Shown here: piece after piece, positions 1 through 64,000 of the stretch
Position numbering within the stretch: position 1 is the stretch's first letter
Layout of the letters: every line of letters begins with the position of its first letter
Assembly: GCA_030055595.1 (NCBI GenBank)
Contig: JASFYH010000003.1
Coordinates: forward strand, 1 to 64,000
Reading direction: 5' to 3'
Source: Archaeoglobales archaeon
GTDB taxonomy: Archaea; Halobacteriota; Archaeoglobi; Archaeoglobales; Archaeoglobaceae
Length of the DNA: 64,000 nucleotides
Translations under genes and position numbers: made by a program
The notes under the pieces: model-generated
What the model was told of the DNA's origin: nothing
Databases searched by the model: none
What the model saw: only the letters and a program-made list of their open reading frames with translations

Positions 1-287
1 TTGACAGCATAGTTCCTTCAGGTTGCAAAGTCTGTCAGGACTTCTCTGCTGTGGAGAGTGACTTGAGCGTTGGAAGTGTAGGCAGTGAAGCGGGATTCTC
101 AACCGTTGTAGTGCGAAGCGAAATTGCAAAGAGAATCGCTGATGCTATTAAAGCCAAGGGCTATGCTGAATTCAAGGAAGCGAGTGTTGATGCGGTCAAG
201 AAGCTCTGCGACTACAAGGTTAAGATCCATCCTTATCAGCAGAGGAAAGAGGAAAAGAAAGAAGAGAAGAAGCCAGAAGCTCAGTAG
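1..287 (+). CDS. C-terminal fragment of FrhB/FdhB/FpoF(FqoF)-like F420-dependent oxidoreductase subunit (truncated at left edge)
   Basis: Frame is open from base 3 (DSIVPSGCKVCQDFSAVESDLSVGSVGSEAGFSTVVVRSE), a CxxCxDF...D.SVGS.GS motif typical of FrhB-family C-termini. Confidence 0.75.
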   Translation, partial: DSIVPSGCKVCQDFSAVESDLSVGSVGSEAGFSTVVVRSEIAKRIADAIKAKGYAEFKEASVDAVKKLCDYKVKIHPYQQRKEEKKEEKKPEAQ

Positions 288-892
288 ATCCCAGTTCTCT
301 CTTTTATTATATCCATTGCTTCCATTTCTCTTTCTCCACCGCACTTCTCGATTATTTCGTAGCATTCCCTGATTTTTTTCTCAAGCTCTGGATCTCTATT
401 TTTAACGTATCTCGTGGCATGCACAAGGGCTTCAATTACTGCATTAAAACCCCTGTTCACAGCTCTCAGCTCATTGCGAATAATTTTGCCATTTAGAAGT
501 CTAAGATCTGCAAAGAGTCCTTTCAACTTTGCTTCGAATTCGCAGTAAGCCAAGGAGCCTTTTATGACTGGAGGATCTAAACTTTCGAAGTATTCTTCGC
601 TGAGATCGTCAAATGCGGAAATTGCAAATATTAAGGGATCTTTTATAATGTTGGCAACAAAAAAGCTTCCTTTTTCGACGTTCTCTCTTGTATGTGAGGC
701 GTAAAGCTTTGCTTTAGCCTTTGCTCCATTCTCGTCTTCAACTATGATCCCGACTGGAGCGGTGTTAAGCCTTTCAGCTTTCGTTACTACGATCACTTCG
801 TTTATCCCGTTCCAGAGTCCGAAGTCCCTTAGTCTCAACTTTCCACCCCTCAGACAACGCAAGGTAGATCGAGCTTGCAACAAGATCTGCAA
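281..892 (-). CDS. DUF447-family protein (start probably downstream of the listed ORF start)
   Basis: NEVIVVT...NTAPVGII and RAVNRGFNAVIEALVHATRY motifs; overlaps the end of the CitG-like ORF, so the listed N-terminus is probably too long. Confidence 0.6.
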   Translation of the reverse strand: MQILLQARSTLRCLRGGKLRLRDFGLWNGINEVIVVTKAERLNTAPVGIIVEDENGAKAKAKLYASHTRENVEKGSFFVANIIKDPLIFAISAFDDLSEEYFESLDPPVIKGSLAYCEFEAKLKGLFADLRLLNGKIIRNELRAVNRGFNAVIEALVHATRYVKNRDPELEKKIRECYEIIEKCGGEREMEAMDIIKERTGIY

Positions 893-1673
893 TTGTGCCG
901 GGGTTTATTCTCTCTTTTATGAGTAACTCATCGAGTTTTCTGAATTCTTCCAAACTTTTAGACTCAAATGCTTTCCTCGCAAGGTTCATAACTTCTTCTG
1001 CAACGCTGAGCCCTTTTTTTGCAATTATAAGAGTGTCTGGATACTCTGAAAGAAGCTTGTGATAAAGAAATACTATAGTGTCGTTCACGTCGAATTCTGA
1101 ATTCAGAATAAATTTAGCTCCTTCCCGGCTGATCGGATAGCCATTAAGAAGCTCATAAGCGATCAAATTCTCTTTTGGAGAAAGCATCATCCATTCGTAA
1201 ACGTTCATTTTCTCTTCAATGATCTTCCTCAGAGTGTTGCTTTGTTCGAGCGAGAGCTTTTCAGCTTTGAGAACTCTCGGCTTGCAAAGTTGAAAAGCCC
1301 TGAAAATTTTTAATGAATCGCTAAAACTGGTTTTCTTGAGAAACTCAACCGCCTTTGAGCCCGCTTCTGCCATGTTCTTTGACTTCCAGACCGCAACGAG
1401 TGGAAAAAGCAGTAAAAAGGCTCCAAAATGAACGTTGGTTTTTACTCCAAGTTTCATGCTCGTTTCAATAGCTTCGAGGACATGTAGGTTTCCATATCTG
1501 GCGGTTCTCAAAAAGAAGGGAAATGCAGAAGCTGAGGAGACAAGAAAATCCTCATAACGCAGATCTTCGAAATTGTGCTCTCTGTCCACATTTCCTGCTT
1601 TTGGATTTGCAGAAACTTCCAGTAATAGTGAAAGAATTGCAGAAATTGCGGAATCCTCGGGGCTCTTCAGCAT
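774..1673 (-). CDS. CitG-like triphosphoribosyl-dephospho-CoA synthase family protein
   Basis: EVSANPKAGNVDREHNFEDLRYEDFL N-terminal motif; adjacent DUF447 gene is common in euryarchaea. Confidence 0.65.
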   Translation of the reverse strand: MLKSPEDSAISAILSLLLEVSANPKAGNVDREHNFEDLRYEDFLVSSASAFPFFLRTARYGNLHVLEAIETSMKLGVKTNVHFGAFLLLFPLVAVWKSKNMAEAGSKAVEFLKKTSFSDSLKIFRAFQLCKPRVLKAEKLSLEQSNTLRKIIEEKMNVYEWMMLSPKENLIAYELLNGYPISREGAKFILNSEFDVNDTIVFLYHKLLSEYPDTLIIAKKGLSVAEEVMNLARKAFESKSLEEFRKLDELLIKERINPGTIADLVASSIYLALSEGWKVETKGLRTLERDKRSDRSNES

Positions 1674-1692
1674 ATCAAAAATTTTGAAAAAT

Positions 1693-2559
1693 TTACTTCA
1701 ATTTTTCTTCTATGAGCTTTGCGAAGTTTTCATAGCTCTTATATCCAACCACCATCTCACCATTTATGAAGAACGTCGGAGTTCCCGTGACGCCGTAGCT
1801 CTGTGCATCCATAGCATCTTTTTCAACCTCACTGCGATACTTTTCTGAATCCAAGCAATCCCGGAAATGCGTTACATTTAGCCCGAGTTCTTCTGCATAA
1901 TTGTAGAACAGACTCTCATTTGAATACCATTCGTTCTGCCTCTCAAACAGCAGGTAATGGTATTCCCAGAATTTGCCCTGCTCCATTGCACAGTTTGCAG
2001 CCATCGCAGCCTTGATCGAGATCTCTCCATGGACTGGCAGATCTCTAAAAACGAGCTTTACAACACTCCCATAGTTCTCAATGATCTTTTTCTCAACCTC
2101 TAAAGCGAATCTTGCACAGTAAGGACAAGCGTAGTCTGAGAACTCTATGATCGTAACCTTTGGCTTCTCTGCACCGATCCAAGGATCATCGTCCTCGCTT
2201 ACGTTTATCTCCTCTCTCTCGAGACTCATGAAATACTCTTCAAGAGCGATTTTTTTGCCATCCGCAGAGAGATAATACTTTGCAGTCGTTAAAGTCCCAG
2301 AATTGTCATAAAACTCTAAATTTAAAAGATAGAATTCGCCTGCGTAGGTGTAGTTCTTCACTCTCACACTAACATTTGGAAATGACATCTTGACTTGTCT
2401 GTTGATCTCCTCAACCGCTTTGCTCAAATTCTTCGAAAAGTCCTGTGACTCGGTTTTTCCGCTTGGGGTTATTTGCACAAAATTTAACACTATGAAACAA
2501 GCTACGAAGCCTATCGCTATCCCCGCAACCAATATTGCCAACTCTTTTGCATTTTTCAT
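1693..2559 (-). CDS. Membrane-anchored DsbA-like thiol oxidoreductase
   Basis: N-terminal TM, FSDYACPYCARFALEVEKK active site (CPYC), TGTPTFFINGEMVVGY cis-Pro motif. Confidence 0.85.
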   Translation of the reverse strand: MKNAKELAILVAGIAIGFVACFIVLNFVQITPSGKTESQDFSKNLSKAVEEINRQVKMSFPNVSVRVKNYTYAGEFYLLNLEFYDNSGTLTTAKYYLSADGKKIALEEYFMSLEREEINVSEDDDPWIGAEKPKVTIIEFSDYACPYCARFALEVEKKIIENYGSVVKLVFRDLPVHGEISIKAAMAANCAMEQGKFWEYHYLLFERQNEWYSNESLFYNYAEELGLNVTHFRDCLDSEKYRSEVEKDAMDAQSYGVTGTPTFFINGEMVVGYKSYENFAKLIEEKLK

Positions 2560-2629
2560 GCGATTAATTCGGGAATCTTCATATATATTTTATCCATAAC
2601 CGATCCATTTTAGTTCTGAAAAAAGGTGA

Positions 2630-3763
2630 TCAGGCGATGAATTTTTCCAGCCTTTTCAGAAATTCCTCTATCCTCTCTCTAGAAGTTGCATAGCTCAATC
2701 TTACCCATTCATTGAAAGCTATGCCAAATGCAGAGCCCGGAGTTAAGGCTACGAATTCATTTTTGAGAAACTCCTCGCAGAACTTGTCTCCATCTCTCTC
2801 CACATTCATGAAGATGTAAAACGCCCCCTTTGGCGGTGCATAGCTAATTCCAAGCTCATTTAGCTTTTTCATGATCATGTCTCTTCTTGCCTTGAATTCA
2901 GCAACCATCTGTTTTATGAAGCTTTCATCACTCTTCAAAGCCTCAAGACCAGCGTATTGCACGAAAGAAGTTGGGTGGCTCACCGAGTGGGACTGCATTA
3001 CGTTCATCCTCTCAATGATCCACTTTGGGGCAACCGCATAACCAAGACGCCAGCCCGTCATCGAATACGTCTTGGAGAACCCGTTTATCGTTATAGTCCT
3101 TTCGAACATTCGATCAAAGCTTGCCAGACTGTAGTGCTTTCCTTCAAAGATTATTTTTTCGTAGATCTCGTCTGACATCACAAGCAAGTCTTTGTCTACT
3201 GCGAGATCCCGAACCTTCTTTAGAAATTCCTTGCTATAGACTACGCCCAAAGGATTGCTTGGTGTGTTTATTACAATCATTTTCGTGCTTGAGCTGATGT
3301 AGTCCTCAATCGGAGCGTCGCTGAAGTCTTCGTTGTGTGGAACCCAGATCGGCTTTCCTCCCGCCATTAAAACGCATGCTTCATAGCTAACCCAAGAAGG
3401 ATCAAGCAAAATGACTTCGTCACCCTCATCAATTAGGCACATCATGGCTTCGAAGATCGCATATTTGGCTCCGGGTGTAACGATCACGTTGTCCGCAGTA
3501 GCGGGAACGCCGTTTTCTTTCTGCATTTTTTCGGCAATTGCGTTTAAAAGCTCTGGAATGCCCTTTGTTGGTGTGTAAAAAACTTTTCCTTCATTCATCG
3601 CTTTGTAAGCGGAGTCTATGATCCTTTGTGGTGTCTTAAAGTCTGGCTCGCCAACGCTCATGTCGACTACGTCTTTTCCTTCCTTAGCGAGCTGTTTTGC
3701 TATCGAAGAGATCTTAAGCGTGGCTGAAGGCTTTACAGCATCAATCCTTTTTGCCACCTTCAT
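2630..3763 (-). CDS. Pyridoxal-phosphate aspartate aminotransferase family
   Basis: [41 protein letters not shown] motifs. Confidence 0.9.
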
Positions 3764-4178
3764 ATTCTCTCAGCCTCTTCACAAGCTTCACCGCTGCCTC
3801 TACCGCACGCTTTGCATAGTCAACCCTTTCAGCAGCTGCGATTCTGCCCATTCCAGGACCGCTGATGCCCAAGGTTACAGGCTTTCCGTATTCTATGCTC
3901 AGATCAACGATCTTTCTTGAAGCGTGCTGAGCAACAATTTCATCATGCTCCGTTTCGCCCTCGATCACACAGCCTATTGCAACGACCGCATCAACATTAC
4001 CTTTTTCGAGCATCTTTTTGATCGCTATTGGGATGTCAAACGTGCCGGGAACTCGAAGGATCTCAGTAACTTCTGCACCAAGAAACTCCGCATGCTCTTT
4101 TGCAAGGATCTCCATCATGTAGGTTATATCTCTGTTGAATTCTGAAACAACGAATCCTAGTTTTATTTTCTGGCTCAT
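3741..4178 (-). CDS. ribH: 6,7-dimethyl-8-ribityllumazine synthase
   Basis: [37 protein letters not shown]. Confidence 0.92.
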
Positions 4179-4615
4179 GCTTTAAAGTCTGCATAGGCTT
4201 TTAATACTTGTCGGAAAATTTGCTCTATGAAACTCGAAAAGATCGCTACGGGACAAGGGTTCAGACAAAGAACTCTATGTTAATAGACGGTTTTGTTGTT
4301 TCGTGAATCAGATCTAATTTTTATAAGGTAACTTCTGGAGAAATGTTCCCTCGTAAATCGTTTTGGATAGATTGGGTAAAAATCAAACTTCGAAAATCTC
4401 CCGAACTCTTGTTTTTAAATATAACTACTTTTCCAAAGACGCAATCTGGCGAGGGTCGTATATTATTTTAAATATTTAATTTTAAATTCTAATGTGTCTT
4501 AAAACAGCCCGAATTCAGTTTGGATAAGTAATAATTAACATCACCGCATACCGCTCAGAAGGATCATAGAAAAGCTTAAATACTCTAATAATATCAAGTC
4601 GATTGGTGCGAGGAG

Positions 4616-5173
4616 ATGTTCGGGACATCTGAATTGGAATTGGTTGGATATAAACAAAGCTCTGGGAGAGCGGGCGGGTTAAATCTGGCTTCTGAGGGTA
4701 GATTTCTGCCAAAAAAAGTCTTCTTTACCTCAGGGGTTGGGAGACATAAGGATGCACTTGTTAGCTTCGAACTCGCTTTGAGAGATGCGGGAATTGAAAA
4801 ATTTAACCTCGTAACAGTAAGCAGCATCTATCCGCCTGGATGCGAGATGATCGCAAAAGAAGATGGACTGAAGGAGCTTTACCCAGGGCAGATCGTTTTC
4901 TGCGTGATGTCGAGAATGACGAGCTGTGAGAAGGGAAAGAAGATCTTTGCAAGCGTCGGAGCTGCAATTCCAGACACGCCCTTGCTTAACGGCTACCTTA
5001 CTGAATACCACGGCTATTGTAATGGCGAAGAAGGAAAGCACGCTGAAGAAATGGCAGCATATATGCTCAGGACAGCATTTGATATCGAGCCCGGAAAAAC
5101 TCTTAATGTTACCGCCACCGCAGATGTGGAGGATTACACAACTGTGGTTGCTGCTGCGGTTTTTGTGATCTGA
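4616..5173 (+). CDS. pdaD: Pyruvoyl-dependent arginine decarboxylase
   Basis: FFTSGVGRHKDALVSFELALRDAGIEKFNLVTVSSIYPPGCEMI; about 29-residue N-terminal extension before the conserved core. Confidence 0.88.
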   Translation: MFGTSELELVGYKQSSGRAGGLNLASEGRFLPKKVFFTSGVGRHKDALVSFELALRDAGIEKFNLVTVSSIYPPGCEMIAKEDGLKELYPGQIVFCVMSRMTSCEKGKKIFASVGAAIPDTPLLNGYLTEYHGYCNGEEGKHAEEMAAYMLRTAFDIEPGKTLNVTATADVEDYTTVVAAAVFVI

Positions 5174-5174
5174 A

Positions 5175-6167
5175 ATGGAGCATACAGAGCCAATCGAAGT
5201 GAACAATAAAACTTTTGCAGATCTTTTGCATTCAATGTCTAAAACTGGTTTTCAGGGAAGAAGACTTGGAATAGCATTCGAAGTTTGGCTTGAGATGCTT
5301 AAAGAGGAGCGGATTACAATCCTGATGGGACTCGCTGGGGCAATGGTTCCAGCGGGGATGAGGAAGATCATTTCTTGGATGATCAGAAATAGATTCATTG
5401 ACGTTCTCGTTTCCACTGGAGCGAATCTTTTCCACGACATTCACGAGGCTTTGGGATTCAAGCACTACTTGGGTAGCGATGCGGTGAATGACGAGGAGCT
5501 TTACAGGGAAGGCATAGACAGAATTTACGATGTCTTTGCCCACGAGAAAGAATTCAACAAAATCGATTTCTTGCTCTCTGAGATCTTCGCTGAACACGAG
5601 GGAATTTACAGCTCAAGAGAGATCATTGAAAAGATAGCTGAAAAGATCAGAAAAAATGCGAAGGAGGATTCAATAGTGATCTCAGCTTACGAGGAGGGCG
5701 TTCCAGTATTCTGTCCCGCAATAGCGGACAGCTCCATAGGCATTGGTGCTTCGTTAGCAAATAAGAGGTGCACTGTTGACACTATTAAAGATGTTGAGGA
5801 GCTAACTGAGATCGTTGCAAAATCAGAAAAGACTGGTGTTGTTTACATCGGCGGAGGGGTTCCAAAGAACTTTATTCAGCAAACTGAAGTGGTTGCAAGG
5901 CTTAAGGGCTATGAAGTTGATGGGCACGATTATGCGATCCAGCTCACCACAGACTCGCCTTACTTCGGCGGTTTGAGCGGTTGCACCTTCGAGGAGGGCA
6001 TAAGCTGGGGGAAGATCAATCAAAAAAGCAGGAAAGTTCAGGTTTTTGTCGATGCTACAATCGCTCTTCCAATCCTCGCTCATGGTCTAATTGGAGCAAA
6101 AAGAAAAGATTATCCTATTTTTTCTTTCGGCGAAGGGGTTAAAGTCCGTTTTTCTAATAGGACTTAG
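5175..6167 (+). CDS. dys: Deoxyhypusine synthase
   Basis: FVSTGANL-like VSTGANLFHDIHEALG, YEEGVPVFCPAIADSSIG, VYIGGGVPKNFIQQ, TDSPYFGGLSG. Confidence 0.95.
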   Translation: MEHTEPIEVNNKTFADLLHSMSKTGFQGRRLGIAFEVWLEMLKEERITILMGLAGAMVPAGMRKIISWMIRNRFIDVLVSTGANLFHDIHEALGFKHYLGSDAVNDEELYREGIDRIYDVFAHEKEFNKIDFLLSEIFAEHEGIYSSREIIEKIAEKIRKNAKEDSIVISAYEEGVPVFCPAIADSSIGIGASLANKRCTVDTIKDVEELTEIVAKSEKTGVVYIGGGVPKNFIQQTEVVARLKGYEVDGHDYAIQLTTDSPYFGGLSGCTFEEGISWGKINQKSRKVQVFVDATIALPILAHGLIGAKRKDYPIFSFGEGVKVRFSNRT

Positions 6168-6855
6168 AAGCCAAAGCTTCTTGAATTGCCTTCTCAACAG
6201 CCTTTTTGTGTGCATTTGCAGCCTTATGAATTCCACCTTGCAATCCCCGCGAAGCTATGCATGGAAAGATCTGTGTGTAGTAGCCCGCCTTAGAAGGGGC
6301 TTCCTCAATGCGCAACCCTTTGATCTTCTCCGCAACATAGTATGTGGATCCGCAAAATGAAGATCTTTTCACCTTAACATCTTTTATAACTCCATTTTCA
6401 ACTTCTATTTCAAACTCGGGGCTTCCAAAGAGCTCAAAAAACTCCGAGCCTTCGATCTTTGGAGTCGTGCAACAGATCTCCTCCCAGAAGACTCTAACAC
6501 CAACTCTGTCTCCTTCTTCCTTTAGCTGTTTGTATGATCCGCTTTTAGCTCCACCAGAGACCACAACGATTTTAACTCCTCTTTCTGAAGCCTGTCTTAT
6601 TAGCTCAAGGTTTAGATCTGGGTGAAGGAGATAGGAAACGATCAGCTCTGGTTTAAAGTCCTCAGGTAAATTCAAGTAATCTCTGGGATTTTCTATCAGT
6701 GTCGGAAGCTCTGTGTTAACTTCATAAACTTTAACCTCAAAGAACTTCGAAAATAACTCTATTGCCCTTCTGTTTTTCCCCTTTTTTACAACTACCCCGA
6801 TCTGCATAGCTTTTCGATCTCTGCTTTTATCTCTATAAAAGGCTTTAAATCGCAT
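6154..6855 (-). CDS. DUF166 family protein
   Basis: SYLLHPDLN, VVSGGAKSGSYKQL, EICCTTPKIE, FPCIASRGLQGGIHKAANAHKKAVEKAI. Confidence 0.75.
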   Translation of the reverse strand: MRFKAFYRDKSRDRKAMQIGVVVKKGKNRRAIELFSKFFEVKVYEVNTELPTLIENPRDYLNLPEDFKPELIVSYLLHPDLNLELIRQASERGVKIVVVSGGAKSGSYKQLKEEGDRVGVRVFWEEICCTTPKIEGSEFFELFGSPEFEIEVENGVIKDVKVKRSSFCGSTYYVAEKIKGLRIEEAPSKAGYYTQIFPCIASRGLQGGIHKAANAHKKAVEKAIQEALASKSY

Positions 6856-7544
6856 ATTTTGTAAGGAGGGACATTGCTAATGTCTGCTTTTATGAAACAT
6901 TCACTGAAGGGCACCTTTCCCAGAATAGGATGTTTTATTCTTTCGAGCAATTTTTTAGCGTCTTCAGACTCAATGAATTTATTGACAACAACCGCTATTC
7001 TCTCAATTCCTATGTCTTTTGCGAGTTCTTCGATCCTTCCAAGTGTCTCAAAAGCTCTGCTTCCCGGTTCAACAACCGCAATGAGCAGATCGACACCTCT
7101 TGCGGTTCCTCTGCCAAGATGTTCAATTCCCGCTTCCATGTCTAAAATGAGGATGTCCTTTTCCCTAAATATTGCGTGCCTTAGAATTGCCCTCAAAAAG
7201 GCATTTTCTGGACAGAAACAACCCTCTCCGCCCTTCTCAATCGTTCCCAAAACTAAAACTCGGACACCATCTTCGTTATAGGCTGAATAAGCCTCAAAAA
7301 TATCGTCAACCTTAGGATTGAGCTTGTAAGTTCCTAAAGGCCCAATTACACGCTCTTCTATGATCTCCTTCAATTCAGAAAGTGGTTTCAATTTGCTCCT
7401 TATTCCAAGAGCGGAAGGCAGGTTCATGGCAGTGTCACAATCGATTGCGGTAACTCTATAACCTCCTCTGGCAAATAAATGTGCAAGGATTGCGGAGAGT
7501 GTTGTTTTTCCAACTCCTCCTTTGCCCGAGACGGCAATTTTCAT
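6792..7544 (-). CDS. CooC-type MinD-like ATPase (nickel/CO dehydrogenase accessory)
   Basis: MKIAVSGKGGVGKTTLSAILAHLFA Walker A; CFCPENAFLRAI; LDMEAGIEHLGRGTARGVD. Confidence 0.85.
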   Translation of the reverse strand: MKIAVSGKGGVGKTTLSAILAHLFARGGYRVTAIDCDTAMNLPSALGIRSKLKPLSELKEIIEERVIGPLGTYKLNPKVDDIFEAYSAYNEDGVRVLVLGTIEKGGEGCFCPENAFLRAILRHAIFREKDILILDMEAGIEHLGRGTARGVDLLIAVVEPGSRAFETLGRIEELAKDIGIERIAVVVNKFIESEDAKKLLERIKHPILGKVPFSECFIKADISNVPPYKICDLKPFIEIKAEIEKLCRSG

Positions 7545-7646
7545 AGAGCAAAGTCTAAATAGGCGTATAAAAACTTTTAGGTTTTACATGATAAGAATCG
7601 TTAGAATGGATAAATTTTAAATATTGGATTGATTAAAGATTATTCG

Positions 7647-7937
7647 ATGCTAAATGTGACAGAGATCTATTCAAAACTTGGAACGGGATTTTGCATAATA
7701 AAAGATGGTAAAATTTTGGAAAGTTATCTGCTGGACAATACTCAGAGCCAAAAATTGGACATGGTGGCTAAAATAACCGCAGTGCTTCCAGAAGACTTCG
7801 AGGCGGGTATTTTGGAATTTGACATAAAAAACATGTTTGGAGCGATTAAAATGGAAGATAAAATAGTTATCTTCCCCGTTAAAACTGACAACTTGGGTGA
7901 GATCCTTAAAAGAAAGGGTGCTTTGTATGAAGTATAA
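7647..7937 (+). CDS. Small protein, possible roadblock/LC7-like fold
   Basis: ORF 7629-7937, likely start MLNVTEIY; residue pattern consistent with a roadblock fold; first of four overlapping genes. Confidence 0.6.
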   Translation: MLNVTEIYSKLGTGFCIIKDGKILESYLLDNTQSQKLDMVAKITAVLPEDFEAGILEFDIKNMFGAIKMEDKIVIFPVKTDNLGEILKRKGALYEV

Positions 7938-8256
7938 ATTCTACGTTTTGCAGATTGATGGAGAGATCAGCAAAGAGGGGATTGAGGATCTGGAGCTATT
8001 TAAGAAACTTAAAGAGTCTGAGGTAAAAAAAGCAATTCTCATGGGAAAAGAGACCGCAATATATTTCGAAACATTTGAAAAGAAGTCTGTGATGGTTGGC
8101 ATAGAGAAGAGTTCTGCTGGAGCAGCGAGATTGATCGCTAGAAAACTTGCTTTTGGGAGTAAAAAGAAGATCGATCTCATTTCGATTGAAGAAGCCTTTG
8201 AATTCGCAAAGAAAGTTGAAAATGCAGATCTGGATGAATTAGCAAAATTAAGGTGA
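7927..8256 (+). CDS. Conserved-looking protein of unknown function
   Basis: ATG at 7927 overlaps the end of the upstream gene (MKYKFYVLQIDGEIS); no family recognised. Confidence 0.6.
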   Translation: MKYKFYVLQIDGEISKEGIEDLELFKKLKESEVKKAILMGKETAIYFETFEKKSVMVGIEKSSAGAARLIARKLAFGSKKKIDLISIEEAFEFAKKVENADLDELAKLR

Positions 8257-8261
8257 TCGGA

Positions 8262-8768
8262 ATGTTGTATGAAATACTGAGCGTCCTGTTTGGTTTTGGG
8301 ATCGGGTTTATCGTTACTTGGAGGTTCGTCGAAATAGGGGTTAGAAGAGAAGAAGAGAAGATCGGAGAAGCAAGAAAAGTTAAGATCGCAGAAGTTGCTG
8401 GAAAAATTGAAGGCACTACCGAGACTTTGCCAGAAAAAATGCCATCTAACTTAGATGAACTTCTGAAATACATAAGCGGAAAATACATGCTCTCTGAGGT
8501 GACCCTTCTAACTCCTGACGGTTTGCCAATCGCCTCGAATAGCTCAACACCAGATGAAGACACCGCAAATGCTCCAGAATTCATAAAAGTAGCAAATCAA
8601 CTGCTAAACTCTGACAGAATTGTGCTTGCTGGAGGGGATAATCGAGTTGTGGTGCTACAGATCAATCCTGACGTAATACTATACGCAAAAATTGCAAGAG
8701 AGTTATCTCGACCTGAATTGGAGAAATTGAAGAGTGAGGTGAATATGAGCTTGGAGGGGTTAATATGA
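8262..8768 (+). CDS. Membrane-anchored roadblock/LC7-like protein
   Basis: N-terminal TM (LYEILSVLFGFGIGFIVTW) then LDELLKYISGKYMLSEVTLLTPDGLPIAS...VVVLQINPDVILYAKIAREL. Confidence 0.7.
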   Translation: MLYEILSVLFGFGIGFIVTWRFVEIGVRREEEKIGEARKVKIAEVAGKIEGTTETLPEKMPSNLDELLKYISGKYMLSEVTLLTPDGLPIASNSSTPDEDTANAPEFIKVANQLLNSDRIVLAGGDNRVVVLQINPDVILYAKIARELSRPELEKLKSEVNMSLEGLI

Positions 8769-9403
8769 TTGCCACGATCTTGCTTTCAATTCTGATCTTC
8801 TCAGTCAGCGTTGGTGAAAACGTCACCATTCCTGTAAATGAGCATACAATATTGAGAGCAGAGGATCCCTGTATGTATTTCAACAAGACTCTGAGCAATG
8901 TGGCTGAAGTTGAACCCGGAGAACATATACTTCAGATCGGACTGAATTGTTCAGAAGGAATAAAGGTTGTTTTTGCCAATGAAAACAGGATTGCTGCGAT
9001 CTCTGTTTCTCCAGCTAAACCAGAAAAAATTCAGAATTACGCTTTATATCTTGAAAAAGAGTTTAGAGACTCCGGAGTAAAATATAACATGCTGGCGGAG
9101 GAACTTAATAAGATCTCCAAGAAACTGAAAGAGGTTGAAGAAGAGAATTCAAAACTTAAAATCGAAAAAACAGCACTTGAAACTGAATTAAAGGGAATGA
9201 AGGAAAGCTACGAACTGCTTCAGGGTAAATACACTGCTTTAAGTCACAATCTTGAGAGTGAGAAGAGCAAAGTCTCTCAGATGGAGCTTGAACTCAAAAG
9301 TCTATCCGCACAAAGTGCCACATATAGGATCACGACGCTCTTCCTGATCTCGATCTTCATTGGCTCATTCACCGCAACCGTAATGATGCTACGTAGGCAC
9401 TAA
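8765..9403 (+). CDS. Secreted/membrane coiled-coil protein (N-terminal signal, C-terminal TM)
   Basis: Hydrophobic N-terminus, long heptad-rich segment, C-terminal TM YRITTLFLISIFIGSFTATVMMLRRH; ATGA overlap with the upstream gene. Confidence 0.65.
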   Translation: MIATILLSILIFSVSVGENVTIPVNEHTILRAEDPCMYFNKTLSNVAEVEPGEHILQIGLNCSEGIKVVFANENRIAAISVSPAKPEKIQNYALYLEKEFRDSGVKYNMLAEELNKISKKLKEVEEENSKLKIEKTALETELKGMKESYELLQGKYTALSHNLESEKSKVSQMELELKSLSAQSATYRITTLFLISIFIGSFTATVMMLRRH

Positions 9404-9912
9404 GGAGAGAAGATCTCATCTGAATTTGTTGTAAAATTTTTTCCAAAGCTTGCATGCATGATAAAGCGGTAACTCAGATCCGCTTTTCCCCCTCTAAAAG
9501 CATCTCCGTAGCTTACATCAACGATCTCTCCAACGAAGAAAGTATGATCTCCAACTTCAACTTCCTTGATCACTCTACACTCCAAATTAGCCTGACATTC
9601 TCTTATTGACGGCACTCTAACCTTTCGAGATCTCACCAATGTCAGTCCAAGCTTTGAAAGTTTGTCTTCTCTCGCCCCGCTTAAACTTCCAGCGATCCAG
9701 ACTTCTTTCAGAAGCTCTATTGTAGGCACTGACACGACAAACTCCCCAAATTCTTTAATAAGACTATTTGTATATCTCTTCTGCCCAATGGAGACACCGA
9801 GAAGCTTTGGTTCAAATGATAAGGGTATCACCCAGTCTGCAGTCATCACATTGGGGTGCTCCACACCCGAAACAATTAGATAGGTTCTCAGAGGATAAAG
9901 AAGTTCAAGCAT
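9400..9912 (-). CDS. Flavin reductase-like FMN-binding protein
   Basis: NVMTADWVIPLSFEPKLLGVSIGQKRYTNSLIKEFGEFVVSVP. Confidence 0.85.
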   Translation of the reverse strand: MLELLYPLRTYLIVSGVEHPNVMTADWVIPLSFEPKLLGVSIGQKRYTNSLIKEFGEFVVSVPTIELLKEVWIAGSLSGAREDKLSKLGLTLVRSRKVRVPSIRECQANLECRVIKEVEVGDHTFFVGEIVDVSYGDAFRGGKADLSYRFIMHASFGKNFTTNSDEIFSP

Positions 9913-10831
9913 CCTTTTCCCTCTTTTCGTTTATCAAAGATATGAAATCGTCTGGAGAACAGAGACATTCTAATTCATCTTTAAGGACAAAAACGACCGA
10001 ATTTACTCTTCTCTTGAGATCCCTCTCGGTTATATATGCAGCGTTTGCTTTCACAATTTGGGAAACTTTACCTATCAGCTGAGCTCTCTTCTCGATCTCT
10101 CTAACTTGCTTTAAACCAATTATTACCTCATTCTCCTCAAACTTCGAGATCGCATCAAAAGGTGTATGCTTTACAGTGTAAACATTCATCCCAATTTCCC
10201 TCAATTTTCCAATTATTTCATCCTCCTCTTCATTACTAGACTTTATTTCCTCTTCTCTTTCGTTTATAAACTCATAGAAGTTTATCTTTTTCACAACATC
10301 TCCAAAAACTTCCTCAATCTTGATTGCAATCTCAACGCTTGCGTCACTTCCTTCTTCGTAGTTCCTCACAGTTCTTTTAGAAACCCCCAACTTTTTCGCA
10401 GCATCGCCAATGCTTATTCCCATCGCTTCTCGAGCTTTTCGAAGCTTTTCAGCATTTATCTTCACGTAATAGCCTCCGGGGGCGGAATATACGTAGGGAA
10501 GCTCTCCATGAAGATAATCATAGAAGGTTGCCAAGTTGATAACTGGAAGATTGTATCTTGTGTAAACAACCCTCCTCTCGAGAAAGTCAAATTTGAACCT
10601 CTCTCCAATCACAATAGCTGTGGCATTCAAAAGCTTTGCAATTTTTTTCATTTCTTCAGCGGTCTCAAGCTTTAGAGAGTCGACGTTATAGAGAACCTTT
10701 ATGAGCAAAATCTGTTTATCTTTTCTGGCTATAAGATCGAAGCACCTCGGCTTAGTATCAACTAACTCAAGCAATTCGTAGCCTTCCTTCTTCAAAAGTC
10801 TTATTACGTTGCTCATTAGCAGGGACTGCAT
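9905..10831 (-). CDS. HTH-type transcriptional regulator with N-terminal nuclease-like domain (AF_1787-like family)
   Basis: RKAREAMGISIGDAAKKLGVSKRTVRNYEEGSDAS helix-turn-helix; start chosen at internal Met 10831 (MQSLLMSNVIRLLKKEGYE). Confidence 0.75.
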   Translation of the reverse strand: MQSLLMSNVIRLLKKEGYELLELVDTKPRCFDLIARKDKQILLIKVLYNVDSLKLETAEEMKKIAKLLNATAIVIGERFKFDFLERRVVYTRYNLPVINLATFYDYLHGELPYVYSAPGGYYVKINAEKLRKAREAMGISIGDAAKKLGVSKRTVRNYEEGSDASVEIAIKIEEVFGDVVKKINFYEFINEREEEIKSSNEEEDEIIGKLREIGMNVYTVKHTPFDAISKFEENEVIIGLKQVREIEKRAQLIGKVSQIVKANAAYITERDLKRRVNSVVFVLKDELECLCSPDDFISLINEKREKDA

Positions 10832-10966
10832 TTTGATCCATGTTGTAAGAAGTAGTATATAAAAATTTTCCGATTTCTTGAAGGAGCCACTTTTAAATCT
10901 CAATCAAAATTCTGACATTATATGTTTGAGAAAAACATTTTTGAATCTTTCAAAAGCTTTTGAATG

Positions 10967-11092
10967 TTATTTTTTCAGCAGTATCGTCAGAGCATAAATT
11001 GAGAGCACGAGAATTGCCATATTGAGCATGCTCCTGTAGATTGGAGCATATTTGTAGCCGACCCAGAGGTTTATGAATTCGTTCAAAGCCAT
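10967..11092 (-). CDS. Putative 41-aa small membrane protein (below ORF-track cutoff)
   Basis: MALNEFINLWVGYKYAPIYRSMLNMAILVLSIYALTILLKK, ATG to TAA, one TM segment. Confidence 0.35.
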   Translation of the reverse strand: MALNEFINLWVGYKYAPIYRSMLNMAILVLSIYALTILLKK

Positions 11093-11194
11093 GTATAGTC
11101 AAAAAACGGAGATGATCAGTAAGATCAGCGTTAAGCTATCTTCTTTGACATTTTTTGATATTTGTCAGCATAGCTTAAAGTTCCAAAAAGTTTT

Positions 11195-11488
11195 TTGCTT
11201 ACGCTGAATTCTATTGTTATGCTTACAGAATATGCTTCCAAGATCCTCTCCTCATTTGATGAGCTTGGTAGGGTTCTCAGGAAAGAAGGTAAAGCTCTAA
11301 TTATCGAAGACGACCCCCTAAAAGTGGTTATAACAAAAGAGAGAATCGAATTCTACGCTTTTGGTGAGTTTCAGGGTTTTGTAAGCAATACCAAAGAAGA
11401 ACTAAGCGATCTTGTCAGCGAAGAGGCGAAGCTATGGCTTCAGGCATTGGCAAACTTGCATTTCAAGAGATTTAGCCTGAGGAAGTGA
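11195..11488 (+). CDS. Hypothetical protein coupled to a radical SAM gene
   Basis: 97-aa ORF ending just before the 11490 start. Confidence 0.55.
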   Translation: MLTLNSIVMLTEYASKILSSFDELGRVLRKEGKALIIEDDPLKVVITKERIEFYAFGEFQGFVSNTKEELSDLVSEEAKLWLQALANLHFKRFSLRK

Positions 11489-11489
11489 T

Positions 11490-12389
11490 ATGGAGCTCCC
11501 GCCATTTCGACCGCCAAGTGAAGCATTCAGCTATCTGATTAGAGTTGTTAGAGGTTGCAACTGGAATAGATGTTTATTTTGCTCGATGTATAAAGCCATA
11601 AAATTTGAGCAAAGGGCGAAGGAGGAAATTCTTAGAGACATTGACGAAATTCCAAAGTATTTTCCAAAATCAAATTCCGCTTTCCTTGGCGACTCAAATC
11701 CGCTGATTCATAAGGACATAGTTGAGATCGTAAGATACTTAAAAGCAAAAAGACCTGAATTGGAAAGGATTACCGCTTATGCAAGGATAAAAACAATAGC
11801 GAACATGCAAGAGGAAAAATTGGAAGAGCTGAAATCTGCTGGGCTTACGAGACTGCATATGGGTCTTGAAAGCGGTGATGACGAAATTCTTGGACTTGTT
11901 CAGAAAGGAATAACCGCTGAGGATGCGATTAAAGCGGGAAAGAAAGCGGGCAAATTCTTTGAGACCACTTATTATGTAATAACTGGACTTGGCGGAGCGG
12001 AGAGAAGCGAAAGGCATGCGAAAAACACTGCGAGGGTTATAAACGAGGCGAAGCCAACTTTTGTCAGAATAAGAAATCTGACGATAACAAATCCCGATAT
12101 GGAAGGACTAATCAAACCGCTTGGCGCAGAGGAACAGCTTCTGGAACTCAAAAACCTGATTGAGGGTATAAAAACTGAGACTTACTTCACATGCGACCAC
12201 GTTTCCAATTATCTTTTTACGGAGCGTGGACCAATTTTTACAGGAGTTCATGGCAGAATCCCAGAGGAGAAGGAAGAAATGCTTAGACTTATTGAGGATA
12301 CACTCGAGACCGTGAAAGCTCTTAGAAAAGCGGGAGTTGAGGTTTTCACGAGCAACGATATGTTTAGGATGGGTTTGATTTCGCTTTAA
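11490..12389 (+). CDS. Radical SAM domain protein
   Basis: RGCNWNRCLFCSMYKAIKF (CxxxCxxC-type cluster site), MGLESGDDEIL. Confidence 0.85.
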   Translation: MELPPFRPPSEAFSYLIRVVRGCNWNRCLFCSMYKAIKFEQRAKEEILRDIDEIPKYFPKSNSAFLGDSNPLIHKDIVEIVRYLKAKRPELERITAYARIKTIANMQEEKLEELKSAGLTRLHMGLESGDDEILGLVQKGITAEDAIKAGKKAGKFFETTYYVITGLGGAERSERHAKNTARVINEAKPTFVRIRNLTITNPDMEGLIKPLGAEEQLLELKNLIEGIKTETYFTCDHVSNYLFTERGPIFTGVHGRIPEEKEEMLRLIEDTLETVKALRKAGVEVFTSNDMFRMGLISL

Positions 12390-12509
12390 ATCTGAGGAAG
12401 CTTTTCCTTTAGAGTCTCAATCCATTTTTGTGAATTTTTGAAAACAACTAAGAAAGATTGATATATGATGAAGCATTAAGCAATGACATAATAATGGAGG
12501 GGTGGAATT

Positions 12510-15500
12510 GTGAATCCACTTCGCCTATGCATTCTATTTGCATTTGTTTTGGCGATTTTCACTGTAGAAGTAATTGCAGAGAGTCCGCAGAAAACTCCGG
12601 TGGGTTTTGAAAAGATTGGGATTCCAATACACAGAGATTTTCTTTCAGACAAACTTTCGAAGTTGCAAAAAACTGATTTGCACATGCTAAAGGAAAAAAA
12701 TGCGGATAAGATAGGAACACTTTCAGAGAAAGTTAGAGAGAAAAAGATAGTAAAACTTCCAACGGGTGAAAAAGTCGAAGTCGGGATCACAGATAAGGCG
12801 GAAATCTTTGTTTTATCTGCGGATGAGAACGTTAAAGTCATGGAAAGGCTCGCGATTCCCAGAGACGTGGATTTGAGGAAAGTGGATGAAAAGCTTTTCA
12901 ACGTTGAGGCTTTGATAAAAGAGGGCTATGCAGATTCTGAAAGGATTCCTGTAATAGTTGTGGCGGAGAAGGAGAAGATGGGAAATGTTGAGGGAGTTGC
13001 AAAATCGCTTGGAAAGGCAAAGAAGTTCGAAATAATTCCCGCAATCTCTCTGGAAGTGAAGAAGGGGGATGATTTCAGAAAACTGCTTTCGATCGATGGA
13101 GTAAAGAAGGTATGGCTGGATAGAAAAGTAAGGGCTTTGCTCAGCGATAGCGTTCTGCTGATAAATGCGACCGAAGTCTGGAACCTTGGATACAACGGTT
13201 CCGGCGTTAAAATTGCAATACTCGACACAGGAATAAACTCCAGCCACGGAGATTTTTACTTTGAAGATGGAACGTCGAAGATAATCTATTCTGTCGACCT
13301 TACCGATGACGGAACTGCTGAAGATTTAAATGGGCACGGAACGCACGTTGCGAGCATCGCAGCTGGAACTGGAAAAGAGACTGGGCTTAAAGGAGTTGCT
13401 CCTGGCGCTTATCTGATGAACGTAAAGGTTCTCAATCGAAATGGCGAAGGATATGAGAGCTGGATAATTCAGGGAATAGAGTATGCGGTCGAAAATAAAG
13501 CAGATATAATAAGCATGAGCCTTGGAAGCATTCCAACTTCTGGAGAAGATCCCCTAAGCCTTGCATGCGATGCGGCGGTTAAAAATGGCGTAATCGTTGT
13601 TGCTGCAGCCGGAAATTATGGAGGCTATTACACGATCTCGTCTCCGGGTTCTGCAAAGAAGGTTATAACCGTTGGGGCAACGGATAAAACTGATCAGATC
13701 GCACCTTTTAGCAGTAGAGGTCCAACTCTTGATTATAGAGTCAAGCCGGAGGTAGTTGCACCGGGAGTTGAAATAGAGGCTGCGAATTATCAGGGAGGAA
13801 CTGCAGTGATGAGTGGAACGAGCATGGCAACGCCCCATGTTTCCGGGCTTGCAGCGCTGCTCAAGCAGGCAAGAAACGTGGATCCGGAGACTGTTAAGAA
13901 CATTATAGCGAGCACGTCAGTCTTGCTTGATTACGATGTCTTTACACAGGGTGCGGGTAGAATAAATGCTCTTGCTGCAATAAATACCGAGCTAATTGCC
14001 GAGCCAGCTGTTGTTAGCTTGGGAGTTGCGAATCAAAAGAACTTCACGATCTCATTTAGAAATCTGAACAGCTCCGCAGATATACCGATCTCGATAATTG
14101 CGAACTCGAACTGCAACGTCTGGCTTAACAGAACAGAGCTTTTAATCAAAGCAGATTCAAAGGCGGAAGTCGAGGTCGGCGTTACCGCTGAAGATCAGAG
14201 ATTCTGTAGTGGTATAATAGTTACGAACTACACGGTCAATGGTTCAGATGTTCACGCAGTTTTCGGAATGGTTGTTCCTGTAAGCGAGGAAATAGATAGC
14301 TGTAGGGAAATAACCCAACCCGGATACTACAGGCTTAATCAAAGCATTTCAGGGCTTTTAAGCGATCAGTATTACTGCATAGGAATATTTGCGAATGACG
14401 TTGTTTTAGACGGACAGGGATTTTCGATTACAGGCGATCAGAGTGGAGAGGGAACTGGAATTCTCGTTCAGGCTAACAACGTTACGATAAAGAATGTTGT
14501 CGTTTCTGGGTATATACATCCTTTAGGTCTTTATTTATGTGGCATCGGAATCGTTCTCCACTCTTCCAGTAACACCAAAATAGAGAACAGCACAATCTCC
14601 GGCAATTGTGGAAGCATTGTTCTAGCATATTCAAGTGACAATCTCATAGAGAACAACACGATCTCAGAAAATGAGTGTGGCATCGGTTTCGAGGCGTATT
14701 CTAGCAACAACATCATAGCTAACAATATTATCTCGAACAATGGAGAGGGAATCGATCTCGGGGATTCCAGCAACAACACCATAGAGAACAACACAATTTC
14801 GAACAATCAGTTTGGAATCGTTCTCGACTCTTCCAGCAACAACATCATAGCTAACAATATTATCTCGAACAACAATGAGGCTGGAATCCTTCTCTGGGTT
14901 TCCAGCGACAACACCATAGAGAACAACACGATCTCGAACAATGGGGTTGGAATCAATCTCTGGGGACTCGATCTCGGATCTTCCAGCAACAACATCATAG
15001 CTAACAATATTATCTCGAACAATGGAGAGGGAATCGATCTCTGGGATTCCAGCAACAACAACACCATAGCTAACAATACAATCTCGAACAATGAGGTTGG
15101 AATCTATCTCTGGGCTTCCAGCAACAACCTCATCTACAACAACCTTTTCAACAACGAGAACAACTTTGAGATATATGACTCAACAAGCACATGGAACACA
15201 ACTCTACAGCAAGGAACAAACATCCTTGGCGGAAACTGGCTTGGCGGTAATGCCTGGCTTAATCCAGATGGAACTGGCTATTCTCAGACCTGCGAAGACT
15301 CAGAAGAGCCAATAGGGATCTGTGATCAGCCCTATGTGATCGATGAGAACAACATCGATTATCTACCGCTTTCCATTGCTCCAACACAACCAAAGCCAGA
15401 TCTAATCGTTTCAGCGATCTCAATCGATCCAGAGCAACCAATCGTGAATCAATCAGTTACGATAAACGCAACAATAGCAAACATAGGCGAAGCAAACGCT

Positions 15501-16877
15501 GTAGCTTTTAACGTTAGCTTCTTTGTTAACGATAACTTGCTTGGAAAAGTTACGATCGAATCTCTGGAAGCCAATGGATTGACTTATGCAGAAATTAATT
15601 GGATTCCAGACTCGACTGGAAGCTACACGATAAAAGTGATTGCAGATCCTGATGACAATGTGCTTGAAAGCAATGAAAATAATAACGAGAACTCAACAAC
15701 TGTGAAAGTTGTCGCTCCAGATCTAAGAGTTTCAGAGATAAAAATCCTCGTTGGCGAAGAAGAAGTTAGTGAGATAACACTTGGAGAAACTGCAAGGATA
15801 AACGCAACAATAGAAAACATCGGCAATGCAAATGCGGGAGCATTCAACGTTAGCTTCTATGCAAACAACGCCTTAATAGAAAAGGTAAGAATTGACGGTC
15901 TCAATGCAGATGGATCAGCGATTGCAAGCATTTCATGGACTCCAAGCTCAGCGGGAAGCTATGTTATAAGAGTGGTTACGGATTCGGAAAACGAAATTAC
16001 CGAAAGCAATGAAGCGAACAACGAGAGCTCAGTAACTGTGAAAGTCGTTGCACCACCAACGCCTACACCAACACCAGAACCAACACCAACACCAGAACCA
16101 ACTCCAACTCCAGAACCTACACCAACACCAACACCAGAACCAACTCCAACTCCAGAACCTACACCAACACCAACACCAGAACCTACACCACCAAAAACCA
16201 CTCCACGCCCCATAGTCGGCGGTGGTGGCGGTGGAGGAGGTGGTGGAGGAGTAATCCCGGGAGTGCCGATCTACATTAGCGACTGGATAAGGCTAAGGTC
16301 GAACAACAGCACAGACTTCACAATGCCCCAGAGTGCCTTCTGGGAAACTAACGTCGTTGCTTTAATTCTGCTGAGCGATGAAAACGTAAACGCAAAGCTT
16401 AGAATAGAGAAGAAGAAAGAACTCCCGTCTGATATTCCCGCCCCATCGGGAGTTATTGCCTTGATCCTGAGCATAGATCCGACTTTGAGCACAAAGGCTA
16501 ATTTAAGTGGCAGAATACAGTTCGGAATTCCAATCGAAGAGATCAAAGCCAAAGGCTTCGATCCAAACCTTGTTGCGGTAATTCTGCTCAAGTGGAACGG
16601 AAAGCAGTGGATCGAGTTGCCAACCAAATTCTTGAGCAGTGATGGAAAATACAATTACTATGAAGCAACAACTGAGAGCTTTAGTCTCTTTGCTGCAGTG
16701 CTAAAGCCTTCAGAGGCTCCAATACAGACAACACCGTCGATTTCAGTTGCAACGCCAGAGACTACACAACCAATTGCTACAACTCCAGCTGAGAAACCGT
16801 TCATTCCAGGCTTTGAGGCGATCTTTGCAATCGCAGGGCTCTTAGCGGTGGCTTATCTGATTAGAAGAAAGAATTAA
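12510..16877 (+). CDS. Subtilisin-like (S8) protease with NosD-like beta-helix repeats, two CARDB-like domains, PT-rich linker and PGF-CTERM-like tail
   Basis: Catalytic motifs AILDTGINSSH, NGHGTHVASIAAG, SGTSMATPHVSG; NTIxNNxISNN repeats; two CARDB-like repeats; (TPTPEP)n; C-terminus PGFEAIFAIAGLLAVAYLIRRKN. Confidence 0.93.
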   Translation: MNPLRLCILFAFVLAIFTVEVIAESPQKTPVGFEKIGIPIHRDFLSDKLSKLQKTDLHMLKEKNADKIGTLSEKVREKKIVKLPTGEKVEVGITDKAEIFVLSADENVKVMERLAIPRDVDLRKVDEKLFNVEALIKEGYADSERIPVIVVAEKEKMGNVEGVAKSLGKAKKFEIIPAISLEVKKGDDFRKLLSIDGVKKVWLDRKVRALLSDSVLLINATEVWNLGYNGSGVKIAILDTGINSSHGDFYFEDGTSKIIYSVDLTDDGTAEDLNGHGTHVASIAAGTGKETGLKGVAPGAYLMNVKVLNRNGEGYESWIIQGIEYAVENKADIISMSLGSIPTSGEDPLSLACDAAVKNGVIVVAAAGNYGGYYTISSPGSAKKVITVGATDKTDQIAPFSSRGPTLDYRVKPEVVAPGVEIEAANYQGGTAVMSGTSMATPHVSGLAALLKQARNVDPETVKNIIASTSVLLDYDVFTQGAGRINALAAINTELIAEPAVVSLGVANQKNFTISFRNLNSSADIPISIIANSNCNVWLNRTELLIKADSKAEVEVGVTAEDQRFCSGIIVTNYTVNGSDVHAVFGMVVPVSEEIDSCREITQPGYYRLNQSISGLLSDQYYCIGIFANDVVLDGQGFSITGDQSGEGTGILVQANNVTIKNVVVSGYIHPLGLYLCGIGIVLHSSSNTKIENSTISGNCGSIVLAYSSDNLIENNTISENECGIGFEAYSSNNIIANNIISNNGEGIDLGDSSNNTIENNTISNNQFGIVLDSSSNNIIANNIISNNNEAGILLWVSSDNTIENNTISNNGVGINLWGLDLGSSSNNIIANNIISNNGEGIDLWDSSNNNTIANNTISNNEVGIYLWASSNNLIYNNLFNNENNFEIYDSTSTWNTTLQQGTNILGGNWLGGNAWLNPDGTGYSQTCEDSEEPIGICDQPYVIDENNIDYLPLSIAPTQPKPDLIVSAISIDPEQPIVNQSVTINATIANIGEANAVAFNVSFFVNDNLLGKVTIESLEANGLTYAEINWIPDSTGSYTIKVIADPDDNVLESNENNNENSTTVKVVAPDLRVSEIKILVGEEEVSEITLGETARINATIENIGNANAGAFNVSFYANNALIEKVRIDGLNADGSAIASISWTPSSAGSYVIRVVTDSENEITESNEANNESSVTVKVVAPPTPTPTPEPTPTPEPTPTPEPTPTPTPEPTPTPEPTPTPTPEPTPPKTTPRPIVGGGGGGGGGGGVIPGVPIYISDWIRLRSNNSTDFTMPQSAFWETNVVALILLSDENVNAKLRIEKKKELPSDIPAPSGVIALILSIDPTLSTKANLSGRIQFGIPIEEIKAKGFDPNLVAVILLKWNGKQWIELPTKFLSSDGKYNYYEATTESFSLFAAVLKPSEAPIQTTPSISVATPETTQPIATTPAEKPFIPGFEAIFAIAGLLAVAYLIRRKN
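14550..15140 (+). repeat. In-gene tandem repeats encoding beta-helix coils
   Basis: Alternating SSNNIIANNIISNN / SSNNTIENNTISNN units; near-identical DNA copies at about 14700-14800 and 14985-15070. Confidence 0.85.
16049..16198 (+). repeat. Low-complexity Thr-Pro-Glu linker repeat (ccaacaccaacaccagaa units)
   Basis: PPTPTPTPEPTPTPEPTPTPEPTPTPTPEP... encoded by short repeats, followed by a poly-Gly stretch. Confidence 0.85.
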
Positions 16878-16962
16878 ATTTTAATTTTTTAATTTAGATT
16901 CAATATGAACCTTATAGGGCTTAAAGCAACAGCGAGACGACCAAAAATCAAAAATATAATTC

Positions 16963-17568
16963 TCAGCTCTGCTGACAGCTCCTTATATCAACTTCAACCA
17001 CCGTCCCTCTCGGTTCGACCTCTTTAAAGATCTGCCCTTCGAATCTATAAACTTCTGCTCCAGTTAGCCAGCAGTCTGGTGAAAGCCCCGCTTTCATACA
17101 GGTCTGGCTTAGAAATTCTTCTGCGTCGAAGCCGAACTCTACTGCAACTTGAGGCAAAAGAAGTCCCGAAAAGTAGCCCTTTCTTACCATTAAGCCATGC
17201 TTACCGATCTCAACAAATTTTGGCAAATCTTTTGGCTTTGCATTGATTTTTTCTGGCTCAGTTAAGATCGTCACTTCTACAGTGATCTCATCCATCTCTG
17301 ATCTCCGCACGGGCTCAAATCTTGGATCATCTACTGCTGCAGCTATTGCAGACTCAATGATTGCTTCGTCAAGCCTCTTTATTGGATAAGGAAATCCTAT
17401 GCAACCCCTCAAATCGCTATTTTTGATCAGGGTTGTGAAAACTCCCCTTTTCTGAGCAAAGACACCTTCGAGTCGGTCTTTAATGACTTTATTCTTCTCT
17501 AAATACTCTTCTATAGCTCTTCTTGCGAACTTAACTGCCTTTTCGCCATCTTCAAGGCTGAGCTTCAT
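16963..17568 (-). CDS. AMMECR1 domain protein
   Basis: [48 protein letters not shown]. Confidence 0.9.
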
Positions 17569-17609
17569 AAAATAGAGAAGGATTTTTAAATTAATAACGT
17601 TGTTGCTTC

Positions 17610-18350
17610 ATGATCCTCGGCGTTGACATCGGCGGAACTAACACCGACGTTGTCCTGCTCAAAAATGAAGACTTCGAAGTCATTGGAACCTTTAAAACGA
17701 GGGAATTCGATTTAAGCAAGATCGATGTTGATTACGAAGCCATTGGCATCGGAATTGCGGTCTGGTTCAAAAAGGGCAAACCAGTAGGAGCTCCAAACCT
17801 TGAAAGAATTCCAAAAATCGAGACTGATAAGCCGAGAATTGTTGAAAACGATGCAAAGTGTTTTGCCTATTATTCAGCAAAGGTAACGGGTAAGAATAAC
17901 GTTCTCTCGCTCACCGTTGGAACTGGGATTGGAACTGGCATTGTATTGGGGGGTAAGCTTTACAAAGGCGACGGGCTTGCTGGTGAGCTCGGGCATTCTT
18001 ATGTTGGTGGGCGAAGGAAATGCAAGTGCGGAGGCTATGGGCATCTTGAGTGCTATTTCGGGGGCTGGGCAATCAAAGATGTGAAGGAAAAGCTTGAAAA
18101 TGAGGCGATCTATGACACTAAAGGCTTTAAACTGTTCTGTATTGCAATAGCGAATGCAATAATGCTTCTGAATCCAGAAATCGTCACTTTTGGCGGTAGA
18201 ATTGGAGGAAGGCTGAATGAGCAAGTGATTTCAGAAGAAGTTTCAAAACTTATTCCCGAAGTGTTTAAACCTGAGTTCAGGGTTATAAAAGACGACTATG
18301 CGGTTGCAAAAGGCTCTGCATTGCTTGCAAAGGATCTGCTGAAGGTTTAG
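17610..18350 (+). CDS. ROK-family sugar kinase
   Basis: ILGVDIGGTNTDVVLL; GTGIGTGIVLGGKLYKG; GELGH; CKCGGYGHLECYFGG. Confidence 0.88.
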   Translation: MILGVDIGGTNTDVVLLKNEDFEVIGTFKTREFDLSKIDVDYEAIGIGIAVWFKKGKPVGAPNLERIPKIETDKPRIVENDAKCFAYYSAKVTGKNNVLSLTVGTGIGTGIVLGGKLYKGDGLAGELGHSYVGGRRKCKCGGYGHLECYFGGWAIKDVKEKLENEAIYDTKGFKLFCIAIANAIMLLNPEIVTFGGRIGGRLNEQVISEEVSKLIPEVFKPEFRVIKDDYAVAKGSALLAKDLLKV

Positions 18351-18727
18351 GGATTGCTACATTGCTCCTCCATTCATGTATGGCGTTGTGAACATAGCGG
18401 CTTTCAATACCCGTTTTCAGGGTTCAGGGATTGTTACCAAATACTGTTCCGCCGAGACCACCGAAGAGATAGTCTTTTGGCTTTTGATTGAGTTTGCAAA
18501 TCTTCTGTGGATTTTGATTTCTAAAAGACTGTATAAAAGTCTTAAGTAGAAAATAAAAATTTCATTGAATTTAAAGCTGAAATCGGGATTTTTATAAAGC
18601 TTCACAGGCTCTTTGACTGCTACTTGGTGTTAAGTGGCAATTTGGTATTAAAAGGTAACAATATTTCCAAGATCTTAAAAACTTGTTCCGAACTACCTCT
18701 TTATAAACAAAGAAAACAACTAAAAAT

Positions 18728-18973
18728 ATGAGACTTTCAAAAACGTCTGTGGACGTCCACAAGAAAAAGGAAGAAAGGAGCACGGAGAAGGCTCAGATAA
18801 GGGGTTGGAAAAATATAAACAGAACGAAAAAAAGAATGACGATTTGGTTCAGCAATGAAGTCCACGACTGGCTCAAGAAAAACGTCTCAAATATCTCCGC
18901 TTTTGTAGAACAGTCCCTTAAAGCCATAAAATACCAAATTCAGCCCGACTTCATCCTCATTTCAAAAGAAAGC
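18728..18973 (+). pseudogene. Possible small RHH-like DNA-binding ORF that lacks a stop before the tRNA (reads through it antisense)
   Basis: KKRMTIWFSNEVHDWLKKNVSNISAFVEQSLKAI resembles small archaeal RHH-type proteins; TATA-like cctctttataaac upstream; the rest of the 116-aa ORF (RRDLNPRPPGYEPG) is translated tRNA. Confidence 0.35.
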
Positions 18974-19048
18974 TGGGTCCGGAGGGATTTGAACCCTCGA
19001 CCGCCCGGTTATGAGCCGGGCGCTCTGACCAGTCTAAGCTACGGACCC
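18974..19048 (-). tRNA. tRNA with CAT anticodon (possibly tRNA-Ile2 rather than Met)
   Basis: GGGTCCGTAGCTTAGACTGGTCAGAGCGCCCGGCTCATAACCGGGCGGTCGAGGGTTCAAATCCCTCCGGACCCA folds as a cloverleaf, anticodon CAT. Confidence 0.92.
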
Positions 19049-19086
19049 TTTTTAAGCAGTTGGAAAAATTGTATTTAAGAGTTTCG

Positions 19087-20091
19087 TTATCCGATTCCTT
19101 TTATCTCCACAACCTTCTGTGCTTCGTCCAATCTTACAATCCCGCCCAAAAAACTATTTATCACATATACGTTGCTTTTCTGATGATCCGTAATTTTAGT
19201 GGTTGAGTATTTAGTCCTTCCCTTCGCCAATGCCCCAAAGACCATGAGCTGATCAGCAAGATGAAAATCAAAAACTCCTTTGGCTGAGAACTCTCCATAA
19301 AAACTCTTGACAGCTTCAAAGCCAACTTCTTCAGCTCTTTTACCCTTCTCTCCAAGAGCACTTCCGCCCTTATAACCGCTCCAGATCGTTATTCCACTTC
19401 CTGTAGAGATCCCCTTAAGAACTTCAACTCTGATATCCGCATTCAATCCCTTTTCTCGCAAAAATCTAATTGCGGTCTCTTTTTGTCTTATTGCCACATG
19501 TTCAGGCAGATTCTGACAGTGACTTACACCTTCGATTCTACACTTGTTTTCGTTGAACTCCCTACCTTCAAGCTTTGAGGGGTCGATCTCAACAAGCACC
19601 CTACCGCCTCCTTTTGGATAATATCCTCTTGCCACAGTTTTTAAGCTCACAGAACAATTCATCTCTCTTAAAGCCTTTAGAGTTACATTAGCAAGGTAGT
19701 CAACCGTTGGTGACCATGCAACGTCAGTCCCACCGATTATTTCAAGTTTTGAGGGCATTTCAGCGATCAGAAGCGGTGGAAGGATCGTCTGAAGTATTAG
19801 AGTTATGCTTCCCGCGGTGCCTATATCGATCTTGTAGTCGCCACCTTTGATCAATTTCGGCTTGAAAACGATCCTCGTTGAGCCAAGCTTTAGTCCTTCG
19901 ACTTCAGCCTCGCTTATGAGCTTCGCAACCTCTATACCCTTAAGATGCTGTGAAGCAAGTCCGGGATTTGGTCGATTCGATCTGATATTGAACACCTCAA
20001 CAGCTTTACCAGTGATGCACGAAAGTGCTATCGCAGTTCTGAGAATTTGACCACCACCCTCTCCAAAGCTACCATCGATCCTGAGCATCAA
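19087..20091 (-). CDS. rtcA: RNA 3'-terminal phosphate cyclase
   Basis: DGSFGEGGGQILRTAIALS, NIRSNRPNPGLASQHL, YYPKGGGRV, HLADQLMVFGAL. Confidence 0.93.
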   Translation of the reverse strand: MMLRIDGSFGEGGGQILRTAIALSCITGKAVEVFNIRSNRPNPGLASQHLKGIEVAKLISEAEVEGLKLGSTRIVFKPKLIKGGDYKIDIGTAGSITLILQTILPPLLIAEMPSKLEIIGGTDVAWSPTVDYLANVTLKALREMNCSVSLKTVARGYYPKGGGRVLVEIDPSKLEGREFNENKCRIEGVSHCQNLPEHVAIRQKETAIRFLREKGLNADIRVEVLKGISTGSGITIWSGYKGGSALGEKGKRAEEVGFEAVKSFYGEFSAKGVFDFHLADQLMVFGALAKGRTKYSTTKITDHQKSNVYVINSFLGGIVRLDEAQKVVEIKGIG

Positions 20092-20130
20092 AATCTGTTT
20101 CTCAATGGATTTAAAAATCCTAAATAGACT

Positions 20131-20442
20131 ATGGGCATGCGGGAATACAAGATAAAAAAAGGCTATGAAGCGAGCAATAGCAGACTTGAAGAACTTCTGA
20201 GGAAATACTTTGGAGATTTCAGCTTTGAAGATGGCTACTATGTTGTGAGGGGCTTCGGGAGCATAGAAGAACTAAAAGCAAAGCTCGAGAAAAAGTCTTT
20301 GCTCATAGAAACCAAGACGAAAGTGATTGACAATGAGACCGCAGTTAAAACGCTAAAAACCTATAACCGCTTCCTCGAAGAATTTACTGGCTACACTGCA
20401 AAAGAGAGGCAAAAGATGCTCAAAAAAGAGGTTGAGGGCTGA
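20131..20442 (+). CDS. DUF5611-like small protein
   Basis: MREYKIKKGYEA...TYNRFLEEFTGYTAKERQKMLKKEV. Confidence 0.55.
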   Translation: MGMREYKIKKGYEASNSRLEELLRKYFGDFSFEDGYYVVRGFGSIEELKAKLEKKSLLIETKTKVIDNETAVKTLKTYNRFLEEFTGYTAKERQKMLKKEVEG

Positions 20443-20445
20443 TCG

Positions 20446-21399
20446 ATGAAAAATGCTCTCTTTTTAATTCTGGTTTATCTACTCACGCTTTTAATTTGTG
20501 GCTGTATTTCATTTGAGCTCAGTAAGGAGGAATATTGCAATAAAACTTGGCGTTGGGATCTGGACTGTGCCCTGAATGAGACTTTGAGTGAAAAAGAAGT
20601 TTCAAAAGTCTCAGAACTTGCTTTAAAGCTCAAGGGAAGAGATTGTATAGAGAGCTCATGGAACGTTCTCAAATGGGTTGAAGAGAATATCGAATATGAC
20701 TCGCAAAAGGCTGAATTTCCGACTCCAATTATCATCCTTAAAGGAAGAGACGTGATGATCCAAAACTCCGAAAGATCCTACCAGACGCCTTTGGAAACCG
20801 TAAAACTCGGAAAGGGGATATGCGGAGACTATGCAATTCTTACTTCAGCACTGCTCATAAATTTAGATTGCAAACCTTATATTCTCAGATTTGAATTCAA
20901 TAACGAGGAGACCGGACATCTCGCTACCGCAATTCTTCTGGATCAATACTATATCCTCGACCAAAACTTGCCCCCAATGGATCTCGGGAGCTACTACAAG
21001 AAGTGGGCGGTTGATCAGATCGAGATCACAAAAGTGCACATTTACGACAGGGGCGTCTTAGTTGGTGAGATCTCAGGAGATGAAATGCTCGAATTCGACT
21101 ACAAGTTTTCAGATTCCGACTTAAAGGTGATAGAAAACCGAATAAAGGAGATGCTAACACATAGACTAATAGAGGATCCGAAAATTCCGGCAGGCTATTT
21201 TGAAGCCCTGATCATCAAGATCACGTTCCCGAATTATGTAGAATTCTACACAAAAGCCTTTTCGGAGAAAATTGCTGAAAATATTGCGGAAGAGATCCTT
21301 GAGAGTATAGAGAAGAGTGATAAAAAATGGAGAGCATTTTACATCGAGCTTAAAGTGAATTCGGGAGATTTAATAGTTGGAGTTCACCTTGGAAGATAA
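20446..21399 (+). CDS. Transglutaminase-like domain lipoprotein
   Basis: Lipobox-like LLICGCIS; KLGKGICGDYAILTSALLINLDCKPYILRF; GHLATAILLDQYYILDQN. Confidence 0.75.
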   Translation: MKNALFLILVYLLTLLICGCISFELSKEEYCNKTWRWDLDCALNETLSEKEVSKVSELALKLKGRDCIESSWNVLKWVEENIEYDSQKAEFPTPIIILKGRDVMIQNSERSYQTPLETVKLGKGICGDYAILTSALLINLDCKPYILRFEFNNEETGHLATAILLDQYYILDQNLPPMDLGSYYKKWAVDQIEITKVHIYDRGVLVGEISGDEMLEFDYKFSDSDLKVIENRIKEMLTHRLIEDPKIPAGYFEALIIKITFPNYVEFYTKAFSEKIAENIAEEILESIEKSDKKWRAFYIELKVNSGDLIVGVHLGR

Positions 21400-21496
21400 A
21401 GACCTACAAATTCGAATTTTTTGCTAACCAAAAGTCTCCGCTGCTCTACTTTTACCCCATAAGTGCCTGATAACCCATGTATTAAGCTAATTAATT

Positions 21497-22225
21497 TTGC
21501 TTGAATCTAACCTTCGAGAGATTAAAGCTTATCTATCTATCCGATATGATCTTTTTGTGATCTTTAACTTTCTCTCAGTGAACACCGCATGGAATAGAGA
21601 AAAAGTCATAGAATTTATAGATCGTTATGAGGTTGATGCGGTGTTTCTCGACCTACCTTCGTCATTTGAAGCTTATCTCGCTAAAAAAATTCTTCCACCC
21701 GCGGATGTTAGCTACGTTCAAGATCTTCGAGCTTCTGAGAGGTTGATTGACTTCTGCTGGAGTAAAAAAATACCTATCTACTGCTATCTTGACAATAAGA
21801 TCTCAGAAGACCGAAAAGAGATCCAAGTCGATCTTGCAAGGATTGCATTAAGATCGAAGCTCACTGGAGTGATAAACGTCTTCGAATGGAAAAAGCTGAT
21901 CTTCCGAGATCTACACCTTCGAGAGGTTTCAAGCGAGTATATAGCAATGCGAATACGCGAGAGGGCTAAGAATGTGAATGTGTGTATAAATATTCCCCCC
22001 GAAGTCGAGAGTTACCTTGAAAAAGAGGGATTTGAAATAAGAAAGATCTCAATTTACGATTTCAAAAGACCGATCGATAGACTCTACGAATTGGTATTGA
22101 GAGAAATGAGCGGTGAAGATGTGAATAACGAGCTTTATTTAGAGCTCATAAAAAAGCATTTAGCCTTCATAGACACTGTAGTAGAGGTAGGCTATGAAAA
22201 CGCGTGCAAGTTCATCTGGCTATAG
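21497..22225 (+). CDS. Uncharacterised protein (possibly TraB/ChaN-like)
   Basis: EKVIEFIDRYEVDAVFLDLPSSFEAYLAKKI; overlaps the downstream gene start. Confidence 0.5.
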   Translation: MLESNLREIKAYLSIRYDLFVIFNFLSVNTAWNREKVIEFIDRYEVDAVFLDLPSSFEAYLAKKILPPADVSYVQDLRASERLIDFCWSKKIPIYCYLDNKISEDRKEIQVDLARIALRSKLTGVINVFEWKKLIFRDLHLREVSSEYIAMRIRERAKNVNVCINIPPEVESYLEKEGFEIRKISIYDFKRPIDRLYELVLREMSGEDVNNELYLELIKKHLAFIDTVVEVGYENACKFIWL

Positions 22226-23171
22226 AGGCGTTCTGATCGACGAAAACGGTATTAGGCATGGCTCGATCTTCGAGGGTAGATTTGAGGAAAGCAGAAGCGA
22301 ATACTCCGATTACATTTTTACTCCAACATTTTTCAATGCCCATACGCATTTAGGAGATGCAATTGGCAAGGATCCTCCTTTTCTCGATCTAAAGACTCTT
22401 GTAGCTCCGGGCGGATATAAGTTCAAGCTATTAACTTTAAACTCGCCTGAAGACCTCAGAAAAGCTGTGATCCATGAGATCGAGATTGCAAAGTCTTCAG
22501 GAACCCTATTTTTCTTGGATTTTCGAGAAGGTGGTATAGAGGGGTTGAAGGTTACAAAAGGAATCGAGGGCGTAATTACGCTTGGAAGACCCAATAGCTT
22601 AGAAGAATCTGAAAAGATCAATTGCAATGGTTTTGGTATGAGCAGTGTGAGAGATCATGATCTTGAGTTTCTATTTGAGCTCAGGAAAATTGCTAAAAAA
22701 AGAGGTCTGATTTTTGCCATTCACACTGGCGAAGCTGACTGTGAAGATGTTGAAAAAGCCTTGGAGCTTGAGCCAGACTTCTTAGTGCACATGAATTCCT
22801 GTCCAGAGCTAATAAAACCCTTCATCGAGGAGGAGATCCCTATCGTTTCCTGCATCAGATCGAATGCGTTTTTCGGATTACTAAACCCGAAAGCTTACAC
22901 AATTCTCTCGGAATACGAAAACTGGCTTCTTGGCACCGACAATGCCATGCTTTTCAATCCTTCAATGCTTGACGAAATGAAGTTTGCCTCTCTGATCTTA
23001 AGGAAAGACTTTGAAATATTCAAGGCGGGGATAAGAGGATCTAAATTATTCAATCAAAGAAATGGTTACGTGGTTTTTCATAGGCGAAGGAATTTAAAGA
23101 ACTCAAAAAATCTTGTTTCGAGCCTCGTAAGAAGGGCAACCGCGGAGGATATAGAGTGCGTTCTATTTTAG
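22194..23171 (+). CDS. Amidohydrolase-superfamily metal-dependent hydrolase
   Basis: FFNAHTHLGDAIG (HxH), FAIHTGEAD, LVHMNS, LLGTDNAML. Confidence 0.75.
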   Translation: MKTRASSSGYRGVLIDENGIRHGSIFEGRFEESRSEYSDYIFTPTFFNAHTHLGDAIGKDPPFLDLKTLVAPGGYKFKLLTLNSPEDLRKAVIHEIEIAKSSGTLFFLDFREGGIEGLKVTKGIEGVITLGRPNSLEESEKINCNGFGMSSVRDHDLEFLFELRKIAKKRGLIFAIHTGEADCEDVEKALELEPDFLVHMNSCPELIKPFIEEEIPIVSCIRSNAFFGLLNPKAYTILSEYENWLLGTDNAMLFNPSMLDEMKFASLILRKDFEIFKAGIRGSKLFNQRNGYVVFHRRRNLKNSKNLVSSLVRRATAEDIECVLF

Positions 23172-23198
23172 CAAATCGAAAAATTTATATACTATAAC

Positions 23199-23219
23199 TT
23201 ACTAACACTAAGTTAGTAA
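23199..23219. promoter_or_regulatory. Inverted-repeat operator TTACTAAC-ACTAA-GTTAGTAA (HSR1-type)
   Basis: Perfect 8-bp arms, 5-nt spacer, just downstream of TATA-like aaatttatatac and upstream of ATG 23230; contains CTAAC-N5-GTTAG. Confidence 0.88.
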
Positions 23220-23229
23220 CGGTGATTGA

Positions 23230-26078
<2,849 letters not shown>

Positions 26079-26092
26079 GGAGGTGGTAGTTT

Positions 26093-26617
26093 ATGGTTTG
26101 GAAGAGGAGAAGGAAAGATCGAGAAGAGGATGACTTCGAGGACATTTGGGACTGGGATCCATTCAGGGACTTCGACGAGATCTTCAGAAGGATGATGAGA
26201 GACATCGAAAGCGCCTTTAGATTTGGAGAGCTCGGAGAGACTAAGCCGATCGTCAGGGGTTTCTCGATCAGAATTGGTCCTGACGGCAAGCCCGAGATCA
26301 GGGAATTTGGCACTAAGCCTTTGATCAAGGAGACTGGCATCGAAGAGAGAAAGCCATTGGTTGATGTAATCGAGACTGACAACGAAGTCCAAGTAATTGC
26401 AGAGATGCCCGGAGTTAGAAAAGAAGACATTGAGCTAAAGGCTACCGAGAGAAGCCTTGAAATTAGAGCGGAAGGAGAAAACAGAAAGTATCATGAGACT
26501 GTAAGCCTGCCAGTCGAAGTAGATCCAGACTCATCCAAGGCGAGGTATAACAACGGCGTCCTCGAAGTCACTCTCACTAAGAAAGCGGGAGGAGGAAAGA
26601 AGATCAAAGTCGAATAA
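26093..26617 (+). CDS. hsp20: Small heat shock protein Hsp20
   Basis: PLVDVIETDNEVQVIAEMPGVRKEDIELKATERSLEIRAEGENRKYHETVSLPVEVDPDSSKARYNNGVLEVTLTK. Confidence 0.93.
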   Translation: MVWKRRRKDREEDDFEDIWDWDPFRDFDEIFRRMMRDIESAFRFGELGETKPIVRGFSIRIGPDGKPEIREFGTKPLIKETGIEERKPLVDVIETDNEVQVIAEMPGVRKEDIELKATERSLEIRAEGENRKYHETVSLPVEVDPDSSKARYNNGVLEVTLTKKAGGGKKIKVE

Positions 26618-26629
26618 ATTTTTATTTTT

Positions 26630-27505
26630 TTATTGCTTAAGCAAACCCAGATCTTTTAAGACCTTTTTTAGCTTTTCCGTCTTTTCAGCGCTGAGCTCAA
26701 CCAGCGGAAGCCTTGGCTTTCCAGCTGGCAGTCCAATTAGCTCCATTGCTTTCTTCACTGGGATCGGATTTGTGTCAATGAAAAGTGCGTCGAAAAGCGG
26801 AGAGAGTTTGTGATGAACCTCAATAGCCTTTGCAATATTTCCACTCTCAAAGGCATTACATAATTCTTTCATCAAATGCGGTGCAACGTTCGCAGCGACG
26901 CTTACAACTCCCTTACCGCCAATCGCAAGAATTGGAAGCGTTAGAAAATCATCGCCCGAGAGCACAACAAAATCCTTCTTTTTTACAAGCCTTATTATAT
27001 CTGAAACTTGCTTCAGATTCCCGCTTGCTTCTTTAACGCCTACGATGTTGTCTATTTCAGCAAGTTTAGCCATCAACTGCGGAGAAACGTTTATTCCAGT
27101 TCTGCCGGGAATGTTGTAAACGATCAGCGGTATTGAAACTTCCTTGGCAACCGCTTTGTAGTGCTCAAGCAATCCCGCATCGTTTGGCTTGTTGTAGTAA
27201 GGCGTTACAAGCATCGCAGCCTCTGCACCCACCTTCTCGACCTCTTTGGTAAGCCAGATCGCTTCTTTGGTCGAATTAGAACCTGAACCACCGATCACCG
27301 GTAACTTTGAAGTCTCCGCAACAAATCGAATTACTTCGACATGCTCCTCGTAGCCAAGTGTTGAGGCTTCTCCAGTGGTTCCGCAGGGCACAAAGGCATC
27401 AACGTGCTTCTCCATGTAGTCAAGATCCTTGGCTAAGCCTTCATAGTCGACGCTGAGATCTTCCTTGAAAGGAGTTATTAGCGCTGGGATTACGCCTTTA
27501 AACAT
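26630..27505 (-). CDS. dapA: 4-hydroxy-tetrahydrodipicolinate synthase
   Basis: GTTGEASTLGYEEH, VTPYYNKPN, VYNIPGRTGINV, VGVKEASGN, LSGDDFLTLP. Confidence 0.93.
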   Translation of the reverse strand: MFKGVIPALITPFKEDLSVDYEGLAKDLDYMEKHVDAFVPCGTTGEASTLGYEEHVEVIRFVAETSKLPVIGGSGSNSTKEAIWLTKEVEKVGAEAAMLVTPYYNKPNDAGLLEHYKAVAKEVSIPLIVYNIPGRTGINVSPQLMAKLAEIDNIVGVKEASGNLKQVSDIIRLVKKKDFVVLSGDDFLTLPILAIGGKGVVSVAANVAPHLMKELCNAFESGNIAKAIEVHHKLSPLFDALFIDTNPIPVKKAMELIGLPAGKPRLPLVELSAEKTEKLKKVLKDLGLLKQ

Positions 27506-27702
27506 TAGGATCCCTTCATCCCACGGTTTACCTTTCTTGTAATATACCCAGCAACTCTGTTGCGAATAGTTTTGCTTCTTATGGTCGTTAGCTGTGATAC
27601 GAGCTTCTTATTCTCGTCAAAGTTCGATGTGAAAGTCTCTGGATACTTCTTGAGCAGTTCGCTTGCTATCACCTTTATGTAGGCAGGCTTTACCGTTCCC
27701 AT
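27505..27702 (-). CDS. rps17e: 30S ribosomal protein S17e
   Basis: [58 protein letters not shown]. Confidence 0.93.
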
Positions 27703-27804
27703 GCACTCAGTAGTGGTGTGATATTTAAAACTTTATCCACTCCGAATTTCTCAAGTGCGCATGAATAAAAGGAAATTATTAATAAACCATTTTACACTTT
27801 TGTC

Positions 27805-28410
27805 ATGCCTAAAAGGATCTTTGAAAATTCGACTGTTCTGTTGATACCTCCCGCATTTTATTTCGTTTTCAGAGCGATTTTAGACCCGAAAAACGTCTTT
27901 AACTATCCTGGAGACTACTGCGTTCATGCGGTTCTATACTTCTTGTCTTTCCTTGTCTTCCCCGCTTTCTATCTTAGGCTTAAAAATCAAAAACTCGGCT
28001 TATTTTGTAGTAAAAAATCATTTCTTGCAGGCTTATTCGCCTACATTCCCTTCCTACCGTTTTTCTTATTCCTTTTCGGTCCTGTTCTTGGGGCAACTGG
28101 CAAGGGAATTGAGTTGCTCATACTCCTGATTCTGATGTGCCTAAATGTTTCTGCAGTGGATTTTTACGTTTGGCGTGTATGGCAGGCAAATTTCAATAAA
28201 TTTGCTGGCTTTGCGGTCTGGCTGATCGTTCACATTCCAGAATCAATTTTCCTTGCTCAATACGGAATCCCAAAGGTCTTATTTTTTATGATAACCACTG
28301 GAGTTGTTTTTTCAGAAGTTTACGATAAAACGAGATGCGTTGGCGGTTTAATGGCGGGGCATGTGGCGATAAACGTTGGAATGGCTTTGGTCAGAGGGGA
28401 GTGGTGGTAG
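27805..28410 (+). CDS. CPBP-like intramembrane protein with degenerate motifs
   Basis: Multiple TMs; GHVAINVGMALV (HxxxN); expected EExxxR position reads DFYVWR. Confidence 0.5.
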   Translation: MPKRIFENSTVLLIPPAFYFVFRAILDPKNVFNYPGDYCVHAVLYFLSFLVFPAFYLRLKNQKLGLFCSKKSFLAGLFAYIPFLPFFLFLFGPVLGATGKGIELLILLILMCLNVSAVDFYVWRVWQANFNKFAGFAVWLIVHIPESIFLAQYGIPKVLFFMITTGVVFSEVYDKTRCVGGLMAGHVAINVGMALVRGEWW

Positions 28411-28645
28411 TAAGCCCCCTTCTGTTCCGACGGCATCAGTCTCAGCGGACTTGCCTTGCACCCGGTGGCGGGCGAGAATTTCAACCAGCAAGGGTGATCT
28501 CTGCCCTTCGGCTTCATCGCATTTCCCCCTGCCGGGGTTTTTCTGTTCCTGCCCGATCTCCTCTCGGAGATGCTCCTTGCGGAGCCCACCTTCACGGGTG
28601 GGGGGACTTTCCTCCTTTCGGTAAGCCGTCCACCACCGCTCCCCA
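28395..28645 (-). ncRNA. rnpB: RNase P RNA
   Basis: Minus-strand GGGGAGCGGTGGTGGACGGCTTACCGAAAGGAGGAAAGTCCCCCC...ACAGAAGGGGGCTTACTACCACCACTCCCC: P1 pairing plus conserved GGAAAGTCC and ACAGAA..GGCTTAC cores. Confidence 0.92.
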
Positions 28646-28709
28646 TAGTTGTAGTTGCAAAGGCATAAAATCTTTAAGGCGAGAGTAGTAGCAAGGCAAA
28701 GGTGAGGCG

Positions 28710-29093
28710 ATGATCTTTCAGGGAAGGAGTAGAAGGAAGGCTACTGGAGGATTTTACAGGGCACACAGGAAGAAAAGAAAATACGAACTTGGTGGAGAGC
28801 AAGTGCTGACGACGATTGGTGATAGGAAAGCGAAGAAGGAGAGAATGATGGGGGGAAGCTACAAGCTAAAATTGTTTGCGGATAAATACGCAAACGTTTA
28901 CGATCCCGCTCAGAAGAAAGTCATAAAGGTTGCGATCAAAAGCGTAGTCGAGAATCCCGCCCACGTTCACTACGTAAGGCATGGAGTCATTACAAAAGGA
29001 GCCATAATACAAACCGAAATCGGAAAGGCAAAGGTTACAAACCGTCCCAGCCAAGAAGGAATTATAAATGCGGTTTTAATAGAGAAAACATAG
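28710..29093 (+). CDS. rps8e: 30S ribosomal protein S8e
   Basis: MIFQGRSRRKATGGFYRAHRKKRKYELGGEQVLTTIGDRKAKKERMMGG...HVHYVRHGVITKGAII. Confidence 0.93.
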   Translation: MIFQGRSRRKATGGFYRAHRKKRKYELGGEQVLTTIGDRKAKKERMMGGSYKLKLFADKYANVYDPAQKKVIKVAIKSVVENPAHVHYVRHGVITKGAIIQTEIGKAKVTNRPSQEGIINAVLIEKT

Positions 29094-29160
29094 GGGGCGC
29101 CAAAAAAATCACAGTTGCATCGGCGGCGGGATCGATGCCAACGTTATAGCGACGCCCCTA
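29091..29160. other. GC-rich two-tier hairpin (unassigned structured RNA or terminator)
   Basis: TAGGGGGCG...CGCCCCTA outer arms and GTTGCATCG...CGATGCCAAC inner arms in an AT-rich intergenic region. Confidence 0.5.
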
Positions 29161-29398
29161 AGATCGTAGTTTCTTTAAATTAATAAACCTTTCGGGCAAG
29201 CATTTCGGAATGCTATAATTTTTATAAAAGCTCGAAAGTTAAGCCAATATCTGCTAAAAGCTTCTTGCTGAACTAAAGTGTTTACAAGGTCTTTATCCGG
29301 TAGCTGAAGCGAATTTAATGGATTTCAATTACAGCAGCCTGTGGGGATTTGGATTTCGTGAGAGCTAAGAGCTAATCCCAAATATAAAAATTGGAAAT

Positions 29399-30223
29399 TT
29401 ATTGTGGCTTGCTCACAAGTTCGGTCTTAGACAAAACCTTGCCCTCTCTCGAATGCGGATTCCTGAATAACTTATCTCCATATTTCTCGATCTCTCTTGC
29501 CTCATCAGCAAGCTTCGCTGCTATGTGCATCATTTCATGTGCTGAGGCTACCAAGGGAACATAGACGTTGTAGTCCTTCTCAACGAAGCATCCACGAACG
29601 TTAATGTCCGCAACCTTCTCTGCAATGAAGTATGCCGCCATAGCCTTAGCCTTTGCATATGGATTGCTGAACTTGCCCGCTTCAACCGCCTTCTCTGCAG
29701 TAACGATGATCTGTGGCAATTCTGGCTTCTTTCCCGCCTTGAGATCTTCAATAACCTTGTCTATTGCCTCCTGAACAACTCTCAAAGCTCCAGTTGCAGC
29801 AAGAACTTTGAGAACGTCCGCATTAAAGAGTGCCATCTCACTTGGATCCAAGAATTCCCTCCTCGCACCGATCATCGAGTCCGCATTAAGGAAGATGTAG
29901 CCAAATCCCTTCTCTTTCAGCTCATCCTTTGCCTTCTTAGCGGGAGCATCGCTTATCACTATAACTGGCTTCCCGGCAAATGCTTCTCTTGCAGCCTTTG
30001 GTCCTGGCAAAGCTGCATTTGGCGATGCAACAATGATCAGATCAGGATTGAACTCCTTAAGCTTTTCCGCGACAACCGCTTCTTCTGGTTGCATTTTTGC
30101 ACCGCTTGTTACGACACGAACTTCGATGTCTTCTCTGTCCGCCCTTTCGTCAAGCAAATATTCGAGAATTACTGCGGTGCCAATCGCACCCATCTTCAAA
30201 ACTCCTACCTTCACCTTGCTCAT
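29399..30223 (-). CDS. mtd: F420-dependent methylenetetrahydromethanopterin dehydrogenase
   Basis: MSKVKVGVLKMGAIGTAVILEYLLDERADREDIEVRVVTSGAKM; start set at internal Met 30223. Confidence 0.95.
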   Translation of the reverse strand: MSKVKVGVLKMGAIGTAVILEYLLDERADREDIEVRVVTSGAKMQPEEAVVAEKLKEFNPDLIIVASPNAALPGPKAAREAFAGKPVIVISDAPAKKAKDELKEKGFGYIFLNADSMIGARREFLDPSEMALFNADVLKVLAATGALRVVQEAIDKVIEDLKAGKKPELPQIIVTAEKAVEAGKFSNPYAKAKAMAAYFIAEKVADINVRGCFVEKDYNVYVPLVASAHEMMHIAAKLADEAREIEKYGDKLFRNPHSREGKVLSKTELVSKPQ

Positions 30224-30258
30224 AGCACAAGAAATGAGTAAGGCGTATTTAATACTTC

Positions 30259-30996
30259 TCATTCTTTGCAAATTAAAAATCTTGCAAGCTCTTCTTTAAG
30301 AACCCCATTATAATCCTGAATCCTCCCCACGAATTCTTCAATACTCGGATCAAACTGCAGACACTCAACCCTTATATCGAATTCCTCTCCAAGTTCTTTT
30401 ACAGGTTCAAGCTCTCCAAATGGATAAATTCGCCCATTGGTGGTATTTAAGAAACTCATGTTTGCCAAAATCATCTTGGGCTTCAATCCCAAGTCGAACA
30501 AGTAATCAAGCATGTGCTTTACAATCTTCAAGGACAGTTTCGAAGGCAACGTTACCAAATAGATCTCAGGATCCAAAACTCTGCTAAGCGTTAGAAGCTC
30601 TTCTCCCATCCCCGGAGGTGTGTCGATAACAACCAGATCTTCTTTAACATTTGCAAGTCCTAACAAGGACTCAACAACGTTTCCCTCATCTTTTCCGGGC
30701 AAAACAACGTAGTGATCGCCAACAAGACCTCCAATGCTGTAAATCGACAGGTTGCTGACTAAAAATGGCTCAATTCCCTCTTTGCTCACTTCATGCAGTT
30801 TATTGATCCCAAAAAGCTTTAAAGTTGAGTTTCCATAAATGTCGAGGTCAATTAAAGCGGTTTTCTGCCTTTCACTCAGATTAAGTGCAATTAATGACGC
30901 AATTGTGCTCTTTCCAACCCCTCCTTTTGCACTCATTACCGCAATGACCTTCTTTGCCTTAAATCTACTCTTAGCCATCTCGAGTATCGGGTTCAT
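30259..30996 (-). CDS. Mrp/MinD-type ATPase, candidate ATPase-type HypB partner
   Basis: MSAKGGVGKSTIASLIALNLSERQKTALIDLDIYGNSTLKLFG; start overlaps hypA stop. Confidence 0.85.
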   Translation of the reverse strand: MNPILEMAKSRFKAKKVIAVMSAKGGVGKSTIASLIALNLSERQKTALIDLDIYGNSTLKLFGINKLHEVSKEGIEPFLVSNLSIYSIGGLVGDHYVVLPGKDEGNVVESLLGLANVKEDLVVIDTPPGMGEELLTLSRVLDPEIYLVTLPSKLSLKIVKHMLDYLFDLGLKPKMILANMSFLNTTNGRIYPFGELEPVKELGEEFDIRVECLQFDPSIEEFVGRIQDYNGVLKEELARFLICKE

Positions 30997-31400
30997 ATCT
31001 CGACCGCCTCCACCTTTATCGAGGAATCGACTTCAAAGTCGTGCGAGGAACACTTCGGACACTTTGCGAATGTTGTAATTAGAGCGGGGACCACGTGGAG
31101 TGGATTTTCTTCTCCAAAGTCTCTTAAAATCGGTTCAAGCTGAGATCTTATGTCTTTGAGCGTAAATTTGTTTCCGCAAGCCCTACAGCTGAAGTTCTGA
31201 TCCCTTACAATCACTTCAAGTTCCGCATCCGCAATCTTAGAGTCCTTCTTGATCACATTGAAGGCTTCCCGCAGAATTTCAACTTCGAGCATCGATAGTG
31301 AGGGAATTGACAGCAAAACTTTCTTAACTTTAGCATTTCTTTCGAGTGCCCACTTCTCAACACTGCTCACCACTGACATAGCTATAGCCCATTCGTGCAT
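30993..31400 (-). CDS. hypA: Hydrogenase nickel incorporation protein HypA
   Basis: MHEWAIAMSVVSSVEKWA; two CxxC pairs (CRACGNKF, CPKCSSHDFEV). Confidence 0.93.
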   Translation of the reverse strand: MHEWAIAMSVVSSVEKWALERNAKVKKVLLSIPSLSMLEVEILREAFNVIKKDSKIADAELEVIVRDQNFSCRACGNKFTLKDIRSQLEPILRDFGEENPLHVVPALITTFAKCPKCSSHDFEVDSSIKVEAVEI

Positions 31401-31558
31401 GAAATTGCGAAGCTTTGGGGGTATTTAAAAAGTTCGAGACGTGCGAAGATTATAAGTTAGTTATTACTTTTTATGTTTCAAATGCGAGAACTTTAAAAAG
31501 CCAATTTTTCGTAATCTATTTATATTCTCGTGTTTTCCGCAAACCATAGCCTTAGAGG

Positions 31559-32542
31559 GTGGTAGCTTTGATGGGAAAAAAGATTAAAAAGGAGAATTTG
31601 AAAAAGCTGTTCGATGATATAAGCAAGGAATACAGAGTCATTGCCCCCGTAAAAAGAAAAGACGACTACGTGCTAATGGAAGTCAAAGATTTCAGCGAAG
31701 TTGCATTGGACTATCCAACAACAGTTCTACCGCCAAAGAAATTCATAATGCCCTACAAAGAGCCAATTTTTGCTTTGGATGGCGGAGAATTTAAAGAAAT
31801 CATCCCAGAAGAAAAGATAGCATTCTTTGGATTGCACATGTGCGACGTAAACGCCATCGGGAGACTTGACTTGGTTTTCTGGAACGATCCATATTACAAG
31901 GCAAGGCGTGAGAAAATGCTCGTCGTAGGAATTTCGTGCAAGCCAATCGAGACTTGCTTCTGCAAGTCAACTGGAGCAAATGTGCTAACCAACGCATGTG
32001 ATCTTTTCCTTAAAGCTGATGGGGACAGCTACGTAGGATTTTCGATGACTGAAAAGGGCAGAAAACTTCTTTCACAGCTCTACTTTGGTCCTGAGACTGT
32101 CGATGTGAAAGAAGTTAAGATCGATTACGATGAAAAGTTGCACCTCGATGTCTATGCTATCGGCAAGAAGATCCTCGAAGACTACAACAATCCCGTATGG
32201 GAAGAAACTGCTAAGAAATGCTTGGCTTGCACGAACTGCACTCTCGTTTGTCCACTATGCTACTGCTTCGATGTTATAGACGAGACTTTCGTTGTGCCGA
32301 ATGAAGGACAAAGAGTGCGTTGCTGGGACTCATGTTTACTGCTGAGCTTCGCAAGAGTTGCGGGAGGGCATAATTTCAGAAAAGACTTGAAGGCAAGATA
32401 CAGAAATGTTTACACTCACAAATTCAAGACATTCGTTGACGAGTTTGGAGTGCCAAGCTGTGTTGGCTGTGGAAGGTGTATAACCTTCTGTCCAGCAGAC
32501 ATAGACATGAGAGAGACGCTATCTAAGTTAGGAGGTGCTTAA
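31559..32542 (+). CDS. Sulfhydrogenase-type hydrogenase beta subunit (4Fe-4S)
   Basis: CLACTNCTLVCPLCYCFDV, CVGCGRCITFCPADIDMRE; order beta-gamma-delta-alpha as in Pyrococcus. Confidence 0.9.
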   Translation: MVALMGKKIKKENLKKLFDDISKEYRVIAPVKRKDDYVLMEVKDFSEVALDYPTTVLPPKKFIMPYKEPIFALDGGEFKEIIPEEKIAFFGLHMCDVNAIGRLDLVFWNDPYYKARREKMLVVGISCKPIETCFCKSTGANVLTNACDLFLKADGDSYVGFSMTEKGRKLLSQLYFGPETVDVKEVKIDYDEKLHLDVYAIGKKILEDYNNPVWEETAKKCLACTNCTLVCPLCYCFDVIDETFVVPNEGQRVRCWDSCLLLSFARVAGGHNFRKDLKARYRNVYTHKFKTFVDEFGVPSCVGCGRCITFCPADIDMRETLSKLGGA

Positions 32543-33365
32543 AATGGAGAACATATACAAGCCGTTTAAGAGCAAGATTTTGAAGGTAACGGAGCAAACT
32601 TGTGACACCAAGGTCTTCAGACTTGAAGTAAAGGACTTCAAATACTCTCCTGGGCAATTTGTTGAGCTTTCAATTCCCGGAGTTGGCGAGGCTCCGATTT
32701 CGATAACATCGAGCCCGCATGAAGAGGGATACATTGATCTATGCGTCAGGAGAATTGGAACAGTCACAAATGCACTCCACAGAATGAAAGCGGGTGATTA
32801 CGTCTGGATTCGCGGTCCCTACGGCGTTGGATTCCCATTTGAGACAATAAAGGGCAAAGACATCGTTTACGTCGCTGGAGGTATAGGAATGGCTCCGCTA
32901 AGGAGCTCGCTTAACTATGTGCTCCACCACAAGAAGGAATTTGGCAAAATCACAGTGCTCTACGGTGCAAGAACCCCCGCAGATCTGCTTTACAAAGAAG
33001 AATTTGATAGATGGGCTAAGGAGTGCAATTTCCTCGTGACTGTTGACTCTGACAAGCTTCCAGACGGAAAGCCGAGTGGCTGGAAGGGAAACATTGGAGT
33101 TGTTACAACGCTTTTCGCAAAGCTAAACTACTCGATAAAGGATGCAATTGGAATCGTCTGTGGACCACCAGTGATGTATAAGTTCGTCATTCAGGAATTC
33201 AGAAAGGCGGGAATGCCCGATTCCTCGATCTACATATCTCTCGAGAGACACATGAAGTGCGGAGTGGGCAAATGCCAGCACTGTCAGATCAACAACCGCT
33301 ACGTTTGCCTCGATGGACCCGTGTTCAACTATGCAGATGCGAAACAGTTGCCTGAGTCGATATGA
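32535..33365 (+). CDS. Hydrogenase gamma subunit (FAD/NAD(P)-binding reductase)
   Basis: SPGQFVELSIPG, VAGGIGMAPLRSSL, GVGKCQHCQINNRYVCLDGPVF. Confidence 0.92.
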   Translation: MLKMENIYKPFKSKILKVTEQTCDTKVFRLEVKDFKYSPGQFVELSIPGVGEAPISITSSPHEEGYIDLCVRRIGTVTNALHRMKAGDYVWIRGPYGVGFPFETIKGKDIVYVAGGIGMAPLRSSLNYVLHHKKEFGKITVLYGARTPADLLYKEEFDRWAKECNFLVTVDSDKLPDGKPSGWKGNIGVVTTLFAKLNYSIKDAIGIVCGPPVMYKFVIQEFRKAGMPDSSIYISLERHMKCGVGKCQHCQINNRYVCLDGPVFNYADAKQLPESI

Positions 33366-33375
33366 GGTGGTTTGA

Positions 33376-34131
33376 ATGAAACCGAAGGTTGCGATTTTCG
33401 ATCTAACGGATTGTGAAGGTTGCGAAGTTCAGATCGTGAACTCTAAGTTCATAGACAGAGTTCTTGGAGGGGTTGAGTTTGTTCACTTCCGCCTTGGGCA
33501 AAGAGTGAATAGATGGGACAATTTCGATGTTGCCTTCATTGAAGGCGCGGTGATCACAAGCCATGAGCTTGAGCTTGTTAAGAAGATCAGAGAGCACAGC
33601 AAACTCGTCATAGCTTTGGGAAGCTGTGCGTGCTTTGGTGGAATTGCAGCGATAACGAACTTCATGGATAGAGAAGAGGCAAAGAAATACGTGTATGGCG
33701 AGAATGCGGACAAGATCGAGACTCTATACATCAAGCCACTGCCAGAGATCATCAAAGTCGACTTCATGATCCGTGGCTGTCCGATTGTGCCTGAGGACTT
33801 CGAAAGAGTTGTTAGCGATCTATTTGCAGGCAGAATTCCGAGGGAGCACACACGCCCAGTCTGCATGGACTGCAAGAGCAAAGGAAATCCATGCCAGTTG
33901 CTAAAAGGCGTTGCTTGTGCGGGACCAGTAGCCTATGGTGGTTGCGGAGCACCATGCCCCTCTGCTGGAGTGCCCTGCGACGGTTGTAGGGGACCACTTG
34001 AGGATCCCCAGACCACTGCGGAGCTTGAACTTTTGAAGAAGATCGCCTCAAAAGACGACATCATAAGGCTCTTCAGGAAATTTGCCCCAATGGCTCCAAT
34101 CTTTAAAGAAATAGGAGGTGGAAAACTATGA
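33376..34131 (+). CDS. [NiFe] hydrogenase small (delta) subunit
   Basis: FDLTDCEGCEVQIVN, ALGSCACFGGI, IRGCPIVPEDF. Confidence 0.93.
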   Translation: MKPKVAIFDLTDCEGCEVQIVNSKFIDRVLGGVEFVHFRLGQRVNRWDNFDVAFIEGAVITSHELELVKKIREHSKLVIALGSCACFGGIAAITNFMDREEAKKYVYGENADKIETLYIKPLPEIIKVDFMIRGCPIVPEDFERVVSDLFAGRIPREHTRPVCMDCKSKGNPCQLLKGVACAGPVAYGGCGAPCPSAGVPCDGCRGPLEDPQTTAELELLKKIASKDDIIRLFRKFAPMAPIFKEIGGGKL

Positions 34132-35378
34132 TCTACGATGAATACGTAACGCAGATCGAAGGTCATGGAAGAATATACTTCGAGATCAAAGATGGCAAGG
34201 TTGTCGAAGCTCGTCTTGAGATCCACGAAGGTTCAAGGCTTTTCGAGAGCTTCCTTAGAGGAAGAAGGGCGGATGAAGTCCCGCAGATGTCCTCAAGGAT
34301 CTGCGGAGTGTGCCCTGTTCCGCACAACATGGCTGCAATTCAGGCTTTGGAAAATGCAATGGGCATCGAGGCTTCGGAACAGGTAAAGATGCTAAGGAGA
34401 TTCATGCTCTCGTCGCAGATGGTGCAGGATCATGCTCTACATCTCTACGTCCTCGCTGCAGCGGACTACTTGAACGTCAACGGCGTTGCGGACGTTTACG
34501 CAAAGTATCCAGAAGCGGTGAAGAGGTGCATAAGAATAAGAACTGTTGGCAACCGTGGCATTGAGCTTGTAGGCGGTAGAGCGGTTCATCCGGTTAACTC
34601 GATTCCTGGCGGTTTCGCAAAGTTGCCAACGAAGGCAGACATGGAGAAAATTGCTAAGGACTTCAAGAGCATAATGAACGACTGCATAGAGACCTTCAAC
34701 CTGTTTGCAAGCCTTAAGTATCCTGAATTCGAGAGAGCTACTGAGTATCTTGCAATCGACGACGGAAAGCACTTCCCAGTTTATGCTGGAAAACTTGTGA
34801 CAAACAAGGGAGTGAATGCGGAAGCCAAGGACTATAGAAAGCATATTAAAGAAGAGTTCAAGCCATACTCGAACACGAAGTTCTGCACGATCAACGGACA
34901 TGGCTTCCATGTCGGAGCTATTGCAAGGGTTAACCTCTTCAAGGATCGACTGAATCCCACTGCCAAGGAATTGCTTAAGAGCAGTCCAATAAAATTCCCA
35001 AGCGATAATCCGTTCCACAACAACCTTGCTCAGGCACTCGAAATGGTTCACTACTGCGAAGAGGCTATAAAGATCGCTGAAGAGCTTGCGGTGAAACTTA
35101 AGGACGAAGAGAGACCAAAGCAGACAAAGGCTGGAACTGGCGTTGGTGTTGTTGAGGCTCCAAGGGGGACGCTGATCCATGAATACACCGTCGACAATAA
35201 CGGCATTGTGCGTGACGCTAACCTGATCATTCCGACGGGAATGAACACTACGAATATCGAAGAGGATCTATACGCATTGCTTACCGCAAACGTTAACAAG
35301 CCGAAAGAAGAGCTTAAGTGGCTTGCTTGCCAGCTGTTCAGAGCCTACGATCCGTGTTTGTCTTGTTCGACGCATTAA
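34128..35378 (+). CDS. [NiFe] hydrogenase large (alpha) subunit
   Basis: SRICGVCPVPHNMAAIQALENAMG; C-terminal RAYDPCLSCSTH (DPCxxC plus maturation-site His). Confidence 0.95.
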   Translation: MIYDEYVTQIEGHGRIYFEIKDGKVVEARLEIHEGSRLFESFLRGRRADEVPQMSSRICGVCPVPHNMAAIQALENAMGIEASEQVKMLRRFMLSSQMVQDHALHLYVLAAADYLNVNGVADVYAKYPEAVKRCIRIRTVGNRGIELVGGRAVHPVNSIPGGFAKLPTKADMEKIAKDFKSIMNDCIETFNLFASLKYPEFERATEYLAIDDGKHFPVYAGKLVTNKGVNAEAKDYRKHIKEEFKPYSNTKFCTINGHGFHVGAIARVNLFKDRLNPTAKELLKSSPIKFPSDNPFHNNLAQALEMVHYCEEAIKIAEELAVKLKDEERPKQTKAGTGVGVVEAPRGTLIHEYTVDNNGIVRDANLIIPTGMNTTNIEEDLYALLTANVNKPKEELKWLACQLFRAYDPCLSCSTH

Positions 35379-35394
35379 AATTAAAAATTATTTT

Positions 35395-36810
35395 TTAATC
35401 TCTCATTACTAAGACGTTTTCAGGCTTTCCAGCGGGAAGAGTGTAATTGGGCGGGAATATTCCTAATTTTTGTGCCTCTTTTACTAACCAATCCCTGTGG
35501 TCTGGATGTGCTATTTTAATCAAGGCAATAGCTCTTTCTCTAATTGGAGATCCTCTTAGATATGCAACTCCCCATTCCGTAGCTATGTATTGCACAATAG
35601 TTCTCGGGACTGTTACAGCTGAACCCGCGGGAAGAACAGGCACGACCCTTGAGACTCCATTATAAGTAGAATAGAGCGCTAATACACTTTTACCCATTCG
35701 ATCTCTACTAAATAGGCAACCCATTGCAAAGTCTAACTGTCCACCCGTTCCACTGACCTGAAACAGCTTTCCTTCTGGAGAGATCAGCCCTACCTGTTCA
35801 GAATTGGCCTGCCCCATCAGATCAACCTGCATGGTTTGATTTAAAGAGAACATCTTCGGTTGCTGTGCTATTATGAAGGGATCATTTGTGTAGTCCACGG
35901 GATATATAGCAAAACCTGGGTTTCTGTCAAGTTTTTCGTATAGTTTTTTTGTGCCAATGCAGAAAGTAAATACACTCTTTCCTCTGTCAAGCTTTTTACA
36001 GGCATTCGTTATTATGCCCTCTTCAATTAGCTCAACCGCTCCCTCGCTAACCATTTCAGTGTGCAATCCAAGATCTTTGAAGTCTGAATCTCTTAAAATT
36101 CTCATAATCGTGTCTGGTAGTCCCCCTATTCCCACTTGCAGAGTTGAACCATCACTAATTAAACCCGCTTCTATGATATTTTCTGCGATCATCTTGTCTT
36201 CTCTGCTTGGGGGTGGAAGTGAAGAAAGCGACGGGACGGGAAATTCGTGATCTTCAACAATGTAGTCAACATCCGAGATATGTATGCACTCATCAGATCC
36301 TCCGTAGATCCAAGGCATTTCTTTCTTTACGATCACCACGACTTTTTTAGCTGATTCTGAGAAAGCCTTCAAATGAGAGCACGTTAAACCAAAATTGAAA
36401 TAGCCGTTCTTGTCCATTTGTGTTGTGACCAAGAATGCAAGATCGATCTTCCCTTTTTCGCACTCCCTAACAATTCTGGGGGAGTCGTGATACAATCTCG
36501 GAAGATAGACTCCTACTCCCAGCTTTTTAGTGTAAATCCTGCTTGAAGCATAAATAAAACCGCTTCTCCACTTGAAAACTTCTAAATTCGGATCCACTTC
36601 CAAGAACTTATATGGAACAAAGTCGATAAAAGTCCCGATTGACACGTTTTCAAGCTCTTGTTTCCTCCGAGCCAAATACTTGTCGATTATTTGTGCGAAA
36701 TTTACAGCACCGCCCATCTCAATTCTCATTCCACTTTCGACGAGCTTTACCGCCTCTTCAGGGCTGATCAATTTATGGGAATATTCTTCCAAATACCCCA
36801 TCACTTTCAC
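35395..36810 (-). CDS. Acetyl-CoA hydrolase/transferase family (4-hydroxybutyrate CoA-transferase-like)
   Basis: GTFIDFVPYKFLE, LQVGIGGLPD, LHTEMVSEG, SGTGGQLDFAMG. Confidence 0.85.
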   Translation of the reverse strand: MKVMGYLEEYSHKLISPEEAVKLVESGMRIEMGGAVNFAQIIDKYLARRKQELENVSIGTFIDFVPYKFLEVDPNLEVFKWRSGFIYASSRIYTKKLGVGVYLPRLYHDSPRIVRECEKGKIDLAFLVTTQMDKNGYFNFGLTCSHLKAFSESAKKVVVIVKKEMPWIYGGSDECIHISDVDYIVEDHEFPVPSLSSLPPPSREDKMIAENIIEAGLISDGSTLQVGIGGLPDTIMRILRDSDFKDLGLHTEMVSEGAVELIEEGIITNACKKLDRGKSVFTFCIGTKKLYEKLDRNPGFAIYPVDYTNDPFIIAQQPKMFSLNQTMQVDLMGQANSEQVGLISPEGKLFQVSGTGGQLDFAMGCLFSRDRMGKSVLALYSTYNGVSRVVPVLPAGSAVTVPRTIVQYIATEWGVAYLRGSPIRERAIALIKIAHPDHRDWLVKEAQKLGIFPPNYTLPAGKPENVLVMRD

Positions 36811-36845
36811 CTCATCTTTGGGGAATGTAGAAGGATTTATTTAAA

Positions 36846-36868
36846 TTTTTGCATATAGTATGCAAAAA
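36846..36868. promoter_or_regulatory. Perfect palindrome TTTTTGCATA-TAG-TATGCAAAAA in a divergent promoter
   Basis: 10-bp perfect arms, 3-nt spacer, between the CoA-transferase (-) and the TAXI receptor gene (+). Confidence 0.85.
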
Positions 36869-36927
36869 AACATCATCATTATCGTTAAGTATATATACTC
36901 CCTTTGCTATTTTCTACGGGTGATTGG

Positions 36928-37992
36928 ATGGAGCGGAAAATTACACTATTACTGTTAAGCATTTTAGCGGTTGCAATAGTAGCAACATTATCGGGATGTG
37001 TAAGTGAAGAAGGGCAGAAAACTCCTTCACCAACTACACAAACCACTCCTACGCCCCAATTGAGCCCAATAACGATTCGTATTAAAAGTGGACCTACCGG
37101 AACAACTTGGTATGCCCAAGCTTCCGCAATTGCGGGAATACTGAGCAGAGAGATCCCGGGTAGTAGCGCTACGGTAGAGACCGGATCAGCGATCTCCAAC
37201 ATTGTTCTGGTAGAAGAAGGAAAGACAGACGTTGCCTTTACTTTTATCTGCCTACTTCCCGCAGCAACTCGTGGGGAGATTATAAGCGGTGATTACTTCA
37301 AGAAACCGACAGAAAACGTAAGCGTTCTGCTTTATACAACGAGAGCTGCTTATGTTCTAATAACAACCGCAGATAAGGGTTGGAGCACAGTAGAAGACAT
37401 TAAAGGCAAGTCAATAAGGTATGTAACTTATCCTCCAGGATTTGTTGCAAGATATATGACCGATGAGATCTTACAAGCCCACGGAATAACCTTAAAAGAC
37501 ATTGAGAGCTGGGGAGGAAACATAATAGTTGTTAACAGATATGACGATGCGGTTGATCTTCTTGCGAAAGGTCAAGCAGACGTTATCGCATACACTGCTG
37601 CGACATTTGGACAAAGCCCGGCATTAGTTGAGTTAGAAGCTCAGAAGAAATTTGTCTTCTTAGAGCCGACAGAAGCGGGAATTCAAAAAATAGTTTCTAA
37701 GTTCCCGGTTCTAATCGAAACTGTAAAACCAGGGTTGTATAAGAGCATAACAAAAGAGACAAAAGTCGTTAACGACATAACCGTCTACTTAGTGCCAAAA
37801 GATCTGCCTGAAGATGTTGCTTACACTTTAACCAAGTTAATCGTAGAGCACAGAAATGAGATTGCGAGTGTTCAAGCAGAATTTGGAGTTTTGACTCCGA
37901 AAGATTTTCTCTCAGGCTACGGAAAACCGGGACAACCCCCGCTACATCCGGGAGCGGTCAAATACTTTAAAGAGATTGGTGTGCTAAAGTAG
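36928..37992 (+). CDS. TRAP transporter TAXI-family solute receptor
   Basis: Lipobox-like LSGCVS; ITIRIKSGPTGTTWYAQASAIAGILSRE; VETGSAISNIVLVEEGKTDVAF; start set at 36928. Confidence 0.9.
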   Translation: MERKITLLLLSILAVAIVATLSGCVSEEGQKTPSPTTQTTPTPQLSPITIRIKSGPTGTTWYAQASAIAGILSREIPGSSATVETGSAISNIVLVEEGKTDVAFTFICLLPAATRGEIISGDYFKKPTENVSVLLYTTRAAYVLITTADKGWSTVEDIKGKSIRYVTYPPGFVARYMTDEILQAHGITLKDIESWGGNIIVVNRYDDAVDLLAKGQADVIAYTAATFGQSPALVELEAQKKFVFLEPTEAGIQKIVSKFPVLIETVKPGLYKSITKETKVVNDITVYLVPKDLPEDVAYTLTKLIVEHRNEIASVQAEFGVLTPKDFLSGYGKPGQPPLHPGAVKYFKEIGVLK

Positions 37993-38031
37993 AAATTTAA
38001 AGATCTATTTTTTAATCTTTAGAGGTGAACC

Positions 38032-39915
38032 ATGCCCGAAAGGCGTCTTGAAGGAAAAATAAAGCTCCTTACTGAAGTTTTAGCATTAATAACAACGATC
38101 TTTGCACTTCATCTAATCCTAATTGGTCCTTTATTGGGTTTTTTAAGAGTCTCCGCAATATTCATGCTACTCATTTTAATAATGGCTTTTATAATATATC
38201 CCGGAAGACTTACTTGGCAGAAGGTTAATTTCTTTGACATTCTATTCATGATCCTTGCGGTAATTGGAATGGGGTATATTATATTCAACTATGACTACTT
38301 AGTAGCGGTAAGGATCGAAGACCTTACCCCAGTAACCACTGCTGAACTTTTGCTTGGCGTGATCTCTCTTATAGTCATATTAGAAGCTTCAAGAAGAATT
38401 ATCGGGCTTCCAATGAGCATAATTCTTATTATTTTAATACTCTACGCACTATTCGGCAAAAACTTACCACCTCCGTTAACTCACCCGGGTTTCTCGTTCG
38501 AGTGGATCATCGAAAAGATCTATTTGACGACCAAGGGGATCTTCGGTCTTCCGATCTCTGTGGTTGTTAGCCTTGCATATACTTTCGTTCTTTACGGAGT
38601 TGTTCTGGAGCAGACAGGCGTTATTAAGACATTCTTGGATTTTGCCTATAGACTATTTGGAAGATCTCGCGGAGCTTCTGCAAAGTCCTGCATAACTGCG
38701 GGAACCTTGGTTGGAATGGCAAGCGGTTTACCCATGTCTACCACGTATGTAATCGGAATACCGACGATTCCAGAGATGATCAAATCTGGCTACAAGTCCC
38801 ATATAGCGGGAGCCATTGCAGCTGTTACTGGCACTGCAGCACAGATCATGCCCCCAATTTTGGGTGTGGCTGCATTTGTTGTAGCTCAGATGATGAATGT
38901 TCACTATATAGAAGTTGCAAAAATGTCCTTGATTCCCGCTCTGCTCTTTTATTTCTCCTTTTTCCTGATCGTTCACTTTGAGTCACTTAAGCATAATGTA
39001 GGAAGAGTTGAACATACCGCGGTGCCTTTCAAAAAGATCTTTAAAGACGGGTTCTATGTATTCGTGATCTCAATTGGACTGCTCATTTATTTACTGGTTC
39101 AATTCTACCCTGCGGGTTTAGCAGCTTTTTACTCAAGCTTAGGAGCAATTTTGATAGCCTTAGTGAAGAAAGAGAACAGAAATCTGCGTGTCATTTATAG
39201 GATCCTTGTAAGAACGGGTATGCTGTCCATTTACATTGCGGTAGCCTGCGCAGCGGCGGGTGTGATCATCGCTCTGCTTGTAGAGACTGGGCTGAATATA
39301 AAATTCACCTCATTGGTTATGGCTCTTGGACATGAAAACCTCGGATTGGCTTTGATCCTCTCTGCGATCGCAGTTTTAATTTTAGGCATGGGCATGCCGA
39401 GTATCCCCGCCTATATCACGGGAGCGTCAATATTCGTGCCAGCACTTGTAAAATTTGGAATTCCGGCTGCTGCAGCGCATATGTTCTGTTTCTACTATGC
39501 AATTCTCTACTCAATTACACCTCCAGTTGCATTTGCAACTTATGCTGGAGCACAAATCGCAAAAGCGGACATGATGAAAACTGGATTCGCTGGTGTGAGA
39601 TTGGGGTTCTTAACTTATGTAGTTCCGTTTTTATTCGTTTTCAACCCCGCATTACTTCTGATCGCAATGGATCCGTTCGATGTCCTGGCTAAAACGCTAT
39701 TAGCAGTTATTGCAGTGTTCTTCCTCTCCTTAGGTTTAGCTGGCTACTTATTCAACTCGCTTAATGGTCTTCAAAGGGCTCTACTTTTGGTGGCGGGGAT
39801 GTTAATGATACCACCATCCACTTTGACTATGCTCACAGGTCTAATCGTTGGATCTCTCACCACATTAACTGCATTCTACTCCCAAAAAAGAAATGCTTTA
39901 GCGATCTCCAAGTAA
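38032..39915 (+). CDS. TRAP transporter fused permease
   Basis: Many TMs; LGMGMPSIPAYI; ITAGTLVGMASGLPMSTTYVIGIPTIPEMIKSGY. Confidence 0.9.
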   Translation: MPERRLEGKIKLLTEVLALITTIFALHLILIGPLLGFLRVSAIFMLLILIMAFIIYPGRLTWQKVNFFDILFMILAVIGMGYIIFNYDYLVAVRIEDLTPVTTAELLLGVISLIVILEASRRIIGLPMSIILIILILYALFGKNLPPPLTHPGFSFEWIIEKIYLTTKGIFGLPISVVVSLAYTFVLYGVVLEQTGVIKTFLDFAYRLFGRSRGASAKSCITAGTLVGMASGLPMSTTYVIGIPTIPEMIKSGYKSHIAGAIAAVTGTAAQIMPPILGVAAFVVAQMMNVHYIEVAKMSLIPALLFYFSFFLIVHFESLKHNVGRVEHTAVPFKKIFKDGFYVFVISIGLLIYLLVQFYPAGLAAFYSSLGAILIALVKKENRNLRVIYRILVRTGMLSIYIAVACAAAGVIIALLVETGLNIKFTSLVMALGHENLGLALILSAIAVLILGMGMPSIPAYITGASIFVPALVKFGIPAAAAHMFCFYYAILYSITPPVAFATYAGAQIAKADMMKTGFAGVRLGFLTYVVPFLFVFNPALLLIAMDPFDVLAKTLLAVIAVFFLSLGLAGYLFNSLNGLQRALLLVAGMLMIPPSTLTMLTGLIVGSLTTLTAFYSQKRNALAISK

Positions 39916-40032
39916 TTGATCTAACGCTTTTTTATTTTTACCGAAGTTTAGAAAAGCCCAAAATTGCTGGAAAATGTAGAAAATTTTAAAATCTTAAAAA
40001 TTCAAATCTATCGTCTTAATAGGGGTGATCGA

Positions 40033-41814
40033 ATGAAAGTTCCAGACTTTATAAAAAACAGGTTCTGGCTTGATAGGGGCTGGGTAAATGGAATTCCGGC
40101 GGACGTTGAGATCCCTGAAAAACCCTTATATGAAGTTATAGATGAGGCCTGCATTAAATACGCAAATAGAGTGGCTATAAACTTCTATGGCTACGAAATA
40201 AGTTATATAATGCTTAAAAATCTGTCCGATCGTGCAGCAACCGCATTTGTGAAGATGGGAGTTAAAAAAGGGGACGTAGTTGCGATCTATGCTCCGAATT
40301 GTCCCCAATTCGCAATAGCTTACTACGGAGCGATGAAGGCGGGAGCAACTGTTACTGCGATCTCTCCACTCTTCGCCCCAAGAGAAGTTGAGTATCAGCT
40401 GAATGACAGCGGTGCAAAGATTTTAGTCACCGTGGAACAGCTATATCCCAACTTTAATGCGGTGAGAAAGAACACCAAGGTGGAGAAAGTTATTGTGGCA
40501 AACATATTCGGTGGAGAGGCAAAAGTTGAAGGAGACTTCATAGACTTCAGAAATCTCTTCGCAGTTGAACCCAATCCACCAAAGATCAGTTGGGATGTTA
40601 AGGAAGATCTTGCGGTTCTGCAATACACTGGTGGAACTACTGGACTGCCAAAAGCTGCAATGCTTACGCATTACAATGTCGTTGCACAGGTTTATCAGCT
40701 GATGCCATTCACAGACGTGCTTAGAAAGTGGCTTAAAAATGAGAGCAAGATCATAAAGAGAGAGCCACCTTACATAACCTTGGAGCTAAATGGAAAAATA
40801 GTAAAAACTTTTGAGGACTACTACGACAATGACTACAGCCCAAGAGTTGCAATTTTACCTTGGTATCATATCTATGCTCAAACGGTCGATCTGAACAGCG
40901 GTCTCGCGGTTGGAGATTTGCTTGTAGTGTTTGCAAGATTCGAACCAGAGAAGCTCCTTGAGGCTATAGAAAAGTTTAGAGTTGCAACATTCATGGGTGC
41001 TCCAGCGATCTTCGTTTACTATGCTAACAATCCTGACTTGCTGAAAAAATATGATCTCAGCTCATTGATCTACGTGAATAACGGTGCGGGACCTATTCCG
41101 CCAGAAGTTGTAAAAAAGTGGGACGAGGCAACATCGAATGCGGTCAGAAACATGCTTGTCGAAGGCTATGGCTTAAGTGAGGCTTCACCCGTTACGCATA
41201 CAACCTTCGGACCGCCATTTAGAGCAAGAAAAATTGGTTCAATTGGTCCCCCAATTCCAAATACATATGCGGGGGTTATTGATCCCTCCACACTCGAATT
41301 CCTACCACTGGGTAAAGAGGGGGAGCTCGTTATAAGCGGTCCACAGGTTATGAAAGGCTATTGGAACAGACCAAAGGAAACTGAAGAAGTTTTCTTCTAC
41401 GCTGACGGGATGAAATGGCTTAGAACGGGAGATATAGCAAAGATCGATGAAGATGGTTACTTCTACATTGTTGATAGACTGAAGGACATAATAAAATACA
41501 AAGGACACAGCGTTTATCCAAGGGAAATTGAGGACGTAATCTACGAACATCCCGCAGTTCAAGAAGTCTGCGTTGTTGGAATTCCAGATCCCGAGGCGGG
41601 AGAAAACATTAAGGCTTTTGTTGTGCTAAAGCAAGAATATAGAGGAAAGATCACAGAGAAAGAGCTAATAGAATGGTGCAAAGAGAGGCTCGCAACTTAT
41701 AAGTATCCGAGGATCGTTGAATTCAGAGAAGAATTGCCAAAGAGTGCAGCGGGCAAATATTTGAGGAGGTTATTGAGAGAAGAGTCGATCAGAAAGGGAA
41801 TTGCAAACCAGTAA
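40033..41814 (+). CDS. AMP-forming acyl-CoA synthetase
   Basis: LQYTGGTTGLPKAAMLTHYN, VEGYGLSEASPVTH, LRTGDIAKIDEDGYFYIVDRLKD; start set at 40033. Confidence 0.92.
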   Translation: MKVPDFIKNRFWLDRGWVNGIPADVEIPEKPLYEVIDEACIKYANRVAINFYGYEISYIMLKNLSDRAATAFVKMGVKKGDVVAIYAPNCPQFAIAYYGAMKAGATVTAISPLFAPREVEYQLNDSGAKILVTVEQLYPNFNAVRKNTKVEKVIVANIFGGEAKVEGDFIDFRNLFAVEPNPPKISWDVKEDLAVLQYTGGTTGLPKAAMLTHYNVVAQVYQLMPFTDVLRKWLKNESKIIKREPPYITLELNGKIVKTFEDYYDNDYSPRVAILPWYHIYAQTVDLNSGLAVGDLLVVFARFEPEKLLEAIEKFRVATFMGAPAIFVYYANNPDLLKKYDLSSLIYVNNGAGPIPPEVVKKWDEATSNAVRNMLVEGYGLSEASPVTHTTFGPPFRARKIGSIGPPIPNTYAGVIDPSTLEFLPLGKEGELVISGPQVMKGYWNRPKETEEVFFYADGMKWLRTGDIAKIDEDGYFYIVDRLKDIIKYKGHSVYPREIEDVIYEHPAVQEVCVVGIPDPEAGENIKAFVVLKQEYRGKITEKELIEWCKERLATYKYPRIVEFREELPKSAAGKYLRRLLREESIRKGIANQ

Positions 41815-41873
41815 AAATCGAAAAAGATTTAATAGCTTGCAAGTTTTTTATTTTTAAATAGTGAGGTGAAAGA

Positions 41874-41942
41874 ATGGGGGGATTTGCGCAAAAAAAGCAG
41901 TTTATACTGCTTTCAATAGGAAATGCGAGGTGGTATGAATGA
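41874..41942 (+). CDS. 22-codon micro-ORF coupled (ATGA) to the dehydratase gene
   Basis: MGGFAQKKQFILLSIGNARWYE*, preceded by gtgaggtgaaaga; stop TGA (41940-41942) overlaps ATG 41939. Confidence 0.45.
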   Translation: MGGFAQKKQFILLSIGNARWYE

Positions 41943-43366
41943 GGACTTCTGAGGAATACAAGCAAGATCTATACAAGCTAAAACCGAACGTTTACGTGAG
42001 AGGGAAAAAAGTCAGAAGAGATTCGCCGGAAGTTAGTGGAGGTATTAACGTAATTTCCAAAACTTTCGATCTCGTGGAAAATCCAGAGTTCAAAGACTTG
42101 CTCGTGACGCATTCCCATCTGACTGGCAAGAAGATCAACCGATTTACGAACGTAAATCAATCTGCGGAAGATTTGCTGAAGAAGCAAGAAATGGTAAGAA
42201 AGTGCTGTCAGGTCACAGGGGGATGCATTCAACGTTGCATGGGCTGTGATGCGATCAATGGCTTATCAGTCGCAACGTATGCTGCTGATCAGGAGTTCGG
42301 CACAGACTACCACAAGAGGTTCCTTGAATATTTGAAAGAGTTCCAGAATAGAGATCTTGTTGCTGCATGTGCCCAGACTGATGTCAAGGGGGATCGAAGC
42401 AAAAGACCGCATGAACAAGATGATCCAGACATGTATGTGCGTGTCGTTGAGAAAAGAAGTGACGGGATCATTGTCAGGGGAGCAAAGAACTGCATAACAA
42501 TGGCAAGCGTTGCGGATGAGATCATAGTTGTGCCAACAAGAGCAATGACTGAGAAAGACAAAGCCTACAGTGTAGCTTTCGCAATTCCCGCGGACACTGA
42601 GGGGGTTAAGATCATTGCAAGAACCGCTCACCATAGGGCTCCACCAGAATTCAACATACCCTTCAACGAAATAGGCGATGACGAAAACATGATCGTCTTT
42701 GACGATGTCTTTGTTCCTTGGGATCGTGTGTTCCTATGCGGAGAGCACAAACAAGCAACAATGGCGGCTCATCTCTTCGCTCTCTTCCATAGACACAGCT
42801 ATACTGGCTGTAAACCCGCTGCGACCGACGTGAAAATGGGCTTTGGTGCGTTGATTGCAGAATACAATGGAGTTTATGACAGGCATAACATAAGAGAAAA
42901 ACTTGTGGAGCTTGCAGCAACCGCTGAGCTTGTTTATGCTGCGGGTATAGCGTCAGCTGTGAGGGGGATCAAGACTCCCGCCGGAACATTTATTCCAAAT
43001 GAAGTTTATGCAAATGTGGGCAGAAGGCATGCGGGGCTTAACTACTACCATGATCTTGAGATCCTTGCTGAACTCAGTGGTGGACTTCCCGCCTGCTTAC
43101 CATTCGCTGAAGACTATCTGAATCCAGAGATAAAGCCATATATTGACAAATACATAAAGAGGAGAAGTGATGTTCCGTCTGAGAAAGTTTACCGCTGTCT
43201 CTACGGGATCTCGAACCTACTCGCCTCGTCTCTTGGAGGAGTAAGTGCTGTCGCGGGAGTTCATGGCGGTGGCTCGCCAGTCATGGAAGACATCGCAATA
43301 TGGCGCTCTTACGACTTTGAGGAGAAGAAGAAGATCGCAAAATACCTTGTAGGAATACGGGATTAG
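41939..43366 (+). CDS. 4-hydroxybutyryl-CoA dehydratase / vinylacetyl-CoA delta-isomerase family
   Basis: CCQVTGGCIQRCMGCDAING, KNCITMASVADEIIVVPTRAM, NVGRRHAGLNYYHDLEILAELSGGLP. Confidence 0.9.
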   Translation: MRTSEEYKQDLYKLKPNVYVRGKKVRRDSPEVSGGINVISKTFDLVENPEFKDLLVTHSHLTGKKINRFTNVNQSAEDLLKKQEMVRKCCQVTGGCIQRCMGCDAINGLSVATYAADQEFGTDYHKRFLEYLKEFQNRDLVAACAQTDVKGDRSKRPHEQDDPDMYVRVVEKRSDGIIVRGAKNCITMASVADEIIVVPTRAMTEKDKAYSVAFAIPADTEGVKIIARTAHHRAPPEFNIPFNEIGDDENMIVFDDVFVPWDRVFLCGEHKQATMAAHLFALFHRHSYTGCKPAATDVKMGFGALIAEYNGVYDRHNIREKLVELAATAELVYAAGIASAVRGIKTPAGTFIPNEVYANVGRRHAGLNYYHDLEILAELSGGLPACLPFAEDYLNPEIKPYIDKYIKRRSDVPSEKVYRCLYGISNLLASSLGGVSAVAGVHGGGSPVMEDIAIWRSYDFEEKKKIAKYLVGIRD

Positions 43367-43381
43367 ATCCCGTGATCTTTT

Positions 43382-43813
43382 ATGTTTTTTGAAGATTTCG
43401 AACCGGGAATGAGATTTGAAACCGCAGGAAAGACGATCACCGAAGCAGACATAGTTAACTTCGCTGGTGTAAGCGGAGACTGGAACAGGATCCATCTCGA
43501 CGAGGAATTCGCAAAAAAAACGCAGTTTGGCAGAAGAATTGCACATGGCTTGCTAACGCTTGCGATCACAAGTGGTCTGACGACAAGGTTACGCTTAACA
43601 GAAGATAGCTTAATAGCGTTCTATGGCATTGAAAAACTCAGATTTACAAAGCCCGTTTTCATCGGAGACACGATCAGAGGAGTTGTTGAAGTTGAAGGTA
43701 AGGAAGATAAAGGCGAGTATGGAGTTGTCGCTTTTAAGATCTCAACGCTAAACCAGAATGATGAGGTTGCGATGGTTGCAACTTTCAAAACCGCGGTGAA
43801 GAAAAAGAAATGA
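43382..43813 (+). CDS. MaoC-like (R)-enoyl-CoA hydratase
   Basis: ITEADIVNFAGVSGDWNRIHLDEEFAKKTQFGRRIAHGLLTLAI. Confidence 0.9.
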   Translation: MFFEDFEPGMRFETAGKTITEADIVNFAGVSGDWNRIHLDEEFAKKTQFGRRIAHGLLTLAITSGLTTRLRLTEDSLIAFYGIEKLRFTKPVFIGDTIRGVVEVEGKEDKGEYGVVAFKISTLNQNDEVAMVATFKTAVKKKK

Positions 43814-44769
43814 TCGAAAAGATCTCTGAAGGGCTCTACAGAATAGAGATTCCTTTACCCAAAAATCCTTTGAAATCGTTGAATTCCTATGTAATAACTG
43901 GAGATGGAGCCCTAATCATAGATACTGGATTCAATCTCGATCTTTGCTACTCTGAGATGATCAAAGGGCTCGGAGAGATCGGAGTTGAACCAAGTAAGGC
44001 AAAGATCTTTGCAACCCATCTCCATGCGGATCACATTGGATTGGCGGGAAGGCTTGGTGGAGAAGTTTATATTAGCAAGATCGACGCTGAAATAGCGATC
44101 GATTCCGCTCTCCATCCAGAACACTGGATTAAACTCGTGGAATTTTACATAAAAAATGGATTTCCCGCAGAAGAAGCCATAAAGGTCTTAAGGCTACACC
44201 CTGCGGTCAAGTATTCTTCAAAGATTGCCCAGTTCAATTTTTTAGACGAGAGAGACATTTTAGAGTTCGGAGAATACATTCTCGAAGTTTTGCACACCCC
44301 CGGGCATACTCCGGGGCATCTCTGCTTGTATGAGCCTGAGAAGAAGATCCTTTTCTCTGGCGATCACATTCTTTTTGATATAACGCCGAACATAACGCAC
44401 TGGGAGAATCTTGACGATGCTCTCGGAGACTACTTACAAAGTCTCGATAAGATCTACGAACTTGAAGTTGAGAAAACCCTGCCGGGGCACAAAAACTTCT
44501 ATGGCGGGCACAGAAGAAGAATTGAAGAACTTAGAGAGCATCACAGAAAAAGGCTTGAAGAAGCTTTAAACGCTGTAAGGAATGGTTCGAGAACCGCTTG
44601 GGAGGTTGCACAGCACATAACCTGGGATCTGAAGTATAAGAACTGGAATGAGCTCCCGACAATGCAGAAGTGGTTTGCAGTTGGGGAGACAATTGCCCAT
44701 CTCGCTTTCCTTGAGAAAAGGGGTGAAGTCAAACAAGAGGGCTCTGATATAATTTACTATTCAGCTTAA
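43810..44769 (+). CDS. Metallo-beta-lactamase fold hydrolase
   Basis: ATHLHADHIGLAG (HxHxDH), HTPGHTPGHLCLY, FSGDHILF. Confidence 0.9.
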   Translation: MIEKISEGLYRIEIPLPKNPLKSLNSYVITGDGALIIDTGFNLDLCYSEMIKGLGEIGVEPSKAKIFATHLHADHIGLAGRLGGEVYISKIDAEIAIDSALHPEHWIKLVEFYIKNGFPAEEAIKVLRLHPAVKYSSKIAQFNFLDERDILEFGEYILEVLHTPGHTPGHLCLYEPEKKILFSGDHILFDITPNITHWENLDDALGDYLQSLDKIYELEVEKTLPGHKNFYGGHRRRIEELREHHRKRLEEALNAVRNGSRTAWEVAQHITWDLKYKNWNELPTMQKWFAVGETIAHLAFLEKRGEVKQEGSDIIYYSA

Positions 44770-45473
44770 AAAACACCGATCTCTTCAAGAATTTGCTCGT
44801 TAAGATCGTTGATCGTCGTGTCCAAAACGATCTTTCCCTTTGACATTAAAATGACACGTTTGCAAAGTTCTTCTATTATCCCAAGTTCATGAGAGGTAAT
44901 AACAACCGTGCCATTGTAGTTTTTCATCATTTCTACAACGATCTTCCTCGTTTTTCCATCCACATTCGCCGTTGGCTCATCGAGAAAGATCACCTCTGGA
45001 CTGTAAATGAGGACGCTTGCGATCTCTACTTTCTTCTTTTCTCCACCGCTAAGTCTGAAGGGTGGTTTTTGAAGGATCTCTTCGAGCTTAAAAGTCTTCG
45101 AGTATTCCTGAAGTAGCTTCCGCATTTCCTCTTCATTCATTTCGAGCTGTCTTGGGACATACAACAACTCGTCCTTAACCGTAGGATTAAAAAGAAAATC
45201 GTCAGGGTTTTGAAATACAACACCTATTCTTCTTCTTATATTTTCAACGTTCTTTTTATCAGGAATTAACCCGAATACTCTAACTTCACCCTTCGTCGGT
45301 TTCAAGAGAGCGGAAAGAAGAAAGATCAGCGTAGACTTTCCACTACCATTTGGACCAATAATTCCCACTCTCTCCTTAGGAAAGATCTCAAGATCGATCT
45401 CCCTAACTCCCACGCTACCGTCAGGATAGGTATAACTGACTCCCTTGGCTGTGATCAAAGGGCTAACCACCAC
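44766..45473 (-). CDS. cbiO: Cobalt/nickel ECF ABC transporter ATPase
   Basis: GIIGPNGSGKSTLIFLLSALLKPTKGEV, RLSGGEKKKVEIASVLIYSPEVIFLDEPTANVD. Confidence 0.9.
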   Translation of the reverse strand: MVVSPLITAKGVSYTYPDGSVGVREIDLEIFPKERVGIIGPNGSGKSTLIFLLSALLKPTKGEVRVFGLIPDKKNVENIRRRIGVVFQNPDDFLFNPTVKDELLYVPRQLEMNEEEMRKLLQEYSKTFKLEEILQKPPFRLSGGEKKKVEIASVLIYSPEVIFLDEPTANVDGKTRKIVVEMMKNYNGTVVITSHELGIIEELCKRVILMSKGKIVLDTTINDLNEQILEEIGVF

Positions 45474-46186
45474 AAAATTATGAATGCTGAAAGCGTTATA
45501 TAAATGATCTCCAACATGCCAACTTTTGCCCTCATTTCAAATATTTTCTCACCCCTCGAAGCCATTGCAAGCTGAATTCTCTCCGCTCTCTCAATGCTTC
45601 TCAAGAAAAAGAGCCCAATCGCTTCACCACCTTTCTTCCAAAGATCTCTATGACTTCCCTTTGCAACCCTTCTACTTTCTCTTGCAAGTAAAATGCTGAC
45701 TATATCCTGAAAAACGACCAAGATGTATCGATATGCAAGCCATAGAGCGTGGACAAAAAGTTGCGGAATTTTAAAAGATCTCATAGCAAAGCAGATTTCT
45801 GCAAAGCTTGTGGTCATCACAAGTAGCTGAAGAGAAATTAGAGTTATGAGAACACGAAGAGTAAATAAAAAAGGATACTCTGGATTCTGAAGGAGAAATG
45901 GTGAGACAACTATGAAAGAAAATACTGTAAAAAGCCATACTCTCTTGAAGAGGCTCTTTAAATTAACTCCTAGAACTGTAGAGACCGCGAGAAGAGATAT
46001 AAGAAGAAATAACAGTTTTTCCAGATCAAATGTTGAAACTGCAAGTATTACAAAAGAGAATGAGCTTAAAAGTTTTACTCTCGCGTCAATTGCATGTAGA
46101 GTTCCCCTAACACCATATTCATGGATCAAAAAATTTTGAAAATATGAGGAGGCGTTTTTAAGTGTCTTTTCGAGAACTACGTGCAT
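45455..46186 (-). CDS. cbiQ: Cobalt/nickel ECF transporter transmembrane protein
   Basis: HAIDARVKLLSSFSFVIL; RRVAKGSHRDLWKKGGEAIGLFFLRSIERAERIQLAMASRG. Confidence 0.88.
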   Translation of the reverse strand: MHVVLEKTLKNASSYFQNFLIHEYGVRGTLHAIDARVKLLSSFSFVILAVSTFDLEKLLFLLISLLAVSTVLGVNLKSLFKRVWLFTVFSFIVVSPFLLQNPEYPFLFTLRVLITLISLQLLVMTTSFAEICFAMRSFKIPQLFVHALWLAYRYILVVFQDIVSILLARESRRVAKGSHRDLWKKGGEAIGLFFLRSIERAERIQLAMASRGEKIFEMRAKVGMLEIIYITLSAFIILWWLAL

Positions 46187-47051
46187 ATCTCACCGCATAA
46201 GCAAGCATTAGAACGATCATAACTCCTATCGCTCCGCTGATCAGCGTTCCAATGTATGGATCAAGCCCCGGGATCGTGTAGTCTGGAAGTAAGCCCTCGT
46301 ATATTGGGCTCTCTTCAAGCTCAAGCATCTCTGCAGCATTTTCCAGTGGTTCTGAATAGCCAACGATCTCAGCGAAGTAAGCAAAAATTGGCGATAGTGC
46401 TATTAAAACTGCAATTAGAGCAAAAGAAGCTCTTCCAACTTCCTTCTTTTCTAAAAGATCTGCTCTACGAGTTGCAAGGTATGCGACTACTCCCGCGGTT
46501 ATGATACCTTCGATTACACCCAGAATTGCATGCCATAAACCCATAACTGGGATCGTAATGCTCAGTCCGTAGGCAAAGCTTGTCGACAGCCCTATTTCAA
46601 ACCCGGCAAAGATCGCTGCAACAGTGATTCCAAGCCATCCAGCGATGAATGCTCCTAAATTTCTGTTGAACTTTGAAAGGAACTGATAGAGATAATAGCC
46701 TAAAAAGACGTTAACTATAGCCATATTCCAAACATTTGCTCCCCAAGCTGTGATCCCGCCGTCGTTGAAGACAAGAGTCTGGATCGTAAGCACGATCGCC
46801 ATTGCCAAAGCTCCAGCGTAAGGACCAAGTAAAATCCCAGCAAGAGATCCGCCAACGAAGTGTGCAGAAGTCCCTCCGGGAATTGGCCAGTTCAGCATTT
46901 GTGCAGCGAAGATCGCTGCTGAGAGCACGCCAAAGAGAGAAGTAAGTTTTTCGCTCCTCAACCTGTATAACGAGTAACCCAAAACTATAAAGCTTAGAAT
47001 AAAGAATATTCCTGCAATGCTTAGATCCAGATATCCATCGGGAATGTGCAT
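46158..47051 (-). CDS. cbiM: CbiM/NikM substrate-capture protein with C-terminal CbiN/PDGLE-like segment
   Basis: N-terminal MHIPDGYLDL metal-binding motif; GGTSAHFVGGSLAGILLGPYAGALAM; C-terminal LLPDYTIPGLDPYIGTLISGAIGVMIV. Confidence 0.9.
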   Translation of the reverse strand: MHIPDGYLDLSIAGIFFILSFIVLGYSLYRLRSEKLTSLFGVLSAAIFAAQMLNWPIPGGTSAHFVGGSLAGILLGPYAGALAMAIVLTIQTLVFNDGGITAWGANVWNMAIVNVFLGYYLYQFLSKFNRNLGAFIAGWLGITVAAIFAGFEIGLSTSFAYGLSITIPVMGLWHAILGVIEGIITAGVVAYLATRRADLLEKKEVGRASFALIAVLIALSPIFAYFAEIVGYSEPLENAAEMLELEESPIYEGLLPDYTIPGLDPYIGTLISGAIGVMIVLMLAYAVRYARSSRKDT

Positions 47052-47175
47052 AAAATTTTTCTAACTTTGAATTAATAAATTTTTTGTTTTTGCTAATAGG
47101 TGTTAAAAGAATTTTTAATTGTAATAAATATCCTCCGTAAAAAGATATTTATCTCTCGCCCCTTTTTCTTTGCGT

Positions 47176-49122
47176 ATGAAACTTGTCACATGTGGGCTCC
47201 CATATGCAAACGGAAAGCTTCATATCGGTCATCTCCGCACTTACATCCCCGCAGACGTTTATGTGCGATACCTTAAAATGATCGGTGAGAAAGTAGTTTT
47301 TATTTGCGGAAGCGACTGTCATGGGACGCCAATAGTCGTGAATGCTGAAAAAGAGGGATTAAAACCCAAGGAATTTATTGAAAAGTATCACGAACATTTT
47401 CAGAAAGTTTTTAGTGCATTGGATGTCAAATTCGATTACTTTGGGAAAACCACTGACATAGAACACCATGAAAGAACTAAAGAATTTGTTAGAAAACTGG
47501 CGGAGAATGGCTACATTTACAAAAAAGAAATAGAGCTTGCATACTGCGAAAAATGCGATAGGTTTTTGCCTGACAGATATGTTGAGGGAATCTGTCCTTA
47601 CTGCAAAACTCCCGCGAGAGGAGACGAATGCGATCAGGGTTGTGGCAGACATCTTGAGCCCGGAGAGATCCTTGAACCGAAATGCAAGATCTGTGGGAAT
47701 AAAGCGGTTTTTAGAAAACAAACCCATTACTTCTTCAAATTAACCGCATTTGATGAATTCCTGAAAGAATATCTCTCGAAGCTCTCAGGAACTGAAAATG
47801 CTTTAAATTATGCCCGGGAATGGATTGGAAATCTTAAAGACTGGTGTATAACGAGAAATCTTGAGTGGGGCGTTAGATTTCCACTCGACGATAGCCTTGT
47901 GCTTTATGTTTGGGTTGACGCACCTATTGGTTATATAAGCTTCACAGAGAAGGCAACAAAAGATTGGAAAGACATATGGCTTGAAGGGAAAGGCGAAATC
48001 GTGCATTTCATCGGCTTGGATATAGCTTATCATCACTGCATTTTCTGGCCAGCGATGTTAAAGGGTGCGGGTTATTCGTTGCCTTCCGCAATTGTGGCAA
48101 GTGGAATGGTAAAAATAGAGGGGAAGACTTTTTCGAAGAGCAGAGGATACGTTGTATGGGTTGAGGATGAATACTTGAAAGCGGGATTTAATCCTGACTA
48201 CCTGAGGTATTACATCGTAAACTACACAAGTCACGACAAGGATCTGAACTTTTCTTGGGATGTTTTCAGAGATAAGGTGAATAATGAGGTCATAGCAACT
48301 CTCGGCAACTTCCTATTCAGAATTCTTTCTTTTGCTTGGAAGAACTTTGGCAAAGTGCAGATCGAAGTAGATCAAGAGATTTTGAACCAAATTAAGGCAA
48401 CAAAAGAAAAGATCGTGAATGCGATAAAGAAGTGGGAGTTTAAGATTGCAAGCGATGCACTTATGGAGCTTGCAAGCTTTGGAAATGTCTATTTCCAGAA
48501 TTCTAAGGCTTGGGAGCTTCTAAAGTCAGACAAAATGAAAGCTATGAAGGCGGTTGCAAACTGCCTGCAGATCGCGAAAGCTTTGATGATCCTTAGCTAT
48601 CCGGTGATGCCAAGAAGCATGGAAAGGGTGGCTTATGCATTAGGTTTAAAGCTCGAAAGCTGTTCTCTTGAAGATGCTCTAAAAGTGGACAAAGAACTTG
48701 AAGTGAGAAAACCAGAGTTGCCGTTCAAGAAAATAGAGGAAGAAGACATTGAACCTTTGAAGAAGACACTATTCGAGAGATTCTCTGAAAAAAGTGAATT
48801 AGAGGTTACGATTGAGGATTTTAAGAGGCTCGACCTTAGGATCGGAAAAGTCCTATGTGCGGAAAGAGTTCCGAAGAGTAAAAAACTTCTGAAACTGATC
48901 GTTGATCTCGGCAACGAAAAGAGACAGATCGTTGCGGGAATTGCGGAAAATTACTCTCCAGAAGAGCTTATCGGAAAGTTTGTAGTCGTTTTAGCAAACC
49001 TGAAGCCAGCGAAGTTGATGGGAGTCGAAAGCAAGGGAATGATCCTCGCTGTGGATGTTGACGGTAAAGCAATCCTTTTGACTGTGGATAAAGAAGTCAA
49101 GCCGGGAGAGAAGATCAAATAA
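47176..49122 (+). CDS. metG: Methionyl-tRNA synthetase with fused C-terminal tRNA-binding (EMAPII-like) domain
   Basis: TCGLPYANGKLHIGHLRTYIPADVYVRYL, VFICGSDCHGTPI, TFSKSRGYVVW (KMSKS-like); C-terminal LDLRIGKVLCAERVPKSKKLLKL. Confidence 0.95.
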   Translation: MKLVTCGLPYANGKLHIGHLRTYIPADVYVRYLKMIGEKVVFICGSDCHGTPIVVNAEKEGLKPKEFIEKYHEHFQKVFSALDVKFDYFGKTTDIEHHERTKEFVRKLAENGYIYKKEIELAYCEKCDRFLPDRYVEGICPYCKTPARGDECDQGCGRHLEPGEILEPKCKICGNKAVFRKQTHYFFKLTAFDEFLKEYLSKLSGTENALNYAREWIGNLKDWCITRNLEWGVRFPLDDSLVLYVWVDAPIGYISFTEKATKDWKDIWLEGKGEIVHFIGLDIAYHHCIFWPAMLKGAGYSLPSAIVASGMVKIEGKTFSKSRGYVVWVEDEYLKAGFNPDYLRYYIVNYTSHDKDLNFSWDVFRDKVNNEVIATLGNFLFRILSFAWKNFGKVQIEVDQEILNQIKATKEKIVNAIKKWEFKIASDALMELASFGNVYFQNSKAWELLKSDKMKAMKAVANCLQIAKALMILSYPVMPRSMERVAYALGLKLESCSLEDALKVDKELEVRKPELPFKKIEEEDIEPLKKTLFERFSEKSELEVTIEDFKRLDLRIGKVLCAERVPKSKKLLKLIVDLGNEKRQIVAGIAENYSPEELIGKFVVVLANLKPAKLMGVESKGMILAVDVDGKAILLTVDKEVKPGEKIK

Positions 49123-49180
49123 AATCAAATTATTTACTTCTAAAAATTGGCGAAAATTCAGACGATAAAAGAGCTCAGAG

Positions 49181-52100
49181 CTTTCAATCCCATTTTGGTC
49201 TGATTTCAACCAGAAGATGGCCATGCACGTTAAAAGGTCTCTCCAAGCCTTTCAATCCCATTTTGGTCTGATTTCAACTTTCCCCTGTGGTGTCTTTTGT
49301 TATGATGAAAGCCATTCTTTCAATCCCATTTTGGTCTGATTTCAACCATTCGAAAGGTTTTGAACGAGAAATTGAAGGAGTGACTTTCAATCCCATTTTG
49401 GTCTGATTTCAACCTAAGAACGGTATATAACGCTGTTATGATCTTTTTTGCATCCTTTCAATCCCATTTTGGTCTGATTTCAACTATCTAACGCTTCCTG
49501 AACTGCTGTTCTTAATCGCCAACCTTTCAATCCCATTTTGGTCTGATTTCAACGTAAAAAAAACGATAAAAGCCATTGCTGAACGCGGAACTTTCAATCC
49601 CATTTTGGTCTGATTTCAACAGCTCGTAGATATCTATATAAAAGAAGCAATAGGAGGCTTTCAATCCCATTTTGGTCTGATTTCAACGAAGGGTGAGGAG
49701 GTGAAAATATATGACTACAGTAGAGGAAGTATACTTTCAATCCCATTTTGGTCTGATTTCAACACCACAAGAACCTTTATCAAAAGAGCCCTTATCTGGT
49801 CCTTTCAATCCCATTTTGGTCTGATTTCAACGTTCCAAAACTTTCGCAAATGTCGCGTAGAATGTATGTCTTTCAATCCCATTTTGGTCTGATTTCAACG
49901 TGACACTACTGCACGAAGCAGGTTATCCTGTAAATCTTTCAATCCCATTTTGGTCTGATTTCAACCTTACTCCTCTGAAGTCGGGGTTCTCTCCGCCGAA
50001 GCTTTCAATCCCATTTTGGTCTGATTTCAACATTTCTTTTAACACGATACTAAACCCCCCCAAGCCCTCTTTCAATCCCATTTTGGTCTGATTTCAACCA
50101 ACGCGATATGAAGGTGGACGCAAACAAAATCGGGTTTTCTTTCAATCCCATTTTGGTCTGATTTCAACTGCCTTAATTATTCTTATCTTCTTTCTTTCTT
50201 ATTAGCTTTCAATCCCATTTTGGTCTGATTTCAACCAAGATCCATGCCAAACATCTTGCAAGCCGTCTTTATCTTTCAATCCCATTTTGGTCTGATTTCA
50301 ACATTTCAAGCCCTGCATGTTGATTGCATGCAGAGCTTCTTTCAATCCCATTTTGGTCTGATTTCAACAACGTATGTTGTGCAAAACCTCCTGCTCGACA
50401 TCCCTCTTTCAATCCCATTTTGGTCTGATTTCAACACTTTCCAGACAAGAAAGGACGATTTGAAGGTCGAAAACGCTTTCAATCCCATTTTGGTCTGATT
50501 TCAACGGTTTGGTTTGCATAGGAGGCTCCAAAAAGCCTTACTCTTTCAATCCCATTTTGGTCTGATTTCAACAAGATTATGTAATGAATAGAACGTTTGT
50601 AGAGAAAAGCTTTCAATCCCATTTTGGTCTGATTTCAACACACTTTAAACGTGCAGGGCTTGAAATAATTTTTTAACTTTCAATCCCATTTTGGTCTGAT
50701 TTCAACTTTTAAGCGAAAAGAACCAGCAGGATGGCGTTTTATCTTTCAATCCCATTTTGGTCTGATTTCAACATACTGCCCACACAGTCTAAGAAAGCAA
50801 AGAAAGAGTCTTTCAATCCCATTTTGGTCTGATTTCAACTTGCTCCACCAATAACTGCTCCTGCTCCTGCAATAACCTTTCAATCCCATTTTGGTCTGAT
50901 TTCAACCCACCACAGGAATAAACACATGAACCTATGACGCACTTCTTTCAATCCCATTTTGGTCTGATTTCAACCATTTTCTCCAAAGCATCCGAAATAA
51001 AGCCCGGAGACCTTTCAATCCCATTTTGGTCTGATTTCAACAGTGGACTCTGAGAACTTCGGGGAGGCGTGGGAGAGCTGCTATTCTTTCAATCCCATTT
51101 TGGTCTGATTTCAACTTACATTCTCGATTGGAGGTGAGAAAATTCTTGTTGACTTTCAATCCCATTTTGGTCTGATTTCAACCTAATTGAAACACCAGAC
51201 ATAAGCACGTCAAGCACCTTTCAATCCCATTTTGGTCTGATTTCAACCAATGCACCATTTCCAGAAATAGAAGTATGGATAAAACTTTCAATCCCATTTT
51301 GGTCTGATTTCAACTCGCCTATATCGCTTAAATCTACGATGTTTATCTGCTCTTTCAATCCCATTTTGGTCTGATTTCAACCGATGGCTATGAAATAAAT
51401 CTATTGGTTAAAAACATCCTTTCAATCCCATTTTGGTCTGATTTCAACACAGCACACCCCGACCACAGCCACGCAGTCTTTACATCTTTCAATCCCATTT
51501 TGGTCTGATTTCAACAATTGCTAGAATTTTGAACTTGGGAAAAGCAACTGTTTTCACTTTCAATCCCATTTTGGTCTGATTTCAACTGAAAATGGCATTG
51601 AAATGAAAATGATTTTAGCACCGCTTTCAATCCCATTTTGGTCTGATTTCAACAAAGAAGATGCTTGGATATTGGCATACTGGAAACAGAACTTTCAATC
51701 CCATTTTGGTCTGATTTCAACGTCGGCATATTGTGGGTGTTGGAAAAGGAACAAATGCTTTCAATCCCATTTTGGTCTGATTTCAACTTTCACGTCTATT
51801 GTCTAAATACTTTCTCAAATAAGCTTTCAATCCCATTTTGGTCTGATTTCAACTTTGTCATAAGAGTATTCTAAAAAATTAGGATTCCTTTCAATCCCAT
51901 TTTGGTCTGATTTCAACAAGGTGGTAAATAAAATGATAGCAGGTTTGATTGCGTCTTTCAATCCCATTTTGGTCTGATTTCAACTTATCTCATTGTCAAT
52001 TTCATCCAACTTCACTTTTACCTTTCAATCCCATTTTGGTCTGATTTCAACGAAAACAAACCAGTTGTGTTTAAGGGCAACAGTGAAAACTTTCAATCCC

Positions 52101-52387
52101 ATTTTGGTCTGATTTCAACTGAGAAATTTGAAGAAATTAAGAATTACCTCGGATCTTTCAATCCCATTTTGGTCTGATTTCAACAAGAATTGCTGGACAT
52201 GCTGCTGCTGCTACTCCTCCGCTTTCAATCCCATTTTGGTCTGATTTCAACTCGCAATGCTCGAATGCATGTGGAATAATTTGCTACCACTTTCAATCCC
52301 ATTTTGGTCTGATTTCAACCGAAATAAAGAAAATCTGTTTTATTTGAACCGCATTTCCTTTCAATCCCATTTTGGTCTGATTTCAAC
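49181..52387 (-). CRISPR. CRISPR array: 48 repeats of 30 nt, 47 spacers (34-46 nt, mode 37)
   Basis: Repeat CTTTCAATCCCATTTTGGTCTGATTTCAAC on +; read on - it is GTTGAAATCAGACCAAAATGGGATTGAAAG, ending in the ATTGAAAG handle. Repeat starts counted by hand from 49181 to 52358. Confidence 0.98.
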
Positions 52388-52500
52388 CCTCATGAATTTT
52401 TACCTCTTTCTCAATTTAAAGCTTTCTAATGCCTTCTTTTATTTATATACTCTCGCAAACCTCCAAAGTTGCAACTCATTTATAAAGGCATGCGACTTTT
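52388..52500 (-). promoter_or_regulatory. Probable CRISPR leader/promoter
   Basis: AT-rich sequence next to the array end that would be upstream for - transcription; minus-strand TATA-like GAGTATATAAATAAAAG around 52438-52453, second candidate CCTTTATAAATG around 52478-52490. Confidence 0.6.
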
Positions 52501-52810
52501 TTCTTCGCATTCTTTTTGAATAAAATTGAATTTAAAAAGCTTTTTTAAAAATTGAGACAATTTCAGCAGGGTAGAGCTTAAGAATAAAAATAGTAGAGCT
52601 CAGATTGGCAAAAGGAGGAAGTATAAAAAATAAGTCTTTGTAATAATAAAGCGAAATTTTATCGCGTGCGACTTGCTGTTTTGGCTTTGATTTTGATTTA
52701 AGGCTTTTAAAAGGTTTTTTGCTGAGTTTTAAGGGATTTGCTCGGGGATATAGATCTGAATTGTAAAGTATACAGATCCCGCTCTTTTGCGATTCTCATT
52801 GCCCTTTAAA

Positions 52811-52884
52811 TGCCGGGGGCGGGATTTGAACCCGCGACCTACAGATTATGAGTCTGTCGCCCCAACCAGCTAGGCTACCCCGGC
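52811..52884 (-). tRNA. tRNA-Met (CAT)
   Basis: GCCGGGGTAGCCTAGCTGGTTGGGGCGACAGACTCATAATCTGTAGGTCGCGGGTTCAAATCCCGCCCCCGGCA, cloverleaf with CAT anticodon. Confidence 0.93.
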
Positions 52885-53024
52885 TTAAGTAAGCATGGAG
52901 TTTCAACTTATAAAGATTTTTGATATTTACGGGATCTCAGAAGGGTTATTTAAGTGAGAGCTGGATTCCAAAGTGTTTAAGCTATGCTCGAACAAATTTT
53001 ATATTCTGTCCTCAAACTGCACTC

Positions 53025-53945
53025 ATGGCTCGAAAACTTGAGAAGAGATCAGCAAGGATCCTTGCGTTAATACTCGCATTCATCATGCTCGGCTCTGTTT
53101 TCGCTTACATGTCTGGCGGTTCAAAGGTTGAGAAAAGAGAAGTTAAGCTCAATCTTGAGAGCTTTAGAGACTGGATCAATTTGGCGCCTGAAGGGGGAAT
53201 TTTTTACTATTTTAACTTGGTAGAGCTCAACAATCTCACAAAAAAATTGGGAGCTAAGGACCCTCTTGTCAATCTAACCGAGACTGGGGCTATTAACTCT
53301 CTGAATTCAAATTATCTCAGCAGGCACATTGTGCAGTTTACACACGGGATAAATGAGTTCATTCTTGCTGAATACGGATCTTATCCACTATACTTTATAA
53401 ACGAAAATACTTCCAAAGTTTATTTCGTAAAAGATTCTGATTACGAAATAGGAGATTTTAAAGTGGAAGTCTCTAAATATGGAGTTGCAATGATCAGCGA
53501 GATCTCTCCTCTCGTGATCGGATATGCTCCGATCGTGATTGAAGTTGCCAAAAATGCAAATGAGAATAAGAAGGTAGAATACAGCTACTATCTTTCAAAA
53601 ATCAATGGCACGTTCGTTTTAGCATTTGTAGCTTATGGTGACTCTGCGGGAGCGGTCTTTAGATTAAATCAGACAAATGAAAGCATTGTAGACTTCTTCT
53701 TCCAAGGTTTCAGATATAACTTCACATCACAGCAATACGAGAAGGTCTGGGGAGCGCACTTCACCCAGAACTACTTCTTTACCGAGATCAACGAGACTGA
53801 AAAGGACTTCGAGTATTACTACTTCGAGAACTTCGAAGATGGTTTCAGCATCGCTATAATTGGGGACAAGAACTTCACGAAGGTTCTCGATGCAAGGCCA
53901 AACGTTATGGGGCTCATCATAAAAGAAGTCGAAAGTCCTGAGTAA
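53025..53945 (+). CDS. Membrane-anchored/secreted protein of unknown function
   Basis: MARKLEKRSARILALILAFIMLGSVFAYMSGG signal/TM; many N-glycosylation-type sequons; start set at 53025. Confidence 0.65.
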   Translation: MARKLEKRSARILALILAFIMLGSVFAYMSGGSKVEKREVKLNLESFRDWINLAPEGGIFYYFNLVELNNLTKKLGAKDPLVNLTETGAINSLNSNYLSRHIVQFTHGINEFILAEYGSYPLYFINENTSKVYFVKDSDYEIGDFKVEVSKYGVAMISEISPLVIGYAPIVIEVAKNANENKKVEYSYYLSKINGTFVLAFVAYGDSAGAVFRLNQTNESIVDFFFQGFRYNFTSQQYEKVWGAHFTQNYFFTEINETEKDFEYYYFENFEDGFSIAIIGDKNFTKVLDARPNVMGLIIKEVESPE

Positions 53946-53947
53946 GT

Positions 53948-55282
53948 TCAAACCTTCGAGATCTCCATCCTAATCCACGAGAAGGCAAAAATAGCTGAGA
54001 TCGCATCTCCAAACACTACGCCGAGCAAAACTCCCTCGAATCCGATTCCAAACTCCAAGGCAAGAAAATAAGCCAATAAAACCTGAATTGAGACCCTAAG
54101 AAGTGTTAAAGCTAAAGCTTTCTCTCCCTTGCCCATCCCCTGAAAAGTCGAGCTTGTTGCGATGCCAATCGGAGCGAAGAGAAGTATGAAGGCTAAAATT
54201 CTCAGCGAACTCACGAGCCCATCGTAGATCAAAAGGCTCTCTTCAGTATAGGCAAAAACGTAGGAAATTTGCGGAGCAAAGAGCAACAGGAATGCAAGTA
54301 TTAAGGTATTTATCCTTAGAGTGAGCTTCAAGGCATAGTAATACGCTTTTTTAAGATTTATCGCATTCCTTGCTCCATAAGAAGTACCTGAAACCGCTGT
54401 TAGGGCACCAGAGATTCCAAAAAGAGGAATAAAACCGATCTGCATGAGTCTCCAGACAGCGCTGTAGATCGCAATCCCTTCTTCGCCTCCAGTTGCAAGA
54501 ATTATCCGATTTATAAAAATGAGCGACGCTGAAATTACAATCATGCCAATCGACGCGGGAATTCCAACTCTGAACAAATCAAAAGCCATCTTCCAGTTCC
54601 ATCTACCAAAGGAGGGTTTAATATGGCTCTTGCCATTGTAAAACCAGTAAATGAATACAAGCGAGGAAACGAAGAGCGAGATAACGCTTGCATACGCAGC
54701 GCCAGCAACTCCAAGCGAAAGAACGTAGATCAGAACTGGATCGAGAACTATGTTCAGCGTTGAACCCATGACATTTGCAATCATTGCCCTTTTTGCATTT
54801 CCTTCGCCATTAAGCAAGCCAGCGCTTACGCTGTTGAAAACAAGTAGAAAGGAACCGAGAACCATTATGCTTCCGTATTCAATCGATAGCCTCAGAACCT
54901 CTTCTTCCGCTCCAAGAATTCTTAGAGCGTATTCAAGATTGAAGATTAGGCTCATTATCAACGCTGAGACAAATACAGCCATTGCAAATGCGTGCATTGC
55001 AACCATTCTTGCCCCTTGTAGATCCTGAGCGCCGATTTTTCTTGAAATGGCAGAACTTGAAGCGACGCTTAACCCGAAAGATAGGGCAATAAAGATCATG
55101 AAAAGTGGGAAAAAGATCCCGAGGGCTGCAAGCGCATTCGCTCCAAGTCCCGCAACCCAGATCCCGTCTGCGATGTTGTAAAGTGTGAAAACTACGTTGT
55201 TGACTATCATCGGTGCGGAAAGCTTAAGCAAAGCCCTTCTTGGGCTTGCAGTGAGAATCTCAATCCCTTCTCTTTCGTTCAC
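53948..55282 (-). CDS. MATE family efflux transporter
   Basis: LKLSAPMIVNNVVFTLYNIADGIWVAGLGANALAALGIFFP; 12 TM-like segments. Confidence 0.92.
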   Translation of the reverse strand: MNEREGIEILTASPRRALLKLSAPMIVNNVVFTLYNIADGIWVAGLGANALAALGIFFPLFMIFIALSFGLSVASSSAISRKIGAQDLQGARMVAMHAFAMAVFVSALIMSLIFNLEYALRILGAEEEVLRLSIEYGSIMVLGSFLLVFNSVSAGLLNGEGNAKRAMIANVMGSTLNIVLDPVLIYVLSLGVAGAAYASVISLFVSSLVFIYWFYNGKSHIKPSFGRWNWKMAFDLFRVGIPASIGMIVISASLIFINRIILATGGEEGIAIYSAVWRLMQIGFIPLFGISGALTAVSGTSYGARNAINLKKAYYYALKLTLRINTLILAFLLLFAPQISYVFAYTEESLLIYDGLVSSLRILAFILLFAPIGIATSSTFQGMGKGEKALALTLLRVSIQVLLAYFLALEFGIGFEGVLLGVVFGDAISAIFAFSWIRMEISKV

Positions 55283-55349
55283 TCCAGAAATCGCATCAGC
55301 CCTTGTTTAAAAAAGTTGCCAATTATTTCTGCTTTTAAGCTTAGAGAGT

Positions 55350-55550
55350 TCATTCAACCTTTTCCTCCTCTACTGCTATTCCTGACTGCCTTAAAGCTTC
55401 CTTAACCTTATCTTCAAGCTCGGATTTGCTCAACTCGCCATCGCTTGCTTTGAGCGAAACTTCAATCTCAAAAGAACTGAATTTTCCCTTCAGAAAGTAT
55501 ACGAGCTTTACCACATCGGAAATCTTCGTTGGAGGGACTTTCTGGATCAA
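55350..55550 (-). CDS. Small hypothetical protein
   Basis: 66-aa ORF of acidic/hydrophobic composition; no family recognised. Confidence 0.4.
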   Translation of the reverse strand: MIQKVPPTKISDVVKLVYFLKGKFSSFEIEVSLKASDGELSKSELEDKVKEALRQSGIAVEEEKVE

Positions 55551-55624
55551 GAGTTTATAGAAAAACTAAAAATAACGCAGTGGTTGAAGAAAATTTTTTG
55601 AACACTACTCAAAAGCTTTGAAAA

Positions 55625-56764
55625 ATGATTGCTCCGAAGGGTTGCACAGTTCTTGCAAAGGGAAAAGTGGCAATAGAAGGCAATGCGGAAGTTATTGGGT
55701 CCAATGGGATAAAGAGTTTCGAAAGCGAAAAATTCGTTCCAATTTACTGCCTCGAAGAGTGTAAAATTGAGTTAGAAGGGGAATACAGACTATTAGATGT
55801 GTCCACGATCCCTGAAAGCTGGGAAAAACTTGCAAAAAAGGACTGGGAAACTGTTTTCCTATACGGTGGAGTTGACACTGGAAAAAGCACTCTCGCAACA
55901 TATTTGGCAAACAAAGTTGGCGGAGCTTACGTGCTTGATCTTGACATCGGGCAGGCAGACGTAGCTCATGCGGGAGCAATGGGCTACGGATTTGCCTGCG
56001 ACGTGGTTAACCTTTCGCAAGTCCAAATGCTCAACGGTTTCTTCGTAGGTAGCATCACACCACAAGGCAGAGAGTCAAAGTGTTTGCGTGGTGTGGCAAG
56101 GCTCTGGAAAGAGTTGAAGAAACTTGAAGGCAGAAAAATTGTTGACACGACTGGTTGGGTAAAAGGCAGAAGAGCAAGAGAATACAAGCTTGCAAAGCTC
56201 GAGATCATCGAACCAGATCTCGTTGTTTCCTTTGAAGGAAAACCCTTTGAGGACTGGGAAGTTTTTGAGGTTGAAAATGGATTTGTCATAAAAAGGGACA
56301 AGGCTGAAAGAGCGAAGGCAAGATGTGAAAGCTATAAGAAATTCCTGAAAAATGCAAAAGTCTTAGAAATTAAAAAGGAGGACTTTAAGCTTAAACCAGA
56401 CATTTTAAGGGGTAAAGACGTGTCGAAATTCATTGAAACTGTTATTGGAGCCAAGGTCTCTTTTGCAAATCTTGGGGAGGGATTTCTGGTGATCTGCACT
56501 GAGGAGAGCTGTGCTCCGGATCCTACAATTCTAAAAGAGCTGAAAGAACTTTATGAAGTTGATGATCTATTTATATTTTCTGAAGGAGAACTGAAAAATC
56601 TGATCTTAGGGCTCTACAAGGGCAAAAAATACCTCGGAATGGGTTTGCTGAAAGCAATTAACGATAAACTGCTTGTTGAGTCCGCTTTTTCAGACTTCGA
56701 TCTTGTTGAGCTTGGAGAAATTAGGTTTGAAGAGGAAAAAGAGTGCTTTATAAAGAGATTTTAG
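55625..56764 (+). CDS. Clp1/Grc3-like polynucleotide 5'-hydroxyl kinase
   Basis: LYGGVDTGKSTLATYLANKVGGAYVLDLDIGQADVAHAGAMGYGF; DTTGWVKGRRAREYKLAKLEIIEPDLVV. Confidence 0.85.
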   Translation: MIAPKGCTVLAKGKVAIEGNAEVIGSNGIKSFESEKFVPIYCLEECKIELEGEYRLLDVSTIPESWEKLAKKDWETVFLYGGVDTGKSTLATYLANKVGGAYVLDLDIGQADVAHAGAMGYGFACDVVNLSQVQMLNGFFVGSITPQGRESKCLRGVARLWKELKKLEGRKIVDTTGWVKGRRAREYKLAKLEIIEPDLVVSFEGKPFEDWEVFEVENGFVIKRDKAERAKARCESYKKFLKNAKVLEIKKEDFKLKPDILRGKDVSKFIETVIGAKVSFANLGEGFLVICTEESCAPDPTILKELKELYEVDDLFIFSEGELKNLILGLYKGKKYLGMGLLKAINDKLLVESAFSDFDLVELGEIRFEEEKECFIKRF

Positions 56765-56787
56765 CTTTTAGCACTCTGTTAGACTTA

Positions 56788-56870
56788 TGCGGGGGGAGGG
56801 ATTCGAACCCCCGAACCCCTACGGGATAGGACCCTAAATCCTACGCCTTTGACCACTCGGCAACCCCCGC
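56788..56870 (-). tRNA. tRNA-Leu (TAG)
   Basis: GCGGGGGTTGCCGAGTGGTCAAAGGCGTAGGATTTAGGGTCCTATCCCGTAGGGGTTCGGGGGTTCGAATCCCTCCCCCCGCA, class II variable arm, anticodon TAG. Confidence 0.92.
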
Positions 56871-56910
56871 TCAAAAGCTTTTAAGCAATGCAACATATTA
56901 GACTTTCGGG

Positions 56911-57924
56911 ATGCTTTACATAGTCCTTCTTACTCCGAAGTGCAACTCAAAGTGCAAATACTGTGGAGGATTTGAAGACGGATTAATGCCAGAGAAGATC
57001 CAATATAGCGTTGAAGACCTTCGAAAATTCGTTGGCAATTCCTCAATAGCATTCTACGGCGGTGAACCGTTGCTCGAGACCGAGAAAATGAAAGAAATAA
57101 TGGATCATATTGATGCTGAGCGGTTTATTCTGCAAACAAATGGTATTTTGCTCGACAAACTTGACGAAGAATATTTAAACAGGTTCTCGACGATATTGGT
57201 CTCTTTTGATGGAAGAAAAAATGTCCATGAGTTTTATAGAGGCAACTACGAGAGAGTTCTGGAGAATGCGATGAGAATTAAAGACTTTGGCGGAGAGCTG
57301 ATCGCAAGAATGACCGCAAGTCTCGAGACAAACATTTACGAGGACGTTATGCACATTCTCTCACTGGATACATTCACGCATGTGCACTGGCAGATCGACG
57401 CAATCTGGAGCAACTACACAGCGAAGGAGTTTGAGAAATGGGTAGAAAATTACAATGCGGGAATAAGAAAGCTTGTGAAATTCTGGATAAGCGAATTGGT
57501 TAAAGGAAAGCTTCACAAAATTGTGCCGTTTATGGGAGTTGCTACCGCTATGTTCGAGGGCTACCAGTATCCGCCATGTGCTTCAGGCTTCGAGTCGTTT
57601 GCGATCGCAACCGATGGAAGAATTCTTGCTTGTCCCATATGCCCCGATTTAGACTGGAACTGCCTGGGAGACATTTACACTGGCATAAACAAAAAACTGG
57701 ATCTTCTTGAGCCGTGTCCAAAATGCAAATATTTCCGTTTCTGTGGTGGTCGCTGTTTATTCTTCAACAGGGAAAGACTTTGGGGCGAAGAAGGCTTTAA
57801 GCTTGTCTGTTCAACGGTGAAAAACCTCGTAGATTCTTTGCTCGCATACAGAGAAGAACTCAAAAACTATAGAGAGCGGTTAAGATATCCAAGGTTTCTA
57901 AACACGACGGAGATCATCCCTTAG
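56911..57924 (+). CDS. Radical SAM/SPASM enzyme, AF1577-like putative peptide-modifying family
   Basis: LLTPKCNSKCKYCGG (CxxxCxxC), FYGGEPLLE; C-terminal CPICPDLDWNCLGD...CPKCKYFRFCGGRC SPASM-type cysteines. Confidence 0.85.
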   Translation: MLYIVLLTPKCNSKCKYCGGFEDGLMPEKIQYSVEDLRKFVGNSSIAFYGGEPLLETEKMKEIMDHIDAERFILQTNGILLDKLDEEYLNRFSTILVSFDGRKNVHEFYRGNYERVLENAMRIKDFGGELIARMTASLETNIYEDVMHILSLDTFTHVHWQIDAIWSNYTAKEFEKWVENYNAGIRKLVKFWISELVKGKLHKIVPFMGVATAMFEGYQYPPCASGFESFAIATDGRILACPICPDLDWNCLGDIYTGINKKLDLLEPCPKCKYFRFCGGRCLFFNRERLWGEEGFKLVCSTVKNLVDSLLAYREELKNYRERLRYPRFLNTTEIIP

Positions 57925-58234
57925 GCTTCTTTTTAAGCAGAGAAGGTAAATGAATTATATATCTGCCGTCTTCTTCGAGGGCTATGATTATTTCTTCTCT
58001 TTCAAGCAATTTTTCAAGATTGATTTCATACTGCCCGGGAGCAATTATGCGGACGCTTTCAATTCCAAACCGCATTAATTCCTTTTTCAATTCCTGTGCT
58101 ACTTCTTCAGGCTTCTCAACTTCTTTCTCCTTTGGAACGTATAGAAACTTGTTGTTCCCACATTCACAGCCATTGAGCAGACGCATGTCCCCGTCTGCAT
58201 ATAGCTTTCCACATTTCGTGCAACGGTGGGGCAT
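57914..58234 (-). CDS. OapC/ArvC-like zinc-ribbon protein
   Basis: MPHRCTKCGKLYADGDMRLLNGCECGNNKFLYVP; last gene of the GTPase/DUF2073 cluster. Confidence 0.75.
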   Translation of the reverse strand: MPHRCTKCGKLYADGDMRLLNGCECGNNKFLYVPKEKEVEKPEEVAQELKKELMRFGIESVRIIAPGQYEINLEKLLEREEIIIALEEDGRYIIHLPSLLKKKPKG

Positions 58235-58235
58235 A

Positions 58236-58565
58236 TCAGGTTATGAGAGTTTTAATCAAATCCTCCTGCTTCTCCAAAGTCTTAAGCCTGTTTGCTGGAC
58301 CTATGACCGTTAATCTCCCCTGCTTTTTTCCAAAGATCTTCGAAAAAACCGACTTCTCTCTGTATGGGTAGCTTTCAACTTCAATGCCCATGAATTTCTC
58401 GTGGTCTATTTCGAGCATCGTCAACTCAATGAGCTTTGCCTCTTCTTCTGGAGTTAAGCCAGTTTCAAGCACAACTATCTTCCCTTCCTTAACGCTGTCG
58501 AGGATCATCCTTATTTTCTCCATTGAACCCATCTTGCTCAGCCTTTCCTTCGAGATCAGATTCAT
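58236..58565 (-). CDS. OapB/ArvB-like DUF2073 protein
   Basis: MNLISKERLSKMGSMEKIRMILDSVKEGKIVVLETGLTPEEEAKLIELTMLEID; start set at 58565. Confidence 0.78.
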   Translation of the reverse strand: MNLISKERLSKMGSMEKIRMILDSVKEGKIVVLETGLTPEEEAKLIELTMLEIDHEKFMGIEVESYPYREKSVFSKIFGKKQGRLTVIGPANRLKTLEKQEDLIKTLIT

Positions 58566-58581
58566 CTGAACTCCCATAAGC

Positions 58582-59217
58582 TCACCCAAATTTCTCGGCA
58601 ATTGCCTTATAGAGTGAGTCGATGTTAATTCCCTTCAAAGCGGAAACTGGAACGATCTGATGTTGCGGAAAAGCGGACTTTATTCTTGCTGGCGAAGCGG
58701 TGGGTAGATCGATCTTGTTCGCCACGATTATTAGCGGAAGCTTTCTTGCTTCTATGTTTCCAACGATCGTCACGTTTACCTGTGTGAAAGGATCTTCTGT
58801 CGCGTCCATTACGAGCAGAATTCCGTCGAGATCGTCAAGCCACTTTATTGCCTCGATAACGCCTTCAGTAGCTTCTTTTGCCCTTCTTTTTGCCTCTTCT
58901 TCGCTCATACCATATTTTAAGAAATCGTGAAAATCGATCTTGGTAGCCAGTCCGGGTGTGTCTACGACGTCGATCGTGACACTCTTGCCGTTAACCTGAA
59001 TTTTTACCCCTTCTCTAAGCTTTACTCTTCTTGTCTCATGTGGGATCTCGCTCGGAGAACCCATTATGTCCCCCAGCCAGTCTCTAAGGATTCTGTTTGC
59101 AAGTGTGGTTTTCCCAGCATTTGGGGGACCATAGATCCCGATCTTTAGCTTATCCTTTCTGAGAAGGAGCTTGTAAACAAACCTTAGCCTTTTTCTTAAA
59201 CCACTCAGTAGACCCAT
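58582..59217 (-). CDS. Era-like GTP-binding protein
   Basis: [17 protein letters not shown] (G1), DTPGLAT (G3), NKID (G4). Confidence 0.88.
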
Positions 59218-59316
59218 TCAAACACCTCAAGCTATTTTTGAATTTAAGCTATTAAATTTTATCTCTCTTCCGATTTCCAAAGACGATTACTTGGAACGCA
59301 AGATCATTTTGGAAAT

Positions 59317-60597
59317 TTAGCTTCCATACCTCCAGACTAAGTAGAGAATAAACACAAAAATCAGAATTGGAATTAAAGTTCCAAAAGCGTCGGATCTTTT
59401 TCCCTTAAGATCCTCTATGATCAGCTCTGCAACCTCAGGGCTGTCGATGATGATCCCGATCTCTCTGTTAAGCTTTAAACCGAACATGTTCATGTTCGCT
59501 GAAGTTATTAACACTCTGTCATCCGCAATTATTGCTTTGCCGTGCAAATTGTTTATTTTCTTTACCTCAAACCCTTCGCTCTGCAAAATATTAGCTTCTT
59601 CGCCAGAATACTCTTCGCTGAGCACAATTTTGATCTTTGCACCGTTCTCTTTGGCTTTTCTTAATGCAGAAAGCAAACCTTGATCGTTAAACCACTCGAA
59701 GCCCATATATGGGGCTATTATGTAGAGCCTTTTATTTGCTGAGCTGATGAAGTCAAGAACAGGATTGCAGTCTGGTAAAATCAACAAAGTGGTATTTGCT
59801 TCAAAGTCAATACTTTTTCCCTTGCCCAAGCTTTTGCTTACCGCCTCACCTGAACAGCTTTTATTCTGGCTCAGAAACCTTTTATCGTGCTCAAGCAATT
59901 CATTGAGGGCATTCGCAAAAGAACTACTTTCAAACTCCACTATATAGCCCTTCTTCGAGAAAACCCAGTTCTCCGTGGTTATAATGACTCTGTCACCCTT
60001 TACACCAAACTTGTAGTGAAAGTGCCTATATGAGCCAGAAAGATGATTTGCATCTACTCCACACCTAATTCCAGCTTTTGCGTCAACAAAAAGTTCCTGT
60101 GGCTCAAAATCCGCAAAGAAGTTGTAGCTTGCAATTCTGAAGCCGTTAGCCTTGTAATCCGCAGGGGTGACGATGAGTCTACCTTTAATGTGCTCCGATC
60201 TACAACTGAAATTGCTCCAATCTTCATATCTAAAATCCCATTCGTTGAAGTGCCTGAAGTAGATCAAACCATCATCAAGCAGTTTAATGTCCTTCCCATA
60301 GTAAAAGCAGTCTGATTCAGTTTCAGAAGTTATGCAGATCTCCTCACCTGTGTTGGACAACGAAAAATTCCTTGGAAACTCTATTAGATTACCTAAAGGC
60401 TCAAATTTGCTCATAAATGCAGAAATATTCTTTGTGACGGTGTAAAATCCTTTATCAATTTTTAATTCAGACCTGTCGTCTTTTAAAGTGCACAAATCGG
60501 GACAGTAGACTTTCAAATACTCCGCATCATCGCTCCCGTAGGGGTTTGGACAGATCTCAAGAAGCAGGGCTAAGCTAAGAATTACCAGATAGTTCAT
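59317..60597 (-). CDS. Secreted/membrane phospholipase D-like protein
   Basis: Signal-like N-terminus, two HxK-type motifs ([37 protein letters not shown]), C-terminal TM. Confidence 0.8.
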
Positions 60598-61501
60598 TTC
60601 TCAGTTCGCCGATCTTTGCAACTCTTTCTGCAACTACATTATGCTGGTGTATGCTCTCTTCATTTTCCTGCCTTAAAAACACAATTAAATCATCTGGAGC
60701 GTTTGGATAAGCCTTAAGTAGTTCTACCGCCATCTTTCGAACGCTGTCCTCAACAAACATTGGATTTCTATGTGCCCTCTCAACGATTTCAAGCTCATCT
60801 TCCCTTTTCAGGATCTCAAATGTTTCTTGGCTCATCCCAGATTTTGCGATCTCTATGAGCTTGGCTATTGAAACTCTAAAATCATCTCTTACCTGCACCT
60901 TGATCTTAGCCCTTCCACGCTGATTGTGTGAAGCGATTGGAACTAATTCAAATATTTTTTCAACTTCTTCAGCTTTAAAGCCATATTTTCTAAGTTTCTC
61001 TATAACCTTGGCCCTAACAAGCTCCTGAGCACATGGACAGGCAGTGATTCCACTAACCTCCGCCCCTACAAATACGATCCTTTCACCCCCTCTCAAAACT
61101 GTCGCATCACTAAAGATCTTTACAACTTCCTGCGTTTTTTGATTGCTAATCGGTGCTAACTTTCGCATGATATACTCCGAAGTCATGGAAACTTCAGCCT
61201 TTGTTGCGTATTCATGTCTTCTTAGTAAATTTTCAGCAATTTTAATAACAAGTTCCTCTATGTTCTCAATAGGCTCCGCTGTTAGCTCTTCAAGCACCTC
61301 ATCGATCACCTCGAAATTTCTGCTCAAGCTTACACCCTTTAAATGAGAGGGTAGATCAACAAAGATATCAAAAGTGGATATCAGAATGATCGGTCTTTTT
61401 CCTCTTCTCAATACTTGAACGAGTTTCTTTACCCCTGTCGCACCAACTCTACTCAGCTCAATTGGAAATTGTGGTCTTAGAAACTGGATGTCAGGAAGCA
61501 T
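60575..61501 (-). CDS. mptA: GTP cyclohydrolase MptA/FolE2 family
   Basis: [37 protein letters not shown]. Confidence 0.92.
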
Positions 61502-61580
61502 GAATTAGCCTAAGCTTGGAAGAATTTCAACGTTTCGATCGTAAGCAAAAGTTTAAAAATTTCCCATAACTATTCTTTTT

Positions 61581-61964
61581 ATGGGGTTTGAATGTGACGA
61601 AAACCTTCGATGCACGCTGAAATGTGCTCTTGAAATTAGCTGTTTAGATATGGAAGTTTATGTAGCTCTCCTAAATAAGAGTCCGGCAACAATAGAAGAG
61701 ATCTCCGAGCTAATTCGCAAAGACAAAAGCAGTGTTTACAAGTCTCTCCAAAAGCTAATGGAGAAGGGGTTGGTGGAAAGAGACTACAGAATTCTGAGAA
61801 GTGGAGGTTATAGGTATTTATACAAACCGATTCCGTTCCAAGAATTCAAAGAGATCATGATGAAATCTATTGAGAGCTGGAGTAGAAAATTAATGGAGTC
61901 TATCGCCAAGATCGAAAAGATGAACAAGAATGAAATAAAAACCGCTTTGAAATCAGTCCCCTAA
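61581..61964 (+). CDS. HTH transcriptional regulator (TrmB/MarR-like)
   Basis: LDMEVYVALLNKSPATIEEISELIRKDKSSVYKSLQKLMEKGLVERDYRILRSGGYRYLY. Confidence 0.8.
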   Translation: MGFECDENLRCTLKCALEISCLDMEVYVALLNKSPATIEEISELIRKDKSSVYKSLQKLMEKGLVERDYRILRSGGYRYLYKPIPFQEFKEIMMKSIESWSRKLMESIAKIEKMNKNEIKTALKSVP

Positions 61965-63281
61965 AATTGGGAGCTTAATTTCAAAGATCGCTCCTGAAGG
62001 TTTATTATCCTTGACCTCTATTTTCCCACCATAAGCATCAATAAGCCACTTTGCAATGAATAGCCCCATTCCCGTTCTATTTGCAGTTGAAAACCCTTTT
62101 TCAAAGATCTTTGTCTTTATTTCATCCGGAATCCCTCTTCCATTATCGGAGATCCTACAAATAGCCCATTTACCATTTCTATAAGCTTCTATAACAACCC
62201 TTACATTTTTTCCGCCATGCAGAAAGGCATTGCTCACTATATTTTCAAAAACACTCCTAAGACCCTCATTTGCATAAACAAATAGATCTTGGACATTTAC
62301 TTCAATTGAATACCTATTTGCAAGATCTTTTACCACTTCGGCAAGATTTATCGGCTTTATGATCTCGATTGCAGACTCCAATTTTCTAATATCCGCAATT
62401 AGTCTCATGATATACTCTACTTTCTCCCGAGCATGAATTTTTAGTTTTTCATCCTCTAATTCCAACGCGGCAGAGATCGCTGTCAGAGCATTTCCTATAT
62501 CGTGTCTTAAAATACTATTCAAAAGGGAAAGATATTCCGCCCTCTTTTTTAGTTCGACATTGAGCTCATGGATCTCTGTGGTATCTAAAACGGTTGCTGC
62601 AACAGCGGGTTTACCATTAAGATTGATTTTGCTTGGTCTTACTGTAATCCATCTAACCTTCCCGTCTTTTCTGATGATCCTAAAACTGTATGTCTCTATT
62701 TCTCTAACTCCGCTTTCTCTTTCAAGGTATCTCCCAATTACGAGCTCTCTATCTTCTGGATGAATCATAAAGAATTCTTTTCCAAGAATTTCTTCCTTTG
62801 AATACCCCGTGAGCCCTTCAAAAGCTTTATTCACGTATAAAATTTTCCTATTCTGAACTATATAAACGGGAGTTAAGCTCTCTTCAATGAGCGCTCTATA
62901 GAATTCCTCTCGATTCCTAAGTTCATTTTCGAGCTTCTTTGCTCTTGTTACGTCGATCCAGCTTCCAAGAGCATATATCTCTCCTTCGATCTCGATCGGC
63001 GAAGAGAAACCCCACATCCACCGAACTTCTCGATCTTTTCGCACATATCTTGCCTCATAAAAAACAGTCTCACCGCTAAGAACTCTCTCCAAATAACTTT
63101 TTACCTTATCCAAATCTTCTTGAAAAGTAGTCTGAAAGATGTTCATCCGATATAGTTCCTCTTTAGAATAGCGGGTGGCTCTTTCAACTATATCATTCAG
63201 GTATATGAATTCGCCTCTTTTGTTAATTAGATAAACTCCCGCAAGCGTTTTGTCTAAGAGGGTTTTCCAATTTATTCTCAT
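61953..63281 (-). CDS. Two-PAS-domain sensor histidine kinase
   Basis: Two PAS/PAC modules, ILRHDIGNALTAISAALEL phospho-acceptor region, SDNGRGIPDEIKTKIFEKGFSTANRTGMGLFIAKWLIDAYGG ATPase. Confidence 0.92.
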   Translation of the reverse strand: MRINWKTLLDKTLAGVYLINKRGEFIYLNDIVERATRYSKEELYRMNIFQTTFQEDLDKVKSYLERVLSGETVFYEARYVRKDREVRWMWGFSSPIEIEGEIYALGSWIDVTRAKKLENELRNREEFYRALIEESLTPVYIVQNRKILYVNKAFEGLTGYSKEEILGKEFFMIHPEDRELVIGRYLERESGVREIETYSFRIIRKDGKVRWITVRPSKINLNGKPAVAATVLDTTEIHELNVELKKRAEYLSLLNSILRHDIGNALTAISAALELEDEKLKIHAREKVEYIMRLIADIRKLESAIEIIKPINLAEVVKDLANRYSIEVNVQDLFVYANEGLRSVFENIVSNAFLHGGKNVRVVIEAYRNGKWAICRISDNGRGIPDEIKTKIFEKGFSTANRTGMGLFIAKWLIDAYGGKIEVKDNKPSGAIFEIKLPILGD

Positions 63282-63351
63282 CTACTCCCAAAATCGTTAT
63301 ATTGCGTCTATTTAAATTTTTCTATATGTTAGATATGAAATATATAAATTT

Positions 63352-64000
63352 TCAACTAAGCAGATCCTTAAAAAGCTCTATTAGCGAGGGGTTGCTCCTG
63401 AGCAGTTCAACAACGATCGCTTGAACGCTCATCTCCTCGATCTTCTTTCCAGCTATACTCCTTGCGAGGCTGTTTAGTGTTGGATCGTCAAGCTTTAAGA
63501 AGAATTCCTGAAGCTTTTTATTCCTCCTAAGCTTCCCTCCAAAGTCTGCCTTCCAGAGTTCATCGTAGCGTCTCAAAAAGCGGACAGAAAAGTCATTCTT
63601 TGCTACCGCTTCAGAGGCAACAAGTCCCGCATGGTAGCCCGCACTTAAGGCATTCGCAATTCCTCCGCCTGTGATCGGATCCGAGTGATATGCTGCGTCT
63701 CCGCAGAGCATTATGTTGTCTGTAACCGCTGTTTCGATCTCTCCATAGACTGGAACCGCTCCCGCTACAAATTCAACTATTTTGCCCTTTATTCCCAATT
63801 TCTCGATAAATCTGTCAAGGTAACACTTTGCTGGCATTTTTGCAATTGAAGGCAAAACTCCAATGCCAACGTTTGCAGATCTATCGCCCTTAGGAAAGAT
63901 CCATGCGTAGCCACCGGGAGCCAATTCGTTGCCAAGATAGAAGTATGTGTAGTTCTCATCAATGTCTAATCCCGTCATTAGATATTGAGCACAGCTCTCG
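63352..64000 (-). CDS. Geranylgeranyl reductase family protein (truncated at right edge)
   Basis: [50 protein letters not shown]; frame stays open to the window end ([16 protein letters not shown]). Confidence 0.9.

Follow-up and report, generated by a model that had tools for sequence, protein, structure and literature searches.

We have identified a four-gene cassette in a heat-loving Archaeoglobaceae archaeon that is probably, though far from certainly, part of a multi-roadblock membrane platform working with a MinD-1-type ATPase and not with a small GTPase. Gene content, gene order and predicted folds form the basis of this reading.

The window, the whole stretch of DNA that was analyzed, is 64,000 nt long. 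Within it the cassette genes, designated g1 to g4, lie consecutively on the + strand with the following features.

About 7616..7624, + strand: TATA-like element TTTAAATAT, the putative cassette promoter as judged from sequence.
7647..7937, + strand: g1, 96 aa, soluble, predicted roadblock fold.
7927..8256, + strand: g2, 109 aa, soluble, roadblock/longin-like core with conserved C-terminal helices.
8252..8257, + strand: GGTGAT, probable Shine-Dalgarno of g3, overlapping the g2 stop; proposed from the sequence and from the start position of homologs.
8262..8768, + strand: g3, 168 aa, N-terminal transmembrane (TM) helix followed by a cytoplasmic roadblock domain; alternative start at 8253.
8765..9403, + strand: g4, 212 aa, N-terminal signal/TM segment, extracytoplasmic domain, coiled coil and C-terminal TM anchor.

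A preliminary description of this DNA had placed the start of g1 at TTG 7629. The start is most likely ATG 7647 instead. The TATA-like TTTAAATAT is located approximately 25 nt upstream of it, and an element of the same type occurs approximately 25 nt 5' of the g1 ATG in L019, L020 and L021. Given this spacing, the cassette transcript is probably leaderless. The four genes had also been described as overlapping end to start throughout. This was borne out at the first junction, where g1 and g2 share 11 bp (7927-7937), and at the last, where the ATGA overlap of g3 and g4 (8765-8768) is 4 bp in 12 of 12 relatives with both genes intact. The middle junction was different, in that the "GTGA" at 8253 is more likely part of the Shine-Dalgarno GGTGAT of g3 than a start/stop overlap, and the start of g3 was therefore moved to ATG 8262. 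In the alignment of homologs, relatives of g3 begin at the equivalent ATG, so g2 and g3 are probably separated by 5 nt.

The order g1-g2-g3-g4 is kept in 10 Archaeoglobaceae genomes (the window genome and nine others), meaning that the homologs are syntenic and not scattered. Comparison with L019 gave dN/dS values of 0.168 for g1, 0.087 for g2, 0.062 for g3 and 0.110 for g4, indicative of purifying selection. In one genome, G004, g1-g2 are followed, close to the end of a contig, by a g3 with a frameshift, which suggests either damage to the cassette or an error in assembly; by eye, a TnpB-like fragment follows the frameshifted gene (L027:10129-11183). Downstream of the cassette, positions 12510-16877 of the window encode a subtilase-like protein of 1455 aa that is secreted, contains repeats and is anchored at its C-terminus; the corresponding gene of L021 is split.

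Neither Pfam nor NCBIfam returned a match for g1, g2 or g3, and none of the three has a Robl_LC7 sequence match above the curated Pfam cut-off. Structures of g1 and g2 were predicted as AF2 monomers from small alignments of 11-12 homologs. The g1 model (pLDDT 88.6, pTM 0.80) has the topology a-bb-aa-bbb-a, and its best Foldseek matches are Ragulator and Asgard roadblocks at probability 1.00 with TMq up to 0.72, consistent with a roadblock fold as the preliminary description had guessed. The g2 protein, which is confined to 12 of the cassette genomes, had been left as unrecognised. Its model (pLDDT 80.3, pTM 0.62) contains a bb-a-bbb-a core related to roadblock with additional C-terminal helices, and it matches Ragulator, MglB and roadblock chains at probability 1.00 but with low TMq (0.40-0.52 among the best). 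It is thus predicted to be roadblock-like too, the case being weaker than for g1 and g3. Pfam, NCBIfam, hhalign and a PDB profile search found no sequence-level homology of g1 or g2 to roadblocks, so their assignment comes from predicted fold alone. Neither prediction returned an unrelated known fold.

For g3, hydropathy places a TM segment at the N-terminus, and the C-terminal domain aligns with the Robl_LC7 protein profile over 100 columns (P 3.3e-5), the score of 35.3 comparing with a maximum of 19.5 among 200 column-shuffled decoys. Its homolog in L032 reaches Robl_LC7 at E 0.03, below the cut-off. These results agree with the earlier view of g3 as a membrane-anchored roadblock-like protein. 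Taken together, the predicted folds of g1 and g2 and the profile match of g3 make three of the four cassette proteins look like divergent roadblock/LC7 proteins. As had been proposed, g4 is a coiled coil on the extracytoplasmic side, tethered by a C-terminal membrane anchor, judging from hydropathy, alignment and Pfam matches of coiled-coil type that fall below cut-off.

The classical role of roadblock proteins is to regulate GTPases, and the preliminary description had noted that no Mgl/Arf-type GTPase is encoded near the cassette. This absence extends to the whole genome and to all 14 cassette genomes in a search with PF00025 (E<=0.001), the sole GTPase family model applied genome-wide; the window genome is 99% complete, and two of the cassette genomes are drafts at 73% and 84%. 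A system of the MglA/MglB type would fit the classical role if its small GTPase had diverged beyond recognition or were encoded at another locus, and nine sister genomes do have Robl beside an Arf-type GTPase domain. We nevertheless consider such a system improbable, given the missing PF00025 match. The nine sister genomes, two of which were read closely (L061 and L062), are without the cassette and carry an alternative GTPase-coupled roadblock system within Archaeoglobaceae. By genus, the cassette and the Arf-type GTPase exclude one another (four versus five of thirteen genera), a pattern that is not significant alone. In L061:4541-7154 and L062:5847-7955, Robl adjoins a protein that is KaiC-like in its N-terminal region and carries an Arf-type GTPase domain at its C-terminus.

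The nearest NTPase in the window is a CooC-like ATPase (6792-7544, - strand). Its gene and g1 are arranged head-to-head in six congeneric genomes, as would suit a partner of the cassette. However, this ATPase occurs in 33 of 36 family genomes with or without the cassette (Fisher p 0.27), and in other genera and in the more distant G009 it is located away from the cassette. The CooC-like neighbor was rejected as partner NTPase since it does not track the cassette; this reading is largely refuted, and we give it very little credence. The likely partner is instead a MinD-type ATPase whose gene has a separate genomic location.

Co-inheritance points to this ATPase. The gene for g3 and that for DUF2226 occupy an identical set of 14 of the 36 family genomes (Fisher p 2.6e-10, phylogeny ignored), and a MinD ortholog is present in all 14 and in three more, G017, G027 and G028, that have no cassette (Fisher p 1.8e-7, phylogeny ignored). 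Three genera include both states, and g3, DUF2226 and MinD change together in each; only a broken MinD remnant is left in G002. The signal is specific, because neither CooC nor archaellin (missing in 4 of the 14 cassette genomes) nor CheW (missing in 5 of 14) tracks the cassette. The MinD gene of the window genome (G000:C11:140093-140893) and its Robl-DUF2226 genes are on contigs other than that of the cassette. This MinD matches TIGR01969 at 370 bits, above cut-off, has 1HYQ as its nearest PDB entry and falls in a clade separate from CooC. Like its relatives, it has a deviant Walker A motif, KGGTGKT, and an amphipathic C-terminal tail. By these sequence features, the co-inherited ATPase is of the archaeal MinD-1 type.

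Gene order gives the link between cassette and MinD independent support beyond co-occurrence. G020 (L029) has a single run of g2-g3-g4-MinD, a gene for a 60-aa TM/coiled-coil protein, Robl and DUF2226. In G012 and G023, g3-g4 stand just before MinD, and in G042 and G051, both outside the family, a g3 homolog is immediately upstream of MinD. In five genomes in all, the immediate neighbor of g3 is thus MinD or g4-MinD.

The same evidence bears on whether the cassette might be a cell-envelope module associated with an S-layer and an RND-type permease, its co-occurrence with MinD being a by-product of shared gene content. Genes that, by eye, fit this description lie immediately upstream of the cassette in three genus g5 genomes, and g4 is extracytoplasmic.

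L023:4095-8191, L024:9992-14110 and L025:10498-14576: S-layer-like and RND/MMPL-like genes upstream of the cassette in genus g5.

The arrangement is restricted to that one genus, however, and neither the adjacency of g3 to MinD or g4-MinD in five genomes nor the failure of CooC, archaellin and CheW to track the cassette would be expected of a by-product. We therefore regard an envelope module as a poor candidate and retain the MinD-linked platform.

From gene content and order, we infer that the system extends beyond the four-gene cassette and is dispersed, comprising also MinD, a canonical Robl_LC7 protein, DUF2226, usually a HAMP protein and often a further gene pair, g1'-g2'. The HAMP-containing membrane protein is encoded beside DUF2226 and nearly tracks the cassette (12 of 14). 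In L035 (5193-7083), the genes beside DUF2226 encode a coiled-coil protein that weakly matches CDC48_N, the HAMP membrane protein and a 67-aa protein; the HAMP membrane protein of this locus ends in HAMP, and no output domain was found in it. The overlapping g1'-g2' pair is present in eight of the genomes with the cassette and in none of those lacking it.

L055:6417-7110, L056:6608-7283, L057:6551-7154, L058:7014-7632 and L060:672-1281: g1'-g2' loci.

The downstream member, g2', matches g2 in its C-terminal helical segment (hhalign P 2e-11), and homology of g1' to g1 was not significant. Several distinct roadblock subunits and an anchor are thus encoded, g1-g3 in the cassette and g1'/g2' and Robl elsewhere.

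The following mechanism is hypothesized. The g1 and g2 proteins, perhaps along with g1' and g2', would form roadblock heterodimers at the inner face of the membrane, docked on g3. This platform would bind MinD at the membrane, which MinD would reach via its C-terminal amphipathic helix and perhaps also via the short TM/coiled-coil protein encoded adjacent to it. The platform would gate the ATP-dependent membrane cycle of MinD, as MglB acts on MglA or as Ragulator scaffolds Rag. It would also couple extracytoplasmic input, supplied by g4 or the HAMP protein, to how a surface machine is placed or how active it is. The suggestion that the cassette is a membrane sensing or positioning module is plausible under this mechanism. 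We propose more tentatively that a Ragulator-like complex of divergent roadblock subunits regulates the MinD-type ATPase, giving MinD a dedicated partner other than MinE. If so, roadblock platforms would not be tied to GTPases.

Among candidate cargoes of such a platform, type IV pili come first. In G051, the operon divergent from g3-MinD combines two Robl genes with those for a PilB3-like ATPase and two TadC-like proteins, and PilB3/TadC genes adjoin MinD in G044. T2SSF is found in nearly all genomes, so its co-occurrence is uninformative on the pilus link. The archaellum and chemotaxis were both rejected as obligate cargo on account of the distribution of archaellin and CheW. A hydrogenase-linked process is an alternative candidate cargo. 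Under that alternative the MinD-roadblock module would serve a [NiFe]-hydrogenase-type redox system and not pili, as an operon of this kind flanks the cassette or Robl in G020, G012, G042, G047 and G056 (two Archaeoglobaceae and three others).

L029:10809-13542, L038:4122-6869, L042:3763-6946, L043:9668-12769 and L045:7514-10656: [NiFe]-hydrogenase-like operon encoding a ferredoxin, small and large subunits and a small V4R-like protein (by eye).

The large subunit in L029 matches PF00374 at 1e-34. In the window genome, neither Robl nor the cassette was seen to have such an operon as a neighbor, and the adjoining genes in G051 and G044 are those of pilus ATPases; hydrogenase cargo is consequently judged unlikely.

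The MinD-linked platform resembles several known systems in part. As in MglA/MglB of Myxococcus and Thermus and in the actinobacterial conservons, where roadblock-fold proteins act on an NTPase in polarity, motility and signalling, roadblock-fold proteins are encoded here. Unlike those systems, no MglA/Arf-type GTPase was detected in the cassette genomes and a MinD-type ATPase is co-inherited instead, and the cassette has three divergent roadblock proteins, of which one is membrane-anchored. The eukaryotic Ragulator (LAMTOR)/Rag system likewise combines multiple distinct roadblock subunits and a membrane anchor, components that the cassette encodes. In Foldseek, Ragulator chains rank among the best matches for both g1 and g2, a likeness of predicted fold that stops short of establishing homology to individual LAMTORs. 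In contrast to Ragulator, it is a roadblock subunit, g3, that carries the anchor of the cassette, a TM helix.

The first archaeal MinD structures are more than 20 years old. The co-inherited ATPase is of the same type as A. fulgidus MinD-1 (PDB 1HYQ) and Haloferax MinD2/MinD4. Haloferax MinDs position surface machinery, and their partners are still unclear (PMC11588486). That study mentions no roadblock partner, and in the Archaeoglobaceae archaellin and CheW do not go with the cassette. A 2016 survey of archaeal type IV pilus accessory genes noted that FleN/MinD ATPases (arCOG00589) and roadblock proteins (arCOG02603) are encoded within or close to archaeal T4P loci (PMC4858521). Because of that earlier link, the broad archaeal association of MinD and roadblock proteins with pili is not new. 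In the part of the survey consulted, the two families are not tied to each other and no cassette of the g1-g4 type appears. The literature searched held no description of the cassette, of the triple roadblock set, of their co-inheritance with DUF2226 and MinD, or of the contrast with GTPase-coupled Robl in Archaeoglobaceae; DUF2226 itself was not mentioned in it.

Many roadblock proteins have no coupled GTPase. In one survey this was the case for 328 of 749 MglB homologs, none of them characterised at the time (PMC4316618). The co-inheritance described here suggests what such proteins may act with, namely a MinD-type ATPase. The co-inherited roadblock platform is accordingly a testable partner candidate both for GTPase-less roadblock proteins and for archaeal MinD.
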